Positions 1-64,000 of a stretch of DNA of 64,000 nt are shown piece after piece. Source of the DNA: Shimia thalassica (GTDB taxonomy: Bacteria > Pseudomonadota > Alphaproteobacteria > Rhodobacterales > Rhodobacteraceae); NCBI RefSeq assembly GCF_001458215.1, contig NZ_CYTW01000001.1, positions 1,116,001 to 1,180,000 of the forward strand, given 5' to 3'. Made by a program: the position numbers and the translations under genes. Each line of letters begins with the position of its first letter. The first letter of the stretch is position 1. Below the pieces are notes generated by a model that saw nothing but the letters and a program-made list of their open reading frames with translations, was not told the origin of the DNA and did not search any database.

Positions 1-631
1 ACCAGAACAAAGCGCCTTTGTCTTGTCGCAATTCCGACGACCAAAGCGCGCCGATCATCATCAAGACACCGATTGTGATGCCGATTGGCGCGACGGACAT
101 GCCTGTCCAGTTGCCAATATAGTGGGCAATCCCGGGGGGGACGGGGCTGGTGACGTCAATCTGGGGGAATATCCAGTTGCGAAAGGGGGCGAGGGGCCCA
201 GCGAGGACCACATATGCGGACACGCCCATAACGAGAACGATCACAAAACTGCGCAGATCACCGCCACCAAGACGCGCAATCGCGCCATATCCACAGTTTC
301 CCGAAAGGGCCATGCCATAGCCAAACATCAATCCGCCAAGGATTGATGCGACGGGCATCCACCGGATCGAGAAATAGAAAGAGGTCTCTGCCTCGAGCGC
401 GCCGCCGCCAATCAGCGCAAAACTTCCGACGATGGAGGCGCCAATTGCCAAAATCCACATGCGCATGCGCAAATCGCTGCCGCCATACAAAAGATCTTCG
501 ATGGCTCCCAAGGTACAGAATCGTCCCACCCTTGCTGCCAGACCAAGGATGATTCCCCCCAGCAAACCGAAAAGGGCGACCAGATTGCTGTCGCCTAAAG
601 AGTCCAAAAGTGTTTCTAGCAATGCCAGCAT
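1..631 (-). CDS. YeeE/YedE-family sulfur-compound permease (SoxT-like), 3' part beyond the window edge
   Basis: The frame is open from an ATG at 631 to the left edge, so the C-terminus is missing; about 210 residues are visible. The translation is very hydrophobic with glycine-rich helices and holds the family hallmark segments 'GRFCTLGAIEDLLYGG' near residue 40 and 'GMALSGNCGYGAIARLGGGDLRS' split around residues 110-130. Members of this family (YeeE, TsuA, SoxT) import thiosulfate or related sulfur compounds through the inner membrane. It lies downstream of soxR and soxS on the same strand, so it is probably the last gene of that leftward unit. The exact substrate is inferred from context. 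Confidence 0.85.
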   Translation of the reverse strand, partial: MLALLETLLDSLGDSNLVALFGLLGGIILGLAARVGRFCTLGAIEDLLYGGSDLRMRMWILAIGASIVGSFALIGGGALEAETSFYFSIRWMPVASILGGLMFGYGMALSGNCGYGAIARLGGGDLRSFVIVLVMGVSAYVVLAGPLAPFRNWIFPQIDVTSPVPPGIAHYIGNWTGMSVAPIGITIGVLMMIGALWSSELRQDKGALFW

Positions 632-697
632 GGACCGGAGCCTCCCTCAATGCTCAACCGGTGCTGGTCACGACGTTCTGAGAGTCAGGAAGCGAAG

Positions 698-1039
698 TTA
701 TGCGTCTGTATCATTGCAGAAGAGGTCGTAGACCACTTCCAGTATACGCCGCGGACGGTGATCCGCCAATCGGTAATAAATGGTCTTGCCATCACGTCGC
801 GGTACAACAAGCCCTTCAAGACGCAATCGGGAAAGCTGTTGAGAAACAGCGGCTTGGCGCGCTGACAGCAAATCTTCGAGTTCCGTCACGGATTTTTCGC
901 CACTGACAAGGTGGCAAAGGATCATCAATCGACCTTCATGGCTGATTGCTTTCAGGAAATTGGAAGCATTTGTGGCGTTCACCACCATGCGGTCCATTTC
1001 TTCATCACTTATGTCATCCGAGAATACCGGAAGCGCCAT
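698..1039 (-). CDS. soxR: ArsR-family persulfide-responsive repressor of the sox cluster
   Basis: A 113-residue winged-helix protein with the ArsR pattern: an N-terminal helix, the recognition helix region 'ARQAAVSQQLSRLRLEGLV' at about 60-78 and a wing 'RRDGKTIYYRL'. It has only two cysteines, C42 and C108, 66 residues apart. That is the spacing of the sensing pair C41/C107 of Rhodobacter capsulatus SqrR and matches the BigR layout, in which the two thiols form a polysulfide bridge that releases DNA. In Paracoccus, SoxR represses sox genes. Two ATTC-N8-GAAT sites (3113, 5467) are its probable operators. It is co-directional with soxS upstream. Confidence 0.9.
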   Translation of the reverse strand: MALPVFSDDISDEEMDRMVVNATNASNFLKAISHEGRLMILCHLVSGEKSVTELEDLLSARQAAVSQQLSRLRLEGLVVPRRDGKTIYYRLADHRPRRILEVVYDLFCNDTDA

Positions 1040-1229
1040 GGTCTTTCCCCTCGTTAGTCTTCTCGCCTTTTGTTCACGTTAAGGCGTTGCCCACGGATCG
1101 CGCTGGCGAAAGGACCAAGCGGAACCGCGTTCCCTGTCCCGGCACATACGTCGATATTGACAGGTTCGGGGCCGGATACACCAAACCCTGCCGTATTGAA
1201 ACCTGTTCAGGCTTCAAAAGGACGAAGCG

Positions 1230-1598
1230 TTACCTTGTTGCACCTTCAAAGCCTGCTTTTTCAGCAAGCAATGTTTCGAGGTGCCACCAGAAGAAATCTT
1301 CGCCGGGATATCCTTCGAGGCGGGCAATTTCCTTGCCTTCGTCAATCAGGATAAATGTCGGCGTATAGTTTACACGCCGCGCATAAGTCAGATCTTCAGG
1401 GGGATGACGCAGTTCTTCTCGCCGCAAGGGTGCGAACTGGCCCGCTTCGGTGTTTGGATACACCGGTGCAATCTCTTCGTTCCACTGCTTGCAGGTATAG
1501 CACCCGGTTTGTTCGACCATGACCAGCTCAACCGCCCAAACGGGCAGGGCGGTCGCAGAAGCGAGTGCGATTGCAGAAAGAAAAGAGCGAACTTGCAT
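1230..1598 (-). CDS. soxS: Periplasmic thioredoxin SoxS
   Basis: A 122-residue exported thioredoxin-fold protein. Residues 1-22 form a signal peptide ending '...LPVWA', followed by the redox motif C33-Y-T-C36 and the cis-proline segment 'NYTPTFILID'. SoxS in Paracoccus keeps the SoxYZ carrier cysteine reduced or reactivates it. The reading frame stays open further upstream, but the ATG at 1598 gives a proper signal peptide and the usual family length, so I start there. It diverges from soxV, with a 71-base promoter region between them. Confidence 0.87.
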   Translation of the reverse strand: MQVRSFLSAIALASATALPVWAVELVMVEQTGCYTCKQWNEEIAPVYPNTEAGQFAPLRREELRHPPEDLTYARRVNYTPTFILIDEGKEIARLEGYPGEDFFWWHLETLLAEKAGFEGATR

Positions 1599-1619
1599 GA
1601 AGCACCTGAATGATGACAG

Positions 1620-1638
1620 TATTACAAACAACGTAATA
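1620..1638. promoter_or_regulatory. Inverted repeat in the soxS-soxV divergent promoter
   Basis: TATTAC-N7-GTAATA lies between the soxS and soxV starts. It is the only clear dyad there and overlaps the GAAT of a possible half SoxR site (1640-1643). An operator role for SoxR or another regulator is inferred from position. Confidence 0.4.
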
Positions 1639-1669
1639 TGAATATGTGCATAAATCAAGGAAGCCACTG

Positions 1670-2407
1670 ATGCTTGAGATTTCTTTTGCTGGCGCTGCGC
1701 TGGCCGGGCTGCTTTCTTTTTTGACACCCTGTGTCCTTCCTATGGTGCCCTTTTACCTATGCTATATGGCGGGAATTTCCATGTCCGAATTGCAGGGCGA
1801 AGGTGATATCGCGCCGGGGGCACAGCGCAGGCTGGTGTATTCCTCGGTGTTTTTTGCATTGGGCGTGACCACGATTTTTGTCCTTTTGGGGATGGGCGCC
1901 ACGGCCCTTGGACAAGCGTTCGCGCAATGGCGCGACCCGTTGTCTTATGTGGCGGCTGCTCTTTTGGCGTTGTTTGGATTGCATTTCCTCGGGGTTTTGA
2001 AAATTCCGCTTTTGTACCGTGAAGCAAAACTGGAGAGCACGGCCGAGCCGACAACGATCATCGGGGCTTATGTCATGGGGCTGGCTTTCGGGTTCGGATG
2101 GACACCTTGCGTCGGCCCCGCCTTGGCCTCTATCCTGATGGTGGCAAGTGGGATGGGCGACATCTGGCGCGGGGCGTTGTTGTTGTTGGTCTATGGTTTG
2201 GGCATGACCGCGCCGTTTGTTTTGGCAGCTTTGTTCGCAAAACCGTTCCTGCGCTGGATGCAGCGGAACCGTAAATACATGTCCCATGTCGAAAAGATCA
2301 TGGGGGCGATGTTGCTCATCTTTGCTCTTTTGATTGCGACAAACAGCGTGAACCGAATTGCGGACCTGATGCTGCGCTACGTGCCGGGCATGAGCGGCTT
2401 GGGATAG
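1670..2407 (+). CDS. soxV: CcdA/DsbD-family thiol-disulfide transmembrane protein SoxV
   Basis: A 245-residue integral membrane protein with about six helices. The two cysteines that shuttle electrons across the membrane sit in the typical 'FLTPCVLPM' (C21) and 'GWTPCVGPA' (C147) motifs. SoxV passes reductant from cytoplasmic thioredoxin to periplasmic SoxW/SoxS. The ATG at 1670 is preceded eight bases upstream by AAGGAAG, which decides it over a GTG at 1646. It is followed after 29 bases by soxW in the same direction. Confidence 0.92.
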   Translation: MLEISFAGAALAGLLSFLTPCVLPMVPFYLCYMAGISMSELQGEGDIAPGAQRRLVYSSVFFALGVTTIFVLLGMGATALGQAFAQWRDPLSYVAAALLALFGLHFLGVLKIPLLYREAKLESTAEPTTIIGAYVMGLAFGFGWTPCVGPALASILMVASGMGDIWRGALLLLVYGLGMTAPFVLAALFAKPFLRWMQRNRKYMSHVEKIMGAMLLIFALLIATNSVNRIADLMLRYVPGMSGLG

Positions 2408-2436
2408 ACGAATACTTTGAGAGGGAGGACGAACTT

Positions 2437-3015
2437 ATGAAGAAAATGATTACAGCGCTCTGCGCAGTGTTTATAGCAGTCCCCGTTTGGGCGGCCGAGC
2501 TTGGGGATGACGGGCTGCACAAGACCGAATGGTTTCGAGACACGTTCAAGGATCTTCAGGAAGACTACGAAGAAGCCAAATCAGAGGGCAAACGTCTGCT
2601 GATCATCGTCGAGCAGCGTGGATGCATCTATTGCAAGGACATGCACGAACGCGCGTTTATGGACCCGCGCGTTCAAAAACACCTGACGGAGACCTACTAT
2701 CCGGTCCAGCTCGATTTGCATGGCGCAAACGAGATGGTCGACACGGATGGAGAGACGCTGGAAGAGCGCGAAGCGGCCCGCAAATGGGGCGTCATGTTCA
2801 CCCCGACCATGATCTTCATGCCGCCGGAAATCGACTTTGAAAAACCCGCCACCCGACAGGCCGTCGCGGTGATGCCGGGGGCGTTTATGTCTGGTACAAC
2901 TTACGACATTATGACATGGGTTTCGGAGGAGCGGTATCTGGATCAGTCCGAAGAAGACTTTCAACGCTACCATGGTCGTATGATTCGAGAGCGTAACGAT
3001 GGAAAGACCGACTAA
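2437..3015 (+). CDS. soxW: Periplasmic thioredoxin SoxW
   Basis: A 192-residue exported thioredoxin-like protein with a signal peptide (about residues 1-20), the redox motif C63-I-Y-C66 in 'EQRGCIYCKDMH', and a 'FTPTMIFM' cis-proline loop. It is the periplasmic redox partner of SoxV in the Paracoccus sox system. The ATG follows GGGAGGA in the soxV-soxW gap. A strong hairpin terminator sits 38 bases after its stop, so soxVW is a unit separate from soxXYZA. Confidence 0.9.
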   Translation: MKKMITALCAVFIAVPVWAAELGDDGLHKTEWFRDTFKDLQEDYEEAKSEGKRLLIIVEQRGCIYCKDMHERAFMDPRVQKHLTETYYPVQLDLHGANEMVDTDGETLEEREAARKWGVMFTPTMIFMPPEIDFEKPATRQAVAVMPGAFMSGTTYDIMTWVSEERYLDQSEEDFQRYHGRMIRERNDGKTD

Positions 3016-3052
3016 AGGCTTCCTTCGACCCCTTTGAACAATTATTGCGTGT

Positions 3053-3090
3053 GGCTTTTCACTTGGAAAATAAGTGAAAAGCCTTTTCTT
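3053..3090 (+). terminator. Rho-independent terminator after soxW
   Basis: A perfect 12-base stem (GGCTTTTCACTT at 3053-3064 with its complement at 3072-3083), a 7-base loop, then TTTTCTT. It ends the soxVW transcript ahead of the soxX promoter. Confidence 0.85.
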
Positions 3091-3112
3091 CTGCGGCAAA
3101 ACATACTCAATC

Positions 3113-3128
3113 ATTCATGAAAGTGAAT
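3113..3128. promoter_or_regulatory. Putative SoxR operator upstream of soxX
   Basis: ATTC-ATGAAAGT-GAAT matches the ATTC-N8-GAAT core bound by SqrR/BigR-type ArsR repressors. It is about 80 bases before the soxX ATG, in the soxW-soxX gap where Paracoccus SoxR is known to bind. Confidence 0.65.
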
Positions 3129-3151
3129 TTGATGTTGCGTTCTTACCCAGC

Positions 3152-3197
3152 GGTAGCCTACGGTATACCGAGCTTACCTAAAAAAGATGGTAGCCTA
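3152..3197. repeat. Direct repeat pair and palindrome in the soxX leader
   Basis: GGTAGCCTA occurs at 3152-3160 and again at 3189-3197, 37 bases apart. A 10-base palindrome, CGGTATACCG (3161-3170), directly follows the first copy. The second copy abuts the soxX ribosome-binding site (AAGGGAGG). Confidence 0.6.
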
Positions 3198-3208
3198 AGG
3201 GAGGAAAC

Positions 3209-3682
3209 ATGAAGCTTTCGATACTGACACTGGCGGTTACGCTCACCGCTGGCGCCGCAATGGCAGGGCCCGTAGCGCCTGCGGATGTAGCTTATACCGA
3301 AGATGGAGCTGTAGAAGCTTCGCTGTCCGGAATGGCTGGAAACGTAGAAAATGGCTCCAAGGTCATGACGACCAAATCGCTTGGCAACTGCGTTGCTTGT
3401 CATCAGATATCGGCGCTGAGCCACGCACCGTTTCACGGTACCGTGGGTCCGTCCCTTGATGGCGTCGCTGACCGTTGGACCGAAGCCGAACTGCGTGGCA
3501 TTCTGACCAATTCAAAGCTCACCTATGAGGGCACCGTGATGCCGGCATACTATGTTGTGGACGGGTTCACCCGCCCCGGCAACGGCTATACGGGCAAAGC
3601 CGCAGAGGGACCGCTTGATCCCCTGCTGAGCGCACAGCAAATCGAAGATGTGATCGCATTTCTGGCTACTCTGAAAGAGTAA
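3209..3682 (+). CDS. soxX: SoxX, monoheme c-type cytochrome of the SoxAX complex
   Basis: A 157-residue periplasmic cytochrome with a signal peptide ('...LTAGAAMA', residues 1-19), one haem site C61-V-A-C64-H65 and a probable distal Met ligand, M111, in 'GTVMPAYY'. SoxX pairs with SoxA to couple thiosulfate oxidatively to the SoxY cysteine and passes the electrons to the respiratory chain. It follows AAGGGAGG and heads the soxXYZA genes, spaced by 37, 18 and 74 bases. Confidence 0.94.
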   Translation: MKLSILTLAVTLTAGAAMAGPVAPADVAYTEDGAVEASLSGMAGNVENGSKVMTTKSLGNCVACHQISALSHAPFHGTVGPSLDGVADRWTEAELRGILTNSKLTYEGTVMPAYYVVDGFTRPGNGYTGKAAEGPLDPLLSAQQIEDVIAFLATLKE

Positions 3683-3719
3683 CAGGCGCGATTTAGGACA
3701 ATACCCAAGGAGAACAGAG

Positions 3720-4136
3720 ATGGACTTCACGAGACGTGAAACTCTGGCACTCGGTGCAGGGGCAGCGGTGATGACCGTACTTCCCTTCCGTGTGCTCGCT
3801 GCGGCCGACGAGGCAATTGCAGCATTTACCGGTGGTGCAGACGTCGCCGAAGGTGGCATCGAGCTGACCGCACCGGAAATCGCCGAGAACGGCAACACCG
3901 TTCCTGTGGGCGTTTCTGCGCCGGGCGCAGTATCGATCCTGCTGCTGGCAGCCGGCAACCCGACACCTGGCGTAGCACAGTTCAACTTCGGTGAACTGGC
4001 CGCAAGCCAGTCTGCGTCGACCCGTATTCGTCTGGCCGGCACGCAAGACGTTGTCGCTATCGCCCAAATGGCTGATGGCTCTTTCGCAAAAGCATCGTCG
4101 ACGGTCAAAGTGACCATCGGCGGATGTGGCGGCTAA
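3720..4136 (+). CDS. soxY: SoxY, thiosulfate carrier protein subunit
   Basis: A 138-residue protein with a twin-arginine signal ('TRRETLALGAGAAV') and the diagnostic C-terminal GGCGG pentapeptide (134-138), whose C136 carries the sulfur intermediate covalently. It acts in the periplasm as a heterodimer with SoxZ, encoded 18 bases downstream; SoxZ has no signal and is exported with it. Length and both hallmarks are normal. Confidence 0.96.
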   Translation: MDFTRRETLALGAGAAVMTVLPFRVLAAADEAIAAFTGGADVAEGGIELTAPEIAENGNTVPVGVSAPGAVSILLLAAGNPTPGVAQFNFGELAASQSASTRIRLAGTQDVVAIAQMADGSFAKASSTVKVTIGGCGG

Positions 4137-4154
4137 TCAGAGGAGAACGATAAC

Positions 4155-4484
4155 ATGGCATCTGGTGTAAAACCCCGCGTCAAAGTCCCCAAAACAGCTG
4201 CTGCTGGCGAGGCGATCGTCATCAAAACACTGATTTCACACAAAATGGAGTCAGGTCAGCGCAAGGACAAACAAGGCAACGTTATCCCGCGTTCGATCAT
4301 CAACCGCTTTACATGCGAATTTAACGGCAAGTCCGTTGTTGATGTGAAACTGGAAGCGGCGATTTCGACAAACCCGTATTTCGAGTTTGAAGCAACCGTT
4401 CCTGAAGCAGGTGAATTCAAGTTCACTTGGTATGACGATGATGGCTCGGTCTACGATACGGCCAAAAAAGTCGCGATCGGCTAA
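4155..4484 (+). CDS. soxZ: SoxZ, partner of the SoxY sulfur carrier
   Basis: A 109-residue immunoglobulin-like protein without a signal peptide, containing typical SoxZ segments ('KTLISHKMESGQRKD', 'INRFTCEFNGK', 'FTWYDDDGSVY'). SoxZ forms a heterodimer with SoxY and is carried out through the Tat pathway on SoxY's signal. AGAGGAGAACG precedes the ATG. Confidence 0.96.
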   Translation: MASGVKPRVKVPKTAAAGEAIVIKTLISHKMESGQRKDKQGNVIPRSIINRFTCEFNGKSVVDVKLEAAISTNPYFEFEATVPEAGEFKFTWYDDDGSVYDTAKKVAIG

Positions 4485-4558
4485 TGAAGGTCGAATGACC
4501 AAGGCACACTCGCCTTGCCCCACCAATGGGGCAGGGCGGTTCCAAGGGAGGAAATGCG

Positions 4559-5413
4559 ATGAAATTCAAGGCAATGACTGCAATTGCCGCTCTGGCGGTT
4601 TCGATGCCCGCTCTGGCATTTGCCGATGCGGATGACGATACTCTGGTCGTCAATGGCGAGATCGAGATGATCACCAAGGCGGCCGCACCGGCGCACTTGG
4701 CCGATACCCTCGACGAAGTCATTTCGGGATGGCACATGCGGTCGGATGAAACACAGATCATGCAAGCGGATGATTTTGACAATCCGGGTATGATTTTTGT
4801 TGAACAGGCAATGGACGACTGGAACACGGTTAACGGCGAAAAAGGCAAGTCCTGCGCGTCGTGTCACGGTGACGTCGAAGAAAGCATGACGGGCGTACGC
4901 GCTGTCTATCCAAAATGGAATGACAGCAAAGAAACCGTTTATACCATGGAGATGCAGATCAACGACTGTCTCACCGATGGTATGGGGGCTGAGGCTTGGA
5001 AAAAATCCGGCGCAAAAATGGCGCGCATGGAAGCTCTGATCTCGGTTCAGTCGCGCGGCATGCCGATGAACGTTGCGATTGACGGGCCAGCAGAAGCCAC
5101 TTGGGAGTTGGGCAAAGAGCTCTACTACACCCGGACTGGTCAGCTTGATCTGAGCTGCGCGTCCTGTCACGAAGAAAACTATGGCAACCACATCCGTTCT
5201 GACCACCTTAGCCAAGGTCAAACCAACGGTTTCCCTGTTTACCGTTTGAAAAATGCCAAACTGACAACGGCCCATGGGCGTTTCAAAGGCTGCGTACGGG
5301 ATACCCGTGCCGAAACCTACAAGCCCGGTTCGGACGAGTTTATTGCGCTCGAACTGTATGTCGCCTCACGCGGCAATGGTCTGTCGGTCGAAGCACCTTC
5401 GGTCCGCAACTAA
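4559..5413 (+). CDS. soxA: SoxA, diheme c-type cytochrome of the SoxAX complex
   Basis: A 284-residue protein with a signal peptide (1-22), two haem motifs (C99-A-S-C-H103 and C200-A-S-C-H204) and the conserved active-site cysteine C245 in 'GRFKGCVRDTRAE', which in Rhodovulum SoxA is a persulfide-modified haem ligand. It catalyses attachment of thiosulfate to SoxY with SoxX. I start at 4559, where GGGAGG and a signal peptide fit, rather than at an in-frame codon 33 bases upstream. Confidence 0.94.
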   Translation: MKFKAMTAIAALAVSMPALAFADADDDTLVVNGEIEMITKAAAPAHLADTLDEVISGWHMRSDETQIMQADDFDNPGMIFVEQAMDDWNTVNGEKGKSCASCHGDVEESMTGVRAVYPKWNDSKETVYTMEMQINDCLTDGMGAEAWKKSGAKMARMEALISVQSRGMPMNVAIDGPAEATWELGKELYYTRTGQLDLSCASCHEENYGNHIRSDHLSQGQTNGFPVYRLKNAKLTTAHGRFKGCVRDTRAETYKPGSDEFIALELYVASRGNGLSVEAPSVRN

Positions 5414-5417
5414 ACCA

Positions 5418-5454
5418 ACAAGGCCTGCCTCGGAGCACCGGGGTGGGCCTTTGT
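5418..5454 (+). terminator. Weak hairpin after soxA
   Basis: ACAAGGCC (5418-5425) can pair with GGCCTTTGT (5446-5454), giving a bulged stem followed by a poor T-run. It may be a partial terminator or processing element between soxA and the separately promoted soxB. Confidence 0.4.
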
Positions 5455-5466
5455 TACATTCTACAA

Positions 5467-5487
5467 ATTCACACATGCGAATATAAT
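5467..5487 (+). promoter_or_regulatory. SoxR operator overlapping a soxB promoter
   Basis: ATTC-ACACATGC-GAAT at 5467-5482 repeats the ATTC-N8-GAAT core. Its last base begins a perfect TATAAT (5482-5487); TCTACA 16 bases upstream could be the -35 box. A repressor bound here would block the promoter. Confidence 0.6.
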
Positions 5488-5525
5488 GCATTTGTGAGAA
5501 ACATCTTTAGAAAGGCGCTTCGTCT

Positions 5526-7223
5526 ATGATCTCTCGTCGCGATTTCCTCCAGGTCTCTATGGCGGCATCCGCCATGGTGGGCGCTTCGGGTTTCGGCAAT
5601 TGGGCCCGTCTGGCTGCACAGCAGTCATTGACACAGGACGACTTGCTGCAATTTGATACCTTCGGAAATGTCTCGCTGATCCACGTCACGGACATTCACG
5701 CACAGCTCAAGCCGATCTATTTCCGCGAGCCAGAGATCAACCTTGGCGTCGGCGAAGCCTATGGTCAGGTACCACATGTAACCGGTGCGGACTTTCGCAA
5801 AATGTACGGTATCGCAGACGGGTCACCCAGCCATTATGCGTTGACTTACAATGACTTCACCTCACTAGCGCAGACCTATGGCAAGGTCGGCGGTATGGAC
5901 CGCGTTTCGACAGTGATCAATGCGATCCGCGCCGACCGTCCGGATGCCCTGTTGCTGGATGGCGGGGATACATGGCACGGGTCGTACACATGTTATCACA
6001 CCGAAGGCCAGGACATGGTCAACGTGATGAACGCCCTGAAACCCGATGCGATGACTTTCCACTGGGAATTTACGCTGGGCAGCGAGCGGGTCAATGAAAT
6101 CGTCGAAGGGTTGCCTTTTGCCGCACTGGGTCAGAACATTTTTGACGCCGAGTGGGACGAACCTGCCGAACTGTTTAAGCCGTATAAGTTTTTTGAGCGG
6201 GGCGGCGTCAAAATCGCTGTGATCGGTCAGGCCTTCCCATACATGCCAATCGCCAACCCGCGCTGGATGTTCCCCGAGTATTCGTTCGGTATCCGTGACG
6301 AAAACATGCAGGCTATGGTCGATGAAGTGCGCGGCATGGGCGCAGAATGCGTTGTTCTGTTGTCTCACAACGGTTTCGACGTCGACAAGAAAATGGCAGG
6401 CCGCGTCAAAGGCATTGATGTCATCCTGTCAGGCCACACGCACGATGCTTTGCCAGAGCCGGTTCTGGTTGGTGAAACAATTGTTGTTGCTTCGGGGTCG
6501 AACGGAAAATTTGTCAGCCGTGTTGATCTCGACATTCGCGATGGCCGCATGATGGGCTTCCGTCACAAACTGATCCCGATTTTCGCAGATGTCATCACGC
6601 CGGACGCGACCATCACCAAGCTGATCGACGAGCAGCGCGCGCCTTACATCAACGAATTGACAGAAGTCATCGGACAGACAGACAGTCTGTTGTATCGCCG
6701 CGGCAACTTTAACGGCACGTGGGACGACCTGATCTGTCAGGCGCTGATTGAAGAGCGTGAAGCGGATATTTCTATGTCACCTGGCGTGCGTTGGGGCCCC
6801 TCGATCTTGCCGGGTCAGGACATCACACGTGAAGACATCTGGAATGCAACGTCTATGAGCTATGGCGAAGCGTATCGGACCGAAATGACGGGTGAATTCA
6901 TCCATGTCATTCTGGAAGACGTTGCGGACAACCTGTTCAATGTCGATCCCTATTATCAGCAGGGCGGCGACATGGTGCGCATCGGTGGTATGGGTTACCG
7001 CATTGATGTGTCCAAACCACAGGGTGAACGCATCAGCGATATGACATTGCTGAAAACGGGCGAACAGATCGACCCGTCAAAAACCTATCAGGTTGCAGGC
7101 TGGGCATCGGTCAACGAAGGCACAGAAGGTCCACAAATCTGGGATGTAGTCGAAAGCTATATCCGTCGGAAAGGCACTGTGCATGTTGAACCTCACGATA
7201 ACGTAAAAGTCGACGGCGTTTAA
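5526..7223 (+). CDS. soxB: SoxB, dimanganese thiosulfohydrolase
   Basis: A 565-residue Tat-exported enzyme ('ISRRDFLQVSMAA') of the 5'-nucleotidase/calcineurin phosphoesterase superfamily. It hydrolyses the sulfonate group from SoxY-bound S-thiocysteine sulfonate as sulfate. Metal-binding motifs are in order: 'VTDIHAQLKP' (about 57), 'DGGDTWHGS' (about 146), the SoxB version of the GNHE motif, 'FHWEFTLG', then 'SHNGFD' and 'SGHTHDALP'. Length is normal. It has its own promoter with a repressor site and is separated from soxC by 80 bases containing a hairpin. Confidence 0.96.
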   Translation: MISRRDFLQVSMAASAMVGASGFGNWARLAAQQSLTQDDLLQFDTFGNVSLIHVTDIHAQLKPIYFREPEINLGVGEAYGQVPHVTGADFRKMYGIADGSPSHYALTYNDFTSLAQTYGKVGGMDRVSTVINAIRADRPDALLLDGGDTWHGSYTCYHTEGQDMVNVMNALKPDAMTFHWEFTLGSERVNEIVEGLPFAALGQNIFDAEWDEPAELFKPYKFFERGGVKIAVIGQAFPYMPIANPRWMFPEYSFGIRDENMQAMVDEVRGMGAECVVLLSHNGFDVDKKMAGRVKGIDVILSGHTHDALPEPVLVGETIVVASGSNGKFVSRVDLDIRDGRMMGFRHKLIPIFADVITPDATITKLIDEQRAPYINELTEVIGQTDSLLYRRGNFNGTWDDLICQALIEEREADISMSPGVRWGPSILPGQDITREDIWNATSMSYGEAYRTEMTGEFIHVILEDVADNLFNVDPYYQQGGDMVRIGGMGYRIDVSKPQGERISDMTLLKTGEQIDPSKTYQVAGWASVNEGTEGPQIWDVVESYIRRKGTVHVEPHDNVKVDGV

Positions 7224-7251
7224 ACTAACGCTTTGTAATTTAACAAAATAC

Positions 7252-7273
7252 CGGCTGGCAATTGCGCCAGCCG
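7252..7273 (+). promoter_or_regulatory. Hairpin in the soxB-soxC gap
   Basis: CGGCTGGC (7252-7259) and GCCAGCCG (7266-7273) form a perfect 8-base stem with a 6-base loop. There is no T-run, so it is more likely an mRNA-stabilising or processing element than a strong terminator; it ends 30 bases before soxC. Confidence 0.5.
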
Positions 7274-7303
7274 AACAGAGAAATTAAGAGGAGGCATAGC
7301 CAG

Positions 7304-8581
7304 ATGACAATGAGCTTCAAAGGCAAACCCTCGCGCCGCGCGTTCCTGAAGGGCGCTGCTGCCGCCGGAGGAACGCTTGCCAGTGCTAGCGTCGCAAAAG
7401 CAGCGGGAGATCCGCTGATTACCGAGGTTCAGGAATGGGCCTCTGCAACGGGCGAAGGGGTCGACGCGACCCCTTACGGTCTGCCGATCGAGTATGAATC
7501 GGACGTGGTGCGTCGCAACGTGGAATGGCTGACGGCGGACACAATTTCGTCGATCAACTTTACACCGATCCATGCGCTGGACGGGACCATCACGCCACAG
7601 GGCTGTGCGTTCGAACGTCACCACTCGGGTGCGATCGAGTTGAAAAAAGAAGACTATCGTCTGATGATCAACGGTCTGGTCGATCAGCCGCTGGTTTTCA
7701 CTTACGAAGATCTCGAGCGGTTTCCACGCGAAAACCGTGTCTATTTCTGTGAATGTGCGGCCAACACCGGTATGGAATGGGCGGGCGCTCAGCTGAACGG
7801 TGCACAGTTCACCCATGGCATGATCCACAACATGGAATACTCGGGTATTTCGCTGCGTTCCCTGTTGGAAGAAGCAGGTCTTGGTGCCGCCGGTGATCTC
7901 AAGGACAAATGGGTCTATGTCGAAGGCGCCGATGCGTCATCGAACGGCCGTTCAATCCCGATGGAAAAAGCACTGGATGACGTTCTGGTTGCGTTCAAGG
8001 CCAACGGTGAAGCCCTGCGCAAAGAGCACGGATACCCCGTCCGTCTTGTCGTTCCGGGGTGGGAAGGCAACATGTGGATCAAATGGCTGCGTCGCATCGA
8101 AGTGACGGACCAAGCCATTGAAAGCCGAGAAGAAACGTCGAAGTACACAGATACGCTTGAAGACGGCACCAGCCGCAAATGGACATGGGTCATGGACGCC
8201 AAATCGGTTGTCACGTCGCCCAGCCCGCAATCGCCCATCAAACACGGCAAAGGCCCCTTGGTCATTACCGGTCTGGCATGGTCGGGGCGTGGCGCAATCA
8301 CCGGCGTGGATGTGTCGGTTGATGGCGGCAAAAACTGGATGCCTGCGCGTCTTGGCGCACCGGGCACAGACAAGGCGCTGACCCGCTTCTATCTGGACTA
8401 CAACTGGCAGGGCGAAGAGATGTTCCTGCAGGCGCGTGCCAAAGACTCGAGCGGCTATGTCCAGCCCTCCAAATCCGAACTGCGCGAAGTCCGTGGTTTG
8501 AACTCGATCTATCACAACAACTGCATCCAGACCTGGTGGGTCAAAGCAAACGGGGAGGCGGAAAATGTCGAAGTTTCTTAA
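7304..8581 (+). CDS. soxC: SoxC, molybdenum-cofactor sulfane dehydrogenase subunit
   Basis: A 425-residue protein of the sulfite-oxidase family with a Tat signal ('SRRAFLKGAAAAGG'), a molybdopterin domain and a C-terminal Mo-co dimerisation domain (from about residue 300, 'SGRGAITGVDVSVDGGKNW'). The probable Mo-ligating cysteine is in 'FCECAANTGMEW'. SoxCD removes six electrons from the SoxY-bound sulfane, so the cell can oxidise it fully to sulfate rather than deposit sulfur. AAGAGGAGG precedes the ATG at 7304. The 3' end overlaps soxD by 17 bases. Confidence 0.95.
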   Translation: MTMSFKGKPSRRAFLKGAAAAGGTLASASVAKAAGDPLITEVQEWASATGEGVDATPYGLPIEYESDVVRRNVEWLTADTISSINFTPIHALDGTITPQGCAFERHHSGAIELKKEDYRLMINGLVDQPLVFTYEDLERFPRENRVYFCECAANTGMEWAGAQLNGAQFTHGMIHNMEYSGISLRSLLEEAGLGAAGDLKDKWVYVEGADASSNGRSIPMEKALDDVLVAFKANGEALRKEHGYPVRLVVPGWEGNMWIKWLRRIEVTDQAIESREETSKYTDTLEDGTSRKWTWVMDAKSVVTSPSPQSPIKHGKGPLVITGLAWSGRGAITGVDVSVDGGKNWMPARLGAPGTDKALTRFYLDYNWQGEEMFLQARAKDSSGYVQPSKSELREVRGLNSIYHNNCIQTWWVKANGEAENVEVS

Positions 8582-9641
8582 GCTTATTGCGGGAACCGCT
8601 CTGGCGTCTTCACTGATCGCCGCACCTGCGCTGGCCGAAAAAATGGGCCTTGGCCGTACGGCGCTGCCTGAAGAGGTCGCAGCATGGGATCTGGATGTTG
8701 CCCCTGACGGAACCGGTCTTCCCGTTGGATCGGGTGATGCGCTGGTCGGTGAAGAAGTGTTCGCCGAAGCCTGTGCCATTTGCCACGGCGACTTTGCCGA
8801 AGGTGTGGACAACTGGCCCAAACTGGCTGGCGGTGCAGACACGTTGGATCATGACGATCCGTTGAAGACGGTTGGGTCTTATTGGCCCTATTTGTCGACC
8901 ACTTGGGACTATGTAAACCGCTCGATGCCCTTCGGGAATGCCCAGTCGCTAACACCGGATGAAGTCTACGCAATTGTGGCTTACATCCTGTATTCCAATG
9001 ACTTGATCGAAGATGATTTTGTTCTGTCGAATGAAACCTTCCTTGATGTGGAAATGCCGAATGCAGGCGGGTTTATCCTTGATGATCGTGAAACATCCGA
9101 GGCGCATTTCTGGAAAGCCGAGCCTTGCATGGCGGATTGTAAAGACACCGTTGAAATCACAATGCGTGCGGCGGTTCTTGATGTGACACCTGACGAAGAA
9201 GGGGCAGAAGAAGCCGCTGCTCCAGCAGCCGCAGAGGCTGCTGTGGTTGCAGAAGCTGCTGCTCCTGCTGAGGAAGCTGCTCCGGTCGTGGAAGAGCCTG
9301 TCGCTGTTGCAGCAATTGATGCGGATCTTGCCAAAAAGGGTGAAAAGGTCTTTAAAAAGTGCAAAGCCTGTCACCAGGTGGGCGAGAAGGCCAAAAACAA
9401 AACTGGTCCGGTATTGAATGGCATTATCAACCGCAACATCGCTTCGGTCGACGGGTTCAAATATTCCAAGCCCATGAAAGCGCTTGGGGAAGAGGGCAAA
9501 ACTTGGACGCCAGAAGAAATGGCGGCGTTCCTGACCAAGCCCAAGAAATATTTGAAAGGCACCAAAATGTCCTTTGCCGGTCTGAAAAAGGAAAAGGACA
9601 TTGCTGCCGTCACTGAATACCTGAAGACGTTTCAGGAATAA
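8565..9641 (+). CDS. soxD: SoxD, diheme cytochrome c subunit of sulfane dehydrogenase
   Basis: A 358-residue periplasmic cytochrome: signal peptide 1-24, haem 1 C70-A-I-C-H74 in a SoxD-type domain, an Ala/Glu/Val-rich linker at about 208-250, then a class I cytochrome c domain with haem 2 C266-K-A-C-H270 and the Met segment 'GTKMSFAG'. It accepts electrons from SoxC. The C-terminal domain closely resembles the first domain of SoxE next door ('CHQVG', 'KYSKGM/KPM', 'GTKMSF'), suggesting domain duplication within the operon. Confidence 0.94.
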   Translation: MSKFLKLIAGTALASSLIAAPALAEKMGLGRTALPEEVAAWDLDVAPDGTGLPVGSGDALVGEEVFAEACAICHGDFAEGVDNWPKLAGGADTLDHDDPLKTVGSYWPYLSTTWDYVNRSMPFGNAQSLTPDEVYAIVAYILYSNDLIEDDFVLSNETFLDVEMPNAGGFILDDRETSEAHFWKAEPCMADCKDTVEITMRAAVLDVTPDEEGAEEAAAPAAAEAAVVAEAAAPAEEAAPVVEEPVAVAAIDADLAKKGEKVFKKCKACHQVGEKAKNKTGPVLNGIINRNIASVDGFKYSKPMKALGEEGKTWTPEEMAAFLTKPKKYLKGTKMSFAGLKKEKDIAAVTEYLKTFQE

Positions 9642-9644
9642 GTG

Positions 9645-10355
9645 ATGCGGCTGGGAGGAGTTGTAATCGCGGTTTGGGCGGCACTTTCGGGTGCCGCCTT
9701 TGCCGAAGAAAGTGCCACCGCCATCGGGGACCCCGAGCGCGGTGCAAAAATGTTCAAACGCTGCCAGTCCTGCCATCAGGTGGGGCTGGGTGGTAAGCAC
9801 AAAGTCGGTCCACATCTGAACGGAATCTTTTTTCGTCCAGCCGCCGCATTTGATGACTATAAGTATTCCAAGGGCATGTACGCTGCGAGAGAAGCAGGTC
9901 TTGTGTGGGATGTGGATGGTCTCGGCAATTTCCTTGAGGCCCCGAAAGCAACAGTGCCCGGCACGAAGATGAGCTTTCGCGGGATGAAAAAGGAACAGGA
10001 TCGCAATGATCTTCTGGCCTATCTGCGGACCTTCTCGGACAATCCACAGGATATTCCGGAAGCGGCACCAACCGCCCGCAAGGTTGAGGTCGAGCTTGCG
10101 CCCGAGATTCTCGCGATTGTGGGGGATCCGGACTATGGCGAATACCTGTCGACGGAATGCACAACCTGTCACCAGACCGATGGTGCGTATGATGGTATTC
10201 CATCGATTGTGCAGTGGCCCACAGAAGATTTTGTGATCGCCATGCATGCTTATAAAATCAAGCAACGGGAGCATCCCGTAATGCAGATGATGGCCGGGCG
10301 TCTCTCTGATGAAGAGATTGCAGCGCTCGCGGCCTATTTTGGAAATTTGGAGTGA
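9645..10355 (+). CDS. soxE: SoxE, diheme c-type cytochrome
   Basis: A 236-residue exported cytochrome (signal peptide 1-20) with haem sites C40-Q-S-C-H44 and C172-T-T-C-H176. It is the expected cytochrome partner of the SoxF flavoprotein encoded 32 bases downstream, giving a sulfide dehydrogenase-like flavocytochrome. The ATG at 9645 is preferred over the GTG at 9642 because AGGAA lies seven bases before it. The start sits three bases after the soxD stop, so the two are probably translationally coupled. Confidence 0.88.
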   Translation: MRLGGVVIAVWAALSGAAFAEESATAIGDPERGAKMFKRCQSCHQVGLGGKHKVGPHLNGIFFRPAAAFDDYKYSKGMYAAREAGLVWDVDGLGNFLEAPKATVPGTKMSFRGMKKEQDRNDLLAYLRTFSDNPQDIPEAAPTARKVEVELAPEILAIVGDPDYGEYLSTECTTCHQTDGAYDGIPSIVQWPTEDFVIAMHAYKIKQREHPVMQMMAGRLSDEEIAALAAYFGNLE

Positions 10356-10387
10356 GGTCGGTAATTTAGATCAAGGGAGGAAGATCT

Positions 10388-11650
10388 ATGAAATTGAACA
10401 GACGTGGATTTATTGGCGCAGGAGCCGCAGTTGCGGCCTCGTTGTCAGCGCCTATGGTGATGGGGGCTGGAAAGCCTCGTGTCGTTGTCATCGGTGGCGG
10501 TGCAGGAGGCGCGACCGCCGCGCGTTATATTGCAAAAGGGTCGAAAGGGGCCATTGATGTGACTTTGGTAGAGCCAAGTCGCACCTACTATACCTGTTTC
10601 TTCTCAAACCTTTACATTGCCGGGTTCCGGGAGCTGTCTTCGATTGCACACAGCTATGGCACACTGGCGTCGAAATACGGCGTGAATGTCGTGCATGACT
10701 GGGCCGTAGGCATCGATCGTGACGCAAAAACCGTATCGTTGGCAGGGGGGGCAAAGCTGTCTTATGACCGGTTGGTCCTGTCACCCGGCATCGATTTTGT
10801 CGACGGGGCGGTTCCGGGATGGGACGTGACCAGTCAAAACAAAATGCCCCATGCCTATAAGGCGGGTTCTCAAAGCGAGCTGTTGAAAGCCCAGATTGAG
10901 GCCATGCCTCAGGGGGGGACATTTGCTATGGTGGCCCCACCAAATCCCTATCGCTGTCCGCCCGGACCATACGAGCGGGTTTCGATGGTGGCGCATGTTC
11001 TGAAAGAGAAGAACCCGACTGCGAAAATCATCATCGCCGACCCCAAGCCGAAATTCTCGAAAATGGCGCTTTTCCAGGAAGGTTGGGGCAATCACTATGA
11101 CGGGATGATCGACTGGGTCGGATCCGACTTTGGCGGTGACAACGTCGAGGTGAATCCGGATGAAATGACGGTGTCGATTGATGGCGAAGTGACCAAGGTC
11201 GATGTGTGTAACGTTATCCCCGCGATGAAGGCCGGCAAAATCTGCGAGATGGCCGGTATCACCGAAGGCAATTGGGCCCCTGTTTCGGGTCATACAATGC
11301 AGTCACGTATTGACGAGAACATTCATGTTCTGGGAGATGCCACCAATCAGGGCGACATGCCGAAGTCCGGTTTCTCGGCCAACAGCCAGGCCAAAGTTGC
11401 GGCTATGGCCATTCGCGGTGCATTGACCGGATCAAAAGTGTTCCCGGCGAAATTCTCGAACACCTGCTGGTCTCTGATCGATACCGAAGACGGCGTGAAA
11501 GTGGGCGCGACCTATGAAGCGACCGACGAAAAGATTGCCAAGGTTGACGGGTTTATCTCGAAAACCGGCGAGGGGGCTGAGCTTCGCAAAGCCACCTATG
11601 AAGAATCGGTGGGTTGGTATGCCGGAATTACGTCAGACATGTTCGGCTGA
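10388..11650 (+). CDS. soxF: SoxF, FAD-binding sulfide dehydrogenase flavoprotein
   Basis: A 420-residue Tat-exported flavoprotein ('LNRRGFIGAGAAVAAS') like the flavin subunit of flavocytochrome c. The dinucleotide-binding loop GGGAGG is at 36-41. C70 in 'TYYTCFFSNLY' sits where the related FCSD subunit attaches FAD through cysteine; further cysteines in 'NPYRCPPGPY' and 'NTCWSLI' match the redox disulfide of that family. It has sulfide:cytochrome c reductase activity with SoxE. It is the last sox gene; a strong terminator follows. Confidence 0.93.
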   Translation: MKLNRRGFIGAGAAVAASLSAPMVMGAGKPRVVVIGGGAGGATAARYIAKGSKGAIDVTLVEPSRTYYTCFFSNLYIAGFRELSSIAHSYGTLASKYGVNVVHDWAVGIDRDAKTVSLAGGAKLSYDRLVLSPGIDFVDGAVPGWDVTSQNKMPHAYKAGSQSELLKAQIEAMPQGGTFAMVAPPNPYRCPPGPYERVSMVAHVLKEKNPTAKIIIADPKPKFSKMALFQEGWGNHYDGMIDWVGSDFGGDNVEVNPDEMTVSIDGEVTKVDVCNVIPAMKAGKICEMAGITEGNWAPVSGHTMQSRIDENIHVLGDATNQGDMPKSGFSANSQAKVAAMAIRGALTGSKVFPAKFSNTCWSLIDTEDGVKVGATYEATDEKIAKVDGFISKTGEGAELRKATYEESVGWYAGITSDMFG

Positions 11651-11675
11651 CTAAGGCGTGATCTGAAAAAAAATG

Positions 11676-11706
11676 CGGGCGGCCCTTGTGTGGGGCTGCC
11701 CGTTTT
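11676..11706 (+). terminator. Rho-independent terminator after soxF
   Basis: CGGGCGGCCC (11676-11685) pairs with GGGCTGCCCG (11693-11702), one wobble, followed by TTTT; an A-run precedes the stem. It closes the sox cluster. Confidence 0.8.
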
Positions 11707-11756
11707 CGTTCCGGACGTTGAATTGAACGCGCTAGCGTCCTTTGTGTCAGCTTCAG

Positions 11757-11806
11757 CGGGGGCGCTGCCCCCGGGACCCCCGGGATATTTCGGGCCAGAA
11801 GAAGAA
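11757..11806. repeat. GC-rich intergenic repeat (CCCCCGGGATATTTC-type)
   Basis: The soxF-clpP gap holds two nested dyads, GGGGGCGCTGCCCCC and CCCGGGACCCCCGGG, followed by ATATTTCGGGCCAGAAGAAG. From memory, elements of this form recur between genes in Rhodobacterales genomes; this window has a single copy, so I cannot confirm repetition here. Confidence 0.5.
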
Positions 11807-11961
11807 TTTGACGGGGCATTTGGGGGAAAGGCCTCGCAGAAGGTTTATCATCTGTTTCCCTGAAATTTGCCTGCTGCCCTTGCAGCCCCCTGAGGGCGAC
11901 ACTAAGACTCTGTAGGTGGGCTTTGGGCACACTTACGGATGCGAACAACAGGCAGGCGGAT

Positions 11962-12594
11962 ATGAACGACCCTTTAGAGACATATATGAATACTCTGGTG
12001 CCAATGGTGGTCGAACAGACCAGCCGTGGCGAACGCGCTTATGACATTTTCTCGCGCCTGTTGAAGGAGCGGATCATTTTCCTGAATGGACCTGTCCATG
12101 ACGGCATGTCGAGCTTGATTGTCGCACAGTTGCTGCACCTTGAGGCGGAAAACCCGTCGAAAGAGATTTCGATGTATATCAACAGCCCCGGTGGCGTGGT
12201 GACGTCCGGTTTGTCGATTTACGACACCATGCAGTACATCCGTCCAAAGGTATCGACCCTTGTGATCGGGCAGGCTGCTTCGATGGGGTCGCTTTTGTTG
12301 ACCGCTGGCGAAGCCGGAATGCGCTTTTCGCTGCCGAACAGCCGCGTGATGGTGCACCAGCCCTCGGGCGGGTATCAGGGGCAGGCGACGGATATCATGA
12401 TCCACGCTGAAGAGACCTTGAAGCTGAAGCGTCGCTTGAACGAGATTTATGTCAAGCACACCGGCCGGACCTATGAAGAGGTCGAGCAGGGGCTTGAGCG
12501 GGACAACTTTATGTCACCGGAAGAAGCAAAAGATTGGGGTTTGATCGACGAGATCGTCGAAGCCCGGTCCAAAACGGACGAAGAAGACAGCTAA
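11962..12594 (+). CDS. clpP: ATP-dependent Clp protease proteolytic subunit
   Basis: A 210-residue serine protease that forms the tetradecameric chamber of ClpXP/ClpAP. The nucleophile S107 is in '[11 protein letters not shown]' and H132 in 'VMVHQPSGG'; 'IYINSPGG'-type and C-terminal '[15 protein letters not shown]' segments are intact. I start at 11962 (AGGCGGA eight bases upstream), since residues upstream of it are not family-like. clpX follows 139 bases later, after a terminator hairpin. Confidence 0.97.
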
Positions 12595-12596
12595 GA

Positions 12597-12633
12597 CAAA
12601 GCGCCCCTGAGCCACGAACTTTGGGGCGCTTTG
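12597..12633 (+). terminator. Terminator between clpP and clpX
   Basis: A perfect 11-base stem CAAAGCGCCCC (12597-12607) / GGGGCGCTTTG (12623-12633) with a 15-base loop, three bases after the clpP stop. It implies clpX is partly or wholly expressed from its own promoter. Confidence 0.65.
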
Positions 12634-12733
12634 CACATTGTACTCGGATTGAGGCTGGCCTAAGCTGGATCAAATACGGGGCTTTGACGGACATTTTTCC
12701 CCCGGAATCACATTCGGGCCTGAAAGGTAGAAT

Positions 12734-13996
12734 ATGGCGAGTAACTCTAGCGACAGCAAAAACACCCTTTACTGCAGCTTCTGCGGCAAAAGCCAACATG
12801 AGGTGCGTAAACTGATTGCTGGTCCAACCGTGTTCATCTGTGATGAATGCGTCGAACTTTGCATGGACATTATTCGCGAAGAAACCAAAGCGTCGGGTTT
12901 GAAGGCCTCTGAAGGTGTGCCGACACCGTTGGAAATCTGCAATGTCCTTGACGATTACGTGATTGGTCAGGCTTTGGCCAAGCGGGTGCTGTCAGTGGCT
13001 GTGCACAACCACTACAAGCGCCTGAACCACGCTCAGAAGTCTGGCGATATCGAGTTGGCGAAGTCGAATATTCTTCTGATTGGGCCAACCGGTTGCGGTA
13101 AAACGCTTTTGGCACAGACACTTGCGCGTATTCTGGATGTGCCGTTCACAATGGCCGACGCGACGACGCTGACCGAGGCCGGTTATGTCGGGGAAGATGT
13201 TGAGAACATCATCCTGAAGCTGTTGCAGGCCTCTGAATACAATGTCGAGCGCGCGCAGCGTGGCATCGTCTATATCGATGAAGTCGACAAGATTACGCGT
13301 AAATCCGAAAACCCGTCGATCACGCGGGACGTGTCGGGCGAAGGTGTTCAGCAAGCGCTGCTAAAACTGATGGAAGGCACGGTTGCTTCGGTGCCGCCGC
13401 AAGGCGGACGCAAGCACCCGCAGCAGGAATTCCTGCAAGTGGACACAACCAATATCCTGTTCATTTGTGGCGGCGCCTTTGCGGGTCTGGACCGGATCAT
13501 TGCGCAGCGTGGCAAAGGCTCTGCTATGGGCTTTGGCGCGGACGTGCGTGACAACGACAGCCGCGGTGTTGGCGAGATCTTTAAGGATCTCGAGCCGGAA
13601 GACCTGCTGAAGTTCGGTCTGATTCCCGAATTTGTCGGACGTTTGCCGGTTCTGGCGACCCTCGAAGATCTTGATGAAGACGCTCTGGTGACCATCCTCA
13701 CACAGCCGAAAAACGCATTGATCAAGCAGTATCAACGCCTGTTCGAACTGGAAGACACCAAGCTGTCCTTTACCGATGACGCATTGAGTGCAATTGCCAA
13801 GCGCGCCATTGAACGCAAGACAGGGGCGCGTGGTCTGCGGTCTATTCTTGAGGATATCCTGTTGAACACGATGTTCGAACTTCCCGGTATGGACAGCGTG
13901 ACCGAGGTGGTCGTGAACGAAGAGGCCGTGAATTCGGATGCGAATCCCCTGATGATTCACGGAGAAGCGGAAAAAGAGCCTGCAAACGTCGGCTAA
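12734..13996 (+). CDS. clpX: ClpX, AAA+ unfoldase subunit of ClpXP
   Basis: A 420-residue AAA+ protein with the N-terminal C4 zinc domain (C14, C17, C36, C39), Walker A 'GPTGCGKT', the '[10 protein letters not shown]' loop, Walker B '[10 protein letters not shown]', the '[11 protein letters not shown]' loop and sensor 2 region '[11 protein letters not shown]'. It unfolds tagged proteins and feeds them to ClpP. Length and all motifs are normal. Confidence 0.98.
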
Positions 13997-14022
13997 ACCG
14001 TTGTTCAAATCCTAAAAATTTG

Positions 14023-14053
14023 AGTGCCCATGGCTTTATGCTGTGGGCATTTT
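14023..14053 (+). terminator. Terminator after clpX
   Basis: TGCCCA (14025-14030) pairs with TGGGCA (14044-14049), followed by TTTTC, 29 bases past the clpX stop. Confidence 0.55.
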
Positions 14054-14179
14054 CTTTGCACATGTGCGTTTTGATACAGCAGAGGCTGGATTCCGCTGCG
14101 GGGATGGATGCGGCCAATGCGCCACTGGACCTTTGGTGCGGGGTAGGGCATACACACAGAAGCAATTGCGGAGGCATCC

Positions 14180-14563
14180 ATGGGCATTCTGAGCGGTATC
14201 AACAGCTTGTTCACTTGGTGGAACGGCGGAACCCTGAACACACGGCTTTATACGAACCGTAAGGGGATCAAGGTCGGTGAAGATGACCAGGGCAACACCT
14301 ATTATCACAACAAAGACGACAGCAAACGCTGGGTGATGTTCAACGGTGAAGCCGAGGCAAGCCGCGTGTCTGCAGACTGGCATGGCTGGCTGCACCGCAC
14401 GTTTGACGAAATTCCCTCTGAAAAGCCGCTGGCCCACAAACCGTGGGAAAAGCCGCATCAGGAGAATCTGACCGGAACGGCATTGGCATATGCGCCGGCT
14501 GGTTCGTTGCGTCAGGCAGGTACAAAAGAACGCCAGGACTACGAAGCCTGGGTGCCTGAATAA
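14180..14563 (+). CDS. NDUFA12-family accessory subunit of NADH:ubiquinone oxidoreductase
   Basis: A 127-residue protein matching the NDUFA12/B17.2 family: '[25 protein letters not shown]' (split around residues 18-42), '[23 protein letters not shown]' and '[13 protein letters not shown]'. In alphaproteobacteria and mitochondria this subunit belongs to complex I but is coded away from the nuo operon, as here. It is co-directional with the mlaD-like and DUF2155 genes (gaps of 15 and -4 bases). Confidence 0.92.
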
Positions 14564-14578
14564 AAGCGGAGTTCCATC

Positions 14579-15028
14579 ATGTCGGCCGTTAAAACGGAAG
14601 TCGCCGTTGGCGCAGGCGTTGTCGCCATTGCTGTTGGTTTTCTCATTTATGCCGGACAGGTCACGGGTCTGTCCGCAAGCACCGCTGGATACCCTTTGAC
14701 GGCCTCTTTCAGGTCGTTGGAAGGGGTGTCTGTCGGCACGGACGTCCGCTTGGCAGGTGTGAAAATCGGATCTGTGACGGGCATTTCCTTGAACCCGCAG
14801 ACCTTTCGTGCCGATACTGAATTCACGGTTTTGTCCGGGATCGAGTTGCCAGATGACAGCGCAATCGTGGTGTCCTCTGAGGGGCTGTTGGGCGGGAATT
14901 TCGTAGAAATCCTGCCGGGTGGCTCTCCTTTCAATCTCGAGGCGGGCGCGGAAATTGAAGATACGCAAAGTTCGGTGAGCCTTGTTGGTTTGTTGATGAA
15001 GTTTGTCGCCGGCGGAGACAGCGAATGA
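14579..15028 (+). CDS. MlaD-like MCE-domain lipid-transport protein
   Basis: A 149-residue protein with an N-terminal membrane helix ('VGAGVVAIAVGFLIYAG', about 9-25) and one MCE domain ('YPLTASFRSLEGVSVGTDVRLAGVKIGSV...' from about residue 39, 'GLLGGNFVEILPGG'). Such proteins form periplasmic rings that carry phospholipids between membranes with an ABC transporter (MlaFE). No mlaE, mlaF or mlaC is visible here. ATGA overlap with the DUF2155 gene suggests coupled translation. Confidence 0.88.
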   Translation: MSAVKTEVAVGAGVVAIAVGFLIYAGQVTGLSASTAGYPLTASFRSLEGVSVGTDVRLAGVKIGSVTGISLNPQTFRADTEFTVLSGIELPDDSAIVVSSEGLLGGNFVEILPGGSPFNLEAGAEIEDTQSSVSLVGLLMKFVAGGDSE

Positions 15029-15528
15029 TCCGCGTTGCGCTGGCGCTTTGTTTGACAGCTTCGGTCGCCTTTGGGCAAACCATCACAGTCGAAACCTTGG
15101 ATCCCGACTCGGCCCCTCAAATCGTCATCATGCAGCCTGATCCGGAACTTGAACTGTTTTCCCTTCAGCGGGAGCTGGGTACGGTTCAGTCTGAAGTGTT
15201 TGTGCCCGCCGTCAAAGGCACAGGGGCGATGCTGCGTGGATTGGACAAGCTGAACGGCGAAGTGGTCGATTTCGAACTCGACAACGGCTTTAGCATTATG
15301 TTCGGCGGCCTGCGTGTCGACCTTGGACAGTGCCGTCACCCCGAAGACAATTCAACCGGCGAGGCCTATGCCTTTCTGACGATCCAGGAAGGGCGTGAGA
15401 GCTCTGTTGATCCTGCATTCCAGGGGTGGATGATTGCCTCGTCCCCAGCGCTGAATGCGCTGGATCACGCGCGTTATGACGTTTGGGTCCTGCGTTGCAA
15501 AACGGCGTCTTCTGCCGAAGGCAACTGA
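15025..15528 (+). CDS. DUF2155 domain-containing exported protein
   Basis: A 167-residue protein with a signal peptide (about 1-18, '...LTASVAFGQ') and a C-terminal DUF2155 region ('GAMLRGLDKLNGEVVDFEL' onwards, 'YAFLTIQEG', 'GWMIASSPALNALDHARYDVWVLRC'). Its function is unknown; it is common in alphaproteobacteria beside mlaD-like and aat genes. Its last 55 bases overlap the convergent aat gene. Confidence 0.85.
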   Translation: MIRVALALCLTASVAFGQTITVETLDPDSAPQIVIMQPDPELELFSLQRELGTVQSEVFVPAVKGTGAMLRGLDKLNGEVVDFELDNGFSIMFGGLRVDLGQCRHPEDNSTGEAYAFLTIQEGRESSVDPAFQGWMIASSPALNALDHARYDVWVLRCKTASSAEGN

Positions 15529-16136
15529 ATTCCTGTAATATTTGCAGTGCCACGCACAGCGTCTGCAAGCAGGGCGTGATACGACGCACGGCTGATCTCG
15601 ATTGCCCCTAGCGAGGCAAGATGCGGCGTTATGAATTGCGTATCAAAAAGCGTGAACCCACAGTTACGCAGATGCGCACAGAGATAGGCCAGCGCGATTT
15701 TGGACGCATTGGTGCGCTTTGAGAACATGCTTTCCCCAAAGAACGCAGACCCGAGTGTGACGCCGTACACGCCTCCGACCAAGATTGTGTCTTCCCAAAC
15801 CTCGAGGGAATGGGCGCAGCCGAGTTGATGCAGGCTTTGATAGAGGTCTCGGATTTCTGCGTTGATCCAAGTTTCTTCGCGATCCGCGCACCCGTCAACC
15901 ACCTCCAGAAAGTTCTCGTTTAGCGAAATACGGAAGGGGCTTTTGCGCAGAGCTTTGGACAGCGATTTGGAAACATGAAACGCGTCTAGCGGGAAGACGC
16001 CACGCTGGTGCGGGTCGACCCAGAAGATTTCCGGATCGTCCCTGTGTTCCGACATGGGGAAGACCCCCACGGAATAGGCGTGCATCAACAGCGCGGGTGT
16101 AAGCCCTTCGTCATTGGGTTGCACGCCGTGGGGCAT
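15474..16136 (-). CDS. aat: Leucyl/phenylalanyl-tRNA--protein transferase
   Basis: A 220-residue GNAT-fold enzyme that adds Leu or Phe to N-terminal Arg/Lys of proteins, marking them for ClpAP degradation (N-end rule). Family motifs are clear: 'AYSVGVFPMSE', 'FWVDPHQRGVFPLD', 'TWINAEI', 'HSLEVWEDTILVGGVYGVTLGSAFFGESMFS' (about 103-135) and 'FDTQFITPHLASLGA'. Its ATG shares a base with the accC stop (TAATG), so it is the last gene of accB-accC-aat. The 3' end overlaps the DUF2155 gene from the other strand. Confidence 0.96.
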   Translation of the reverse strand: MPHGVQPNDEGLTPALLMHAYSVGVFPMSEHRDDPEIFWVDPHQRGVFPLDAFHVSKSLSKALRKSPFRISLNENFLEVVDGCADREETWINAEIRDLYQSLHQLGCAHSLEVWEDTILVGGVYGVTLGSAFFGESMFSKRTNASKIALAYLCAHLRNCGFTLFDTQFITPHLASLGAIEISRASYHALLADAVRGTANITGIQLPSAEDAVLQRRTQTS

Positions 16137-17488
16137 TAGCCCTCGGCCAGATTGGTTTCCAGCCAGTGCTCTAGCCAGTGAATGTTGTAATCCCCTGTCA
16201 GGACATCGTCCTCGGCCAGAAGCGCGTGGAACAGTGGTACCGTGGTATCCACGCCATCCACGATCAACTCACCCAAGGCACGGTTCAGCCGTGCCAGAGC
16301 CTCTGGGCGGTCCCGACCATGTACGATCAGTTTGCCAATCAGAGAATCATAGAAGGGCGGGATGGAGTACCCGTTATAAAGCGCCGAATCCATGCGCACG
16401 CCCAATCCGCCAGGGGCGTGATAGGCTGTGATCTTGCCGGGGCAGGGAGAGAAGTTCGGCAAGCGCTCTGCGTTGATCCGCACTTCAATCGCGTGTCCGT
16501 TGATTTCAAGGTCGTCTTGCCCGAATGACATCGGTTGACCCGCTGCGACAAGGATTTGTTCGCGGACAAGATCGACACCAAAGATGGCCTCGGTAACGGG
16601 GTGCTCAACCTGCAAACGTGTGTTCATTTCGATGAAATAGAACTCGCCGTTTTCGTAGAGGAATTCGATTGTTCCGGCGCCGATATAATTGATCGCAGCA
16701 ACCGCATCGGAACAGACTTTTCCGATTTGGGCGCGCTCTTCGGGAGAAATACAGGGGCCTGGGGCTTCTTCAAAGACTTTCTGGTGACGGCGCTGCAACG
16801 AGCAGTCGCGTTCGCCCAGATGTACGGCATTGCCTTTGCCGTCGCCAAACACCTGAATCTCGATGTGCCGTGGCGTGGTCAGATACTTTTCAATATAGAC
16901 CTCGTCATTGCCAAAGTTGGATTTCCCCTCGGCACGGGCGGTCATAAAGGCGCTTTCCATGTCGGCGGCTGTGGCGGCAACTTTCATGCCGCGCCCACCG
17001 CCACCGGCAGTGGCTTTGACGATGACAGGATAGCCCATCTCGTCACCCAGCCGCTTGGCCGCCTCAAGATCGGGAACCCCACCGTCAGATCCGGGCACAC
17101 AAGGCACACCCAGTTTAATCATCGTATCTTTGGCGGTGATTTTATCACCCATCACCCGAATATGTTCGGCTGTAGGGCCAATAAAGGTCAGGCCGTGATC
17201 CTCGATGATCTGAACAAAGTTGGCATTTTCCGACAAAAATCCATAACCGGGATGGATCGCCTGGGCGCCAGTGATTTCACAAGCGGCAATGATTGCGGCC
17301 ATGTTGAGATAGCTGTCCGTACCCGGAGGGGGGCCGATACAAACTGCTTCGTCTGCCATGCGGACGTGCATCGCATCTGCGTCGGCGGTCGAATGAACCG
17401 CGACAGACTTGATGCCCATTTCGCGACACGCGCGGATCACGCGCAGGGCGATTTCTCCACGGTTTGCGATGAGAATTTTATCAAACAT
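16136..17488 (-). CDS. accC: Biotin carboxylase subunit of acetyl-CoA carboxylase
   Basis: A 450-residue ATP-grasp enzyme that carboxylates the biotin on AccB in the first step of fatty-acid synthesis. Motifs: N-terminal '[21 protein letters not shown]', glycine-rich ATP loop '[10 protein letters not shown]', '[17 protein letters not shown]', '[14 protein letters not shown]' and '[16 protein letters not shown]'. Nine bases after accB, directly coupled to aat. Confidence 0.98.
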
Positions 17489-17497
17489 GTCTGCGCC

Positions 17498-17992
17498 TTA
17501 CTCGATGATGACCAGCGGTGCACCAAATTCTACCGTGTCGCCATCACCCACAAGAATGCGTTTCACCGTTCCCGATTTGGGCGCGGGAATGTGGTTCATG
17601 GTTTTCATGGCTTCCACGATCAACAGGGTGTCCCCTTCCGAGATGGATGCTCCAACGCTCACAAAAGATGGCGCGCCGGGTTCGGGCTGCAAATAGATTG
17701 TACCAACCATCGGGGATGTAACCGCACCGGGGTGGCTGGCGGGATCATCCGTTGCAGGTGCTTCAAAAGCCGAGGGTGTCGCAGCTTCTGGTGCAGCCAC
17801 GGCAACAGGTGCGGCAGCAGCGGGGGCCATGACAGCGGCGGCAACTTGCGTCTGGCGGCTGACACGAACATTCAGGCTGTCGTCGTCACCATATTCACGC
17901 TTGACCTGAAGTTCGGTCAGGTCGTTTTCCCGCAGAAGTTCTGCCAATGCCTTGATGAAGGCAACATCGTTGTCGTGGTTCGTATTGCTCAT
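17498..17992 (-). CDS. accB: Biotin carboxyl carrier protein of acetyl-CoA carboxylase
   Basis: A 164-residue carrier: an N-terminal domain (1-50), a flexible Ala/Pro-rich linker (about 56-95) and a biotinyl domain with the lysine in 'EAMKTMN', preceded by 'GDTLLIV'. First gene of accB-accC-aat. A perfect inverted repeat lies 127-152 bases upstream of its start (18119-18144). Confidence 0.97.
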
Positions 17993-18118
17993 GTGTTTTG
18001 TCCCCTGCAGCGCATCCCATGCGCGGTTGAGTCTTTTTGGGTTTCCCTTGCGTCGCCTTATAGGTCAAAGCGACGCCAGAGAAAAGCGCGTGCGCACCGG
18101 TTCATTTGGACATGACTA

Positions 18119-18144
18119 GTACAAATTACGAGGGGAATTTGTAC
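18119..18144. promoter_or_regulatory. Perfect 9-base inverted repeat upstream of accB
   Basis: GTACAAATT (18119-18127), 8-base spacer, AATTTGTAC (18136-18144). A third related half, GTACAATTT, overlaps at 18141-18149. It lies between the end of the PAS-LuxR gene and the start of accB (both leftward). There is no T-run on either side, so an operator for accBC fits better than a terminator. Confidence 0.55.
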
Positions 18145-18162
18145 AATTTGGTCACTTAATGC

Positions 18163-18720
18163 TTACAAAGGCATTCCGGACAGCTTTGCAACCAGTTCTG
18201 CCAATTTTCGTGCGCCGAATTTACGAAGTAGTCGCGCGCGATACTCTTCGACGGTCCGGTAAGACAGTTTCAGCTCTAGACCGATTTCCTTGCTGGTCAA
18301 TCCGCGACAGGTCAATATTGCGACCTCGCGTTCACGTTGGGTCAGCTCGACAATCGGGCGTTCTTCCGAAAGATCCGCAAATGACCAGATGCCTCTTTGA
18401 AAAGGGTTTTCAGGGGTAAGGGACTGGCCTCGGACACGGCACCAGAACAGGGTGTCGTCCTTGCGTTTCATCACGCGTTCGTCGTTATAGCGTCCTGTTG
18501 CGCGCATGGCGGTCAATCCACGTTCCCCGATCGAATGAAAATCCTCTTCCGAGGCATAGAATTCGCCGAGCGACACCCCAACACATTTGGCAGGTTCCTG
18601 GTGAAACATATCGCCAAACGCATTGTTGCATCGTCGAATGATCCGGTTTTCAAGTACAGCCAGCCCGACAGGCGCAAATTCAAAGGCAATCGCATCAAGT
18701 TCCATGCGCACACCATGCAC
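18163..18720 (-). CDS. PAS-LuxR family transcriptional regulator
   Basis: A 185-residue protein with an N-terminal PAS-like sensor domain (about 8-115, 'FAPVGLAVLENRIIRRCNNAFGDMF', 'DDTLFWCRVRG') and a C-terminal GerE/LuxR helix-turn-helix (about 122-180, 'LTQREREVAILTCRGLTSKEIG', 'LSYRTVEEYRARLLRKFGA'). There is no receiver domain. It diverges from an acyl-CoA synthetase gene 98 bases away. The motif GTATTACTACG in that gap recurs before the CoA-transferase genes, so it may control the C4-acid module around it. The ligand is unknown. Confidence 0.88.
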   Translation of the reverse strand: MHGVRMELDAIAFEFAPVGLAVLENRIIRRCNNAFGDMFHQEPAKCVGVSLGEFYASEEDFHSIGERGLTAMRATGRYNDERVMKRKDDTLFWCRVRGQSLTPENPFQRGIWSFADLSEERPIVELTQREREVAILTCRGLTSKEIGLELKLSYRTVEEYRARLLRKFGARKLAELVAKLSGMPL

Positions 18721-18747
18721 GTAAGCCGACCAAAGGCCAAGGCCGCA

Positions 18748-18758
18748 GTATTACTACG
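18748..18758 (+). promoter_or_regulatory. Shared promoter motif, copy 1 (LuxR-acyl-CoA synthetase gap)
   Basis: GTATTACTACG, pseudo-palindromic, 61-71 bases before the synthetase ATG and 28-38 bases before the regulator ATG. Identical over 11 bases to 22633-22643. Proposed binding site of the adjacent PAS-LuxR protein. Confidence 0.5.
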
Positions 18759-18818
18759 AATTGCCAGTGACAAAGACCCTAGATTACCTCTGCTACAAGT
18801 GAGTGAGGAGGGGACGCA

Positions 18819-20333
18819 ATGAATTTGGCACTTTGGCTGGAACGCGTTGCGCAGGTGGCGCTAGAGCGGCCTGCAATTTTTCTGGGGCAAACCTGTACCG
18901 AGACGTATGGGTCTTTCTTTGAAAAGGCGTTGCGTGTGGCGGGGTGGCTGCACACCCAAGGGATCAAACCCGGAGATCGGGTTGGTTTGTTCATGAAAAA
19001 TGTCCCTGAATACCTGATTGCCCAATATGGGGTTTGGGCCGCAGGGGGCGTGGTTGTTCCGATCAACGCCAAACTTCATGCCAGAGAAGCCGCCTGGATT
19101 CTTGAGAATGCCGAAGCGCATTTTTGCTTTACGTCCAAAGGGCTGCACGCCGCACTTGCCAAGGTCACAACGCTTTCCTGTCTGGATGTCACATCATCTG
19201 ACTGGCGAAACGTCATTGCGCCCGCGCCGGTATTCGCACCTGTCCCCCGACAGGCAGATGACCTCAGCTGGTTGTTCTACACATCCGGCACAACCGGACG
19301 CCCCAAGGGGGTTATGATTACCAACCGCATGTTGCACGCGATGGCACTCAGCTATTTCGCGGATGTGGACGAGGTGACGGGCGAAGATACGGCCCTTTAT
19401 GCCGCGCCAATGAGCCATGGTGCAGGCATCTACAATCTCATGCACGTCATGAAGGGCGCCCGCCATGTCCTGCCCGCGTCGGGTGGGTTTGACGAAGCCG
19501 AGATCTTTGCGCTGGCGCGTTATCACAAGCGCGTCCACATGTTTTGCGCACCGACCATGGTGAAACGCATGACCGAAGTCGCCAAGGAAACGGGTGAAAC
19601 CGGAGAGGGGTTACGCACTATCGTTTATGGCGGTGGACCCATGTATGTGGCTGATATCGTTGAGGCCGTGGATCATTTTGGCCCGATCTTTGTTCAAATC
19701 TATGGGCAAGGCGAGTGTCCGATGTGCATTTCGGCGCTGTCGCGTTCTGACGTTTCGGATCGTTCACATGTAGATTGGCAAGCCCGCCTTGCGTCGGTGG
19801 GGCGGGCCCAAAGTGTTGTCGAACTTGCCATCGGAGACGAACAGGGCCGTCCGCTGCCAGCCGGAACCGTCGGCGAAATCATGGCCCGCGGGGATGCGGT
19901 GATGCCGGGGTATTGGAATAATCCGGAAGCCTCGGCCAAAACCATCGTCAATGGATGGTTGATGACCGGTGACATGGGCACCTTGAGCGACGACGGCTAC
20001 CTGACCCTGAAAGATCGTTCAAAGGACCTGATCATTTCAGGGGGCACCAATATTTACCCGCGCGAAGTAGAAGAGGCGCTTCTTTTGCATCCGGACGTGG
20101 TCGAGGTCTCGGTGGTCGGGCGGCCCCATCCGGAATGGGGTGAAGACGTGGTTGCATTTGTCGTGTGTCGCGGGGCGCTCGACGAAGACCGACTTGACGC
20201 CCACTGCCTTGACCAGATCGCCCGTTTCAAGCGGCCCAAGGCGTACTATGAAATTCGTGAACTGCCCAAGAACAACTATGGCAAGGTTCTGAAAACCGAA
20301 TTGCGCAAGCAACTGGAGACTTCAAATGACTGA
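18819..20333 (+). CDS. Class I adenylate-forming acyl-CoA synthetase
   Basis: A 504-residue AMP-dependent synthetase/ligase. The P-loop 'LFYTSGTTGRPKGV' (about 154), the 'YGQGECP' A5 motif, 'TGDMG' (A7), 'KDLIISGGTNIYPREVEE' (A8) and the C-terminal lysine in 'NNYGKVLK' (A10) are all present. It activates a carboxylic acid as the CoA thioester. The overlap of eight bases with 3-hydroxybutyrate dehydrogenase and nearby CoA-transferase suggests a short-chain hydroxy- or keto-acid substrate, but substrate cannot be read from sequence. GGAGGGG precedes the ATG. Confidence 0.9.
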   Translation: MNLALWLERVAQVALERPAIFLGQTCTETYGSFFEKALRVAGWLHTQGIKPGDRVGLFMKNVPEYLIAQYGVWAAGGVVVPINAKLHAREAAWILENAEAHFCFTSKGLHAALAKVTTLSCLDVTSSDWRNVIAPAPVFAPVPRQADDLSWLFYTSGTTGRPKGVMITNRMLHAMALSYFADVDEVTGEDTALYAAPMSHGAGIYNLMHVMKGARHVLPASGGFDEAEIFALARYHKRVHMFCAPTMVKRMTEVAKETGETGEGLRTIVYGGGPMYVADIVEAVDHFGPIFVQIYGQGECPMCISALSRSDVSDRSHVDWQARLASVGRAQSVVELAIGDEQGRPLPAGTVGEIMARGDAVMPGYWNNPEASAKTIVNGWLMTGDMGTLSDDGYLTLKDRSKDLIISGGTNIYPREVEEALLLHPDVVEVSVVGRPHPEWGEDVVAFVVCRGALDEDRLDAHCLDQIARFKRPKAYYEIRELPKNNYGKVLKTELRKQLETSND

Positions 20334-21129
20334 TTTGCATGGGAAAACTGCTTTTGTCACCGGCTCGGTTCAGGGGATCGGACTTGCCATCGCACAAGAG
20401 CTTGCCAAGGCGGGCGCGCGCATCGGTGTGCATGGTCTGGCAACCCGGGAAGAGGCCGAGGCGACCTGTGAGCTGTTGGAAAAGGCAGGTGCCCCCGAGG
20501 CCAGGTTTTTTGAGGGAGACCTGCGCGATGCCAACGCGATTGAGGCCATGATGCAGGGCGTCTCAGATTGGGGAGGCGCGGATATTCTGGTGAATAACGC
20601 GGGCATTCAACACACGGCACCGCTTGCCGAGATGCCCGCCGAAAAATGGGATGCGATCCTTGCAATCAACCTGTCGGCGGCGTTTCACACGATGCAAAAG
20701 GCGATGCCTTCGATGGCGCAACGGGGGTATGGCCGGGTGATTAACATCGCTTCGGTTCATGGCGTGGCGGCTTCAAAAGAAAAGGCGCCTTATTGCGCGG
20801 CAAAATTCGGGTTAGTAGGGCTCAGCAAAGTGGCCGCTCTGGAATACGCGAACGCCGGAAGTAAGGCCGCTGGCGGGATTACGGTGAACTGTATCTGTCC
20901 GGGATGGACGGAAACCGCGATCATCGAACCCCAGATCCAAGCCCGTGCCGCGGCCCATAATGGCGATAGGAACGCAGGTATCGCGGAATTGCGCTCGGAA
21001 AAACAGCCGTCGCAACGCACATCCGATCCATCTGAGATCGGCGCTTTGGCGCTTTGGCTTTGTAATCCGGTGGCGCACAACATCACGGGCACATCCATCC
21101 CTGTCGATGGGGGATGGACGGCGCAGTAA
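20326..21129 (+). CDS. bdhA: D-3-hydroxybutyrate dehydrogenase (SDR family)
   Basis: A 267-residue classical short-chain dehydrogenase: NAD loop 'TGSVQGIG', 'NNAG' at about 90, catalytic S in 'NIASVHG' and Y-C-A-A-K, plus the C-terminal 'SIPVDGGWTAQ' typical of D-beta-hydroxybutyrate dehydrogenases. It interconverts 3-hydroxybutyrate and acetoacetate, linking PHB or ketone-body use to the CoA-transferase encoded just downstream on the opposite strand. Slightly longer than usual (about 258) through an insertion near residue 180-190. Confidence 0.88.
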   Translation: MTDLHGKTAFVTGSVQGIGLAIAQELAKAGARIGVHGLATREEAEATCELLEKAGAPEARFFEGDLRDANAIEAMMQGVSDWGGADILVNNAGIQHTAPLAEMPAEKWDAILAINLSAAFHTMQKAMPSMAQRGYGRVINIASVHGVAASKEKAPYCAAKFGLVGLSKVAALEYANAGSKAAGGITVNCICPGWTETAIIEPQIQARAAAHNGDRNAGIAELRSEKQPSQRTSDPSEIGALALWLCNPVAHNITGTSIPVDGGWTAQ

Positions 21130-21154
21130 GTGCGTTAAGGACATTGCAAAAGCA

Positions 21155-21182
21155 AAAAGCCCGGCTTTTGAGCCGGGCTTTT
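21155..21182. terminator. Bidirectional terminator between bdhA and scoB
   Basis: A perfect stem AAAAGCCCGGCT / AGCCGGGCTTTT with loop TTTG, sitting in the 72-base gap of two convergent genes; A- and T-runs serve both strands. Confidence 0.9.
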
Positions 21183-21201
21183 CATCATTAATAACGGTCG
21201 T

Positions 21202-21831
21202 TTAGTTGACCAGAGTTGCCTCGGTTGCGGCGCGGAACTCTTCATCGGTAACGCCATCAGCCAATTCAACCAGCTTCAGACCGCCTTCGACCACGTCCAT
21301 CACGCCAAGGTTGGTGATGATGCGGTCAACAACGCCTCTGCCAGTCAGAGGCAACGTGCATTCTTTGAGAACTTTGGAAACGCCGTGCTTGTTGGCATGA
21401 TCCATGACCACAACAACACGGCCAACACCAGCCACAAGATCCATCGCGCCGCCCATGCCTTTGACCAGCTTGCCGGGGATCATCCAGTTGGCGAGATCAC
21501 CGTTTTCGGCCACTTCCATCGCGCCAAGGATCGCCATAGCGATTTTGCCGCCACGGATCATGGCAAACGACGTTGCGCTGTCAAAATACGCGGTCTGCGG
21601 CAGCTCAGTGATGGTCTGTTTACCAGCGTTGATTAGGTCGGGGTCTTCTTCGCCTTCATAAGGGAAGGGGCCCATGCCCAACATACCGTTTTCCGATTGC
21701 AGGGTGACTTCGACGCCTTCGGGGATGTAATTGGACACCAGCGTTGGAATGCCGATTCCAAGGTTCACATACCAACCGTCTTGCAGTTCCTGAGCCGCGC
21801 GTGCAGCCATTTGGTTACGATCCCAAGGCAT
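21202..21831 (-). CDS. scoB: 3-oxoacid CoA-transferase subunit B
   Basis: A 209-residue family I CoA-transferase beta subunit: '[25 protein letters not shown]', the catalytic glutamate in '[12 protein letters not shown]' and '[18 protein letters not shown]'. With subunit A it moves CoA from succinyl-CoA to acetoacetate, opening acetoacetate to thiolysis. Its ATG overlaps the subunit A stop as TAATG. Confidence 0.93.
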
Positions 21832-22553
21832 TATGCTTCCTCCCGCTTGCGTACGGTGCGCTGTTCGATGCGCTTTTCTGCGTCGCTTTTGATAATCCGG
21901 TTCACATAGATGCCCGGCAAGTGGATCATGTCCGGGTCAAGCGAGCCGGTCTCGACGATCTCTTCCACTTCGGCCACGCAAACCTTGCCACATGTCGCGG
22001 CAGGCAGGTTGAAGTTGCGTGCAGTCTTGCGGAACACGAGGTTGCCCGTTGCATCCGCTTTCCATGCTTTCACGATGGCGAGATCGGCAAAAATACCTTC
22101 TTCCATGATGTAGTCTTCCATGGCGGAGTCTTCGCCGGTGGGAAACTGCTTTTCGAACTTGCCGTCTGCAATCACGGTGCCAACGCCGGTCTTGGTAAAG
22201 AACCCGGGGATGCCTGCGCCACCGGCGCGCATACGCTCGGCCAGCGTGCCTTGAGGCGTGAACTCCAGCTCAAGCTCGCCCGACAGATACTGGCGCATGA
22301 ATTCTGCGTTTTCGCCCACATAGGACGAGATCATTTTGCGCACCTGCTTGGTTTCCAACAGGATGCCGATGCCTGCGCCGTCAACGCCCGCGTTGTTGGA
22401 AGCAAAGGTCAGGTCCTTGACGCCCGAGTCCTTGATCGCGTTCAGCAACAGTTCGGGGATGCCGCAGAGACCGAAACCGCCAGACGCGATCAACATGTCA
22501 TCCTTGAGCAGCCCGTCGAGTGCCTCGGTGGCATTCGCATAGACTTTATTCAT
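21831..22553 (-). CDS. scoA: 3-oxoacid CoA-transferase subunit A
   Basis: A 240-residue alpha subunit with '[19 protein letters not shown]' near the N-terminus, '[31 protein letters not shown]' (about 52-83) and '[20 protein letters not shown]'. I start at 22553, since GGGAG lies eight bases upstream; the frame extends ten codons further but without a better site. First gene of the scoAB pair; the shared LuxR-type motif lies 80-90 bases upstream. Confidence 0.93.
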
Positions 22554-22632
22554 GGAATTCTCCCTCTTATCCGGAATTGCCACCGTTTTGACGGGACGTC
22601 ACTGCGGAGTCAATGAACAGGGAGCGGGGGTC

Positions 22633-22643
22633 GTATTACTACG
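22633..22643. promoter_or_regulatory. Shared promoter motif, copy 2 (upstream of scoA)
   Basis: GTATTACTACG, identical to 18748-18758. A second CGTATTA copy lies 22 bases further (22654-22660). Candidate site for the PAS-LuxR regulator upstream of scoAB. Confidence 0.5.
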
Positions 22644-22659
22644 GGCGGTTATACGTATT

Positions 22660-22687
22660 AAGGCCCTGCCGTCGGGCAGGGCCTTTT
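22660..22687. terminator. Hairpin terminator at the end of topA
   Basis: AAGGCCCTGCC / GGCAGGGCCTT, an 11-base perfect stem with a GTCG loop, 20 bases past the topA stop. The T-run is better on the + strand, but only leftward genes flank it; I take it as the topA terminator. Confidence 0.6.
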
Positions 22688-22704
22688 AGAAATCATGTCA
22701 CCCG

Positions 22705-25308
22705 TCAGGCTTTTTTGGCTGCAGTCTTTTTTGCAGCTGGCTTTTTGGCGGCTGTCTTCTTCGCGGGGGCCTTTTTCTTGGCAGGCGCTTTTCGTTTTGT
22801 CCCCGACTTGCCGGCCTTCTCGGCGATCCATTCGACCGCCTGTTCCATCGTCACGTCTTCGGCCTTGACCTCTTTGGGGATGGTGGCGTTCACCTTTTCC
22901 CATTTGACATAAGGACCATAGCGGCCGTCCATGACATTGACCGCACCACCGCTTTCGGGATGTTCTCCCAACTCTTTCAACGCTTTTGCGGCCGCGCGTC
23001 GACCACGGCCCGGGTTGTTGCGCTTCTCGGTGATCATTTCCATCGCACGGTTCATGCCGATCTCGAACACATCGAGTGTCTCTTTGAGGTTGGCATAGAC
23101 CGGTTTTTCCTCGTCCGGCAATTGGTGCATGACATAGGGGCCAAACCGCCCGAGGTTCGAGGAAATAACGCCACCATCAGGGTGAACGCCAATTTCACGA
23201 GGCAGGGTCAAAAGTGTCAGCGCCTGTTCCAGAGTGACGTCATTCGGACCCCAGCCGGGCAGGAATTCCTTGCCTTGTTTCGGCAAAGAAGAGCGTGGCG
23301 GTTTTTTGTTTTCAGGCGTGGGCTCACCGCGTTGGACGTAAGGGCCAAAGCGACCGGACTTCAGGTGGATTTCGTCACCGTCATCTTCGCCCAAGACACG
23401 CTCATAGCCTTCTGCACCTTCGCCGGAAATCGGGCGGGTATAGTTGCATTCGGGGTAGTTGCCACAGCCGACAAAGCCGCCGGTGCGCGAAGTTTTCAGG
23501 TGAAGCTGGCCAGCACCGCATTTCGGACAGACGCGGGGATCCGTGCCGTCTTCACGCGGTGGATACAGTTGCGGGGCAAGTGCATCGTCCAGCACATCCA
23601 GAACCTCGGTGATGCGCAGTTCCGAGGTTTCGGCGATCGCCACCGAGAAGTCTTTCCAGAAGCGGCCCAACACGGCCTTATAGTCGCGCTCGCCGGCGGA
23701 AACATCATCCAGTTCCTCTTCCAGATTGGCCGTGAACTCATACCCGACGTACTGGCGGAAAAAGTTCAGCAGGAAGATCGTGACGATCCGGCCTTTGTCC
23801 TCTGGGAACAGGCGGTTCTTGTCCTTGCGGACATATTCACGGTCCTGAATCGTGGTGATCACACTGGCGTAGGTCGACGGGCGGCCAATGCCCAATTCTT
23901 CCATACGCTTGACCAAAGTCGCTTCGGTATAACGCGGGGGGGGCTGGGTGAAGTGCTGTTCGGGCGAGATCGAGCGTTTCTCGGTTTTGTCGCCCTGCGA
24001 GATTTGTGGCAGGCGCTTGTCATCATCATCGACAACATCGTCTCGGCCTTCTTCGTAAACCCGCATAAATCCATCAAACAGAACGACTTGGCCGGTCGCA
24101 CGCAGGCCGACCTGACCATCGTCGCTTGCAATGTCGACTGTGGTGCGCTCCATGCGGGCGCCTTCCATCTGACAGGCCAGTGTCCGCTTCCAGATCAGGT
24201 CATAGAGCTTGCGCTGGTCCTGTTCGGTGACTTTCAACGCGTCCGCGCTCAGCTTCATATCCGTGGGGCGGATACATTCGTGGGCTTCCTGCGCATTTTT
24301 GGCTTTGTTCTTGTAGATGCGCGGCTTGGACGGGACATATTCCGCGCCATAGCGTTCAGCAATGGCGTCACGCGCAGCAGCGACCGCTTCGGGCGCCATG
24401 TCGATGCCGTCTGTACGCATATAGGTGATGTATCCGGCCTCGTACAAACGCTGGGCGGTGCTCATACACTGGCGCGCACCCATGCCGAATTTACGGCTGG
24501 CTTCCTGTTGCAGAGTCGAGGTCATAAACGGTGCAGAAGGGTTGCGGCTTGCGGGCTTGGCTTCGACCTTGGCCACTTTGAGATCGCGCGAATTGATTGC
24601 CTGAACGGCCAATTCTGCGGCGGTGCTGTTCTCAAGATCGAATTTGTCGAGCTTTTGACCACCCATGATGGTCATGCGTGCTTCGAACTCCTGTCCGCGC
24701 GGTGTCGCAAGCAGGGCTTTGACACTCCAGTATTCGCGTGGATTGAAGGCTTCGATCTCCATTTCGCGTTCGACAATCAGGCGCAGGCACACAGATTGCA
24801 CACGACCGGCCGATCGTGCGCCCGGCAGTTTGCGCCACAAAACGGGCGAAAGGTTAAAGCCGACAAGATAGTCCAGCGCGCGACGAGCCAGATAGGCATC
24901 CACAAGAGGCTGGTCCACCTGGCGCGGGTTTTGCATCGCTTCGGTCACGGCGGATTTCGTGATCGCGTTGAACACGACGCGGCTGACGGGCGTATCCTTT
25001 TTGATGGCACGACGTTTGCGTAGCGCTTCTTCAAGGTGCCAGCTGATGGCCTCTCCCTCGCGGTCGGGGTCGGTTGCGAGGATCAGGTTGTTGTCGTCTT
25101 TTAACGCGTCCGCAATGGCTTTGACATGCTTTCGAGAGTCGGCACCGATCTGCCAAGTCATGTCAAAATCGTGTTCGGTGTCCACGCTGCCGTCTTTCGC
25201 AGGCAGATCGCGCACGTGGCCATAGGAAGCCAGAACCGTGTAATCCGGCCCCAGATATTTATTGATCGTTTTGGCTTTTGCTGGAGACTCGACAACAACG
25301 ACTGGCAT
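22705..25308 (-). CDS. topA: DNA topoisomerase I (type IA)
   Basis: An 867-residue enzyme that relaxes negative supercoils. N-terminal TOPRIM domain ('VVVESPAKAKTINKYLG', 'ATDPDREGEAISWHL'), catalytic tyrosine in 'GYITYMRTDG' (about 298), and one C4 zinc ribbon ('CPKCG...FVGCGNYPECNY', about 585-615) followed by topoisomerase C-terminal repeats ('GRFGPYV' several times). The last about 35 residues are a Lys/Ala/Pro-rich basic tail that probably aids DNA binding, common in alphaproteobacteria. dprA lies upstream, 264 bases away. Confidence 0.98.
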   Translation of the reverse strand: MPVVVVESPAKAKTINKYLGPDYTVLASYGHVRDLPAKDGSVDTEHDFDMTWQIGADSRKHVKAIADALKDDNNLILATDPDREGEAISWHLEEALRKRRAIKKDTPVSRVVFNAITKSAVTEAMQNPRQVDQPLVDAYLARRALDYLVGFNLSPVLWRKLPGARSAGRVQSVCLRLIVEREMEIEAFNPREYWSVKALLATPRGQEFEARMTIMGGQKLDKFDLENSTAAELAVQAINSRDLKVAKVEAKPASRNPSAPFMTSTLQQEASRKFGMGARQCMSTAQRLYEAGYITYMRTDGIDMAPEAVAAARDAIAERYGAEYVPSKPRIYKNKAKNAQEAHECIRPTDMKLSADALKVTEQDQRKLYDLIWKRTLACQMEGARMERTTVDIASDDGQVGLRATGQVVLFDGFMRVYEEGRDDVVDDDDKRLPQISQGDKTEKRSISPEQHFTQPPPRYTEATLVKRMEELGIGRPSTYASVITTIQDREYVRKDKNRLFPEDKGRIVTIFLLNFFRQYVGYEFTANLEEELDDVSAGERDYKAVLGRFWKDFSVAIAETSELRITEVLDVLDDALAPQLYPPREDGTDPRVCPKCGAGQLHLKTSRTGGFVGCGNYPECNYTRPISGEGAEGYERVLGEDDGDEIHLKSGRFGPYVQRGEPTPENKKPPRSSLPKQGKEFLPGWGPNDVTLEQALTLLTLPREIGVHPDGGVISSNLGRFGPYVMHQLPDEEKPVYANLKETLDVFEIGMNRAMEMITEKRNNPGRGRRAAAKALKELGEHPESGGAVNVMDGRYGPYVKWEKVNATIPKEVKAEDVTMEQAVEWIAEKAGKSGTKRKAPAKKKAPAKKTAAKKPAAKKTAAKKA

Positions 25309-25420
25309 TAAACTTCCTCTCGACTCGCTGGGCCGTATATGGCGGCGAAAAATGTGGTTTGGAAGGGGGCAATGTCAATGCGTGCCGTTTGGTCTCTTTA
25401 AATCCACAGCAAATTGATAT

Positions 25421-25582
25421 GCGCAAAGTTGAATTGGTCGGGGTTTCCATTACGGTTTGGCCGCTTTCGCCAAGCGCCATGTTTTGTTGGGGATTGAAGG
25501 GGCAAACCGGGGCTTTTGCCGCTGTCAGCGGGGCAGGGCATACATTTCGCATCTGACCCGATAACGATTGGGTCAGATTTTT
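25421..25582 (+). other. Candidate small transcript or 45-codon ORF facing dprA
   Basis: In the 264-base topA-dprA gap the + strand has an ATG at 25421 opening a 45-codon frame to a stop at 25556-25558 (residues 'MRKVELVGVSITVWPLSPS...'), immediately followed by the hairpin at 25551-25582. No good ribosome-binding site precedes it and I recognise no family, so a non-coding RNA or chance frame is as likely as a peptide. Confidence 0.25.
25551..25582 (+). terminator. Rho-independent terminator on the + strand overlapping the dprA stop
   Basis: ATCTGACCC (25551-25559) and GGGTCAGAT (25570-25578), a 9-base perfect stem with a 10-base loop, followed by TTTTT on the + strand. It overlaps the dprA stop codon. 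On the - strand it lacks a T-run. Confidence 0.65.
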
Positions 25583-26712
25583 GACAACAAACCACCTGCC
25601 TGCCGCTGAATACGACCATCCAACTCCAAATCGATCAAAACCGGAGTGACACGATTCGCAGGCGCAGAAAGGTCACGGATCAATTGATCTTCGGCCAAAG
25701 GCGCCGGTCCCAAACGGTTGAGAATTTGCATGTGCAGATCCGAAGTGTCTCGCAGGCTGCGCTGTTGGGGCGAGGTCTGTGGCGGCGTGTCGGACGGGCC
25801 GGAAACATCTGACGTGCGCGGCGCGCCGACCATCTCGATCACATCCTTGGCGCCTCTGACAAGAGTGGCACCGTCACGGATCAACATGTTGCAACCAGAA
25901 GCGCGCGCATCAAACGGATGGCCCGGCACAGCAAGAACCTCTCGGCCCTGATCCAGCGCTTCACGTGCCGTGATCAGGCTGCCGGATCGTGCCGCGGCTT
26001 CGACCACGACAACCGCTTGGGACATTCCCGAAATAATGCGGTTGCGGGCAGGGAAGTGACGGGCCTGCGGGACGGTGCCCATAGGTTGTTCAGAAACGAT
26101 CAGGCCGTTGTCCGCGATCTTTCGGGCCAATTCCCTGTTGTCTGCGGGATAGATCACATCCACACCGCCGCCAAATACGGCGATTGTGCCTGTTTTTAGC
26201 GATGCAGCATGGGCCGCCGTATCGACCCCGCGCGCCAGACCGGACGCCACGACAAAACCCGCTTCACCCAGCTCTCTGGCCAAGCCGCGCGCCATGCGCG
26301 TACCAAGAGAGGACGCATTTCGTGCCCCGACCAAAGCCAATGCCGGACGGGTGGCCAAAGTCACGTCGCCAAGTGTCCATAATAGAGGAGGGGCGTCGGC
26401 AGTGTCTTTGAGCGGCTGAGGATAGTCTTCATCCGAAATGGCCACCAAACGCGCGCCGGCCTTTCGACCTGCGGCCATCTCGCTTTCGATGACACCTGCC
26501 GGACACACAGAATAATTGTCGACACCTGCAGCCTGCGCCACAGAGGGCAAGGCCTCAAGTACGCGTTCGGCACAGCCATGTTCGGCCATCAGTTTATAGA
26601 AGGTAGATACCCCGACCCGACGCGAGCGCAAAAGACGGAGCCACGAATAACGGTGTTCTTCCGTGGTGGGTGGGAGTTGGGGGTGAGTGGAAGAAATGTT
26701 GTCCTCGGTCAT
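25573..26712 (-). CDS. dprA: DNA-processing protein DprA
   Basis: A 379-residue protein with the Rossmann-fold DprA/Smf core: 'LVGARNASSLGTRMARGLA', 'SGLARGVDTAAHAASL', 'FGGGVDVIYPADNREL', 'VVVVEAAARSGSLITAREALDQGREVLAVPG', plus a C-terminal winged-helix domain (about 315-375) usual in long forms. It loads RecA on incoming single strands in transformation. No other competence gene is in view. Confidence 0.95.
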   Translation of the reverse strand: MTEDNISSTHPQLPPTTEEHRYSWLRLLRSRRVGVSTFYKLMAEHGCAERVLEALPSVAQAAGVDNYSVCPAGVIESEMAAGRKAGARLVAISDEDYPQPLKDTADAPPLLWTLGDVTLATRPALALVGARNASSLGTRMARGLARELGEAGFVVASGLARGVDTAAHAASLKTGTIAVFGGGVDVIYPADNRELARKIADNGLIVSEQPMGTVPQARHFPARNRIISGMSQAVVVVEAAARSGSLITAREALDQGREVLAVPGHPFDARASGCNMLIRDGATLVRGAKDVIEMVGAPRTSDVSGPSDTPPQTSPQQRSLRDTSDLHMQILNRLGPAPLAEDQLIRDLSAPANRVTPVLIDLELDGRIQRQAGGLLSKI

Positions 26713-26810
26713 CCGTAGCTCCGCCTGCTTGCAAAGTCAGGTTTAGCGTTCAAAGAGTTAACAGCAGGTGAATTGCCTCAAATCTTTTTCAACATTCTCT
26801 AAAATGCAAT

Positions 26811-26840
26811 CTGGGGCGTCTCCGAAAGGAAACGCCCCAG
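26811..26840 (-). terminator. Hairpin terminator after tldD
   Basis: CTGGGGCGT / ACGCCCCAG, a 9-base perfect stem, with an inner TCC-GAAA-GGA tetraloop stem, between the tldD stop and dprA start. Confidence 0.65.
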
Positions 26841-26887
26841 AAGGTGTGTTCGTAGTGCAAAGCGGGTTTTGCTGCTGGCCTATTGGC

Positions 26888-28309
26888 TTAAGTGGCAGAC
26901 CCACCGACGGTAAGACCATCCATGAGAACATGCGGCTGGCCTACGCCGACGGGCACCCATTGACCGGCTTTGCCGCAATTGCCCATGCCCGGATCGAGTT
27001 GCATGTCATTGCCCAGCCCCTTGATCTGTTTCATTGCGGTGGCCCCGTCACCGATCAGGGTGGCGCCATTGACGGGCGCGCCGATTTTGCCGTTTTCGAC
27101 GCGATAGGCCTCGGTGCAAGAGAAGACAAACTTGCCGTTGGTGATATCTACCTGACCGCCGCCGAACCCGACGGCATAAATTCCGTCTTTCAAAGATGCG
27201 ATCAGATCGGCCGGAGTGGCGTCTCCGCCCTGCATATAGGTGTTTGTCATGCGTGGCATCGGCGGATGGGCATAGCTTTCCCGCCGCCCGTTCCCTGTTG
27301 GATCCACCCCCATCAGACGGGCGTTTTGGCGATCCTGCATGTATCCGACCAGAACGCCATCTTCGATCAGGACATTGCGCCCGGAAGGAGTGCCTTCGTC
27401 GTCCACCGTGATGGAACCGCGGCGGTCAGGGATCGTGCCATCGTCCACAACAGTAACGCCTTTTGAGGCAACCTGCTGGCCGATGTGTCCGGCAAACTTC
27501 GAGCTGCCTTTGCGGTTGAAATCGCCTTCCAGCCCATGACCAACGGCTTCGTGCAACAAGATGCCAGGCCATCCGGGCCCCAGGACAACTTCCATGGCGC
27601 CTGCAGGGGCGGGGACCGCCTCGAGGTTGACCAAGGCCACGCGCAGTGCCTCGCGCGTTTTTGCCTGCCAGTCAGCCGGATCCATCAACCCGTCAAGCCC
27701 GATCCGACCGCCGCCTCCGGCGCTGCCGGTTTCTCGGCGGCCATTTTGCTCAACTATGACGGATACGTTCACGCGGGTCATGGGGCGCGTGTCAGAAACC
27801 TGAACACCATCGGGCCGCAAGATGATGACTTCCTGATGAGAGGCCGCCAGCGTTGCCGAGACCTGAACAACGCGCGAATCAAGATCGCGGGCAAAGCTGT
27901 CGATCTCGCGAAGTGTGTCGATTTTGACGGGGAATTCGGCACCGGCAATCGGGTCGGCATCGGTATACAGCCGTTTGTTTGTGGGAATCGGCGCCGCCGC
28001 AAGAGCACCGCCGCCTGCGCCCACCGCCAAACGCGCGGTTTCCACGGCACGCCGCAGCGCTGATTCTGAGATTTCAGAGGAATGGGCGTATCCGGACACC
28101 TCGCCACGCACGGCCCTTAATCCAAAGCCTTCAGAGGCATCATAAGACGCCGTTTTGAGTCGCCCGTCATCAAAGACCAAGGCCTCGGACCGACGTCTTT
28201 CGAGGAACAACTCGCCATCGTCAGCCCCATCGGTGGCCTGGCGCAACAGGTTCAGTGCCACTTCGGGATCGAGAGATGTCTCGAAGGGGCAGAATTTGAT
28301 GTGAGTCAT
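26888..28309 (-). CDS. tldD: Metalloprotease TldD
   Basis: A 473-residue TldD/PmbA-family zinc protease. The HExxxH motif is 'HEAVGHGLEGD' (about 255), with 'NRKGSSKFAGHIG' and 'NTYMQGGDATPADLI' further on and the C-terminal 'GNDMQLDPGMGNCGKAGQWVPVGVGQP' region spread over about 430-460. The TldD/TldE pair trims unfolded peptides (microcin B17, CcdA). It diverges from coxB; an Fnr-type box sits 20 bases before its ATG. Confidence 0.96.
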   Translation of the reverse strand: MTHIKFCPFETSLDPEVALNLLRQATDGADDGELFLERRRSEALVFDDGRLKTASYDASEGFGLRAVRGEVSGYAHSSEISESALRRAVETARLAVGAGGGALAAAPIPTNKRLYTDADPIAGAEFPVKIDTLREIDSFARDLDSRVVQVSATLAASHQEVIILRPDGVQVSDTRPMTRVNVSVIVEQNGRRETGSAGGGGRIGLDGLMDPADWQAKTREALRVALVNLEAVPAPAGAMEVVLGPGWPGILLHEAVGHGLEGDFNRKGSSKFAGHIGQQVASKGVTVVDDGTIPDRRGSITVDDEGTPSGRNVLIEDGVLVGYMQDRQNARLMGVDPTGNGRRESYAHPPMPRMTNTYMQGGDATPADLIASLKDGIYAVGFGGGQVDITNGKFVFSCTEAYRVENGKIGAPVNGATLIGDGATAMKQIKGLGNDMQLDPGMGNCGKAGQWVPVGVGQPHVLMDGLTVGGSAT

Positions 28310-28329
28310 ATGGATTTTCCCTTCGGAAT

Positions 28330-28343
28330 TTGATCTAAGTCAA
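28330..28343. promoter_or_regulatory. Fnr/FnrL-type box between tldD and coxB
   Basis: TTGA-TCTAAG-TCAA fits the Fnr-family consensus TTGA-N6-TCAA. It is 148 bases before coxB and 21 bases before tldD. A GAAT-ATGC-ATTC dyad (28390-28401) lies nearer coxB. Confidence 0.6.
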
Positions 28344-28490
28344 AAAAAGCGTCCGTTTGACGCGGGCTGGCTTCTTTATTTGGCAGATAGAATATGCATT
28401 CTAGCCGGAGCACAACAGCGGGATTCCGGGCACTGCCCGGTTTTTCGCGTAGAATTGAGACACGAACAACGCAACCTATCAGGGTGAACT

Positions 28491-29342
28491 ATGAGAATTC
28501 TTTCGAAAGTCCTGGCACTCATGGCCGCATTCACAGCCCTTCCGGCGCTGGCTCAAGAGGTCGAGACAGTGGGCAAGCCCGTTGATGGCTTGATGGGCTT
28601 CCAACCACCAGCAACCGAATTGGCACGTCAGCTCCAGAGCTTGGATCACATGCTGCTGGTTATCATCACGATCATCGTTCTGTTTGTGGTGGCCCTTACG
28701 GCAGTCATCATCGTGCGCTACAACCGTCGCGCCAATCCAGAGCCTGCAACATTTACACACAACACGCCGATCGAGATCGCTTGGACACTGATCCCGATTT
28801 TGATCCTTGTTTTCATTGGTGCGTTTTCGCTTCCGGTTCTGTTCAACCAACAGGAAATCCCGGAAGGTGACATTCACATCAAAGTCACAGGATACCAGTG
28901 GTACTGGGGTTATGAGTATTCGGACCACGAGTTCGAATTCGACAGCTTCCTGCTTGGCAAAGACGAACTGGCTGACTATGGCTATGCGGATGATGAATAT
29001 CTGCTGGCAACCGACACTCAGGTTGTTGTCCCTATCGGCAAGACCGTTGTGATGAACGTAACCGCAGCAGACGTGATCCACTCTTGGACCATCCCTGCAT
29101 TTGGTGTGAAGCAAGATGCTGTTCCCGGTCGTATCGCCCAGCTTTGGTTCAACGCCGAGCGTGAAGGCATCTACTTTGGCCAGTGTTCCGAGCTTTGCGG
29201 CAAAGACCACGCCTATATGCCGATCACCGTCAAAGTGGTGTCGCAAGAGGCTTATGATGTTTGGCTGAAAGGCGCGATCGAAGAGTATGCGGGCGATCCG
29301 TCCACTCTGACGTCGCAACAGCAGCTGGCTTTGGCTGAATAA
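28491..29342 (+). CDS. coxB: Cytochrome c oxidase subunit II
   Basis: A 283-residue aa3-type subunit: signal peptide (1-20), two membrane helices (about 55-77 and 100-120), and a cupredoxin domain with the binuclear CuA ligands in '[17 protein letters not shown]' and '[13 protein letters not shown]'. It takes electrons from cytochrome c. It heads coxB-ctaB-coxF-ctaG-coxC; subunit I is coded elsewhere. Confidence 0.97.
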
Positions 29343-29393
29343 AAGACTGATGGTCAGGGGCGCCATACCGGTGCCCCGTCCAAGGGGAAGACT

Positions 29394-30332
29394 ATGAGCG
29401 ACGCAAGTATCAACACGCAGGTCCAGACGCAGGAAGCCGGTTTCGGCGACTATTTCGCATTGCTCAAGCCACGCGTCATGTCGCTGGTTGTGTTCACTGC
29501 GATGGTGGGCCTTCTGGCGGCCCCCGTAGATGTGCATCCGATGGTGGCTTTTGCCTCGATCCTGTTCATCGCAGTCGGTGGCGGAGCGTCAGGCGCATTG
29601 AATATGTGGTTTGACTCGGACATCGACGCCGTGATGAAGCGCACGCAAGGCCGTCCGATTCCTGCTGGCAAGGTCACGCGGGAAGAGGCGTTTGCAATCG
29701 GCATCACCCTGTCGGTGTTCTCTTGCGTGATGCTGGCTCTGGCGGCGAATATCTTTGCCGGTCTGCTGCTGGCTTTCACAATCTTCTTCTACGTGGTGAT
29801 CTACACCATGTGGCTGAAGCGCTGGACGCCGCAGAACATCGTTATCGGTGGTGCCGCAGGTGCGTTCCCTCCGATGATTGGTTGGGCCGTGGCCACCGGG
29901 GGCGTTTCGATTGAATCGATCCTGATGTTCACCTTGACGTTTATGTGGACCCCACCTCATTTCTGGGCTTTGTGCCTGTTTATGAAGTCGGACTACAAAG
30001 ACGCTGGCGTGCCCATGTTGCATGTCACCAACGGGCGTCGCTCGACGCGCAACCATATCCTTGTCTACACCCTGCTTCTGGCAGCCGTTGCAATCGGCAT
30101 GGCCTTTACGGGTGTGGGTGGTCCGATCTACCTGACGGTTGCTCTGGTTCTGAATGGCCTGTTCGTAGCGGGTGCCATTTCTATCTGGCGTCGCGATGAA
30201 GAAACCTCCGAGGCGGATGGGTACAAGCGCGAGAAATCGTTCTTTGCCCTGTCTTTGATGTACCTCTTCCTGCACTACGGTGCGATCCTGGCAGAAGCCA
30301 CTTTGGCACCATTTGGTTGGGGAGGTTGGTAA
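29394..30332 (+). CDS. ctaB: Protoheme IX farnesyltransferase (heme O synthase)
   Basis: A 312-residue UbiA-family prenyltransferase with about eight to nine helices. The Mg/farnesyl-diphosphate motif '[23 protein letters not shown]' spans about 65-85, and '[24 protein letters not shown]' follows. It makes haem O, the precursor of haem A in the oxidase. AAGGGGAAG precedes the ATG; the stop is one base from the next gene. Confidence 0.97.
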
Positions 30333-30333
30333 T

Positions 30334-30495
30334 ATGAGCTTTCGCGACGATCACGAACTTCACGGCCGCCGCTTTGGACGCAACCTTGGCGTTGCCCTGG
30401 TTCTGCTGGCCTTTATCGCCATCGTGTTTGGTTTGACTGTGGCCAAAGTAACCCGTGGCGACTACGAGCCCGAAAATGCAAGGATCCAGGACTGA
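30334..30495 (+). CDS. Small single-pass membrane protein of the cox operon (CoxF-like)
   Basis: A 53-residue protein with a basic/histidine-rich N-terminus ('[15 protein letters not shown]') and one transmembrane helix ('[20 protein letters not shown]', about 18-37). It starts one base after the ctaB stop and its TGA overlaps the ctaG ATG, so it is tightly coupled to both. Small proteins of this sort lie at the same place in other alphaproteobacterial cox operons and are annotated as oxidase assembly (CoxF); their function is poorly defined. Confidence 0.75.
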
Positions 30496-31070
30496 TGGCG
30501 ATGGACCCGAAAACCAAGACAGTGGGACAAACCGTGGGCGTTGTTGTGCTCATGGGGGCTCTGGCTTGGGCGTCTGTGCCTTTTTATGACTGGTTCTGCC
30601 GTGTCACCGGATTTAGCGGTATCACCGGCGTTGCCGAGTCCGGCTCTGACGTCATTCTGGAAAAAACCATCAAAGTTCGTTTCGATGCGAGCAAAGAACG
30701 TGACTTCCCTTGGGAATTCAAACCTTTGCAGCGCGAGATGGAACTTCGCATCGGTGAGACAGGTTTGGCTTTCTATGAAGCCTACAATCCCACTGATCGC
30801 CCTGTAGCCGGTTCGGCCAGCTACAACGTCGCCCCTTACGAGGCGGGTGGGTTCTTTTCGAAAATCGACTGTTTCTGCTTTGAAGAGCAGATCCTGCAAC
30901 CGGGGGAGCGGGCGTCGATGCCTGTAACCTTCTATGTAGACCCCGAGATCGTGTCAGACCGTGATGCCAAATATGTAAAGGTGATCACATTGTCTTACAC
31001 GTTCCACGAAATCGACCTGCCCGAGGCAACCGCCTCACTGGTGCAGGAAACAGAAACTGATGTGAACTAA
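30495..31070 (+). CDS. ctaG: Cytochrome c oxidase assembly protein CtaG (Cox11)
   Basis: A 191-residue Cox11-family copper chaperone: one N-terminal helix ('[28 protein letters not shown]' around 11-38) and a periplasmic domain with the copper-binding 'CFCFEEQ' motif and '[11 protein letters not shown]'. It inserts CuB into subunit I. TGATG overlap with the upstream small gene. Confidence 0.96.
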
Positions 31071-31101
31071 AGTAGCGTTCCAACGAGGGAAAAAGCAAAA
31101 A

Positions 31102-31905
31102 ATGGCGCACGCTAAAAACCACGACTACCACATTCTGCCGCCCTCCCTATGGCCCTTGCTGGGCTCGGTCGGCGCATTCGTCATGCTGTTTGGAGCAGTT
31201 TTGTGGATGCACGAAAGCGGCCCTTGGGTCTTTTTGATCGGCCTTGTCGCTGTTCTTTATGTAATGTTTGGCTGGTGGGCTGAAGTTGTTGCCGAAGGCA
31301 ACGGCGGCGTAGACCACACACCTGTTGTTCAGATTGGCCTGCGTTACGGCTTTATTCTGTTCATCATGTCAGAAGTCATGTTCTTCTCGGCATGGTTCTG
31401 GAGCTTCTTCAAGCACGCTATGTATCCAATGGGCCCTGAAAGCCCGATGGTTGACGGTGTTTGGCCTCCTGTAGGCATTGAAACGTTTGACCCTTGGCAC
31501 CTGCCACTGATCAACACGCTGATCCTGCTGTGTTCGGGTATGGCCGCAACTTGGGCGCACCACGCTCTGGCACATGAAAACAACCGCGAAGACATGAAAT
31601 GGGGTCTTGTGATCTCGATTGCTCTCGGCGTTCTGTTCACCGTTTTCCAGGTGTACGAATACAGCCACGCGGCCTTTGGTTTCTCGGGCAACATCTATGG
31701 CGCGAACTTCTTCATGGCGACCGGTTTCCACGGTTTCCACGTTGTTGTCGGCACCATCTTCCTGTTTGTTTGCTTGCTGCGCCTGATGCGCGGTCACTTC
31801 ACACAGGAACAGCACGTCGGTTTTGAAGCCGCTGCTTGGTACTGGCACTTTGTGGACGTTGTCTGGTTGTTCCTGTTCGCAGCGGTCTACATTTGGGGCC
31901 AATAA
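31102..31905 (+). CDS. coxC: Cytochrome c oxidase subunit III
   Basis: A 267-residue seven-helix subunit with typical '[12 protein letters not shown]' N-terminus, '[17 protein letters not shown]' (about 90-106), '[12 protein letters not shown]' and the final '[16 protein letters not shown]' helix. Last gene of the cox unit, followed by a terminator hairpin. Confidence 0.97.
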
Positions 31906-31946
31906 CCGATTAACGGTTGAACCCCGAACTATCAGACGCATAAAAC

Positions 31947-31984
31947 AAGTCGCGGTGGGCAAAGCCTTCCGCGACTTTTCTTTG
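31947..31984 (+). terminator. Terminator between coxC and surf1
   Basis: AAGTCGCGG (31947-31955) / CCGCGACTT (31969-31977), a 9-base stem followed by TTCTTT; it overlaps the leader of the SURF1 gene, so it could also attenuate read-through into it. Confidence 0.75.
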
Positions 31985-31999
31985 CAAGGACACTGTGCA

Positions 32000-32677
32000 T
32001 TGCCCCGTTATCTTCTGCCCCTGATTTTCGGCATCGTTGGTACCGCGATACTGGTGTCTCTGGGCAATTGGCAGGTGCGCCGTCTGGCCGAGAAAGAAGC
32101 CTATCTTTCGGCGATAGACGCGCGGATTGCGGACGCCCCTGTTGAAGTGCCCGCCATTCCAGACCCTGTAGAAGATCGCTTTTTGCCGGTTTCAGCGACG
32201 GGTGTGCTGACAGCGGACGAGTTGCACGTTCTGGTCTCGGTCAAAAAGGTAGGGCCGGGATATCGCATCGTTTCGGCTTTCGAGATGGAAGATGGCCGTC
32301 GCATCATGGTGGACCGCGGCTTTGTGCGCACGCCCCAGAAAGAGGCGACGCGCTATACCGGTCCGGCAACCGTGATCGGGAACCTGCACTGGCCAGAGGA
32401 AATCGACAGCTTCACCCCCGAGAATGACATCACCGGCAATATCTGGTTTGCGCGTGATGTGCCTGCCATGGCGGCGGCTCTGGATACCGAACCCGTGCTG
32501 GTGATTTTGCGCGAGACGTCGGAAAACGACACAACCGTGACGCCCTTGCCCGTCGACTCATCCGGAATTCCAAACGACCATCTCCAATATATTGTCACTT
32601 GGTACGGACTAGCGATTGTCTGGGCGGCCATGACGCTTTATTACCTGCGCCGAATGCGCAAAACCAAAAAGGCCTGA
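32000..32677 (+). CDS. SURF1-family cytochrome oxidase assembly factor
   Basis: A 225-residue protein with N-terminal and C-terminal membrane helices ('YLLPLIFGIVGTAILVSLGNWQ' split at 3-24; 'WYGLAIVWAAMTLYYLRR') flanking a periplasmic beta domain with the family motifs 'GYRIVSAFEMEDGRRIMVDRGFV' (about 85-107) and 'HLQYIVTWYGLA'. It helps haem A insertion. I choose the TTG at 32000: AAGGA lies nine bases upstream, and no ATG or GTG gives the first helix. Confidence 0.87.
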   Translation: MPRYLLPLIFGIVGTAILVSLGNWQVRRLAEKEAYLSAIDARIADAPVEVPAIPDPVEDRFLPVSATGVLTADELHVLVSVKKVGPGYRIVSAFEMEDGRRIMVDRGFVRTPQKEATRYTGPATVIGNLHWPEEIDSFTPENDITGNIWFARDVPAMAAALDTEPVLVILRETSENDTTVTPLPVDSSGIPNDHLQYIVTWYGLAIVWAAMTLYYLRRMRKTKKA

Positions 32678-32681
32678 GACC

Positions 32682-34070
32682 GTGAAATACATCTCGACCC
32701 GTGGCAACGCCCCGGAACTCACCTTTGAAGAAGCCATGTTGACTGGCCTCGCTCGTGATGGCGGACTCTACGTCCCCGAGACCATCCCCACCCTGTCAAA
32801 AGACGAGATCGCGGCGATGGCCGGATTGTCTTATGAAGAGGTGGCTTTTCGCGTGATGAAGCCCTTCATTGGCGACACATTCACGGATGAAGAGTTCAAA
32901 GGCATCATCGCACGCGCCTATGCAAATTTCCGCCATGATGCACGCGCCCCATTGGTGCAACTGGGGCCCAATCATTTCCTGATGGAGCTGTTCCACGGGC
33001 CGACCTTGGCGTTCAAGGACTTTGCGATGCAGCTGATTGGCCAGTTGTTCCAGTTCTCTTTGGCACGCCGCAACGAGCGTGTGACCATCGTTGGGGCCAC
33101 ATCCGGCGATACAGGCTCGGCTGCGATCGAAGCCTTCCGCGGGCTTGATAATGTCGATGTGTTTATTCTGTTTCCCGATGGCCGTGTATCGGACATCCAG
33201 CGTAAACAGATGACCACGCCAGCGGATGCCAACGTGCACGCCCTGGCGATGGAGGGCGACTTTGACGATTGTCAGGCCAAGCTTAAAGATATGTTCAACG
33301 ATTTTGAATTCCGCGACGGGGTTAAACTCGCTGGCGTGAATTCAATCAACTGGGCCCGCGTTCTTGCCCAGGTCGTATACTATTTCACAACGGCGGTTTC
33401 GTTGGGTGCGCCTGCGCGCAACATCAGCTTTACCGTCCCGACCGGAAACTTTGGCGACATTTTTGCAGGCTATATCGCCAAGAAAATGGGGCTGCCCATT
33501 GACCGTCTGGTGATCGCCACCAACCAGAACGACATCTTGCACCGCACTATGGAAACGGCGGCCTATACCAAAGAAGGCGTAACGCCTTCGATCAGTCCGT
33601 CCATGGATATTCAGGTGTCGTCCAACTTTGAGCGTGCCTTGTTTTATGCCTATGGCGGCGACGGCAATGCCGTGGCGCAATTGATGGAAGAACTCAAAGA
33701 AGGGTCCTTCTCGATCAGCCAGGGCGCGATGGAGAGTTTGCGCGACCATTTCGATTCCGGCCGCACGTCCGAGGCTGAGACTGTCGAGACCATAAAGTGG
33801 GGTTTCACCCACACTGGAGAAGTGCTTTGCCCTCACTCCGCTTGTGGGGTAAAGGTTGCCAATCAACACCTGAATGAAACACCCATGATCACTTTGGCCA
33901 CTGCCCATCCGGCAAAATTCCCTGACGCTGTAGAAAACGCCATTGGCGTGCGTCCGGCGTTGCCCCCGCACATGCAGGACATGATGGACAAACCCGAGCG
34001 TGTCACAAAGGTGCCCAATGAATTGGAGCATCTCAAAACCTTGATAAAAGATCGGATCGCTGCCCGTTGA
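32682..34070 (+). CDS. thrC: Threonine synthase
   Basis: A 462-residue PLP enzyme that turns O-phosphohomoserine into threonine. The N-terminal 'YISTRGNAPELTFEEAMLTGLARDGGLYVPE' stretch is diagnostic (about 2-33); the PLP lysine is in 'GPTLAFKDFAMQ' and 'VGATSGDTGSAAIEAF' and 'VPTGNFGDIFAGYIAKKMG' follow. It starts with GTG four bases after the SURF1 stop. Confidence 0.97.
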   Translation: MKYISTRGNAPELTFEEAMLTGLARDGGLYVPETIPTLSKDEIAAMAGLSYEEVAFRVMKPFIGDTFTDEEFKGIIARAYANFRHDARAPLVQLGPNHFLMELFHGPTLAFKDFAMQLIGQLFQFSLARRNERVTIVGATSGDTGSAAIEAFRGLDNVDVFILFPDGRVSDIQRKQMTTPADANVHALAMEGDFDDCQAKLKDMFNDFEFRDGVKLAGVNSINWARVLAQVVYYFTTAVSLGAPARNISFTVPTGNFGDIFAGYIAKKMGLPIDRLVIATNQNDILHRTMETAAYTKEGVTPSISPSMDIQVSSNFERALFYAYGGDGNAVAQLMEELKEGSFSISQGAMESLRDHFDSGRTSEAETVETIKWGFTHTGEVLCPHSACGVKVANQHLNETPMITLATAHPAKFPDAVENAIGVRPALPPHMQDMMDKPERVTKVPNELEHLKTLIKDRIAAR

Positions 34071-35329
34071 CCACTAAACTGCACACGCTGTCTAACGGCT
34101 TTCGTGTCGTAACCGAGCATATGCCCGGTCTCGAATCCGCAGCCCTTGGTATCTGGGTCGATGCCGGAGGGCGCCATGAGCGCTCTGCCCAAAACGGCAT
34201 CGCCCACTTTCTCGAGCACATGGCCTTTAAAGGCACAACCCGTCGCAGCGCGCTGCAGATTGCCGAGGCGATTGAAGATGTGGGTGGGTATATCAATGCC
34301 TATACCAGCCGCGAAGTCACCGCGTTCTATGCGCGTGTCCTGAAGGGGGACGTGCCTCTGGCCATGGATGTGATCTCGGATATCGTTCTGAACCCCGTGT
34401 TTGATCCCGCCGAGATCGAGGTCGAGCGCGGCGTGATCCTGCAGGAAATCGGTCAGGCTCTGGACACACCGGATGACGTGATCTTTGACTGGTTGCAGGA
34501 ACGTGCCTATCCGGATCAACCGATTGGCCGGACAATCCTTGGCGCAGAAGAGCGCGTCAAAGGCTTCAGCCGTGATGATCTTGCCGGATTTGTGTCCGAA
34601 CATTACCGCCCCGACCAGATGGTTCTGTCTGCGGCAGGCGGGATCGACCACGATGAAATCGTGCGTTTGGCGGAAGACCTGTTTGGGCACATGTCACCGG
34701 GACAGGATACCGGCTACGAGCCTGCCAAGTTTCAGGGTGGTGAATACCGGACCGTCAAAAAGCTCGAACAGGCGCATTTTGCCCTTGGGTTCGAAGGCCC
34801 GTCCTATAGCGATCCGGATATCTATACCGCGCAGATTTACACGTCTGCCCTTGGAGGCGGAATGTCGTCGCGCCTGTTTCAGGAAGTCCGCGAAAAGCGT
34901 GGTCTGTGCTATACGATTTACGCACAGGCCGGGGCCTATGCCGATACCGGGATGACCACGATTTATGCGGGCACATCCGGTAGCCAGATTGGCGAGTTGG
35001 CCGAGATCACGATTGATGAGTTGAAGCGTGCCGCCGAAGACATGACATCCGAAGAAATCGCACGTGCTCGCATGCAGATGAAAGCCGGCCTTTTGATGGG
35101 GCTGGAAAGCCCGTCGAACCGCGCCGAACGTCAGGCGCGCATGTTGTCGATCTGGAAGCGTATCCCCGATTTGCATGAAACCGTCGAACGGATTCATGCC
35201 GTTTCCGACGCCGATGTGCGCGGATTTGCAGAACAAATGGCCTCGGTCGCACGATCTGCTTTGGCGCTTTACGGACCCGTGAGCGATGCACCGACCTTGG
35301 ACGCACTGCAAGAGCGGCGCGCTGCTTGA
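34067..35329 (+). CDS. M16-family zinc peptidase (processing-peptidase-like)
   Basis: A 420-residue pitrilysin-family protein. The inverted zinc motif HxxEH is in 'IAHFLEHMAFKGT' (about 45), followed by the downstream glutamate region 'VLQEI' and the M16C half 'ALGGGMSSRLFQEVREKRGLCY'. It is close in size and sequence style to the mitochondrial processing peptidase beta subunit and YmxG. It begins at a TTG overlapping the thrC stop (TTGA), so translation is coupled. Confidence 0.93.
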   Translation: MTTKLHTLSNGFRVVTEHMPGLESAALGIWVDAGGRHERSAQNGIAHFLEHMAFKGTTRRSALQIAEAIEDVGGYINAYTSREVTAFYARVLKGDVPLAMDVISDIVLNPVFDPAEIEVERGVILQEIGQALDTPDDVIFDWLQERAYPDQPIGRTILGAEERVKGFSRDDLAGFVSEHYRPDQMVLSAAGGIDHDEIVRLAEDLFGHMSPGQDTGYEPAKFQGGEYRTVKKLEQAHFALGFEGPSYSDPDIYTAQIYTSALGGGMSSRLFQEVREKRGLCYTIYAQAGAYADTGMTTIYAGTSGSQIGELAEITIDELKRAAEDMTSEEIARARMQMKAGLLMGLESPSNRAERQARMLSIWKRIPDLHETVERIHAVSDADVRGFAEQMASVARSALALYGPVSDAPTLDALQERRAA

Positions 35330-35919
35330 TGTTACTGGCGCGGCGGAAGGTTCGGATCGAGACCGAGCGTCTCACGCTGAGGCCGCCGGTCCACTCCGAT
35401 TTTCGGGAATGGTCTGAGCTGCGCAATGACAGTGCGGATTTCCTCATTCCATGGGAGCCCGCGTGGTCTGCGGACCATCTGACGCGCAAAAGCTTTACCA
35501 ATCGTGTGTATTGGGCGCAGCGCTCGATATCCGGCGGCACAGCGGTGCCGTTGTTTCTGATCCGGCGTCACGACAATGCCCTGCTCGGGGCGATCACGCT
35601 CGACAATATTCGCAGGGGCCCATCGCAATCGGGGACGCTGGGATATTGGATCGGAAAACAGCATACGCGCCACGGCTATATGCGCGAAACCATCGAAGCG
35701 GTTGTGCATCACGCCTTTAACCAGATGGATCTGAGCCGGATTGAGGCGGCATGCCTGCCCGAGAATATCGCGTCGCGGGGCGTCTTGGAAAAATCGGGTT
35801 TCAAGTACGAAGGGGTGGCGCAAAGCTATCTTCAGATCAACGGGCGCTGGCGGACGCATGTGCTCTATTCTGCGTTGCGCCATGACCGTCGCGGGCGCAC
35901 GCTCGCGGGGCAAGTCTGA
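35329..35919 (+). CDS. RimJ/RimL-like GNAT acetyltransferase
   Basis: A 196-residue GNAT protein ('VRIETERLTLRPPVHSDFREW', 'LGYWIGKQHTRHGYMRETIEAVVHHAF', 'RIEAACLPENIASRGVLEKSGF'). Such enzymes acetylate protein or peptide N-termini; substrate unknown. ATG overlaps the M16 stop as TGATG. Confidence 0.9.
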   Translation: MLLARRKVRIETERLTLRPPVHSDFREWSELRNDSADFLIPWEPAWSADHLTRKSFTNRVYWAQRSISGGTAVPLFLIRRHDNALLGAITLDNIRRGPSQSGTLGYWIGKQHTRHGYMRETIEAVVHHAFNQMDLSRIEAACLPENIASRGVLEKSGFKYEGVAQSYLQINGRWRTHVLYSALRHDRRGRTLAGQV

Positions 35920-36003
35920 ACCCGTTCAGCCCTATTTTATGGAAGATTTGGAGGAGACGCCTTTTGGCGGCTATAGTGCGTTCCATAACGATGGGAGACG
36001 CAC

Positions 36004-36816
36004 ATGTTCCGCTGGATTTTGGTTTTGCTCTTTCTGGCCTCGCCGGCCTTGTCCGAAGACAGGCGCCCCAGCCATTGTATTGCCTTGGCGCAGGCACCGG
36101 GTCTGGAATACCTGCACAAAGCGTCTTTTCGTGATCCGGTCGAACGTCACCATGTCAGGATCAGCTATATCGCGCATGCCTCGTTTCTGATCCAGTCAGA
36201 TGACGGGACCTCGGCGATTACCGATTTTACCGGATTTTTCGGGAACGTTGCTTTTCTACCCGACGCGGTAACGATGAATCATGCACATGACACGCATTGG
36301 ACCGCTTTCCCTGATCCGGCGATCCCGCATGTATTGCGTGGATGGGATGAATTGGGCGGTATTGCGGATCACCATCTTGATCTTGGCTCGATGCTGATCC
36401 GGAATGTGCCAACCGACATTCGCCGTTTTGACGGAGTTGAAGAAAACGGAAACTCGATCTTTGTGTTCGAGGTGGGCGGGTTGTGTGTGGCACATTTGGG
36501 GCACCTGCATCATGAACCCAATGCTGCGCAATATGCCGCTTTGGGGCGCATGGATGTGGTTATGGCCGCTGTTGACGGCGGGATGAGCCTTGATACCCCG
36601 ACCATGATGCGTGTTCTGCGCAAGGTGAAAGCCCGTATCGTGATCCCGATGCACTGGTTCGAGGGATGGACGTTGAACGCGTTCCTCACCGGAATGTCCG
36701 ACACCTATGATGTCATCAACACCGGAGAAAGCGCCTTGGAGGTGTCGTTGCGCAGTTTGCCCGCGCGCCCAACGATCCACGTCTTGGCGCCGCGCTATTT
36801 GCGTGAGGATCGCTAG
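36004..36816 (+). CDS. Exported metallo-beta-lactamase-fold hydrolase
   Basis: A 270-residue protein with a signal peptide (about 1-18) and a UlaG/L-ascorbate-lactonase-like MBL fold: 'ISYIAHASFLIQSDDG', the metal motif H-x-H-D-x-H in 'TMNHAHDTHW', 'HLGHLHHEP' and 'IVIPMHWFEGWT'. Substrate unknown. A good ribosome-binding site (GGGAGACGC) precedes the ATG. Confidence 0.85.
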   Translation: MFRWILVLLFLASPALSEDRRPSHCIALAQAPGLEYLHKASFRDPVERHHVRISYIAHASFLIQSDDGTSAITDFTGFFGNVAFLPDAVTMNHAHDTHWTAFPDPAIPHVLRGWDELGGIADHHLDLGSMLIRNVPTDIRRFDGVEENGNSIFVFEVGGLCVAHLGHLHHEPNAAQYAALGRMDVVMAAVDGGMSLDTPTMMRVLRKVKARIVIPMHWFEGWTLNAFLTGMSDTYDVINTGESALEVSLRSLPARPTIHVLAPRYLREDR

Positions 36817-36858
36817 ACCCCACTGGACAGCCTCGTCCCGGATGGTAGGACTGGGATC

Positions 36859-38271
36859 ATGACATTGAATCCTGCTTCCGACGCTTTTATCGCCGCCCTT
36901 CAGGCACAACTGCCCGAGGGCACAGTGCGCCCCGCCGACCCAAGGTTTCTCGAAGAGCCAAGAGGCCGTTTTTTCGGATCGCCGGACCAGCACGTTGCCT
37001 TGCCTCATACCACCGAACAGGTGTCGACGATTGTCAAAGCCTGCAATGCTGCGCGCGTTGGCATTGTGCCTTTTGGCGGTGGCACGGGGCTTGTTGGCGG
37101 GCAGGTGATGCAGGACGGTCCTACGCCGCTTATTCTGTCGCTGGAGCGTATGAACCGCATCCTTGGTGTCTATCCTTTGGAAAACGTGATCGAGGTTCAG
37201 GCCGGCGTTATTCTTTCCGAAGTGCAGGCCGCGTCAGAAGAGGTGGATCGTCTGTTTCCATTGTCGTTGGCATCCGAAGGATCTGCACGTATCGGAGGCA
37301 ATCTTGCGTCAAACGCGGGTGGGGTGAATGTCTTGCGATATGGCAACACACGCGATCTGTGCCTCGGGATCGAAGCCGTTTTGCCAACCGGCGATATTTT
37401 GCAGGGGATGACCCGCCTGCGCAAAGACAACACAGGGTATGACTTGCGCGGGCTTATGGTGGGGTCCGAGGGCACATTGGGGATTATCACCGGTGCCGCA
37501 TTGAAATTGTCGCCGCGTCCGTCCTCGGTCGGAACCGCCTTGATGGTTGTCGAAAACCCGGCCGCTGCCTTGCGTCTTTTGGCTCTTGCGCGTTCCCATG
37601 TGGGGGAGGCGGTCAGCGCCTTTGAACTGCTGCACCGTCAGGGGCTTGAGTTTGTCGCAGAGACCCTGCCAGACATTCGCCAGCCCTTTTCCGCGCCGTC
37701 CGATTGGACCGTCCTGATCGAATTGGGGATGGTCGCGCGCGCCGACGAAACGCTGGAAGAGATTTTTGTGCATGCTCTTGAAGAAGGTCTTGTCACCGAT
37801 GGGGTGGTCGCCCAAAGCGCCCAGCAACGTACCGATTTCTGGTCATTGCGGGAACATATTCCCGTTGCCAACAAACGCATCGGTTCTGTCAGCAGCCATG
37901 ATATTTCACTGCCACTTGAAACGCTGCCAGACTTTATTGCGCGGGCAGGGCAGGTGATTGCGTCACTGGGTGACTTCCGGATCAACTGCTTCGGGCACCT
38001 TGGGGACGGCAACCTGCACTATAACGTCTTTCCGGCCCAAGGGCGGGATCGGTCCGAATATGAAAACATGCGCGATCAGGTGAAATTCGCGGTGCATGAT
38101 CTGGTGGCCGAGTATTCCGGATCGTTCAGCGCCGAGCACGGTGTCGGACGTCTGAAAACCGGTGATCTTATGCGCTATGGCGACCCTGCCAAGGTGGTTG
38201 CGATGAAGGCCATAAAGCAGGCTCTTGATCCTCTTGGTATCATGAACCCAGGGGTGGTTCTTCCGGCCTGA
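36859..38271 (+). CDS. FAD-linked 2-hydroxyacid dehydrogenase (GlcD/D2HGDH-like)
   Basis: A 470-residue VAO-family flavoprotein: FAD-binding PP-loop 'IVPFGGGTGLVGGQV' (about 70), 'GSARIGGNLASNAGGVNVLRYGN', 'DNTGYDLRGLMVGSEGTLGIIT', and the C-terminal metal/substrate motifs 'FGHLGDGNLHYNV' and 'SFSAEHGVGRLK'. It oxidises a D-2-hydroxyacid such as glycolate, D-lactate or D-2-hydroxyglutarate; which one is not decidable here. Confidence 0.9.
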   Translation: MTLNPASDAFIAALQAQLPEGTVRPADPRFLEEPRGRFFGSPDQHVALPHTTEQVSTIVKACNAARVGIVPFGGGTGLVGGQVMQDGPTPLILSLERMNRILGVYPLENVIEVQAGVILSEVQAASEEVDRLFPLSLASEGSARIGGNLASNAGGVNVLRYGNTRDLCLGIEAVLPTGDILQGMTRLRKDNTGYDLRGLMVGSEGTLGIITGAALKLSPRPSSVGTALMVVENPAAALRLLALARSHVGEAVSAFELLHRQGLEFVAETLPDIRQPFSAPSDWTVLIELGMVARADETLEEIFVHALEEGLVTDGVVAQSAQQRTDFWSLREHIPVANKRIGSVSSHDISLPLETLPDFIARAGQVIASLGDFRINCFGHLGDGNLHYNVFPAQGRDRSEYENMRDQVKFAVHDLVAEYSGSFSAEHGVGRLKTGDLMRYGDPAKVVAMKAIKQALDPLGIMNPGVVLPA

Positions 38272-38321
38272 TCAATGGGCGGTATCAGCGGGCAGGTCCC
38301 GTAGGGTAAATCTCAATGAAA

Positions 38322-38352
38322 ACCGCCTCGCACCGAGAAAGTACGAGGCGGT
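38322..38352 (-). terminator. Terminator downstream of apt
   Basis: ACCGCCTCG / CGAGGCGGT, a 9-base stem; on the - strand it is followed by TTTTC, about 100 bases after the apt stop and facing the end of the FAD-oxidase gene. Confidence 0.7.
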
Positions 38353-38450
38353 GATCTTGAAGATCATGCAAGCGGCGTCGGCACCCAACCGACAGCATCT
38401 CAATTGCACGATTAGGTTACCAAAGCCTTTAGAGCTTTAAAAAGTCGGCT

Positions 38451-38990
38451 TTACAGCCCTTCGAATTCGCACAGGAGAGAGACATTCATCCCCATTTTTT
38501 CCAGTTTGGCGCGACCGCCAAGCTCGGGCAGGTCCACAATGAACGAACACGCCACGATTTCGCCACCCAGACGTTCGATCAGCTTGATACCGGCCTCGGC
38601 CGTGCCACCGGTCGCCAGAAGATCATCTACAACCAGAACTTTTTCACCCGGTTGGATGGCGTCGTCGTGGATTTCCACAATCGCTTCGCCGTATTCCAGT
38701 TTGTATTCTTCCGAGATCGTCGTGCCGGGCAGCTTGCCCTTTTTGCGGATGGGAACAAAACCCAACGACAGTTGGTGGGCAATGGCGCCACCGAGGATAA
38801 ATCCGCGAGCTTCAAGGCCGACAACCTTGTCGATCCGCTCACCTGCAAAAGGGTGCAGCATCTGGTCAATCGCCATCCGAAATCCGCGTGGATCAGCAAA
38901 CAAAGTTGTCACATCCCGAAACAGAATGCCTTCGTGCGGGAAGTCGACAATCGTGCGGATATAGTCTTTGACGTCTGTGCTTCTTTTCAT
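38451..38990 (-). CDS. apt: Adenine phosphoribosyltransferase
   Basis: A 179-residue purine-salvage enzyme making AMP from adenine and PRPP. The PRPP loop is '[17 protein letters not shown]' (about 119), with '[32 protein letters not shown]' (about 54-85) before it. Usual length; adenine freed by the nearby MTA phosphorylase could be a substrate. Confidence 0.97.
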
Positions 38991-39220
38991 GGCGAGGCCC
39001 TCTTGAAATCAACGGGTCTCATTTGGCGGGTATTCGCAAGCAGTGCAAGTGGCGGATTGGCACAGGATTATTGGCTTCGGTGGCGCAAAAACCGATAAAC
39101 CTTGTTCGACATCCAGTTCAGGTGTGGTTTGTGCCAGTCCATGCGGTCCCGGACGAGTATGGTTTTTGCCGTCAACAAATTCATTTTGTCATTCCTTTCC
39201 CAGAATTTCTCGTTTATGTT

Positions 39221-39263
39221 TGTGCATCAAATGTATATTTTATGTATATACGTTTGGTGCACA
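39221..39263. promoter_or_regulatory. Inverted repeat operator candidate before the RHH gene
   Basis: TGTGCATCAAA (39221-39231) and TTTGGTGCACA (39253-39263), a 10-of-11 inverted repeat, enclose an A/T-rich core with ATGTATA twice. It lies 33 bases before the start of a predicted ribbon-helix-helix DNA-binding protein, suggesting autoregulation. Apart from this and a probable apt promoter, the 305-base gap 38991-39295 shows nothing else. Confidence 0.5.
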
Positions 39264-39295
39264 TTGCAACCTCTTATGAATGGTGCCGGGGCAGA

Positions 39296-39469
39296 ATGAC
39301 GAAATCGGACAAAAAGAAGTCCTCAAAGAAAGACAGTCAACTTGTCTTGCGGCTTGATAAAGCGGAGCGTGATGCGTTCGTCGACCTGTGCAAGGATCTT
39401 GATACAAGTGCAGCGCGCGAAATTCGCCGCTTTATCCGGAACTTTATGAAAGAAAACAGCGCCGAATGA
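39296..39469 (+). CDS. Small ribbon-helix-helix-like DNA-binding protein
   Basis: A 57-residue protein: a lysine/serine-rich N-terminus ('KSDKKKSSKKD'), a beta strand 'QLVLRLDKAE', then two helices ('RDAFVDLCKDLD', 'SAAREIRRFIRNFMKE'), matching the RHH/MetJ-Arc fold. No toxin or partner gene adjoins it. A hairpin (39456-39479) overlaps its stop codon. Start chosen at the ATG where the similarity begins; the ribosome-binding site (GGGG) is weak. Confidence 0.65.
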   Translation: MTKSDKKKSSKKDSQLVLRLDKAERDAFVDLCKDLDTSAAREIRRFIRNFMKENSAE

Positions 39470-39479
39470 CCGGCGCTGT
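39456..39479 (+). terminator. Hairpin overlapping the end of the RHH gene
   Basis: ACAGCGCCG / CGGCGCTGT, a 9-base perfect stem with a 6-base loop containing the stop codon; the T-run is poor. It sits between two convergent genes. Confidence 0.5.
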
Positions 39480-39510
39480 GTCTTGAGAATTTACCGTCGT
39501 CTTCTTTTGC

Positions 39511-40140
39511 CTAGCCAGCACGACGTAGAGTTGCCGTTAGAACACCCATCCCGATCAGAGTAATCCCCCCCAATTGCGTCAGGCCCTTAATGACCTGGGG
39601 CCTCGAAATCTGTGCGCGCAGCTTGTCTGCAGCCAGAGCAAAAATCATCGCATTTGTTGCCGCCAGACCCACAAAGGTCGCGATCAAAATGGCAAATTGG
39701 GGAAGCATCGCATGAGATGGATCGATGAACTGGGGCACAAAGGCAATGAAAAATCCGATGCTTTTGGGGTTCAGCGCGGTCACGGCTGCGGCATGGCCAA
39801 ACACGCCGCGTGAGGGAAGATCACGCGTCTCGACCAACTCGGGCGTGTCGGTGCGTCCGGCACTGCGGAACATCCGAATGCCCAACCAGACCAGATAGAG
39901 CGCGCCAATCCACTTAAGCGCGGTAAACGCAGTCGCCGATGCCAGTACCACGGCACCCAACCCCATCAGTGAGGCGGACATGGCAATGAAATCCCCGACC
40001 GCCACGCCTGCGGCGGTGGCCACGGCCACCTTGCGCCCCTGTGACAGGGCATATGACAACACCAGCAAAATGGTCGGGCCCGGCAACATCAACAAAGCGG
40101 TGGAGGCTGCGACAAAGGCCAGCCAAATATCGAGGCTCAT
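39511..40140 (-). CDS. LysE/RhtB-family amino-acid exporter
   Basis: A 209-residue membrane protein with about six helices and the family signatures 'LLMLPGPTILLVLSYALSQGRK' (about 15-36) and 'AVTALNPKSIGFFIAFVPQFID'. Probably exports amino acids or a related metabolite. Its ATG overlaps the MTA phosphorylase stop (ATGA), so the two are co-translated. Confidence 0.92.
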   Translation of the reverse strand: MSLDIWLAFVAASTALLMLPGPTILLVLSYALSQGRKVAVATAAGVAVGDFIAMSASLMGLGAVVLASATAFTALKWIGALYLVWLGIRMFRSAGRTDTPELVETRDLPSRGVFGHAAAVTALNPKSIGFFIAFVPQFIDPSHAMLPQFAILIATFVGLAATNAMIFALAADKLRAQISRPQVIKGLTQLGGITLIGMGVLTATLRRAG

Positions 40141-41012
40141 GTCAAAACCCGTCCGGCGACGACGGACAGTTTCTCGACCATCGCAGGGTCACGTTTTTCG
40201 GGCGCAGTAAGGATGGCAAACTCTAGTGCATGATCACACCCATGCGGACAGTCCTTGTGCTCGTTCCCCAAAAGCGCAGGCAGCCGTCGGACAAGATTGC
40301 GGCCTTTGTCGGCGTTGCCCATCAAAACGCGAATAATCTCAGAAACGTCGACCTCGCCGTGATCGGGGTGCCAGCTGTCATAGTCGGTAATCATCGCGAC
40401 CGAGGCATAGCACAGCTCGGCCTCACGGGCGAGTTTCGCCTCGGGCATGTTTGTCATACCGATGACGTCACAGCCCCAGCTTTCACGGTACATTTTGGAC
40501 TCGGCCAGTGTCGAAAACTGTGGCCCTTCCATTGCAAGGTACGTGCCGCCACGATGCACATTGATGCCTGCGGCCTTGGCGGCTGTTTCACACGCTTCGG
40601 ACAGGTGACCGCATGTCGGATGCGCAACGCTGACGTGCGCGACAAGACCGGGACCAAAGAACGATTTCTCGCGTGCAAAGGTACGGTCGATGAACTGGTC
40701 CACAATCACAAAGTCTCCGGGAGCCATCTCTTCGCGAAAAGACCCCGTGGCCGAAACCGAAATCACATCCGTAACGCCGATCTGTTTGAGCGCGGCGATA
40801 TTGGCCTGATAGGGGACGGTGCTGGGTGTGTGCACATGTCCACGACCATGACGCGGCAGAAAGGCCATTTTCACACCGTCGAGCGTTCCGGTGAGAATTT
40901 GGTCAGACGGCGCGCCCCAAGGGGTCTCGACGTCTATCCATTCGGCATTTTCCAAGCCGTCGATATCGTAAATGCCCGAGCCGCCGATCACGGCGATCAT
41001 GGTTTCAGTCAT
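40137..41012 (-). CDS. mtnP: S-methyl-5'-thioadenosine phosphorylase
   Basis: A 291-residue purine-nucleoside-phosphorylase-family enzyme: 'AVIGGSGIYDIDGLEN', phosphate site 'PRHGRGHVHTPSTVPYQANI' and 'GGTYLAMEGPQFSTLAES' with 'DVIGMTNMPEAKLAREAELCYA'. It splits MTA to adenine and methylthioribose-1-phosphate in methionine salvage. I start at 41012 (AGGAG seven bases upstream). Confidence 0.95.
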   Translation of the reverse strand: MTETMIAVIGGSGIYDIDGLENAEWIDVETPWGAPSDQILTGTLDGVKMAFLPRHGRGHVHTPSTVPYQANIAALKQIGVTDVISVSATGSFREEMAPGDFVIVDQFIDRTFAREKSFFGPGLVAHVSVAHPTCGHLSEACETAAKAAGINVHRGGTYLAMEGPQFSTLAESKMYRESWGCDVIGMTNMPEAKLAREAELCYASVAMITDYDSWHPDHGEVDVSEIIRVLMGNADKGRNLVRRLPALLGNEHKDCPHGCDHALEFAILTAPEKRDPAMVEKLSVVAGRVLT

Positions 41013-41287
41013 GGGAGAGCTCCTGAAATGTGTTGTTCCTGCATTTTTGGCGTGTCGGTTGGTGCATTGCAATCGGTGTACCTGAAAACATGCAAAGAAT
41101 TCTGAAGATCGGGTGGCTTGGTCTGCATCCTATTAAGGGTCGCATACCTGCGGCACATCTTTGAAACGCGTATTTATGCAGCATTCGGAGTGTTCAAGAC
41201 ACGCGCGATCCGCGCAGGCTTGCGATAAAGGCACAAACCGGATAGGGCCAGAGCAAGCAAAATCTCCTCCAAACTCGGGTTCTATCC

Positions 41288-42931
41288 ATGAAACGCGCAG
41301 CATTGGCCTTGCTGGCCAAAAACATGTCCCCGCCCAACCTGTCCTTGATGCAGGATGAGGGCTTCTCGGTGGGACGTCTCAAAACCGAAATCCTTTCTGG
41401 ATTGACCGTCGCTTTGGCCTTGGTGCCAGAAGCGGTCGCCTTTGCCTTTGTGGCTGGGGTGCATCCTTTGGTTGGTCTTTATGCCGCCTTTATGGTGGGC
41501 CTGATTACTGCGCTGATCGGGGGCCGTCCCGGCATGATCTCCGGGGCAACCGGCGCTCTGGCGGTGGTGATGGTGGCGCTTGTTGCAGAACACGGCGTTG
41601 AATACCTCTTTGCAACAGTGATCCTGATGGGGGTTCTTCAAATCATCGCAGGGGTCATGCATTGGGGGAAATTCATCCGTCTGGTGCCGCACCCCGTTAT
41701 GCTCGGGTTTGTGAACGGTCTGGCGATCGTGATCTTTCTTGCCCAACTGACCCAGTTCAAGGATCCCACCGATCCCGAAGCGTGGCTGTCTGGCACACAG
41801 CTTTATGCCATGTTGGGCCTTGTGGGGCTAACGATGCTGACCATCTGGGGCCTGCCCAAGCTGACCAAAGCCATTCCTGCGCCCTTGGCCGGGATCGGGA
41901 TCACGGCCTTTGTGGTCATCGCCTTTGGCATCAACGTGCCGACAGTGGGCGATATGGCCTCGATCAAAGGCGGGCTGCCCTCGTTCCACGTCCCGTTCGG
42001 TGAAGGAGAGGGGCTGTACCCACCGGCATTGCTGGCGCCTTTCAACCTCGAGACCTTCTATATCATTCTCCCGTATGCCGTCATTCTGGCTGCGATTGGT
42101 TTGATTGAATCGCTGCTGACGCTGAACCTTGTTGGTGAAATGACGGGCAAACGTGGCGGCGCATCTCAGGAGTGTATCGCGCAGGGCACCGCCAATGTTG
42201 TGACCGGTTTCTTCGGTGGCATGGGCGGTTGCGCGATGATTGGTCAGTCCATGATCAACGTCAAATCCGGTGGCCGTACACGTATCGCAGGTATCGCTGC
42301 GGCGGTGTTTTTGTTGCTCTTTATCGTCGCTGCGTCCCCCTTGATCGAGCGTATCCCGCTGGCCGCGCTTGTAGGGGTGATGTTCATGGTGGTGATCGGC
42401 ACATTTGCATGGAATTCTTTTAAAATCATGCGCCGTGTGCCGCGTCTGGACGCCTTTGTGATTGTGCTGGTCACCGTGGTCACCGTCATGGAAGACCTTG
42501 CCGTAGCTGTTGTTGTTGGTGTGATCGTTTCGGCGCTGGCCTATGCATGGCAGAACGCCCGCCGTATTCACGCCGTGACACGCGAATCCGAAAGCGATCC
42601 GGGTGCCAAGGTTTACGAAATCGAAGGCCCGTTGTTCTTTGGTTCCGCAGAAGGCTTTACCGAGTTGTTCGACATCGCGCATGATCCCGATCACGTCATC
42701 GTGGATTTCCAGCGCAGCCGTGTTGCCGATCAATCAGCGTTGCAAGCCATCGAGGCGGTTGCCTCGAAATATGAAGCAGCCGGTAAAACCCTGATCCTGC
42801 GCCACCTGAGCCGTGATTGCCACGGTTTGCTGAGCCGTGCGGGACACCTTATCGTCGATAGTGATGATGATCCCGACTATGAAATTGCCGTGGATTATTC
42901 TGTTCGAACCGGCATTCTGGGCGGACACTAA
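41288..42931 (+). CDS. SulP-family anion transporter with STAS domain
   Basis: A 547-residue protein with about 12 helices ('GLTVALALVPEAVAFAFVAGVHPLVGLYAA', 'GGRPGMISGATGALAVVM', 'GFVNGLAIVIFLAQL') and a C-terminal STAS domain (about 435-520). SulP proteins carry sulfate, bicarbonate or other anions; the substrate is not decidable, though a sulfate-producing cell would make either sensible. No clear ribosome-binding site precedes the ATG. The upstream 275-base gap (41013-41287) shows no gene or clear signal. Confidence 0.9.
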   Translation: MKRAALALLAKNMSPPNLSLMQDEGFSVGRLKTEILSGLTVALALVPEAVAFAFVAGVHPLVGLYAAFMVGLITALIGGRPGMISGATGALAVVMVALVAEHGVEYLFATVILMGVLQIIAGVMHWGKFIRLVPHPVMLGFVNGLAIVIFLAQLTQFKDPTDPEAWLSGTQLYAMLGLVGLTMLTIWGLPKLTKAIPAPLAGIGITAFVVIAFGINVPTVGDMASIKGGLPSFHVPFGEGEGLYPPALLAPFNLETFYIILPYAVILAAIGLIESLLTLNLVGEMTGKRGGASQECIAQGTANVVTGFFGGMGGCAMIGQSMINVKSGGRTRIAGIAAAVFLLLFIVAASPLIERIPLAALVGVMFMVVIGTFAWNSFKIMRRVPRLDAFVIVLVTVVTVMEDLAVAVVVGVIVSALAYAWQNARRIHAVTRESESDPGAKVYEIEGPLFFGSAEGFTELFDIAHDPDHVIVDFQRSRVADQSALQAIEAVASKYEAAGKTLILRHLSRDCHGLLSRAGHLIVDSDDDPDYEIAVDYSVRTGILGGH

Positions 42932-42935
42932 ACAC

Positions 42936-42968
42936 AAAAGGGCCTTCCCAAACGGGAAGGCCCTTTTT
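42936..42968. terminator. Bidirectional terminator between sulP and ecsC-like genes
   Basis: AAAAGGGCCTTCCC / GGGAAGGCCCTTTT, 14-base stem with AAAC loop, then T; between convergent genes. Confidence 0.9.
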
Positions 42969-42988
42969 GTATCGCCGGTCAAATACCT

Positions 42989-43765
42989 TCAGCGGCTTTT
43001 GATGTATTCCACGCGGTTTTTCAGATCAGCAACCAGAGTGTTATGGTCGGTGCCGCTGTCGATCGCCAGCTTTCGCAATCCGAAGTGCACATGCGAGATT
43101 TCACGGTAATAGGTGATATAGGCATAATTCACCGCCGCTCCGGCGACGGCGCCAAACACGGGAACAGCCTGAACCGCCAGTTTCTTGCCGAGAATGACAG
43201 ACAGCTTGGGCACAACTTTACCCACGAGGGCCTGCATCGAACCACTGGTCAGGGCCATGCGGGCGCCTACAAAGGCCATGTCTGCCCCGTCATCCCGAGC
43301 GAGTGGACCGGCGGCGCCAAAAACCTGAACACAATCAAATTGCACGTTTTCCGAAGCCGGATCAAAGCCAAGCCGCGCGGCCTCGCTCTGGATCTCGCGC
43401 AGCAGGATCATAGTTGTGACGGGCAGTTCGGCCAGCGCCGTCGGCGTACCTCCGAAACCACCGGCGGCGCCCAAGGCGCCCGCGACAGCCGTATTCAGCC
43501 AGCCAACCCGATCACCGACAACCGAACGCGAACTCTGCGCGACTTTCATCGCCTGTCTCAGAGATTGGTCGGTGGCCCCTTCGATGTGCATCCGAACCTG
43601 TTCGGGCAACTTTTCAAAAAGACCTTCGGCGTGGCTTCCAAGAAGCCCAAGCAGTTCAATTCCGGCGCCGCCCGCAGCTTCATAGCGCAGGGCCAAGCGC
43701 ATCAATTCTGCATCCACGTCGCGGGGCAAGTGGTCTTGCGACCAGATCAGTTCAGCATGTGACAT
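42989..43765 (-). CDS. EcsC-family protein
   Basis: A 258-residue protein matching the EcsC domain: 'RHIEGATDQSLRQAMKVAQ'-type N-terminal half, 'AAGGFGGTPTALAELPVTTMILLREIQSEAARLG' (about 98-131), and 'PVFGAVAGAAVNYAYITYYREISHVHFGLRKL' near the end. EcsC relatives are associated with membrane or ABC-transporter functions; the role is unclear. Confidence 0.88.
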   Translation of the reverse strand: MSHAELIWSQDHLPRDVDAELMRLALRYEAAGGAGIELLGLLGSHAEGLFEKLPEQVRMHIEGATDQSLRQAMKVAQSSRSVVGDRVGWLNTAVAGALGAAGGFGGTPTALAELPVTTMILLREIQSEAARLGFDPASENVQFDCVQVFGAAGPLARDDGADMAFVGARMALTSGSMQALVGKVVPKLSVILGKKLAVQAVPVFGAVAGAAVNYAYITYYREISHVHFGLRKLAIDSGTDHNTLVADLKNRVEYIKSR

Positions 43766-43796
43766 GCCTAAGACATTGGGGTTCTTGGCGCTTGGA

Positions 43797-44288
43797 TCAA
43801 GTCCCTGCTACAGAAACGACGTCACCTGTGACTCCGCTCCATGCATCTTTGGTCAGGTTATAGCCCAACACACGATCAGGGTTCGTGGGCGGGGGCATGC
43901 GCACGCCGTCTAGCTTGGAAAACCCGAAACGCGAATAGTAGGGCGCGTCCCCCACCAACAAAACACGTTCCCAGCCCAAGGGCGCAGCAACGGCAAGGCT
44001 TTCGCGGATCAAATATCCGCCCAGCCCTTCGCCCTGACGGGTCGGGTGCACCGCAACAGGTCCCAACAATAGAACATCATGGCCACCAACACGCACGGGC
44101 CAATACCGTATAGCACCAGCCAGAATATTGTCGCCGTCACGCGCTACAAGTGACAGGCCAGCCACCGACGGCACGCCATCGCGCAGCCGGTATGAGGACA
44201 ACGCTTCGCGGCCCGGTGCAAAACACAGGTCGTAAAGTGCCTCGACTTCCCACCAGTCGTCGTCTGTTTCTGCTGAAAGTTGGAGCAC
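43797..44288 (-). CDS. GNAT N-acetyltransferase (YhbS-like)
   Basis: A 163-residue acetyltransferase: 'DVLLLGPVAVHPTRQGEGLGGYLIRESLAVAAPLGWERVLLVGDAPYYSRFGF' (about 73-125, with acetyl-CoA site Q/RxxGxG/A) is typical of the YhbS group. Substrate unknown. It diverges from the flavin-reductase gene. Confidence 0.88.
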   Translation of the reverse strand: MLQLSAETDDDWWEVEALYDLCFAPGREALSSYRLRDGVPSVAGLSLVARDGDNILAGAIRYWPVRVGGHDVLLLGPVAVHPTRQGEGLGGYLIRESLAVAAPLGWERVLLVGDAPYYSRFGFSKLDGVRMPPPTNPDRVLGYNLTKDAWSGVTGDVVSVAGT

Positions 44289-44367
44289 CTGCGCGCCTCA
44301 TTCATCTTTTTCGTGGAAACCGCCCTAACACGGCGTTACCTCTGGGGCAAACCTATAGGAGAACAGG

Positions 44368-44973
44368 ATGTTTTATCGTCCAGAAGACGGGCACGGCCTT
44401 CCGCACAACCCGTTCAATGCGCTGATCACGCCGCGCCCCATCGCTTGGGTTTCGACCAAAGATGAGAAGGGTGTCGCAAACCTTGCCCCGTATTCCTTTT
44501 TCAATGGAACGGCCTATGTACCGCCGCAGGTGATGTTTGCCTCGACCGGGATCAAGGCGGATCAGGACGGCACCAAAGACACGGTTGCCAACATCAGAGC
44601 CTCTGGGGTCTTCTGTATCAACGTGGTCGAGGCGGCAATGATGGACGCCATGAATGTTTCGACGACCGGATTTGACAAGGGCGTTGATGAATTCGAGCGC
44701 GCAGGCCTTACAGCGGCAGAGTGTGAAACGATTGATTGCCCCCGCCTTGAGAACGCGCCTGCCAGCATGGAGTGCATAGTCACCCAGATCGTCCAGATCG
44801 AAGGAGAGGCGAATTTCGTTGTGCATGGGCGCGTAACCGGCATCCACATGCGCGAGGATTGCCTTAAGGACGGTATTTTCGACGTCACGACCTTCCGGCC
44901 ATTGGCACGGCTGGGGTATCGCGATTATTCAATCGTGGACAACACCTTTACGCTGGCGCGGCCTGACGATTGA
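44368..44973 (+). CDS. Flavin reductase-like FMN-binding protein
   Basis: A 201-residue split-barrel flavoprotein ('HNPFNALITPRPIAWVSTKDEKGVANLAPYSFFNGTAYVPPQVMFASTG' across about 13-60, 'VANIRASGVFCINVVEA', 'HGRVTGIHM'). Family members use FMN in reductases or as partner of monooxygenases; no oxygenase adjoins. Confidence 0.88.
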   Translation: MFYRPEDGHGLPHNPFNALITPRPIAWVSTKDEKGVANLAPYSFFNGTAYVPPQVMFASTGIKADQDGTKDTVANIRASGVFCINVVEAAMMDAMNVSTTGFDKGVDEFERAGLTAAECETIDCPRLENAPASMECIVTQIVQIEGEANFVVHGRVTGIHMREDCLKDGIFDVTTFRPLARLGYRDYSIVDNTFTLARPDD

Positions 44974-45052
44974 TCCGGCATTCACCATCAGGAAACAGTT
45001 CTGCGCAAAGATAAAGACTGTACCCAGATTGGGGATTATGTTCTAGACTGAC

Positions 45053-45081
45053 AAAAAAGAAAAAAGGGGGGGAATGCCCCC
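45053..45081 (-). terminator. Strong minus-strand terminator with no leftward gene upstream
   Basis: GGGGG / CCCCC with loop AATG at 45068-45081, followed on the - strand by a long T-rich tract (45053-45067). Both neighbouring genes run rightward, so it would end antisense transcription coming from the pyruvyltransferase region. Confidence 0.5.
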
Positions 45082-45113
45082 TCATCACGAGCAGTATTTG
45101 TTGAGGGTATCTC

Positions 45114-46271
45114 ATGGCCAAGCTTATTCTTTTCGGCGCCTATGATCGGTTTAACTATGGCGACATGTTGATGCCGATGGTGATCCATCGCTATTTTGAA
45201 CGCTATCACGACGATATGCTTGCCAAATACGATGTCCGGTTTGCCAGTCTGACAAAATCCGACATGCGCGACCGCGACTGCCTGCCGTCTGAAGCGATCA
45301 TGGATATCGTCCCGCAAGAAGGCGATGACTCTGCTGTTATCGTTTGTGGAGGCGAGGTGATTGCCACCTCCGAGTCCGCACTGTTTCTGCATAACGCCTC
45401 AAGCCGGGAAGAGGCGATTGACATGCGGGCACAGGTCAAATCCGATCCGGATGCTTTTGCCAGCCATGCGCGCAAAGAACTGGGCGGCATCTGGTCTTGC
45501 CCCTATGTGCCGCCGCCCGAAATGTTCGGCAATGGCGTCTATTTTGTTGCTGCAGGCGGCAAGATTCCAAAGCGTGGTGAAGAAATGACACGCCGCCTTG
45601 CCGGAGCCACACATGTTTCCATTCGTGACCGACGCGCGCTTGAGCCGATCAGGGCCACAGGGCAGGACGTGCGCCTTGCGCCATGTGCCGTGTCGTTGAT
45701 CGCGGATGGTCTGTTTTCCGATCTGGAAAACCACGATGTTGGCTGTGATGCGCCTTATTTCGTTTTCCAATGCGTGAACGACGACAACATGTCGCCCGAG
45801 GCCGTTGCCGCCCAACTGCGCCGGATTTGCCAGACCAGCGGCTGCAAGGTGTATCTGACGCCTTTGGGATATGCGGCGGATCATGACGACCAGCTTATTC
45901 TGGGCAAAATTGCTGACGAGTTGGGGGATCTGGCCCTGATTGACAAAGTTGGCAGCCTGTCCAGCATCCTGTCGATCTTTAAGGGCGCGAGTTTCTATAT
46001 CGGTACAAGCCTGCATGGCACGATCACGTCGATGGCCTATGGCATCCCGTATTTCAACTTCAAGCAACGCATTGGCAAGCTGGGTGCCTATCTGAACAGC
46101 TGGACCAATGATCCGTTTTTTGAGCGGGTGTATACGCCAACAAATATGGGCAAAACCCCTTGGCCACAAGGATTGGCTCGCCGCCGGTCATTGTCGGCGA
46201 ATGCGCCGCGTTTGGCCAAGAGGGCCGCTGAAAACCTCGATGTGATTGCTGCGAAATTGCGAGACCGCTAG
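45114..46271 (+). CDS. Polysaccharide pyruvyltransferase family protein
   Basis: A 385-residue protein of the CsaB/WcaK type: 'LILFGAYDRFNYGDMLMPMV' near the N-terminus, 'AVIVCGGEVI' and C-terminal 'GTSLHGTITSMAYGIPYFNF'. These enzymes put pyruvate ketals on surface polysaccharides. It ends eight bases from a convergent GT61 gene, suggesting a small capsule or EPS locus. Confidence 0.9.
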   Translation: MAKLILFGAYDRFNYGDMLMPMVIHRYFERYHDDMLAKYDVRFASLTKSDMRDRDCLPSEAIMDIVPQEGDDSAVIVCGGEVIATSESALFLHNASSREEAIDMRAQVKSDPDAFASHARKELGGIWSCPYVPPPEMFGNGVYFVAAGGKIPKRGEEMTRRLAGATHVSIRDRRALEPIRATGQDVRLAPCAVSLIADGLFSDLENHDVGCDAPYFVFQCVNDDNMSPEAVAAQLRRICQTSGCKVYLTPLGYAADHDDQLILGKIADELGDLALIDKVGSLSSILSIFKGASFYIGTSLHGTITSMAYGIPYFNFKQRIGKLGAYLNSWTNDPFFERVYTPTNMGKTPWPQGLARRRSLSANAPRLAKRAAENLDVIAAKLRDR

Positions 46272-46278
46272 GCGGGCC

Positions 46279-47406
46279 TTACCAGGCCTTGCCGTCGCGC
46301 GCCTTTCGCAGTGCGCGCAACCAGTCGCGCCGCTCTTGCCGGTTCAGCAGTTTTTCACCGGGCTCGAGCCCTGCCACCATGGATTTTTTCTCGGCGTCAA
46401 AGCTTGGGGCCTGCCATGGGGCGTCGAGATCAACCAGGTTCGCCGCGGCAAGCTGATCATGGACTTTTTTGAAATCGAGCAGTGAGATTGACAGGTGGTC
46501 GCTGCGCAGCGGTGGCCAAAAAATCCGCCGCAGGGCGTGAATTTCGGCAACGTCTGTTCCTGCGCGATCATTCATCTGGGTGCGGATCAGGACGGGCAAC
46601 TCTTCCCGTCTTTTGATGACTGCGGCCGTCTGACCGGGGCGGCGGACCATACCATAAAGGTGCAGGGCGGAACTCTCCGAGAAAATCAGATGCTCTGCGT
46701 CTTGGTACAGTGCAATCTGCGGTAGCAACCCCAACTTTTCAGGGGCGACGATTTCGTATCCTTGCGCAGCCAGTTGTTTTTCAAGGTGATCTTCACAGGC
46801 AAAACGACCGATCTTGTCGCCAAGTCCGGTACGCGTCAGATACACTTTGCGCCCCTTGGTAACCGGCCCCGCCGCAGGAAGCCGCTGGTCCAGCCAGTCG
46901 AAAAACGGGACCGAGCCGCGCCCAAGATAGCGCTCTCCGAACAGGTCACTTGCCGTATAAAGCGTTTTGAAATGCATCGGCCCTTTGGTGATGATGAAAT
47001 CGTTCGAAATTCCGAACATGTCTAAAATCATGCGCAAAAAGGGATAGTTCCGTGCCGCAGGGCGTCTTTTGGGAACGAACACCAAAGTCACATCCGATGG
47101 CAGCTTGTCCAGCGCCCAAAGTCGCCCCAGCGAATTCATAAGGACATGCCCGAATTGTTCCAGAACAAGACCTGCGAACAAGGCAGGGCCCTCGAATTCA
47201 GGAACATCTGTCGGGATGTCTGGATTTTCTGCGGGAAACGAGCTGAGCTCTTGTCCGCCAATATCACTATCAGGAAGCGCCACGCCGTCGACGCCGTAAA
47301 TGCCAAACTCGCGCAGGAAGCGGGTTTTGTTCCCACCGGTTAGCAATGTCCCTTCAAAAGGGCCCTGAAGCCTTGGGGCGGCAAATTCTGGAGTGGTTTC
47401 GCTCAT
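46279..47406 (-). CDS. Glycosyltransferase family 61 (DUF563) protein
   Basis: A 375-residue protein with the GT61 core: 'EFEGPALFAGLVLEQFGHVLMNSLGRLWAL' (about 69-98, conserved H), 'KVYLTRTGLGDKIGRF', 'HLEKQLAAQGYEIVAPEKLGLLPQIALYQDAEHLIFSESSALHLYGM'. It probably adds a sugar to an extracellular polysaccharide. Start GTG/ATG cannot be improved on; a 139-base gap to ptsP shows nothing. Confidence 0.85.
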   Translation of the reverse strand: MSETTPEFAAPRLQGPFEGTLLTGGNKTRFLREFGIYGVDGVALPDSDIGGQELSSFPAENPDIPTDVPEFEGPALFAGLVLEQFGHVLMNSLGRLWALDKLPSDVTLVFVPKRRPAARNYPFLRMILDMFGISNDFIITKGPMHFKTLYTASDLFGERYLGRGSVPFFDWLDQRLPAAGPVTKGRKVYLTRTGLGDKIGRFACEDHLEKQLAAQGYEIVAPEKLGLLPQIALYQDAEHLIFSESSALHLYGMVRRPGQTAAVIKRREELPVLIRTQMNDRAGTDVAEIHALRRIFWPPLRSDHLSISLLDFKKVHDQLAAANLVDLDAPWQAPSFDAEKKSMVAGLEPGEKLLNRQERRDWLRALRKARDGKAW

Positions 47407-47545
47407 GGGGCCATCCGAATGGTCTTGTTACCTGCGCGCTATTTTGGGCACTTGGACCAAGGATTGCCAGAACAAAGGCATCTCGTACAACCGCTTCTTG
47501 CGAAAAAACAAACCCTTGAGTGGACGATGGCCCGCACGTGACGCG

Positions 47546-49792
47546 TCACCCTCCGTTTTTGCGCAGGAACTCCATCACGGCAGGGCGGACGGATTGATCG
47601 CCACGTTCGCGCGAGTCTACGATGATCTGGCGCAGCTGTGTCAGGTTTGTCCGTCTTATCAAGCTTTTAACAGGTCCGATCGAGGCGGGGCGCATCGACA
47701 AGGTGCGCAGACCCATGGCTGCAAGACACAAGGCTTCGATAGGACGCCCTGCATCCTCACCACAAAAGCTCAGCGGTGTTTTTGTGGTGTTACAGCGGTT
47801 GACGATGCCCTCTAGGAAGGACAGGAAACTGATGTTCAGCGTGTCATAGCGCCGGCGGACACGTTCGTTTTCGCGATCTGCCGCAAAGAAGAATTGCTTC
47901 AAATCGTTGCCGCCAATCGAGAGAAACCCAACTTCCTCGAAGAACTTCTGCGGTGCGAACCCGAGACTCGGCGTTTCGAGCATGGCACCAATCTCAATCC
48001 GCTCTGGCAGGGGGTGCCCCAAGATGCGTTCCCGTTCCTTGGCTTTTTCCAACTCTTCCGCGGCGCGGGTGTATTCTTCGTATTGCGCCACAAAAGGGAA
48101 CATCACAGCCAGCGGACGGCCGTTCGCGCCACGCAAAAGCGCCTGCAACTGCATCCGCATGACACCGGGTTTATCAAGACCAACCCGAATGGCCCGCCAG
48201 CCCAATGCCGGGTTTGGCTCGTCTTCAGGGGTCATGTAGGGCAGAACTTTGTCCGAGCCGATATCGAGGGTTCTGAAGACCACGCGCTTGCCTTGGGCTG
48301 CGTCCATGACGCGGCTGTAAAGCGCAGAAAGCTCAGAACGTTTGGGCATCTGGTTGCGCACAAGGAACTGTAGTTCTGTCCGAAACAACCCCACACCTTC
48401 CGCGCCGGAATTTTCGAGGCTTGGCAGGTCAGCCATAAGGCCGGCATTCATTTGCAGCGATATGGTGATGCCATCAAGTGTTGTGGCGGTCTTGTCGCGG
48501 ATCGAGGCATAGCGTTGTTGCGCCTGCGCCTGCATCGCGATCTTATCGCGAAATGCCGTGACGACGCTTTCGTCGGGGCGCAGATGGACCACGCCCTGAT
48601 CCCCGTCGACCATGATGTGATCGCCGTTCAAGGCTTCTGTGGTGATGCGATCCGAATGGATCACCAAAGGAATGGCAAGGGCGCGGGCAACAATTGTCGC
48701 GTGGGATCCAACGGATCCTTCCTCGAGCACGATCCCTTTAAGGCCGCGACCGTATTCCAGCAATTCCGCAGGGCCGATGTTGCGCGCAATCAGGATCGGG
48801 TCCGGCGGCATTTCTGCGCCTGTTTGCGAACCTTGTCCCGTCAGGATGCGCAACAACCGGTTCGACAGATCGTCCAGATCATGCAAACGCTCGCGCAAGT
48901 ATTGGTCGGTGACCTGCTCCATGCGGGTGCGTGCGGTGTTCTGTTCTTTTTCAACCGAGGCTTCGGCTGACAGGCCCTGTGCGATGTCCTGTTCCATCCG
49001 TCGCATCCAGCCTTTGGAATTGGCAAACATGCGATAGGCTTCGAGAACCTGAAGCTGTTCCTTGTCGCCGCCTGCCGCACCGTCCAGCATTTTGTCCACG
49101 CCAACGCGCAGCTGATCAACCGCATCATGCAGGCGTTTCAACTCAATATCGGGATCGTCGGCAATCGGGTTGGTGACGACAACGCGCGGTTCGTGCAGCC
49201 ATACGCGGCCTTCTGCGGCACCCTCTTGGGCGCAGGCCCCACGGATGAGTACAGATTGGCGGTGGCGCGCCTGCATGGCGTCATTGTCGCCGATAAACGC
49301 GCCCAGCTCGGTCATTTCCGCAAGGACCATCGCCACAACTTCCAGCGCATAGATTTCGTCGGCAGAAAAATTGCGTGCTTCTTTGGATTGCACCACAAGC
49401 ACACCGAGGTTTTCACCCAGCCGTTGAATGGGCACGCCGCTGAAGGAAGAATAAATTTCCTCACCGGTTTCCGGCATATAGCGGAAACCCTGTTCAGAAG
49501 GGGCATCAGGCGTATTCACAGTGCGCGACGTTTTTGCGACGCGGCCGACAAGCCCCTCACCAATGCGCAGGCGGGTCTGGTGGACCGCTTCCGGCTTAAG
49601 ACCTTCGGTGGCGCACAGCTCGAGCGTTTCCTCGTCGCGGAACAGGTAGATCGAGCACACTTCGGTGCCCATGGAAGACGCGATCAGATGTGTGATCCGG
49701 TCAAGACGTTCCTGACCCGCCGAGTCCTCGGCGAGTGTGTCACGCAAGCGGCCAAGCAGCTTGCGACTTTCGAATTGCGGGTCTTGTGCCAT
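47546..49792 (-). CDS. ptsP: Phosphoenolpyruvate--protein phosphotransferase PtsP (nitrogen-PTS enzyme I)
   Basis: A 748-residue enzyme: N-terminal GAF domain (about 10-165), swivelling domain with the phospho-accepting histidine in 'EEGSVGSHATIVARAL', and PEP-binding barrel ('GAEGVGLFRTELQFLVRNQMP', 'PNPALGWRAIR', 'IGAMLETPSLGF', 'FLSIGGNDLKQFFFAADRENE'). It starts the PTS-Ntr chain (PtsP-PtsO-PtsN). An ATG 12 bases further upstream is possible; GAAGG spacing is poor for both. Confidence 0.95.
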   Translation of the reverse strand: MAQDPQFESRKLLGRLRDTLAEDSAGQERLDRITHLIASSMGTEVCSIYLFRDEETLELCATEGLKPEAVHQTRLRIGEGLVGRVAKTSRTVNTPDAPSEQGFRYMPETGEEIYSSFSGVPIQRLGENLGVLVVQSKEARNFSADEIYALEVVAMVLAEMTELGAFIGDNDAMQARHRQSVLIRGACAQEGAAEGRVWLHEPRVVVTNPIADDPDIELKRLHDAVDQLRVGVDKMLDGAAGGDKEQLQVLEAYRMFANSKGWMRRMEQDIAQGLSAEASVEKEQNTARTRMEQVTDQYLRERLHDLDDLSNRLLRILTGQGSQTGAEMPPDPILIARNIGPAELLEYGRGLKGIVLEEGSVGSHATIVARALAIPLVIHSDRITTEALNGDHIMVDGDQGVVHLRPDESVVTAFRDKIAMQAQAQQRYASIRDKTATTLDGITISLQMNAGLMADLPSLENSGAEGVGLFRTELQFLVRNQMPKRSELSALYSRVMDAAQGKRVVFRTLDIGSDKVLPYMTPEDEPNPALGWRAIRVGLDKPGVMRMQLQALLRGANGRPLAVMFPFVAQYEEYTRAAEELEKAKERERILGHPLPERIEIGAMLETPSLGFAPQKFFEEVGFLSIGGNDLKQFFFAADRENERVRRRYDTLNISFLSFLEGIVNRCNTTKTPLSFCGEDAGRPIEALCLAAMGLRTLSMRPASIGPVKSLIRRTNLTQLRQIIVDSRERGDQSVRPAVMEFLRKNGG

Positions 49793-50148
49793 CTTAAAGG
49801 GCATCCTTCACAGGGTCTTAGCTCTTGGAATAGAACACACCACGGGAGAAATCAAAACTCAAATCACACACACGCATTAGTTGAGTGGCGAAAAATGGCA
49901 CATATGCAGGCGGAGTGATGGGGCGTAGGGGGCGTTTCAAGTCTTGGTAGCGTATTTATTGGTGATGTTCGCGCCGATCAGGCGCAGCAGAAATGGTACG
50001 AAATTGCCAAGCATACGCCGGCGCATAGTGTTTAAAGAAACAGAAATTAGTTGGAGTATCAGGGAGCGCCTTCAAAACGGGCGCCATGCTAACAAATGTC
50101 GTCAAATAAGAAAAAAAGGGCGACCCGTCAGGCCGCCCCCAATTAGTA
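49793..50148. other. Gene-free stretch between lysC and ptsP
   Basis: About 350 bases with no convincing coding frame. It holds the lysC terminator at its right end and presumably the ptsP promoter. A loose pairing ACTCAA...TTGAGT (around 49856-49885) and GCGCC...GGGCGC (around 50067-50085) are the only dyads I see, and both could be chance. Confidence 0.5.
50111..50138 (-). terminator. Terminator after lysC
   Basis: GGGCG (50118-50122) pairs with CGCCC (50134-50138), with further inner pairing; on the - strand it is followed by TTTTTTT. Confidence 0.75.
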
Positions 50149-51387
50149 TCAGGCTGTCTTTTCAAGCTCGAATGCATCGTGCAGGGCTTGAACCGCCAGT
50201 TCCATATACTTCCGGTCGATCAGAACCGAGATCTTGATCTCGGAAGTCGTGATCACCTTGATGTTGATGCCGTCATCCGACAGCACTTTGAACATCTTCG
50301 CGGCCACGCCGGATTGCGAGCGCATGCCGATACCTACGACGGAAACCTTGGCGACATCGCCATCCACATCAAGTTCACCGAAGTTCAAACCGCCGGTGTC
50401 CTTCAGGGCGTCCAGCGCTTTTTCCGCGCGGCTGACCTGATCGGTTGGCAGTGAGAAGGTCATGTCGGTGCGACCTTCCTCGGAGATGTTTTGCACGATC
50501 ATGTCGACGTTTACGCCTGCATCGGACAGGCAGCCAAAAATGATCGACGCGATGCCCGGACGGTCAGCAACCGAGATAAGGGTCATCTTGGCTTCGTCAC
50601 GGCTGAAGGCGACACCGGCAACAACATTGGATTCCATGATTTCCTCCTCATCACAAACGAGCGTTCCTGCATCGTCGGATTGTTCTTCAAAAGAGCTAAG
50701 CACCCGCAGGCGCACTTTGTAGCGCATGGCCAGTTCGACCGAGCGGGTTTGTAGAACCTTGGCCCCAAGAGATGCCAGTTCCAGCATCTCTTCAAAGGCG
50801 ATTTTATCCAGCTTGCGGGCCTTTTCAGACACGCGTGGATCTGTCGTGTAAACACCGTCGACATCCGTATAGATGTCGCAGCGTTCCGCATCGAATGCCG
50901 CGGCAAACGCCACCGCAGTCGTGTCAGACCCACCTCGGCCCAGTGTCGTGATGCGACCTTCGGGGCTGACGCCCTGGAAACCGGCAACCACCGCAACTTT
51001 CATGCCTTCGGCAAATTTGGCGGTGATGTTTTCGCTTGGAATTTCTTCGATGCGTGCCTGGCTGTGTGCAGAGGTGGTTTTGACCGGCACTTGCCAGCCT
51101 TGCCAGCTGCGCGCGGGAATGTTCATTTCCTGCAACGTCAGCGCCATCAAACCGGCGGTCACGTTTTCACCGGACGACACCACAGCATCGTATTCGCGCG
51201 CATCACACAGGGGTGACGTTTCGTTGACCCAGCCAACCAATTCGTTGGTTTTACCAGACATGGCCGAGACAATGACGATGACGTCATAGCCCTTTGCCAC
51301 TTCAACGCCGATCCGCTTGGCGGCGCGTTTGATGCGATCCAGGTTGGCGACGGATGTGCCGCCGAATTTCATCACGAGAACGGGCAT
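50149..51387 (-). CDS. lysC: Aspartate kinase
   Basis: A 412-residue enzyme for the first step of Lys/Thr/Met synthesis. N-terminal kinase signature 'VMKFGGTSVANLDRI', 'VIVSAMSGKTNELVGW', 'TLGRGGSDTTAVAFAAAFDAERCDIYTDVDGVYTTDPR' and two C-terminal ACT domains (about 270-400, 'GIASIIFGCLSDAGVNVDMI') that bind inhibitor amino acids. Single long form, as usual in alphaproteobacteria. Confidence 0.98.
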   Translation of the reverse strand: MPVLVMKFGGTSVANLDRIKRAAKRIGVEVAKGYDVIVIVSAMSGKTNELVGWVNETSPLCDAREYDAVVSSGENVTAGLMALTLQEMNIPARSWQGWQVPVKTTSAHSQARIEEIPSENITAKFAEGMKVAVVAGFQGVSPEGRITTLGRGGSDTTAVAFAAAFDAERCDIYTDVDGVYTTDPRVSEKARKLDKIAFEEMLELASLGAKVLQTRSVELAMRYKVRLRVLSSFEEQSDDAGTLVCDEEEIMESNVVAGVAFSRDEAKMTLISVADRPGIASIIFGCLSDAGVNVDMIVQNISEEGRTDMTFSLPTDQVSRAEKALDALKDTGGLNFGELDVDGDVAKVSVVGIGMRSQSGVAAKMFKVLSDDGINIKVITTSEIKISVLIDRKYMELAVQALHDAFELEKTA

Positions 51388-51528
51388 TGATCTTCCCTTG
51401 GCCTTAGATTGAAAGGCGGTTTACGCGGATGTGGGGCAGGAGGCAAGCACGGTTGGCTTGAAACGACACCGGATTGTGCGAAATGTCGCGGTAAATCTGT
51501 GTGCCGCCTTGTAGGCCTTGCTCTGGGA

Positions 51529-52173
51529 TCAATACGGGTGGGGGCGTCCGTCCCAAGTGCGAAAACACCCGGTGTCGTCCATGCTCAGGTCCGCAAAACA
51601 CGTAACAAGACCGTCTGCGCTTTGGTCGACGGTGATTTCTGCAGCATCTGTTCCCATGTCTGTCTTGACCCATCCGGGGTGATAAATGCCAACGGCGATA
51701 CCGATATGGGCCAGATCCTTGGACAGGTTGCGGCCGAGATTGAGAACAGCGGCCTTGGAGGCGCGATAGATATAAGAACCGCCAGGCGCGCGTTCTTGCG
51801 ACGCCATCTGGGACGAAATAATCGCGATCTTGGGATTTTGCGCCATTTGAAGGTTCGGCAGCAAGTTCTGGGTAGTCAAAAATACGCCGGTAACATTTGC
51901 GGACATCGTATCGGCCCACATTTGGGCGGGGTAGCCATCTGCAAGGTTTTCGTGTTTGTCCAAATACACTCCGGCATTACAAATCAACAGGTCAACGGGG
52001 CGGCTGTCCAGCGTTGTTGCCATGGCTTGATGGTCTTCCGGGCGTGTGACGTCCAGGCGCAAAAACTCGCCTCCGGCGCGTGACGTTCCGGACACATCGT
52101 GACCCGCTGCTTTATAACGGGCATCAAGAGCCTGTCCTATTCCTCGGTTTGCGCCGGTGATGACCACGTGCAT
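51529..52173 (-). CDS. Short-chain dehydrogenase/reductase
   Basis: A 214-residue SDR: NAD(P) loop 'TGANRGIGQAL', 'NAGVYLD', catalytic S in 'IISSQMAS' and Y-R-A-S-K. Substrate unknown. Starts at 52173 (AGG 10 bases upstream); it follows the DUF1178 gene by 25 bases and is last of the NUDIX-DUF1178-SDR unit. Confidence 0.9.
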   Translation of the reverse strand: MHVVITGANRGIGQALDARYKAAGHDVSGTSRAGGEFLRLDVTRPEDHQAMATTLDSRPVDLLICNAGVYLDKHENLADGYPAQMWADTMSANVTGVFLTTQNLLPNLQMAQNPKIAIISSQMASQERAPGGSYIYRASKAAVLNLGRNLSKDLAHIGIAVGIYHPGWVKTDMGTDAAEITVDQSADGLVTCFADLSMDDTGCFRTWDGRPHPY

Positions 52174-52198
52174 GGAATGTATCCTGTCTGGGGAAGTC

Positions 52199-52654
52199 TC
52201 AGTTTGATTTACGTCCGGGACGGAAAGGCAACGGCGCCACCGATATACCTTCGTCAATCAGGGCCTTGGCCTCGTCCAGCTTGGCTTCTCCATAAATCGA
52301 CCGCTCGGGGGTTTCGCCCGTGTGCATAGCGCGCGCTTCTTTGGCAAAGTCCTTGCCGACGTAATCCGAATTGGCCTCGATCTGTTTTTTCAGATCCGAC
52401 ACCGCTTTTTCCATCTCGTTTGCAGGCGCGCTCAGGGACGGGGCCGCCGGTTGTTCGGCTTGCGAGGCAGGGGCCGCCGCCGCATTTCGCGCAGGTCTCA
52501 CGCGGGGGGCCATGATCGCTTTTTCGACATGCGGGTCACCACACACGGCACACGAGACCATGCCTGCAGATTTGAGCTTGTCAAAAGCATCAGCAGATTG
52601 AAACCAGCTATCGAACCGGTGGTCTTGTGCGCATTTCAAAGTGTATTGGATCAT
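52199..52654 (-). CDS. DUF1178 family protein
   Basis: A 151-residue protein with the domain's fixed N-terminus 'MIQYTLKCAQDHRFDSWFQSADAFDKL', a CxxC ('SCAVCG', about 35) that looks like half a zinc ribbon, an Ala/Pro-rich linker (58-80), and 'DYVGKDFAKEARAMHTGETPERSIYGEA'. Function unknown; common in alphaproteobacteria. Confidence 0.92.
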   Translation of the reverse strand: MIQYTLKCAQDHRFDSWFQSADAFDKLKSAGMVSCAVCGDPHVEKAIMAPRVRPARNAAAAPASQAEQPAAPSLSAPANEMEKAVSDLKKQIEANSDYVGKDFAKEARAMHTGETPERSIYGEAKLDEAKALIDEGISVAPLPFRPGRKSN

Positions 52655-52735
52655 GACGTTCGATCTAAAAGTTTGCGTTGGGCCAGTCGTACAAAGATAG
52701 GCGCGCGCGCCAAAGCGATCAAGCTGGATGATAGA

Positions 52736-53218
52736 CTAACGCAAAAGGCGTGCGTCGAATTTGCGCAAGATCTGTGCCAGTTCCGGTTCTTTCACGCGCA
52801 AGGCCGCCTTTTTGGGGCTCAACCATTTACGCCGCCGCTGTCCGGCTTCGGGGTATTTCGAGGCCAGCTTTCGGGCCTGCATGGGATAAACGATCGTCAT
52901 CACGGGCATCGGCATGGGGCCGCCACGTGTCTTGATCGTTTTGGAATAGAAATAACTGCCCAAGGGCGCATCGTGTGTGATGCCTTTGACGCCTGCTTCT
53001 TCCCATGCTTCCTGAGCCGCGGCTTCAGAAGGTGTCAGGCCGGACATCGGCCATCCTTTTGGAATGATCCAGCGTCGCGTCTTGCGGCTGGTGATCAAAA
53101 GAACCTGCGTTTTGTCATTCTGGACGCGATACACAAGTGCAGCAAATTGTGCTCGTAAATCGGTCTTACGGGCGCTGTGCATCATGATCGGACGCGGTTT
53201 CGCGATATGCAGTGTCAT
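52736..53218 (-). CDS. NUDIX hydrolase
   Basis: A 160-residue NUDIX protein. Its box reads 'SGLTPSEAAAQEAWEEAGV', where Q replaces the usual R of REUxEE, as in the diphosphoinositol-polyphosphate-phosphatase-like group ('IIPKGWP' just before). It hydrolyses a nucleoside-diphosphate-linked or related compound. First of three leftward genes. Confidence 0.9.
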   Translation of the reverse strand: MTLHIAKPRPIMMHSARKTDLRAQFAALVYRVQNDKTQVLLITSRKTRRWIIPKGWPMSGLTPSEAAAQEAWEEAGVKGITHDAPLGSYFYSKTIKTRGGPMPMPVMTIVYPMQARKLASKYPEAGQRRRKWLSPKKAALRVKEPELAQILRKFDARLLR

Positions 53219-53397
53219 CCGCCACTCCGGTCTTCGTGAAGTGCCATGCTAGGCTACTACTTTACACATAATGTACCTTGTGAGCCGCGCAAACGGGTTT
53301 TTTGAAAAATCGCAAAATATTGTAGAGCAGGCCGCCATTGCTACAACTGAGTGCGTTTTTGCAATCCCGCAGGTGCCTTTAATTTGCGCGAAGAATG

Positions 53398-54519
53398 CTA
53401 TTGCCAGACCGCAACGGGATCGCCCATGACCTCCAAATCGGGGGTAATTCCCAAACCGGGCAAATTGGGGGCTTCTGCGCCGCCATTCACAAGCGGCGCC
53501 TCAAAGGTCGCGGTTGAACATGTCACCATCGCGCGAGGGTCCAATGCGTGTCGCAGCATATGGCGCGGTGTGGATTGTGCCATGTGGAGGATCGCAGCAA
53601 ACGCAATCTCTGATCCGGTGGTGTCCTGGACCGAGGTCACCAGACCGCCCGCCCGTGCAATCTCGCGTTGGCGGCGGGTGCGCGTCAGCCCGCCTTGTTT
53701 GGTGATTTTGAGGCCAACCCCATCACAGGCATCCGTTTGGATCGCATGAACAAGATCCTCTTCCGTCTGTATCAACTCGTCCAGAAGCAAAGGCACAGAG
53801 CAACGTTGGCGCAGCGAAAGGGTTTCGCGCCATGACGGGCAGGGGGCTTCCAGCACAAAATCGAGCCCGTCCGGCAACAATGCCAGAAGGCGCAGCGCCT
53901 GTTCGGGGCTCATTCCGTTGTTGGCATCTGCCAGAAACCATTCGCCGGCCTGGCGGTCGGCCAGACATGCCCGAATACGTTCTGCATCGATCATTGGCCC
54001 GCCTTCTGCTTCGGTCGCACCAACCTTGATCGAATGCCCCATAAACCCAAGCGCACGATGGCGCGCCACGCTCGCGCGCATCGCCTCTGGCGTGTCGCTG
54101 CCGATGGACGAAATCACCGGTACGGGTCCGGCAATACGTCCGCCCAACAGATCACACACCGGCAGGCCCGTCGATTTGCCGAAAATATCCCAGCAGGCAA
54201 TATCCAGAGGGGCCTTGGTATGATGGTGCCCTAAAAGGGCGAAATCCATCTGATCGTTGATCCGGTCACAAAGGCGCGGATCTGCCCCCAAAAGGGCTGG
54301 CACCAAATCCTCAAGACCGGCGCGAACGCCGCGGGCATGTGCGGCGATGTAATTGTTACCAAAAGGTGTGCTTTCGCCCCAGCCATCCAATCCGCAATCT
54401 GTCACGACGCGCACAAAGGTGGCATCAAACGATTGATATGTGCGTCCACCGGACAAACGATAGGTGCCTCCGGAATAAGGAAGGTCGACTTGATAGGCCT
54501 CGATACGAACGATTTTCAT
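53398..54519 (-). CDS. MR/MLE enolase-superfamily racemase or epimerase
   Basis: A 373-residue mandelate racemase/muconate lactonising enzyme-type protein: N-terminal capping domain and a barrel with first Lys in 'GHSIKVGA', metal ligands in 'FLADANNG', 'VLEAPC' and 'LLLDEL', and the second catalytic Lys in 'GVGLKITKQGGL'. The arrangement resembles 4-hydroxyproline-betaine 2-epimerase/cis-3-hydroxyproline dehydratase members. It overlaps the dddQ stop (ATGA), so it is translated with the DMSP lyase; its substrate is unknown. Confidence 0.87.
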   Translation of the reverse strand: MKIVRIEAYQVDLPYSGGTYRLSGGRTYQSFDATFVRVVTDCGLDGWGESTPFGNNYIAAHARGVRAGLEDLVPALLGADPRLCDRINDQMDFALLGHHHTKAPLDIACWDIFGKSTGLPVCDLLGGRIAGPVPVISSIGSDTPEAMRASVARHRALGFMGHSIKVGATEAEGGPMIDAERIRACLADRQAGEWFLADANNGMSPEQALRLLALLPDGLDFVLEAPCPSWRETLSLRQRCSVPLLLDELIQTEEDLVHAIQTDACDGVGLKITKQGGLTRTRRQREIARAGGLVTSVQDTTGSEIAFAAILHMAQSTPRHMLRHALDPRAMVTCSTATFEAPLVNGGAEAPNLPGLGITPDLEVMGDPVAVWQ

Positions 54520-55100
54520 GCGTTATCCATTCTTGGCAAGCCAGCCAGCCCTGCGCCGCGCCATAATACAAGGGTCAGGATGGGCTGGTCAGTGGTCATC
54601 ATGGCATGGCTTTGGTGGGATGCGTGAAACACGGCCTTTCCGGGGGACACCTTAACAGGGGCGCGGCCGTCTGCATAAAACGTCGCGCCCCCTGCAAGGC
54701 AAAGATAGATCTCTTCAGCTTCGTGATGGTGCCAGTCATACTTCAACCCAGCGCCCCAATAGGCCACGAAGGCACGCAAGTGGTTGCTGTGAAAATGACC
54801 CTTTGGACCAACCAGTTCAAAGTAGCCGTAATTGGCCAGAAAGTGCCGCCCGACCTGCTCTTCGGTATAGGTCTGGATCCAGTGACCCTCGTTTGCGGCC
54901 GCTTTTATACTTTGTACCAAAGGGCGGGTCAGTTCAGCGTCGGAGCAGGACAGTGTCTCGACCTGTGAAACAGCAGGAACCTTCAGGGGCGGGGTATCTG
55001 TCTCGGGTACTTCAACGGGCCATTCGGTAAAGGCCCGCATGTCTGGATGCCAGTTGCATACTGACCGTGCAGAGGCCAATGCGGAATGCATACAGGTCAT
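54516..55100 (-). CDS. dddQ: DMSP lyase, DddQ type (cupin)
   Basis: A 194-residue cupin that by family splits dimethylsulfoniopropionate to dimethyl sulfide and acrylate. Cupin motif 1 is H124-x-H126-x3-E130-x6-G137 in 'YDWHHHEAEEIY'; the second-motif histidine is H165 in 'SHQSHAM'; tyrosines Y121 and Y132 sit where DddQ has catalytic/ligand tyrosines, and 'YWGAGL', 'TLVLWRGAGL' are DddQ-typical. The frame is open far upstream, but the ATG at 55100 gives the usual 192-201 residues. Confidence 0.85.
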   Translation of the reverse strand: MTCMHSALASARSVCNWHPDMRAFTEWPVEVPETDTPPLKVPAVSQVETLSCSDAELTRPLVQSIKAAANEGHWIQTYTEEQVGRHFLANYGYFELVGPKGHFHSNHLRAFVAYWGAGLKYDWHHHEAEEIYLCLAGGATFYADGRAPVKVSPGKAVFHASHQSHAMMTTDQPILTLVLWRGAGLAGLPRMDNA

Positions 55101-55196
55101 GTCGTCACCATGACGTGCGAGTGTGGCTGAAACATGCGCGTGCCTCCTGTGCTGAATAGAGTGTCCCAATAGCAAAACCGTCTCATCGAAAACTGT

Positions 55197-55231
55197 GCTG
55201 TTCTGCATCAACAGCGACACGTGCAATGTCG
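55197..55231. promoter_or_regulatory. Two adjacent dyads in the dddQ-adh divergent promoter
   Basis: GCTGTT-N7-AACAGC (55197-55215) runs into CGACA-N7-TGTCG (55215-55231). Both have 7-base spacers. Each arm is short, so chance is possible; they lie 97-131 bases before dddQ. Confidence 0.3.
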
Positions 55232-55382
55232 GCTTTGGTCTTTGCGTATGAGAGCGGATGCTTGGTGTGATTGCCGCACGTTTTCCTTTGAAAGGGCGGG
55301 CAAGACGGGTCAAACTGGCCTTGGTGCAGATGACGTCGCGCCGGTTCCAGTCCTTCTTTCTATCCTGAATGCGAGTGTGTTG

Positions 55383-56432
55383 ATGAAAGCTGCCCTTCTC
55401 GAAACCTATAGAGCAGAGCCGAAACTGGCGAATGTGCCTGATCCGGCATGTCCGCGTGACGGGGTGATTGTTGGCGTGCGCGCCTGTGGTGTGTGCAGGT
55501 CCGACCATCATGCCTGGCAAGGTGCGGATCCTGATGTGGAACTGCCGCATGTCATGGGGCATGAATTTTCAGGAGAAGTGATAGAAGTCGGGGCCGACTG
55601 TCATCGTTTTCAGGTGGGGGATCGCGTGACGGCCCCGTTTATTCTGGGCTGCGGGCATTGCCCTGATTGCCAAACGGGGCAGCCAACGGTGTGCAACAAA
55701 CAGCAGGTCATCGGGTTTTCGTTTTGGGGGGCCTTTGCCGAGGCCGTGGCAATCCCGCATGCAGATTACAATCTTGTGCGGCTTCCCGAAGCTGTCAGCT
55801 TTGAAGATGCAGCCGGCATGGGCTGTCGTGTCACAACTGCGTGGCGTGCGCTGACGGATCGCGCGGGTTTGAAACCCGGCGAATGGGTGGTCGTGCATGG
55901 ATGTGGCGGAGTCGGGCTTTCTGCGATTTTGATCGCGGCTGCCTTGGGCGCGCGTATTCTTGCCGTCGATGTGAGCGAGGACGCATTGACCCAAGCGCGG
56001 CTTATGGGGGCAAATGAAACGCTCAATGCCTCCGGAATTGGGGATGTCGGCGCGGTCGTGCGCGATATGACGGAGGGTGGCGCGCATGTTTCGTTAGACG
56101 CGCTGGGCGTGAGCGCCACGTTTGACAATACATTACGCTCCCTTCGAAAGCTTGGGCGACACATACAAGTTGGAATGCCCGTCGGAGATCACGCCGCTGT
56201 CACGCTTCCGCTTTTAGAGCTGGTTTATGCGCGACAGCTGAGTTTGCACGGAATGCGCGGTCTGGGCGCGACGGGGTTTCCGGCCTTGTTTGATATGATC
56301 TCGGCAGGGCGGCTGAACCTCGGTGGTTTGGTGACGCGCAGCTTGTCTTTGTCGCAATTGGGAAATGCGCTGCGGGAGATGGATGGGACGCAACCCGCTG
56401 GTGTTACGGTGATCAACAGGATGACAGTCTAA
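55383..56432 (+). CDS. Zinc-dependent alcohol dehydrogenase (MDR family)
   Basis: A 349-residue medium-chain dehydrogenase: catalytic zinc ligands in 'CGVCRSDHH' and 'GHEFSGEV', structural zinc cysteines 'CGHCPDCQTGQPTVC', NAD loop 'VHGCGGVGLSAI'. It diverges from dddQ and might act on a downstream C3 product, but that is inference. I start at 55383, where family similarity begins ('MKAALLETYRAEPKL'); the ribosome-binding site is poor. Confidence 0.88.
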   Translation: MKAALLETYRAEPKLANVPDPACPRDGVIVGVRACGVCRSDHHAWQGADPDVELPHVMGHEFSGEVIEVGADCHRFQVGDRVTAPFILGCGHCPDCQTGQPTVCNKQQVIGFSFWGAFAEAVAIPHADYNLVRLPEAVSFEDAAGMGCRVTTAWRALTDRAGLKPGEWVVVHGCGGVGLSAILIAAALGARILAVDVSEDALTQARLMGANETLNASGIGDVGAVVRDMTEGGAHVSLDALGVSATFDNTLRSLRKLGRHIQVGMPVGDHAAVTLPLLELVYARQLSLHGMRGLGATGFPALFDMISAGRLNLGGLVTRSLSLSQLGNALREMDGTQPAGVTVINRMTV

Positions 56433-56836
56433 TGGAAGAGTTAAACGGCCGCTGCCTGTGCGGGCAGGTCACATGGACCAGCGAGGGAACGGTGCTTTGG
56501 TCCGGTATCTGTCATTGTGAAAGTTGCAGACGCGCCAACGCGGCGCCAATGGTGCCGTTTTTCGGCGTGCCCCGCGCGGAATTGCGCATCAATGGACGCC
56601 TGTCGACATATGCCTCTTCCGTCGGGGTCGAGCGCGGGTTTTGCGCTGAGTGTGGTGCGCCGGTCTACTACAAAAATGAAAAATGGCCGGAAGAGACACA
56701 TCTGATGTCTTTGACGCTGGATGATCCGAACCGTGTTCCACCGCGCGAGCATTATCATTGGGCCGAGCGTGTGGTCTGGGAAGGCGGCGCGGCGTTTCTT
56801 CCTAAACATGATGCTTCGGCCGAAACCACGAAATAA
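56432..56836 (+). CDS. GFA (glutathione-dependent formaldehyde-activating) family protein
   Basis: A 134-residue CENP-V/GFA-fold zinc protein: 'GRCLCGQVTW', 'CHCESCRRANAAPMVPFFGVP', 'GFCAECGAPVYY'. Family members bind zinc; only some act on S-hydroxymethylglutathione. ATG overlaps the dehydrogenase stop (TAATG). Confidence 0.9.
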   Translation: MEELNGRCLCGQVTWTSEGTVLWSGICHCESCRRANAAPMVPFFGVPRAELRINGRLSTYASSVGVERGFCAECGAPVYYKNEKWPEETHLMSLTLDDPNRVPPREHYHWAERVVWEGGAAFLPKHDASAETTK

Positions 56837-56987
56837 CGTCCATTTTTCTGTAGGGGGGGGGCTGTAGATCAAATGGCGGTGCTCTCTTGCGTATGGTGCG
56901 TTTGCCAATCGACATTCACTCAAATCTACATTCATTTGTGAACGCCACACTGTGCTGCGCGCACGTTCAAAACCGGAGACAATATTA

Positions 56988-57377
56988 ATGAGCCTTTTTG
57001 ACGAAGACCTGTTCCTGCAGGGGCTAGAGCAACGCAAATCCACCTTGGGTGCAGAATATGTGGAAAAGAACCTTGCTGCGGCGGATGATTTTTCCCGCCC
57101 CTTCCAAGAGGCGATGACCGCGTGGTGCTGGGGGTTTGGATGGGGCGATGATGTCATCGATGCCAAAACCCGCAGCATGATGAACCTCGCCATGATTGGC
57201 GCGCTGGGCAAAATGCACGAGTGGGAGCTTCATTGTAAGGGTGCGCTGAACAACGGTGTCAGCAAAGAAGAGATCCGCGCGATCATTCATGTTGTCGCGA
57301 TCTATTGCGGTGTGCCGCAAGCGCTTGAATGTTTCCGCGCCGCCCGCAAGGTTCTGGACGAGCGCGGGATGCTCTAG
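56988..57377 (+). CDS. Carboxymuconolactone decarboxylase-family protein
   Basis: A 129-residue CMD-family protein ('FQEAMTAWCWGFGWGDDVIDAKTRSMMNLAMIGALGKMHEWELHCKGALNNGVSKEEIRAIIHVVAIYCGVPQALECF' across about 40-120, given in part). It resembles PcaC; without other protocatechuate genes its true reaction is open. GGAG precedes the ATG at 56988. Confidence 0.87.
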   Translation: MSLFDEDLFLQGLEQRKSTLGAEYVEKNLAAADDFSRPFQEAMTAWCWGFGWGDDVIDAKTRSMMNLAMIGALGKMHEWELHCKGALNNGVSKEEIRAIIHVVAIYCGVPQALECFRAARKVLDERGML

Positions 57378-57405
57378 TTCAAGCCATCCAATGTACGAGT
57401 AATCC

Positions 57406-57435
57406 AAGGGGCGTCTCTGTTTGAGCGCCCCTTTG
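57406..57435 (+). terminator. Terminator after the CMD-family gene
   Basis: AAGGGGCG (57406-57413) / CGCCCCTT (57426-57433), followed by TG. It isolates the upstream genes from the mraZ leader. Confidence 0.7.
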
Positions 57436-57449
57436 TCGTAGGGCCGGTA

Positions 57450-57483
57450 TGGGAGAACGTCCCGCTTGTGGGAATTTATGGGA
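57450..57483 (+). promoter_or_regulatory. MraZ-type box cluster 1 (TGGGA direct repeats)
   Basis: TGGGA at 57450, 57469 and 57479; the last two are TGGGA-ATTTA-TGGGA, the TGGGN-N5-TGGGN pattern known for MraZ operators. More boxes follow at 57560-57574 (- strand), 57616-57630 and 57713-57717. Confidence 0.6.
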
Positions 57484-57767
57484 TCAGGCGTCCATTTTGC
57501 TGTGATCTCTCCGAATCAAATCGCCGACTAGGACAGATTTCCAGCGAAAACAGCCGGTTTTCCCTGTGATCCCAAAGAGGCCATGTCCAAAAAAAAGGCA
57601 TTGGCATGAAAAAATTGGGAAATTGCGGGAATTGCTTGTTTTGAGTGGTTGGTGGCATATGTCGTGTATCTTGGTCACGTGTCTGCATATATGTGGGGTG
57701 TTGTGGTTCGAATGGGACCCCATTATCTTGATTTCAGTGAATCTCAGAATCGATTTACAACGATAAT

Positions 57768-57802
57768 TCCCAAAAATTTCTGTTGCTTCCCATGAATTCC
57801 CA
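57768..57802 (-). promoter_or_regulatory. MraZ-type box cluster 2, inverted orientation, with nearby promoter
   Basis: TCCCA at 57768, 57788 and 57798, i.e. TGGGA on the - strand with 10- and 20-base steps; 57788-57802 is TGGGA-ATTCA-TGGGA. A possible promoter TTGATT-N17-AATAAA (57812-57840) follows immediately. Confidence 0.55.
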
Positions 57803-57845
57803 TGTCATTCCTTGATTACACGATGAGGACGGGAAATAAAAAAGG

Positions 57846-58030
57846 GGCGACTAAAGACCCCAAGAAAATCCCAAGTCAGGTTTCATACAGGCCCCGCTTT
57901 CATCGAACCAAGAGATCCGGCGCGCGGGCGAGCAGACATCCCCCCAGGTGGCGCGCGCAGCTGGACACCCCGCTAGACGGGACGAGGGCGGCGGTTTGAT
58001 CAGTGGCAGCAGATCAAACCGCCGTTTCCC
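57846..58030 (+). ncRNA. Candidate UpsM-like leader sRNA upstream of mraZ
   Basis: In Rhodobacter sphaeroides the dcw cluster has a long 5' leader that is terminated early to give the abundant sRNA UpsM (about 206 nt). Here the same position holds a promoter-like pair (57812-57840) about 185 bases before a strong hairpin (57974-58035). The ends are approximate; homology is inferred from layout, not from alignment. The remaining 57378-58084 region has no credible gene. Confidence 0.5.
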
Positions 58031-58035
58031 GTCTA
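57974..58035 (+). terminator. Long two-part hairpin directly before mraZ
   Basis: Inner stem GGCGGTTTGATC (57990-58001) / GATCAAACCGCC (58012-58023), 12 perfect pairs; outer stem TAGACGGGA (57974-57982) / TCCCGTCTA (58027-58035), 9 perfect pairs. GTTT follows the inner stem. It fits a leaky terminator that divides leader RNA from mraZ mRNA. Confidence 0.75.
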
Positions 58036-58084
58036 AGGGACCATGAAACAGACACGGGGACAGGAGAGAAGGACCGGGCAGGCA

Positions 58085-58582
58085 GTGGCACGCAGGTTCA
58101 GAGGTGAAAGCCACCATAAGGTGGATGCTAAGGGTAGGGTCTCGATTCCTGCCTCATTTCGCCGTGTGCTCGAATCTGGTGATCCGAATTGGGAAAGTGG
58201 CGAAGCGCCAACCCTTGTGATCGTCTATGGCGGTCATACCCGTAATTATCTCGAATGCTTTACAATTAACGCGATGGACGAAGTCGAAGACCGCATCCTG
58301 AAAATGGGCCGCGGCGACAAACGCCGTCTCGCGTTGTCCCGCCTTTACCTTCAGCAATCGCTTGAAACCAACGTTGATGGCACCGGGCGGCTTGTGCTGC
58401 CCAAAGAGTTGCGCGACAAAATCGGTTTGGACGGCACTGCCTTCTTTGCTGGTAAGGGCGATACGTTCGAAGTCTGGAACCCCGAGACTTACGAAGAGAA
58501 CTTTGCGGCTCAGCTTGAGCCTGATGATGATTTTGACCCGGATCTAGACCCTGCGGTCTATCTGGATGGATTTGGAGGGTAA
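58085..58582 (+). CDS. mraZ: MraZ, transcriptional regulator of the dcw cluster
   Basis: A 165-residue protein with two AbrB-like SpoVT/MraZ domains ('RRFRGESHHKVDAKGRVSIPASFRRVLE' spans about 3-30; 'ETNVDGTGRLVLPKELRDKIGL' about 100-121). MraZ forms rings and represses its own operon through TGGGN repeats, which abound upstream. The GTG at 58085 matches the usual N-terminus; an ATG at 58043 with AAGGG would add 14 atypical residues. Confidence 0.92.
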   Translation: MARRFRGESHHKVDAKGRVSIPASFRRVLESGDPNWESGEAPTLVIVYGGHTRNYLECFTINAMDEVEDRILKMGRGDKRRLALSRLYLQQSLETNVDGTGRLVLPKELRDKIGLDGTAFFAGKGDTFEVWNPETYEENFAAQLEPDDDFDPDLDPAVYLDGFGG

Positions 58583-58585
58583 GGC

Positions 58586-59578
58586 ATGTCGGACCTGCCA
58601 ACACCTTCTGACGATGCTCCTCATATTCCTGTACTGCTTGGCCCAATCCTTAAAACGTGCGGCCCGATTGCGGGAACATGGCTGGATGGCACATTTGGCG
58701 CGGGTGGGTATACACGTGGATTGTTGGATGCCGGCGCGGATCAGGTGATCGGCGTTGATCGCGATCCGCTGGCTTTTAAAATGGCAGAAAGCTGGCTTGG
58801 GGACTATGGCAATCGCATCCGCATGGTGCAGGGTGTCTTTTCCCGCATGGACGAATTCGCACAGGATCTGGACGGTGTGGTTCTGGACCTTGGCGTGAGC
58901 TCGATGCAGCTGGATCTTGCGGAGCGCGGCTTTTCCTTCTTGCGTGACGGTCCTTTGGACATGCGCATGTCACAGGACGGCATGAGCGCCGCAGACATCG
59001 TGAACACCGCATCGGAAACCGAGATCGCAGATATCCTGTTTCACTACGGAGAAGAACGTGCCAGTCGGCGCATCGCACGCGCGATCTTGCGGGAGCGCGA
59101 GATTGAGCCGATTACCTCTACGTTAAAATTGGCCGAAGTGGTCGAAGGGTGCCTTCCGCGTGCCAAACCGGGGCGTTCGCATCCCGCAACCCGCAGCTTT
59201 CAGGCCTTGCGCATTGCAGTGAACGACGAATATGGCGAATTGTTCCGTGGCCTTCAGGCCGCCGAACGCGCGTTAAAGCCGGGCGGATTGCTTGCGGTTG
59301 TGACGTTCCATTCGATCGAAGATCGCATGGTAAAGCGTTTCATGCAGACACGCGCTGGCAAGACCGGAAGCGTCAACCGGTACGCCCCCGAAATCGAACA
59401 GGAAAAACCCGCCTTTGAACTGGTGACGCGCAAAGCCGTCGGGCCGGATGATGATGAATTGGCCGTTAACCCGCGTTCGCGCTCGGCAAAGCTGCGCGTG
59501 GCGCGACGCACGGATGCGCCGTCAGGCGAGGTGGAAGGCAAGCAATTGGGAATGCCCATGGCTGGAGGTCGTCGCTGA
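58586..59578 (+). CDS. rsmH: 16S rRNA (cytosine(1402)-N(4))-methyltransferase RsmH
   Basis: A 330-residue SAM enzyme: '[12 protein letters not shown]', '[28 protein letters not shown]' (about 33-60), '[12 protein letters not shown]', '[17 protein letters not shown]' and '[15 protein letters not shown]'. It methylates C1402 in the ribosomal P site. Starts three bases after mraZ; stop overlaps ftsL (TGATG). Confidence 0.97.
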
Positions 59579-59925
59579 TGCGAAGCATTGTTTTGTTGAT
59601 GACTGCTTTGGCCGTGATCGGGTTGGCTGTTTGGGCTTATCGTGAAAATTACCGCACACAAAACATGATCGGCCAAACCGCCCAAGTGCAACGCGAGATC
59701 GGCGCAGCCCGTGAAAGGTTGTCTGTTTTGCGTGCCGAATGGGCCTATCTCAACCGTCCGGATCGCTTGCGGGATCTGGCCGAGCTGAATTTTGACAGCC
59801 TGCAATTGCTGCCATTGCGCCCCGACCAGTTTGGCAAGGTGGATCAGGTGACCTATCCGCCTCTTGAATCCGATCTTGAAATTGATGGCATCGTAGATGT
59901 CTCGAGCGCGGAGTCTTACCCATGA
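59578..59925 (+). CDS. ftsL: Cell-division protein FtsL
   Basis: A 115-residue single-pass protein: N-terminal helix ('SIVLLMTALAVIGLAVWAY', 3-21), then a short coiled coil ('MIGQTAQVQREIGAARERLSVLRAEWAYLN'). Sequence is weakly conserved; position between rsmH and ftsI supports the call. The stop overlaps ftsI (ATGA). Confidence 0.9.
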   Translation: MRSIVLLMTALAVIGLAVWAYRENYRTQNMIGQTAQVQREIGAARERLSVLRAEWAYLNRPDRLRDLAELNFDSLQLLPLRPDQFGKVDQVTYPPLESDLEIDGIVDVSSAESYP

Positions 59926-61706
59926 TCCGCACGCCACTGCGCCCGTTGGCCCGCATTTTGCCCGCACGTGACACCGGTGAAAATCCGGATGTGATCGAAC
60001 GCGAAAATATCCGCCAGCGTCACGAGGACATGCGCGACAAGGCACGCGCTCGTGCAGAAAGCCGCCTGTTCTTTATGGCAGTGGTCTTTTTGGGCCTGTT
60101 TGTCACCGTTGGGGCAAGAATGGCCCTGCTGGCCGTTTCGGAACCGATGGAGCCCCGTGCCGCAACCAGTGGATCGTCCATCACGACCCAGCGTGCGGAT
60201 ATTGTGGATCGCAAGGGCCGCATTCTGGCGACCAACCTCGAAACGCATTCCTTGTATGCCCAGCCACAAGCGATGATCGATAAAGAACGGGTCGCGCAAG
60301 AGTTGGTTGCGATTTTCCCCGATCTTGATGAAGACCGTTTGGTGCGGGACTTTACCGGCAAGCGTAAGTTCCTTTGGGTGAAGAAGAAAATTAGCCCTGA
60401 GCAACGTCAGGCGGTCCATGATATTGGTGACCCCGGTTTGCTTTTCGGGCCACGCGAAATGCGTCTTTATCCCAATGGCCGCCTTGCGGCGCATGTTATG
60501 GGGGGTGCCAGCTTTGGCAAAGAAGACGTCCACGCAGCCGAGGTTATCGGTGTTGCTGGTGTAGAAAGCTATTTCGACGACGTGCTGCGCGATCCCGCAA
60601 ATGGCGGTAAGGCGCTGACGCTTTCGTTGGATTTGACGGTGCAGGACGCGACAGAGCGGGTGCTCTATGGCGGTATGAAGCTGTTGAATGCCAAAGGGGC
60701 CGCCGCGGTTCTGATGGATGTGCACACCGGCGAGATCCTCGCGCTGGCCAGCTTGCCAGACTTTGACCCCAATGATCGTCCACGTCCGCCAACCGAAGGC
60801 AATCCGTCAGACAGCCCGCTGTTCAACCGTGCGGTTCAGGGCCTGTACGAGCTTGGCTCGACCTTTAAAATCTTTACGGCAGCTCAGGCAATGGAGCTTG
60901 GGCTTGCCAGTCCTTCAACCCTGATCAAAACGGCTGGCCCCTTGCGCTGGGGCAAGTTCAAGATTCGGGACTTTCACAACTATGGTCCGCAGTTGACGTT
61001 GACCAAGGTGATCGTGAAATCATCCAACATCGGCACCGCCCGTATGGCACAGGTGATTGGCGCAAAACGCCAGCAGGATTTCCTGCGTGATCTAGGCTTC
61101 TTTGATCCCACACCAGTCGAGATCGTCGAAGCCAAAGGTGCACAGCCGTTGTTGCCGAAAAACTGGTCGGAATTGTCTGCAATGACAGTGTCTTATGGCC
61201 ATGGCTTGTCAAGCAGCCCGCTGCATCTGGCTGCGGGCTATGCCGCTGTTGCCAATGGCGGCAAGCGTGTGATCCCGACTTTGCTGAAGCGCGACACCCC
61301 CCAAGAAGGGCCGCGCGTCATGTCCGAGGCTTCGTCACGCGAAGCCCGGCAAATGCTGCGCAAGGTCGTGACCGAAGGCACCGCGAGTTTCGGTGAGGTG
61401 CCCGGCTATGCTGTGGGCGGTAAAACCGGCACGGCAGACAAGCCCAAAGAGCGCGGGGGCGGATATTACGAAGACAAGGTTATCGCGACCTTCGCGTCGA
61501 TCTTTCCGGCCCATGATCCCAAATACGTTTTGATCGTTACACTCGACGAACCTGTCGAAACATCCGGTGCCAAGCCGCGCCGTACTGCGGGCTGGACTGC
61601 GGTGCCGGTTGCGGCAGAAATGATCGGACGTGTGGCACCGCTTCTTGGGCTGCGTCCAGAAGTTGAACCCGGCCGGCTTGCTGATATAACGCTGACCTCA
61701 AACTAA
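59922..61706 (+). CDS. ftsI: FtsI, septal peptidoglycan transpeptidase (PBP3)
   Basis: A 594-residue class B penicillin-binding protein: one membrane helix (about 47-68), dimerisation domain ('ADIVDRKGRILATN') and transpeptidase domain with SxxK 'GSTFKIF', SxN 'KSSNIGTARM' and KTG 'GGKTGTADK'. It cross-links septal murein with FtsW. Normal length. Confidence 0.97.
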   Translation: MIRTPLRPLARILPARDTGENPDVIERENIRQRHEDMRDKARARAESRLFFMAVVFLGLFVTVGARMALLAVSEPMEPRAATSGSSITTQRADIVDRKGRILATNLETHSLYAQPQAMIDKERVAQELVAIFPDLDEDRLVRDFTGKRKFLWVKKKISPEQRQAVHDIGDPGLLFGPREMRLYPNGRLAAHVMGGASFGKEDVHAAEVIGVAGVESYFDDVLRDPANGGKALTLSLDLTVQDATERVLYGGMKLLNAKGAAAVLMDVHTGEILALASLPDFDPNDRPRPPTEGNPSDSPLFNRAVQGLYELGSTFKIFTAAQAMELGLASPSTLIKTAGPLRWGKFKIRDFHNYGPQLTLTKVIVKSSNIGTARMAQVIGAKRQQDFLRDLGFFDPTPVEIVEAKGAQPLLPKNWSELSAMTVSYGHGLSSSPLHLAAGYAAVANGGKRVIPTLLKRDTPQEGPRVMSEASSREARQMLRKVVTEGTASFGEVPGYAVGGKTGTADKPKERGGGYYEDKVIATFASIFPAHDPKYVLIVTLDEPVETSGAKPRRTAGWTAVPVAAEMIGRVAPLLGLRPEVEPGRLADITLTSN

Positions 61707-61727
61707 CGCCAAAAAAGGGCAGGGCAG

Positions 61728-63209
61728 ATGTCAGCACCAACACGACCTCTTCACGAACTGGGACTGACGGCAGCCGGAGGGAAAGATCCAGAGATCACGG
61801 GTCTCGCCGTAGACAGCCGACTGGTAAAAGACGGCTTCCTCTTCGTCGCCCTTCCCGGAACGCGGGTGCATGGTGGCGAATTCATCCAGTATGCCTTGCG
61901 TATGGGCGCATCTGCGATCCTCACGGATGCAGAAGGCGCAGACATTGCCAAAGCAGAACTGGCCACATCCGACGCGGCCCTGGTTATTGCAGAAGACCCG
62001 CGCCAGACCCTTGCCTATTCGGCGGCTCTTTGGTTCGGTGAACAGCCCGGCGTCATGGCAGCCGTGACCGGCACAAACGGCAAAACGTCGGTTTCGACCT
62101 TTTTGCGGATGATCTGGCAAGAGTTGGGTTTGTCGGCGATAAATCTTGGCACAACAGGTGTCGAAGGTGATTTTCAGGCGCCTTTGAACCACACCACCCC
62201 CGAACCCATCACATTGCACCGAACCTTGGCCGATGCTGCACAGGCGGGCGTCGAATGTGCGGCGATGGAAGCATCCTCCCATGGATTGGCACAGCGCCGT
62301 CTGGACGGGGTACAGCTGCGGGCGGCGGGGTTTACCAACTTCACCCAAGACCATCTTGATTATCACGAAACCTTTGAAGATTATTTTGACGCCAAAGCAG
62401 GCTTGTTTGCCCGTGTTTTGCCCGAAGACGGGGTTGCCGTGATCAATATTGATGATCCACGCGGCGTTGACATGGCCGCTATTGCCCGCGCCAGAGGTCA
62501 AGAGTTGATCACCGTCGGACGTGACGGGGCGGATTTGCTTCTGGAGGCACAGCGTTTTGATGCAACCGGTCAGGACATCCGGTTCTCCTTTCGCGGCAAG
62601 ACCTACATGACGCGGTTGAACCTGATTGGCGGTTTTCAGGCGGAAAACGTGCTTTTGGCAGCTGGTCTGGCCATCGCCTGTGGCGCAGAACCTGAACGGG
62701 TGTTCGAAGTTTTACACGAACTGCAAACCGTGCGTGGACGGATGCAACTGGCTGCGACACGTGAAAACGGCGCTGCCGTGTTTGTGGACTATGCCCACAC
62801 GCCTGACGCCGTCGAAACCGCGTTGCAGGCCATGCGTCCACACGTGATGGGGCGCCTGATTGCGATTGTCGGCGCTGGCGGCGACCGGGATGCGGGCAAG
62901 CGCCCCTTGATGGGACAGGCCGCCGCGCAAAATGCGGATGTCGTGTTTGTGACCGATGACAATCCGCGTAGCGAAGATCCGGCCGTGATCCGGCGTGCCG
63001 TGATGAACGGTGCCCCGGATGCGACCGAAGTCGGAGACCGCGCCGAGGCGATCTTGCGAGCGGTGGATGCGCTTCAGCCGGGGGATGCGTTGATGATTGC
63101 CGGAAAAGGCCATGAGACGGGGCAGATCGTCGGTGACGATATCCTGCCTTTCGATGATTGCGAGCAGGCCAGCGTTGCTGTTGCCGCACTGGACGGAGGA
63201 ATGGCATGA
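61728..63209 (+). CDS. murE: UDP-MurNAc-tripeptide synthetase MurE
   Basis: A 493-residue Mur ligase: N-terminal UDP-binding domain, ATP loop 'VTGTNGKTSVSTFLR' (about 113), 'HTTPEPITLHRTLADA', and 'DDNPRSEDP', the motif marking meso-diaminopimelate as the added amino acid. Stop overlaps murF (ATGA). Confidence 0.97.
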   Translation: MSAPTRPLHELGLTAAGGKDPEITGLAVDSRLVKDGFLFVALPGTRVHGGEFIQYALRMGASAILTDAEGADIAKAELATSDAALVIAEDPRQTLAYSAALWFGEQPGVMAAVTGTNGKTSVSTFLRMIWQELGLSAINLGTTGVEGDFQAPLNHTTPEPITLHRTLADAAQAGVECAAMEASSHGLAQRRLDGVQLRAAGFTNFTQDHLDYHETFEDYFDAKAGLFARVLPEDGVAVINIDDPRGVDMAAIARARGQELITVGRDGADLLLEAQRFDATGQDIRFSFRGKTYMTRLNLIGGFQAENVLLAAGLAIACGAEPERVFEVLHELQTVRGRMQLAATRENGAAVFVDYAHTPDAVETALQAMRPHVMGRLIAIVGAGGDRDAGKRPLMGQAAAQNADVVFVTDDNPRSEDPAVIRRAVMNGAPDATEVGDRAEAILRAVDALQPGDALMIAGKGHETGQIVGDDILPFDDCEQASVAVAALDGGMA

Positions 63210-64000
63210 CCCTTTGGACCGCGGATGAGGCCAGCAAGGCCACAGGAGGGCGGGCAACGTCGGATTGGGCCGTTACCGGCGTCAGCATCGACACCCGCAC
63301 CTTGCAACCGGGTGATTTGTTTGTCGCCCTGTCTGTGGCACGCGACGGGCATGATTTTGTGGCGCAGGCTTTGGCAAACGGTGCAAGCGCCGCGCTGGTG
63401 TCTCGTGTTCCCGACGATGTGGCACCGGATGCGCCTTTGTTGATTGTCGAGGATGTTCTGACAGCACTGGAAAACTTGGGCCGCGCGGCCCGTGCCCGCA
63501 CAGATGCGCGTGTGGTTGCCGTCACAGGGTCGGTCGGCAAAACCTCCACCAAAGAAATGCTGCGGGCGATGCTCGAGACGCAAGGCAAAACCCACGCCAG
63601 TGTTGCAAGCTATAACAACCATTGGGGGGTACCCCTGACTCTCGCACGTATGCCGGCGGATACGGACTTTGCGGTGATCGAAATCGGGATGAACCATCCG
63701 GGTGAAATCGCCCCACTGGCAAAATTCGCGCGTCCGCATGTGGCCCTGATCACAACCGTAGCCGCCGTTCATCTCGAAGCTTTCGAGAATGTGGAAGGCA
63801 TTGCCGAAGAGAAAGCTGCAATTCTGGAAGGTCTGGAGCCAAATGGCGTGGCCATCTTGCCCGCTGACATCAAGACCGCAGACATCTTGGCGCAAAAGGC
63901 AACCGCTCTGGGGGCTCGGATCGTTTCCTTTGGCGCCTCGGCCCCGGATTGGGTGCTTGGCAACGTCAATCTTGTCGAGGACACCACCGTCGCGCAGGCA
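63206..64000 (+). CDS. murF: UDP-MurNAc-tripeptide--D-Ala-D-Ala ligase MurF, 5' part
   Basis: The first 265 residues are visible; the gene runs off the window. N-terminal Mur domain ('VSIDTRTLQPGDLFVALSVARDGHDFV' split at about 26-52), ATP loop 'VTGSVGKTSTKEMLRAML', 'SYNNHWGVPLTLARMP' and 'EIGMNHPGEIAPLA' are all MurF-type. It adds D-Ala-D-Ala to the UDP-tripeptide. Confidence 0.96.
   Translation, partial: MTLWTADEASKATGGRATSDWAVTGVSIDTRTLQPGDLFVALSVARDGHDFVAQALANGASAALVSRVPDDVAPDAPLLIVEDVLTALENLGRAARARTDARVVAVTGSVGKTSTKEMLRAMLETQGKTHASVASYNNHWGVPLTLARMPADTDFAVIEIGMNHPGEIAPLAKFARPHVALITTVAAVHLEAFENVEGIAEEKAAILEGLEPNGVAILPADIKTADILAQKATALGARIVSFGASAPDWVLGNVNLVEDTTVAQA

Follow-up and report, generated by a model that had tools for sequence, protein, structure and literature searches.

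VqmA of Vibrio (PDB 6ide, 6ugl and 7dwm) is a one-component regulator in which a PAS domain is followed by a LuxR-type helix-turn-helix (HTH), and the titles of its PDB entries describe it as the quorum-sensing receptor that senses DPO. EL222 of Erythrobacter litoralis (PDB 3p7n and 8a5r), a light-activated DNA-binding protein, likewise joins a PAS-type sensor to a LuxR HTH, and PDB entries 3mqo and 3mqq hold the PAS domain of a further LuxR-family regulator. PimM and PteF of Streptomyces, which bear the same PAS-LuxR domain names, govern antibiotic gene clusters according to excerpts of the reports on them (PMC9774167, PMC9394381). The LuxR-family activator CrbR is the response regulator of the kinase CrbS in acetate use; it switches on genes for acetyl-CoA synthetase by way of an imperfect inverted repeat known as the ACTU motif, as stated in the report that prints the example TACTACCATCGTCGAAT (PMC5715377).

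We report the analysis of a 64-kb stretch of the genome of Shimia thalassica, referred to here as the window, which encodes a PAS-LuxR regulator, REG1, together with genes predicted to act on four-carbon acids. From comparison of this locus with its relatives, we consider it highly probable that REG1 is a one-component activator of genes carrying acetoacetate and 3-hydroxybutyrate into the TCA cycle. The architecture of the regulator is already known; the regulon is new, and among the papers listed by a literature search none described this regulon or its site, the listed text matches to such letter strings bearing titles on unrelated subjects. An uncharacterised regulator thereby gains a predicted role, a DNA site and a regulon open to testing. 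If true, this would show by what means these marine organisms change over to acetoacetate and 3-hydroxybutyrate. The features of the locus are as follows.

18163-18720, minus strand: REG1, one-component PAS-LuxR regulator (Pfam PAS_9 and GerE; ortholog alignment; a clade of 32 orthologs in the tree)
18748-18758, plus strand: site 1, GTATTACTACG, operator-like, in a class II-like position at the divergent acyl-CoA synthetase promoter (exact motif; present in the gap with a synthetase nearby, absent without)
18761-18766, plus strand: putative -35 element TTGCCA of the acyl-CoA synthetase operon (suggested by its constant place downstream of the site when the gaps are aligned)
about 18784-18790, plus strand: putative -10 element of the acyl-CoA synthetase operon
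18819-20333, plus strand: acyl-CoA synthetase, AMP-binding family (family profile matches)
20326-21129, plus strand: SDR, 3-hydroxybutyrate dehydrogenase-like, overlapping the synthetase gene as an operon (NCBIfam profiles)
21202-21831, minus strand: scoB, 3-oxoacid CoA-transferase subunit B (TIGR02428 above cut-off)
21831-22583, minus strand: scoA, 3-oxoacid CoA-transferase subunit A (TIGR02429 above cut-off)
22608-22613, minus strand: putative -35 element TTGACT of scoAB, 19 bp downstream of site 2 (TTGAC spacing in relatives)
22632-22643, minus strand: site 2, CGTAGTAATACG, in a class I-like position before scoAB and including 22633-22643 (exact motif and conservation)
22652-22657, minus strand: possible accessory half-site TACGTA, 14 bp upstream of site 2, start to start

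REG1 matches PF13426 and PF00196 above cut-off, with an N-terminal PAS domain at about residues 12-118 and a C-terminal GerE/LuxR HTH at residues 126-178, as is characteristic of one-component PAS-LuxR regulators. Its true start is likely to be the ATG at 18705, at which many rows of the ortholog alignment begin, and not the GTG at 18720. The Pfam families found in REG1 include neither a phospho-receiver domain, which distinguishes it from CrbR and from other LuxR response regulators such as FixJ and NarL, nor the autoinducer-binding domain of LuxR quorum-sensing regulators. The photoactive cysteine motif of LOV domains is NCRFLQ. Unlike in EL222, this motif was not seen when the aligned REG1 orthologs were read by eye, and so no light sensing is expected for REG1; His62 of the protein in the window is not conserved in the same alignment. 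The fold of REG1 resembles those of both VqmA and EL222, VqmA being among its best whole-length structure matches (TM about 0.5-0.6, with some 20% identity), but the predicted targets of REG1 are metabolic operons. The closest solved relative of its PAS domain is that in 3mqo/3mqq (E 6.9e-32, about 41% identity), which, unlike full REG1, comprises the PAS domain only; the likeness to PimM and PteF is one of domain names only. REG1 and its distant homologs are found in 75 of the 295 sampled family genomes, about a quarter, with REG1 itself in 32 genomes of the family set; genomes are classed as having none where there is no homolog at E 1e-30.

The identities that a preliminary description had given to the genes (acyl-CoA synthetase, 3-hydroxybutyrate-dehydrogenase-like SDR, scoB, scoA and a PAS and GerE regulator) are correct, though they differ in how closely the models define them. 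The synthetase lies below the curated cut-off of every NCBIfam model among the best 25 of 106, and the SDR passes the subfamily model PRK12429 (272.3 bits, cut-off 258) and falls below TIGR01963 (266.1, cut-off 307.05). The scoA and scoB genes, on the minus strand, and the synthetase operon converge, and scoA is likely to start at the ATG at 22553, which is kept in relatives. The 11-mer GTATTACTACG does occur exactly at 18748-18758 and 22633-22643, as had been claimed; there is no third copy in the window, nor in the whole 4.35 Mb genome. Site 2 forms the imperfect palindrome CGTA-N4-TACG.

In relatives, the form (C/A)GTAGWA(A/C)TAC precedes scoA at all 28 of the 35 ortholog loci in which scoA and the regulator are both present, so that the motif is conserved in orthologous promoters, the point on which the preliminary description had staked its proposal. 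The distance from site to TTGAC is 18-19 bp at 27 of these loci, and at the other it is 30 bp, longer by about a helical turn; in the family set, which has some genomes in common with the 28-locus set, 18 of the 25 promoters carrying both elements show a distance of 17-19 bp. The site lies farther from the -35 than usual in G252, G143, G308, G092 and G234, and TTGAC was not found at the scoA promoter of G089. An accessory half-site near site 2 is suggestive only: CTAC or TACGTA stands at -14/-15 in 13 of the 28 related scoA promoters and within 26 bp upstream of the site in 14 of 28, compared with 15% of shuffles.

The presence of the scoA site follows that of the regulator. Scores of at least 8 were obtained for 25 of 29 REG1 genomes, for 4 of 24 whose homologs are all distant and for 0 of 37 with none, and at 9.9 the counts become 24 of 29, 3 of 24 and 0 of 37 (the 95% and 99% points from shuffling are 7.0 and 9.9); since the weight matrix was built from the sites of loci L039-L073, G000, G004, G148 and G252 are not independent tests within these counts. 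The promoters came from 90 of the 264 scoA-bearing family genomes, picked by regulator status and list position and not at random, and in ten of them the cut missed the start codon by a few bases; the sample covers 29 of the 32 REG1 genomes, and one of the remaining three, G329, has the site. Four of the 29 REG1 genomes (G118, G293, G100 and G237) are without a recognisable scoA site; three of them keep a site beside the regulator and G237 only a degenerate one. The scoA promoter of G126 is negative for the site, and site-less scoA promoters mostly keep the TTGAC box (50 of 57). An accC tree of 60 of these genomes offers 6 independent pairs on branches that are well supported; the site went with REG1 in 4.1 of them on average and against it in 0.0, one pair running opposite in 2 of 200 pairings. 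This test, which takes phylogeny into account, does not reach significance (median p 0.125 when REG1 is the leading trait, 0.0625 when the site is). A pattern scan of the 295 genomes gave 31 matches, a total that is no evidence because the backwards control gave more than 31 places; the 12 that lie before scoA are evidence, and the other 19 have no scoA match, several of these looking alike by eye and seeming to come from a single coding gene in antisense.

Beside the regulator, the site goes with the synthetase. Loci of the REG1 clade have it in 20 of 21 cases with a synthetase match in the fetched flanks and in 0 of 11 without, and for L039-L073 the figures are 10 of 10 with an adjacent synthetase and 1 of 25 without. 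At the sole exception, L070, a thiolase adjoins the regulator, although this locus was classed as a thiolase case only after the site had been seen. A TTG stands 2-3 nt downstream of the site in 30 of 33 regulator gaps, and a strict TA...T -10 box in only 9 of 33. At two loci, L051 and L062, the synthetase lies farther off and there is no site.

The sites are thus conserved, the promoter geometry is fixed and both co-occur with the regulator and its predicted targets. Because the site before the neighbouring C4-acid genes is kept in relatives bearing the sensor and generally missing in those without it, it is very probable that REG1 switches these genes on. We infer that a dimer of REG1 most likely binds the palindromic CGTAGWAATACG, from which the printed ACTU example differs in a comparison by eye. 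At the synthetase/dehydrogenase operon, where the site abuts a -35-like TTG, activation would be of class II; at scoAB, where the site lies 19 bp upstream of the TTGACT -35 with its centre near -60, it would be of class I. The signal may be a change in a metabolite or in redox state that acts on the PAS domain. The predicted regulon would route four-carbon acids to acetyl-CoA by way of the dehydrogenase, CoA-transferase and synthetase in Shimia thalassica, to which some relatives would add a thiolase, adjoining the regulator, and the citrate synthase gene gltA.

The preliminary description had held it improbable that two promoters should share 11 bases by chance, an argument which does not survive counting: the window contains 2133 11-mers in two or more copies, and its 41 intergenic stretches, taken from crude ORF calls, have 10 different 11-mers in common, close to what shuffling gives (mean 6.1, maximum 17). 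A genome of this size is expected to hold 1.3 exact copies by composition, matches to GTATTACTACG with at most one mismatch number 8 in the whole genome against 72 for the backwards pattern, and across 25 genomes of the genus CGTAGWAATAC is matched 56 times and its backwards control 101 times, so that there is no genome-wide enrichment. Chance or neutral sequence sharing would accommodate all of this; it is the places where the matches sit, and the conservation of those places, that make the motif more than chance, and in view of the conservation and geometry in relatives and the nucleotide-level fixation inside gltX (see below) we regard such an origin as next to impossible.

Were the site owned by another regulator co-inherited with REG1, whether a PAS-LuxR paralog or some unrelated factor, one candidate would be the REG1 paralog of the window's own genome (51%, G000:C1:630364-630879), which has a similar HTH and could share the site. 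This is improbable, as the scoA site is present in just 4 of the 24 genomes whose homologs are all distant and two of those four, G034 (placed in this group on E 3.4e-27) and G239, carry their homolog (35-37%) directly beside and divergent to scoA with related sites in between, while G182 has a paralog-type protein, no REG1 and no site, and the site sits in REG1's own divergent gap. We give similarly little credence to REG1 being a repressor or autoregulator whose gap site controls its own gene: site 1 does lie within about 50 bp of the REG1 start codon, but without an adjoining synthetase the site is nearly always absent (24 of 25 loci among L039-L073, the neighbours of these 24 not having been identified individually, and 11 of 11 in the REG1 clade), many site-less rows retain a TTGGC-like element ahead of the regulator, and positions upstream of or abutting the -35 are those of activators. 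A conserved site serving a pathway other than C4-acid use, in which the synthetase and dehydrogenase take other acyl substrates and are served by scoAB, deserves more weight, though we still think it unlikely. The cut-offs missed by the synthetase, the SDR's passing a subfamily model only and the assignment of the relatives' thiolase to a generic thiolase-domain subfamily all speak for it; against it, scoA and scoB score well above the 3-oxoacid CoA-transferase cut-offs, and the further targets in relatives, thiolase and citrate synthase, fit a flow from acetoacetyl-CoA to the TCA cycle.

The predicted activation of C4-acid genes by REG1 retains the core of the regulon first proposed, in that the site tracks the regulator at scoA and the divergent synthetase beside the regulator, and the targets are acetoacetate/acetyl-CoA genes; its chance statistics fall away, and its link to PHB finds no support at phaR. 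The lone pha near-match, GTATAACTACG, lies within the coding sequence of phaR and is found in 1 of 25 genus genomes (2 of 25 with a further mismatch), and the fetched phaR flanks, about 1.5 kb on each side, hold no further match to the patterns used. Five other near-matches in the genome of the window, named by eye, do not look as if they were at C4-acid genes: three fall within ORFs, one short and SnoaL-like, one ligase-like and one exported-looking, a fourth separates two ORFs that are uncharacterised, and the fifth adjoins an FlhA-like ORF.

In some relatives, the site is fixed inside gltX, upstream of gltA. In gltX of 11 relatives just two runs longer than 16 nt are invariant; one of them is ACCGTATTACTACGGGA, in which Leu is encoded by the rare codons TTA and CTA. 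We suggest, with somewhat less than even confidence, that in the Rhodobacteraceae an undescribed PAS-LuxR sensor is a dedicated ketone-body-to-TCA switch, whose regulon (synthetase/dehydrogenase, thiolase, CoA-transferase and citrate synthase) has been rewired between lineages by gain and loss of a single short site, and that in one lineage a site arose inside gltX, changed amino acids, forced rare codons and outlasted that gltX. The embedded site would be a clear case in nature in which a likely operator has shaped protein-coding sequence. Two relatives without this gltX retain the site 458-460 bp before gltA, the distance being 459-470 bp in five that bear it, and the site there is about 150 bp upstream of the -35 box, which is an unusual distance.

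The core of the preliminary description, that a PAS-LuxR regulator and a promoter motif define a candidate C4-acid regulon, stands, and on much stronger evidence than it originally had. The regulator combines a PAS domain with a GerE/LuxR HTH and has accB and accC downstream in the same orientation, whilst an AMP-binding acyl-CoA synthetase gene, overlapped by a 3-hydroxybutyrate-dehydrogenase-like SDR gene, diverges from it; scoA and scoB lie on the minus strand. The features concerned are:

16136-18720: the regulator as conserved upstream neighbour of accB-accC
18163-18720, minus strand: the regulator
18705-18745: putative own promoter of the regulator (TTGGCC, 17 bp, CATGGT)
18748-18758: site 1, an exact GTATTACTACG, in the gap between regulator and synthetase
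22632-22643, minus strand: site 2, a 12-mer upstream of scoA, with the exact GTATTACTACG at 22633-22643

The 4.35 Mb genome holds no further exact copy of GTATTACTACG. The sharing of 11 bases by two promoters had been thought improbable by chance, an argument we set aside: 2133 11-mers are repeated within the window, and its 41 intergenic stretches have 10 in common against 6.1 expected from shuffling. Nor is the motif enriched genome-wide, with 8 matches at up to one mismatch in the window's own genome against 72 for the pattern read backwards, or, as CGTAGWAATAC, 56 against 101 across 25 genomes of the genus. Site 2 is an imperfect palindrome, CGTA-N4-TACG, and such inverted repeats are of the kind bound by LuxR-type regulators, according to PMC5715377.

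The evidence that carries the regulon comes from relatives. A contig search gave 40 loci, five matching the HTH only and 35, mostly Shimia and Cognatishimia by title, with an ortholog of the regulator. All 28 ortholog loci that contain scoA have the site (C/A)GTAGWA(A/C)TAC before it, 18 or 19 bp from a TTGAC box in 27 and 30 bp from it in one, the additional 11-12 bp being about one helical turn; a half-site lies 14-15 bp farther upstream in 13 of the 28, and likewise in the window. More widely, 75 of 295 sampled family genomes hold a regulator homolog at E 1e-30 or better. Amongst 90 scoA promoters, counting the site at a score of at least 8, 25 of the 29 from genomes carrying the regulator or its close ortholog (REG1) have it, as do 4 of the 24 from genomes with more distant homologs only and none of the 37 from genomes without a homolog (Fisher p = 2e-14 for REG1 versus no-homolog genomes, not corrected for ancestry). 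The TTGAC box is kept in 50 of 57 site-less scoA promoters, and it is therefore the site, not the whole promoter, that tracks the regulator. A separate scan of the 295 genomes for site plus TTGAC gave 31 matches, and the 12 before scoA all fall in genomes with a homolog. On an accC tree covering 60 of the compared genomes there were at least 11 changes of REG1 and 13 of the site; in independent pairs across well-supported branches a mean of 4.1 of 6 agree and 0.0 disagree, with a median sign-test p of 0.125 (0.0625 with the site as leading trait) because such branches are few. The regulator directly precedes accB-accC in 26 of 29 REG1 genomes, so that synteny supports the orthology.

Two genomes (G034 and G239) show an alternative layout of the regulator-scoA pairing, in which a distant homolog (35-37%) is divergent to scoA and the gap contains CTACGTA-type and CGTAAGAATACG sites. 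The window's own genome also encodes a paralog (51%; G000:C1:630364-630879), with no obvious C4-acid gene in the adjoining stretch read.

Beside the regulator, the site follows the target gene. It occupies the gap in all ten of the 35 ortholog loci where the divergent synthetase adjoins the regulator and in one of the remaining 25, a locus with a thiolase in the synthetase's place. Of the 32 loci in the REG1 clade of the regulator tree, with the synthetase sought in fetched flanks of about 1.5 kb, 21 have a synthetase match, and 20 of these carry the gap site; it is found in none of the 11 others. The single exception, G092, carries the variant CGTATTAATAC, and there, as in G234, the immediate divergent gene is a thiolase. 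Of 33 gaps, 30 have a TTG 2-3 nt 3' of the site and 9 a strict TA...T -10 with the spacing expected, compared with both elements in 0.24% of shuffles. Only some 6 nt separate the end of the regulator's putative promoter from the regulator's ATG, and the regulator mRNA may therefore be leaderless; the TTGGC element is found in many relatives.

The sites are conserved, at fixed distances from the promoter boxes, and co-present with regulator and targets. We infer that the regulator binds the site, where it would activate the synthetase as a class II and scoAB as a class I activator, the PAS domain presumably sensing a signal. Its AlphaFold2 model is PAS-HTH (mean pLDDT 78, pTM 0.58), with the PAS domain 3mqo as top Foldseek match, followed by VqmA and EL222 over the full length at moderate TM-scores. 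The targets across lineages (dehydrogenase, CoA-transferase, thiolase, citrate synthase and synthetase) fit 3-hydroxybutyrate/acetoacetate oxidation; the suggested link to PHB is dropped, no tie to PHB synthesis having been found at phaR. The one-component PAS-LuxR architecture is already known; the regulon is new, and no prior description was found in the open-access literature searched.

The next recurring exact site within the genus lies inside gltX, upstream of the citrate synthase gene gltA. There ACC GTA TTA CTA CGG is invariant in 11 genomes; the eight site-less relatives shown have other residues at this position. Of all Leu codons in these gltX genes, with the site counted, TTA accounts for 4% and CTA for 3%. 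The two longest invariant nucleotide runs of the 11-row codon alignment are the 17-nt site and a 20-nt palindrome directly preceding an embedded TTGACG box. That box appears to belong to the gltA promoter, at which a second regulator probably acts. In the gltX of these 11 relatives (L295-L307), several rows show the palindrome as TCAGTAT-8-ATACTGA, then TTGACG and TAGCTG. The window's own species has the embedded promoter and lacks the site. At the threshold used, this gltX finds no match in four genomes (G014, G004, G008 and G017). Each of the four has a CGTAGAAATAC site next to a comEC-like ORF, and in three of them gltA can be seen on the other side. In the two that could be aligned (G004 and G008) the promoter core is retained and the site stands 458-460 bp before gltA, the distance being 459-470 bp in the five gltX-bearing genomes shown; the site is about 150 bp upstream of the presumed gltA -35.
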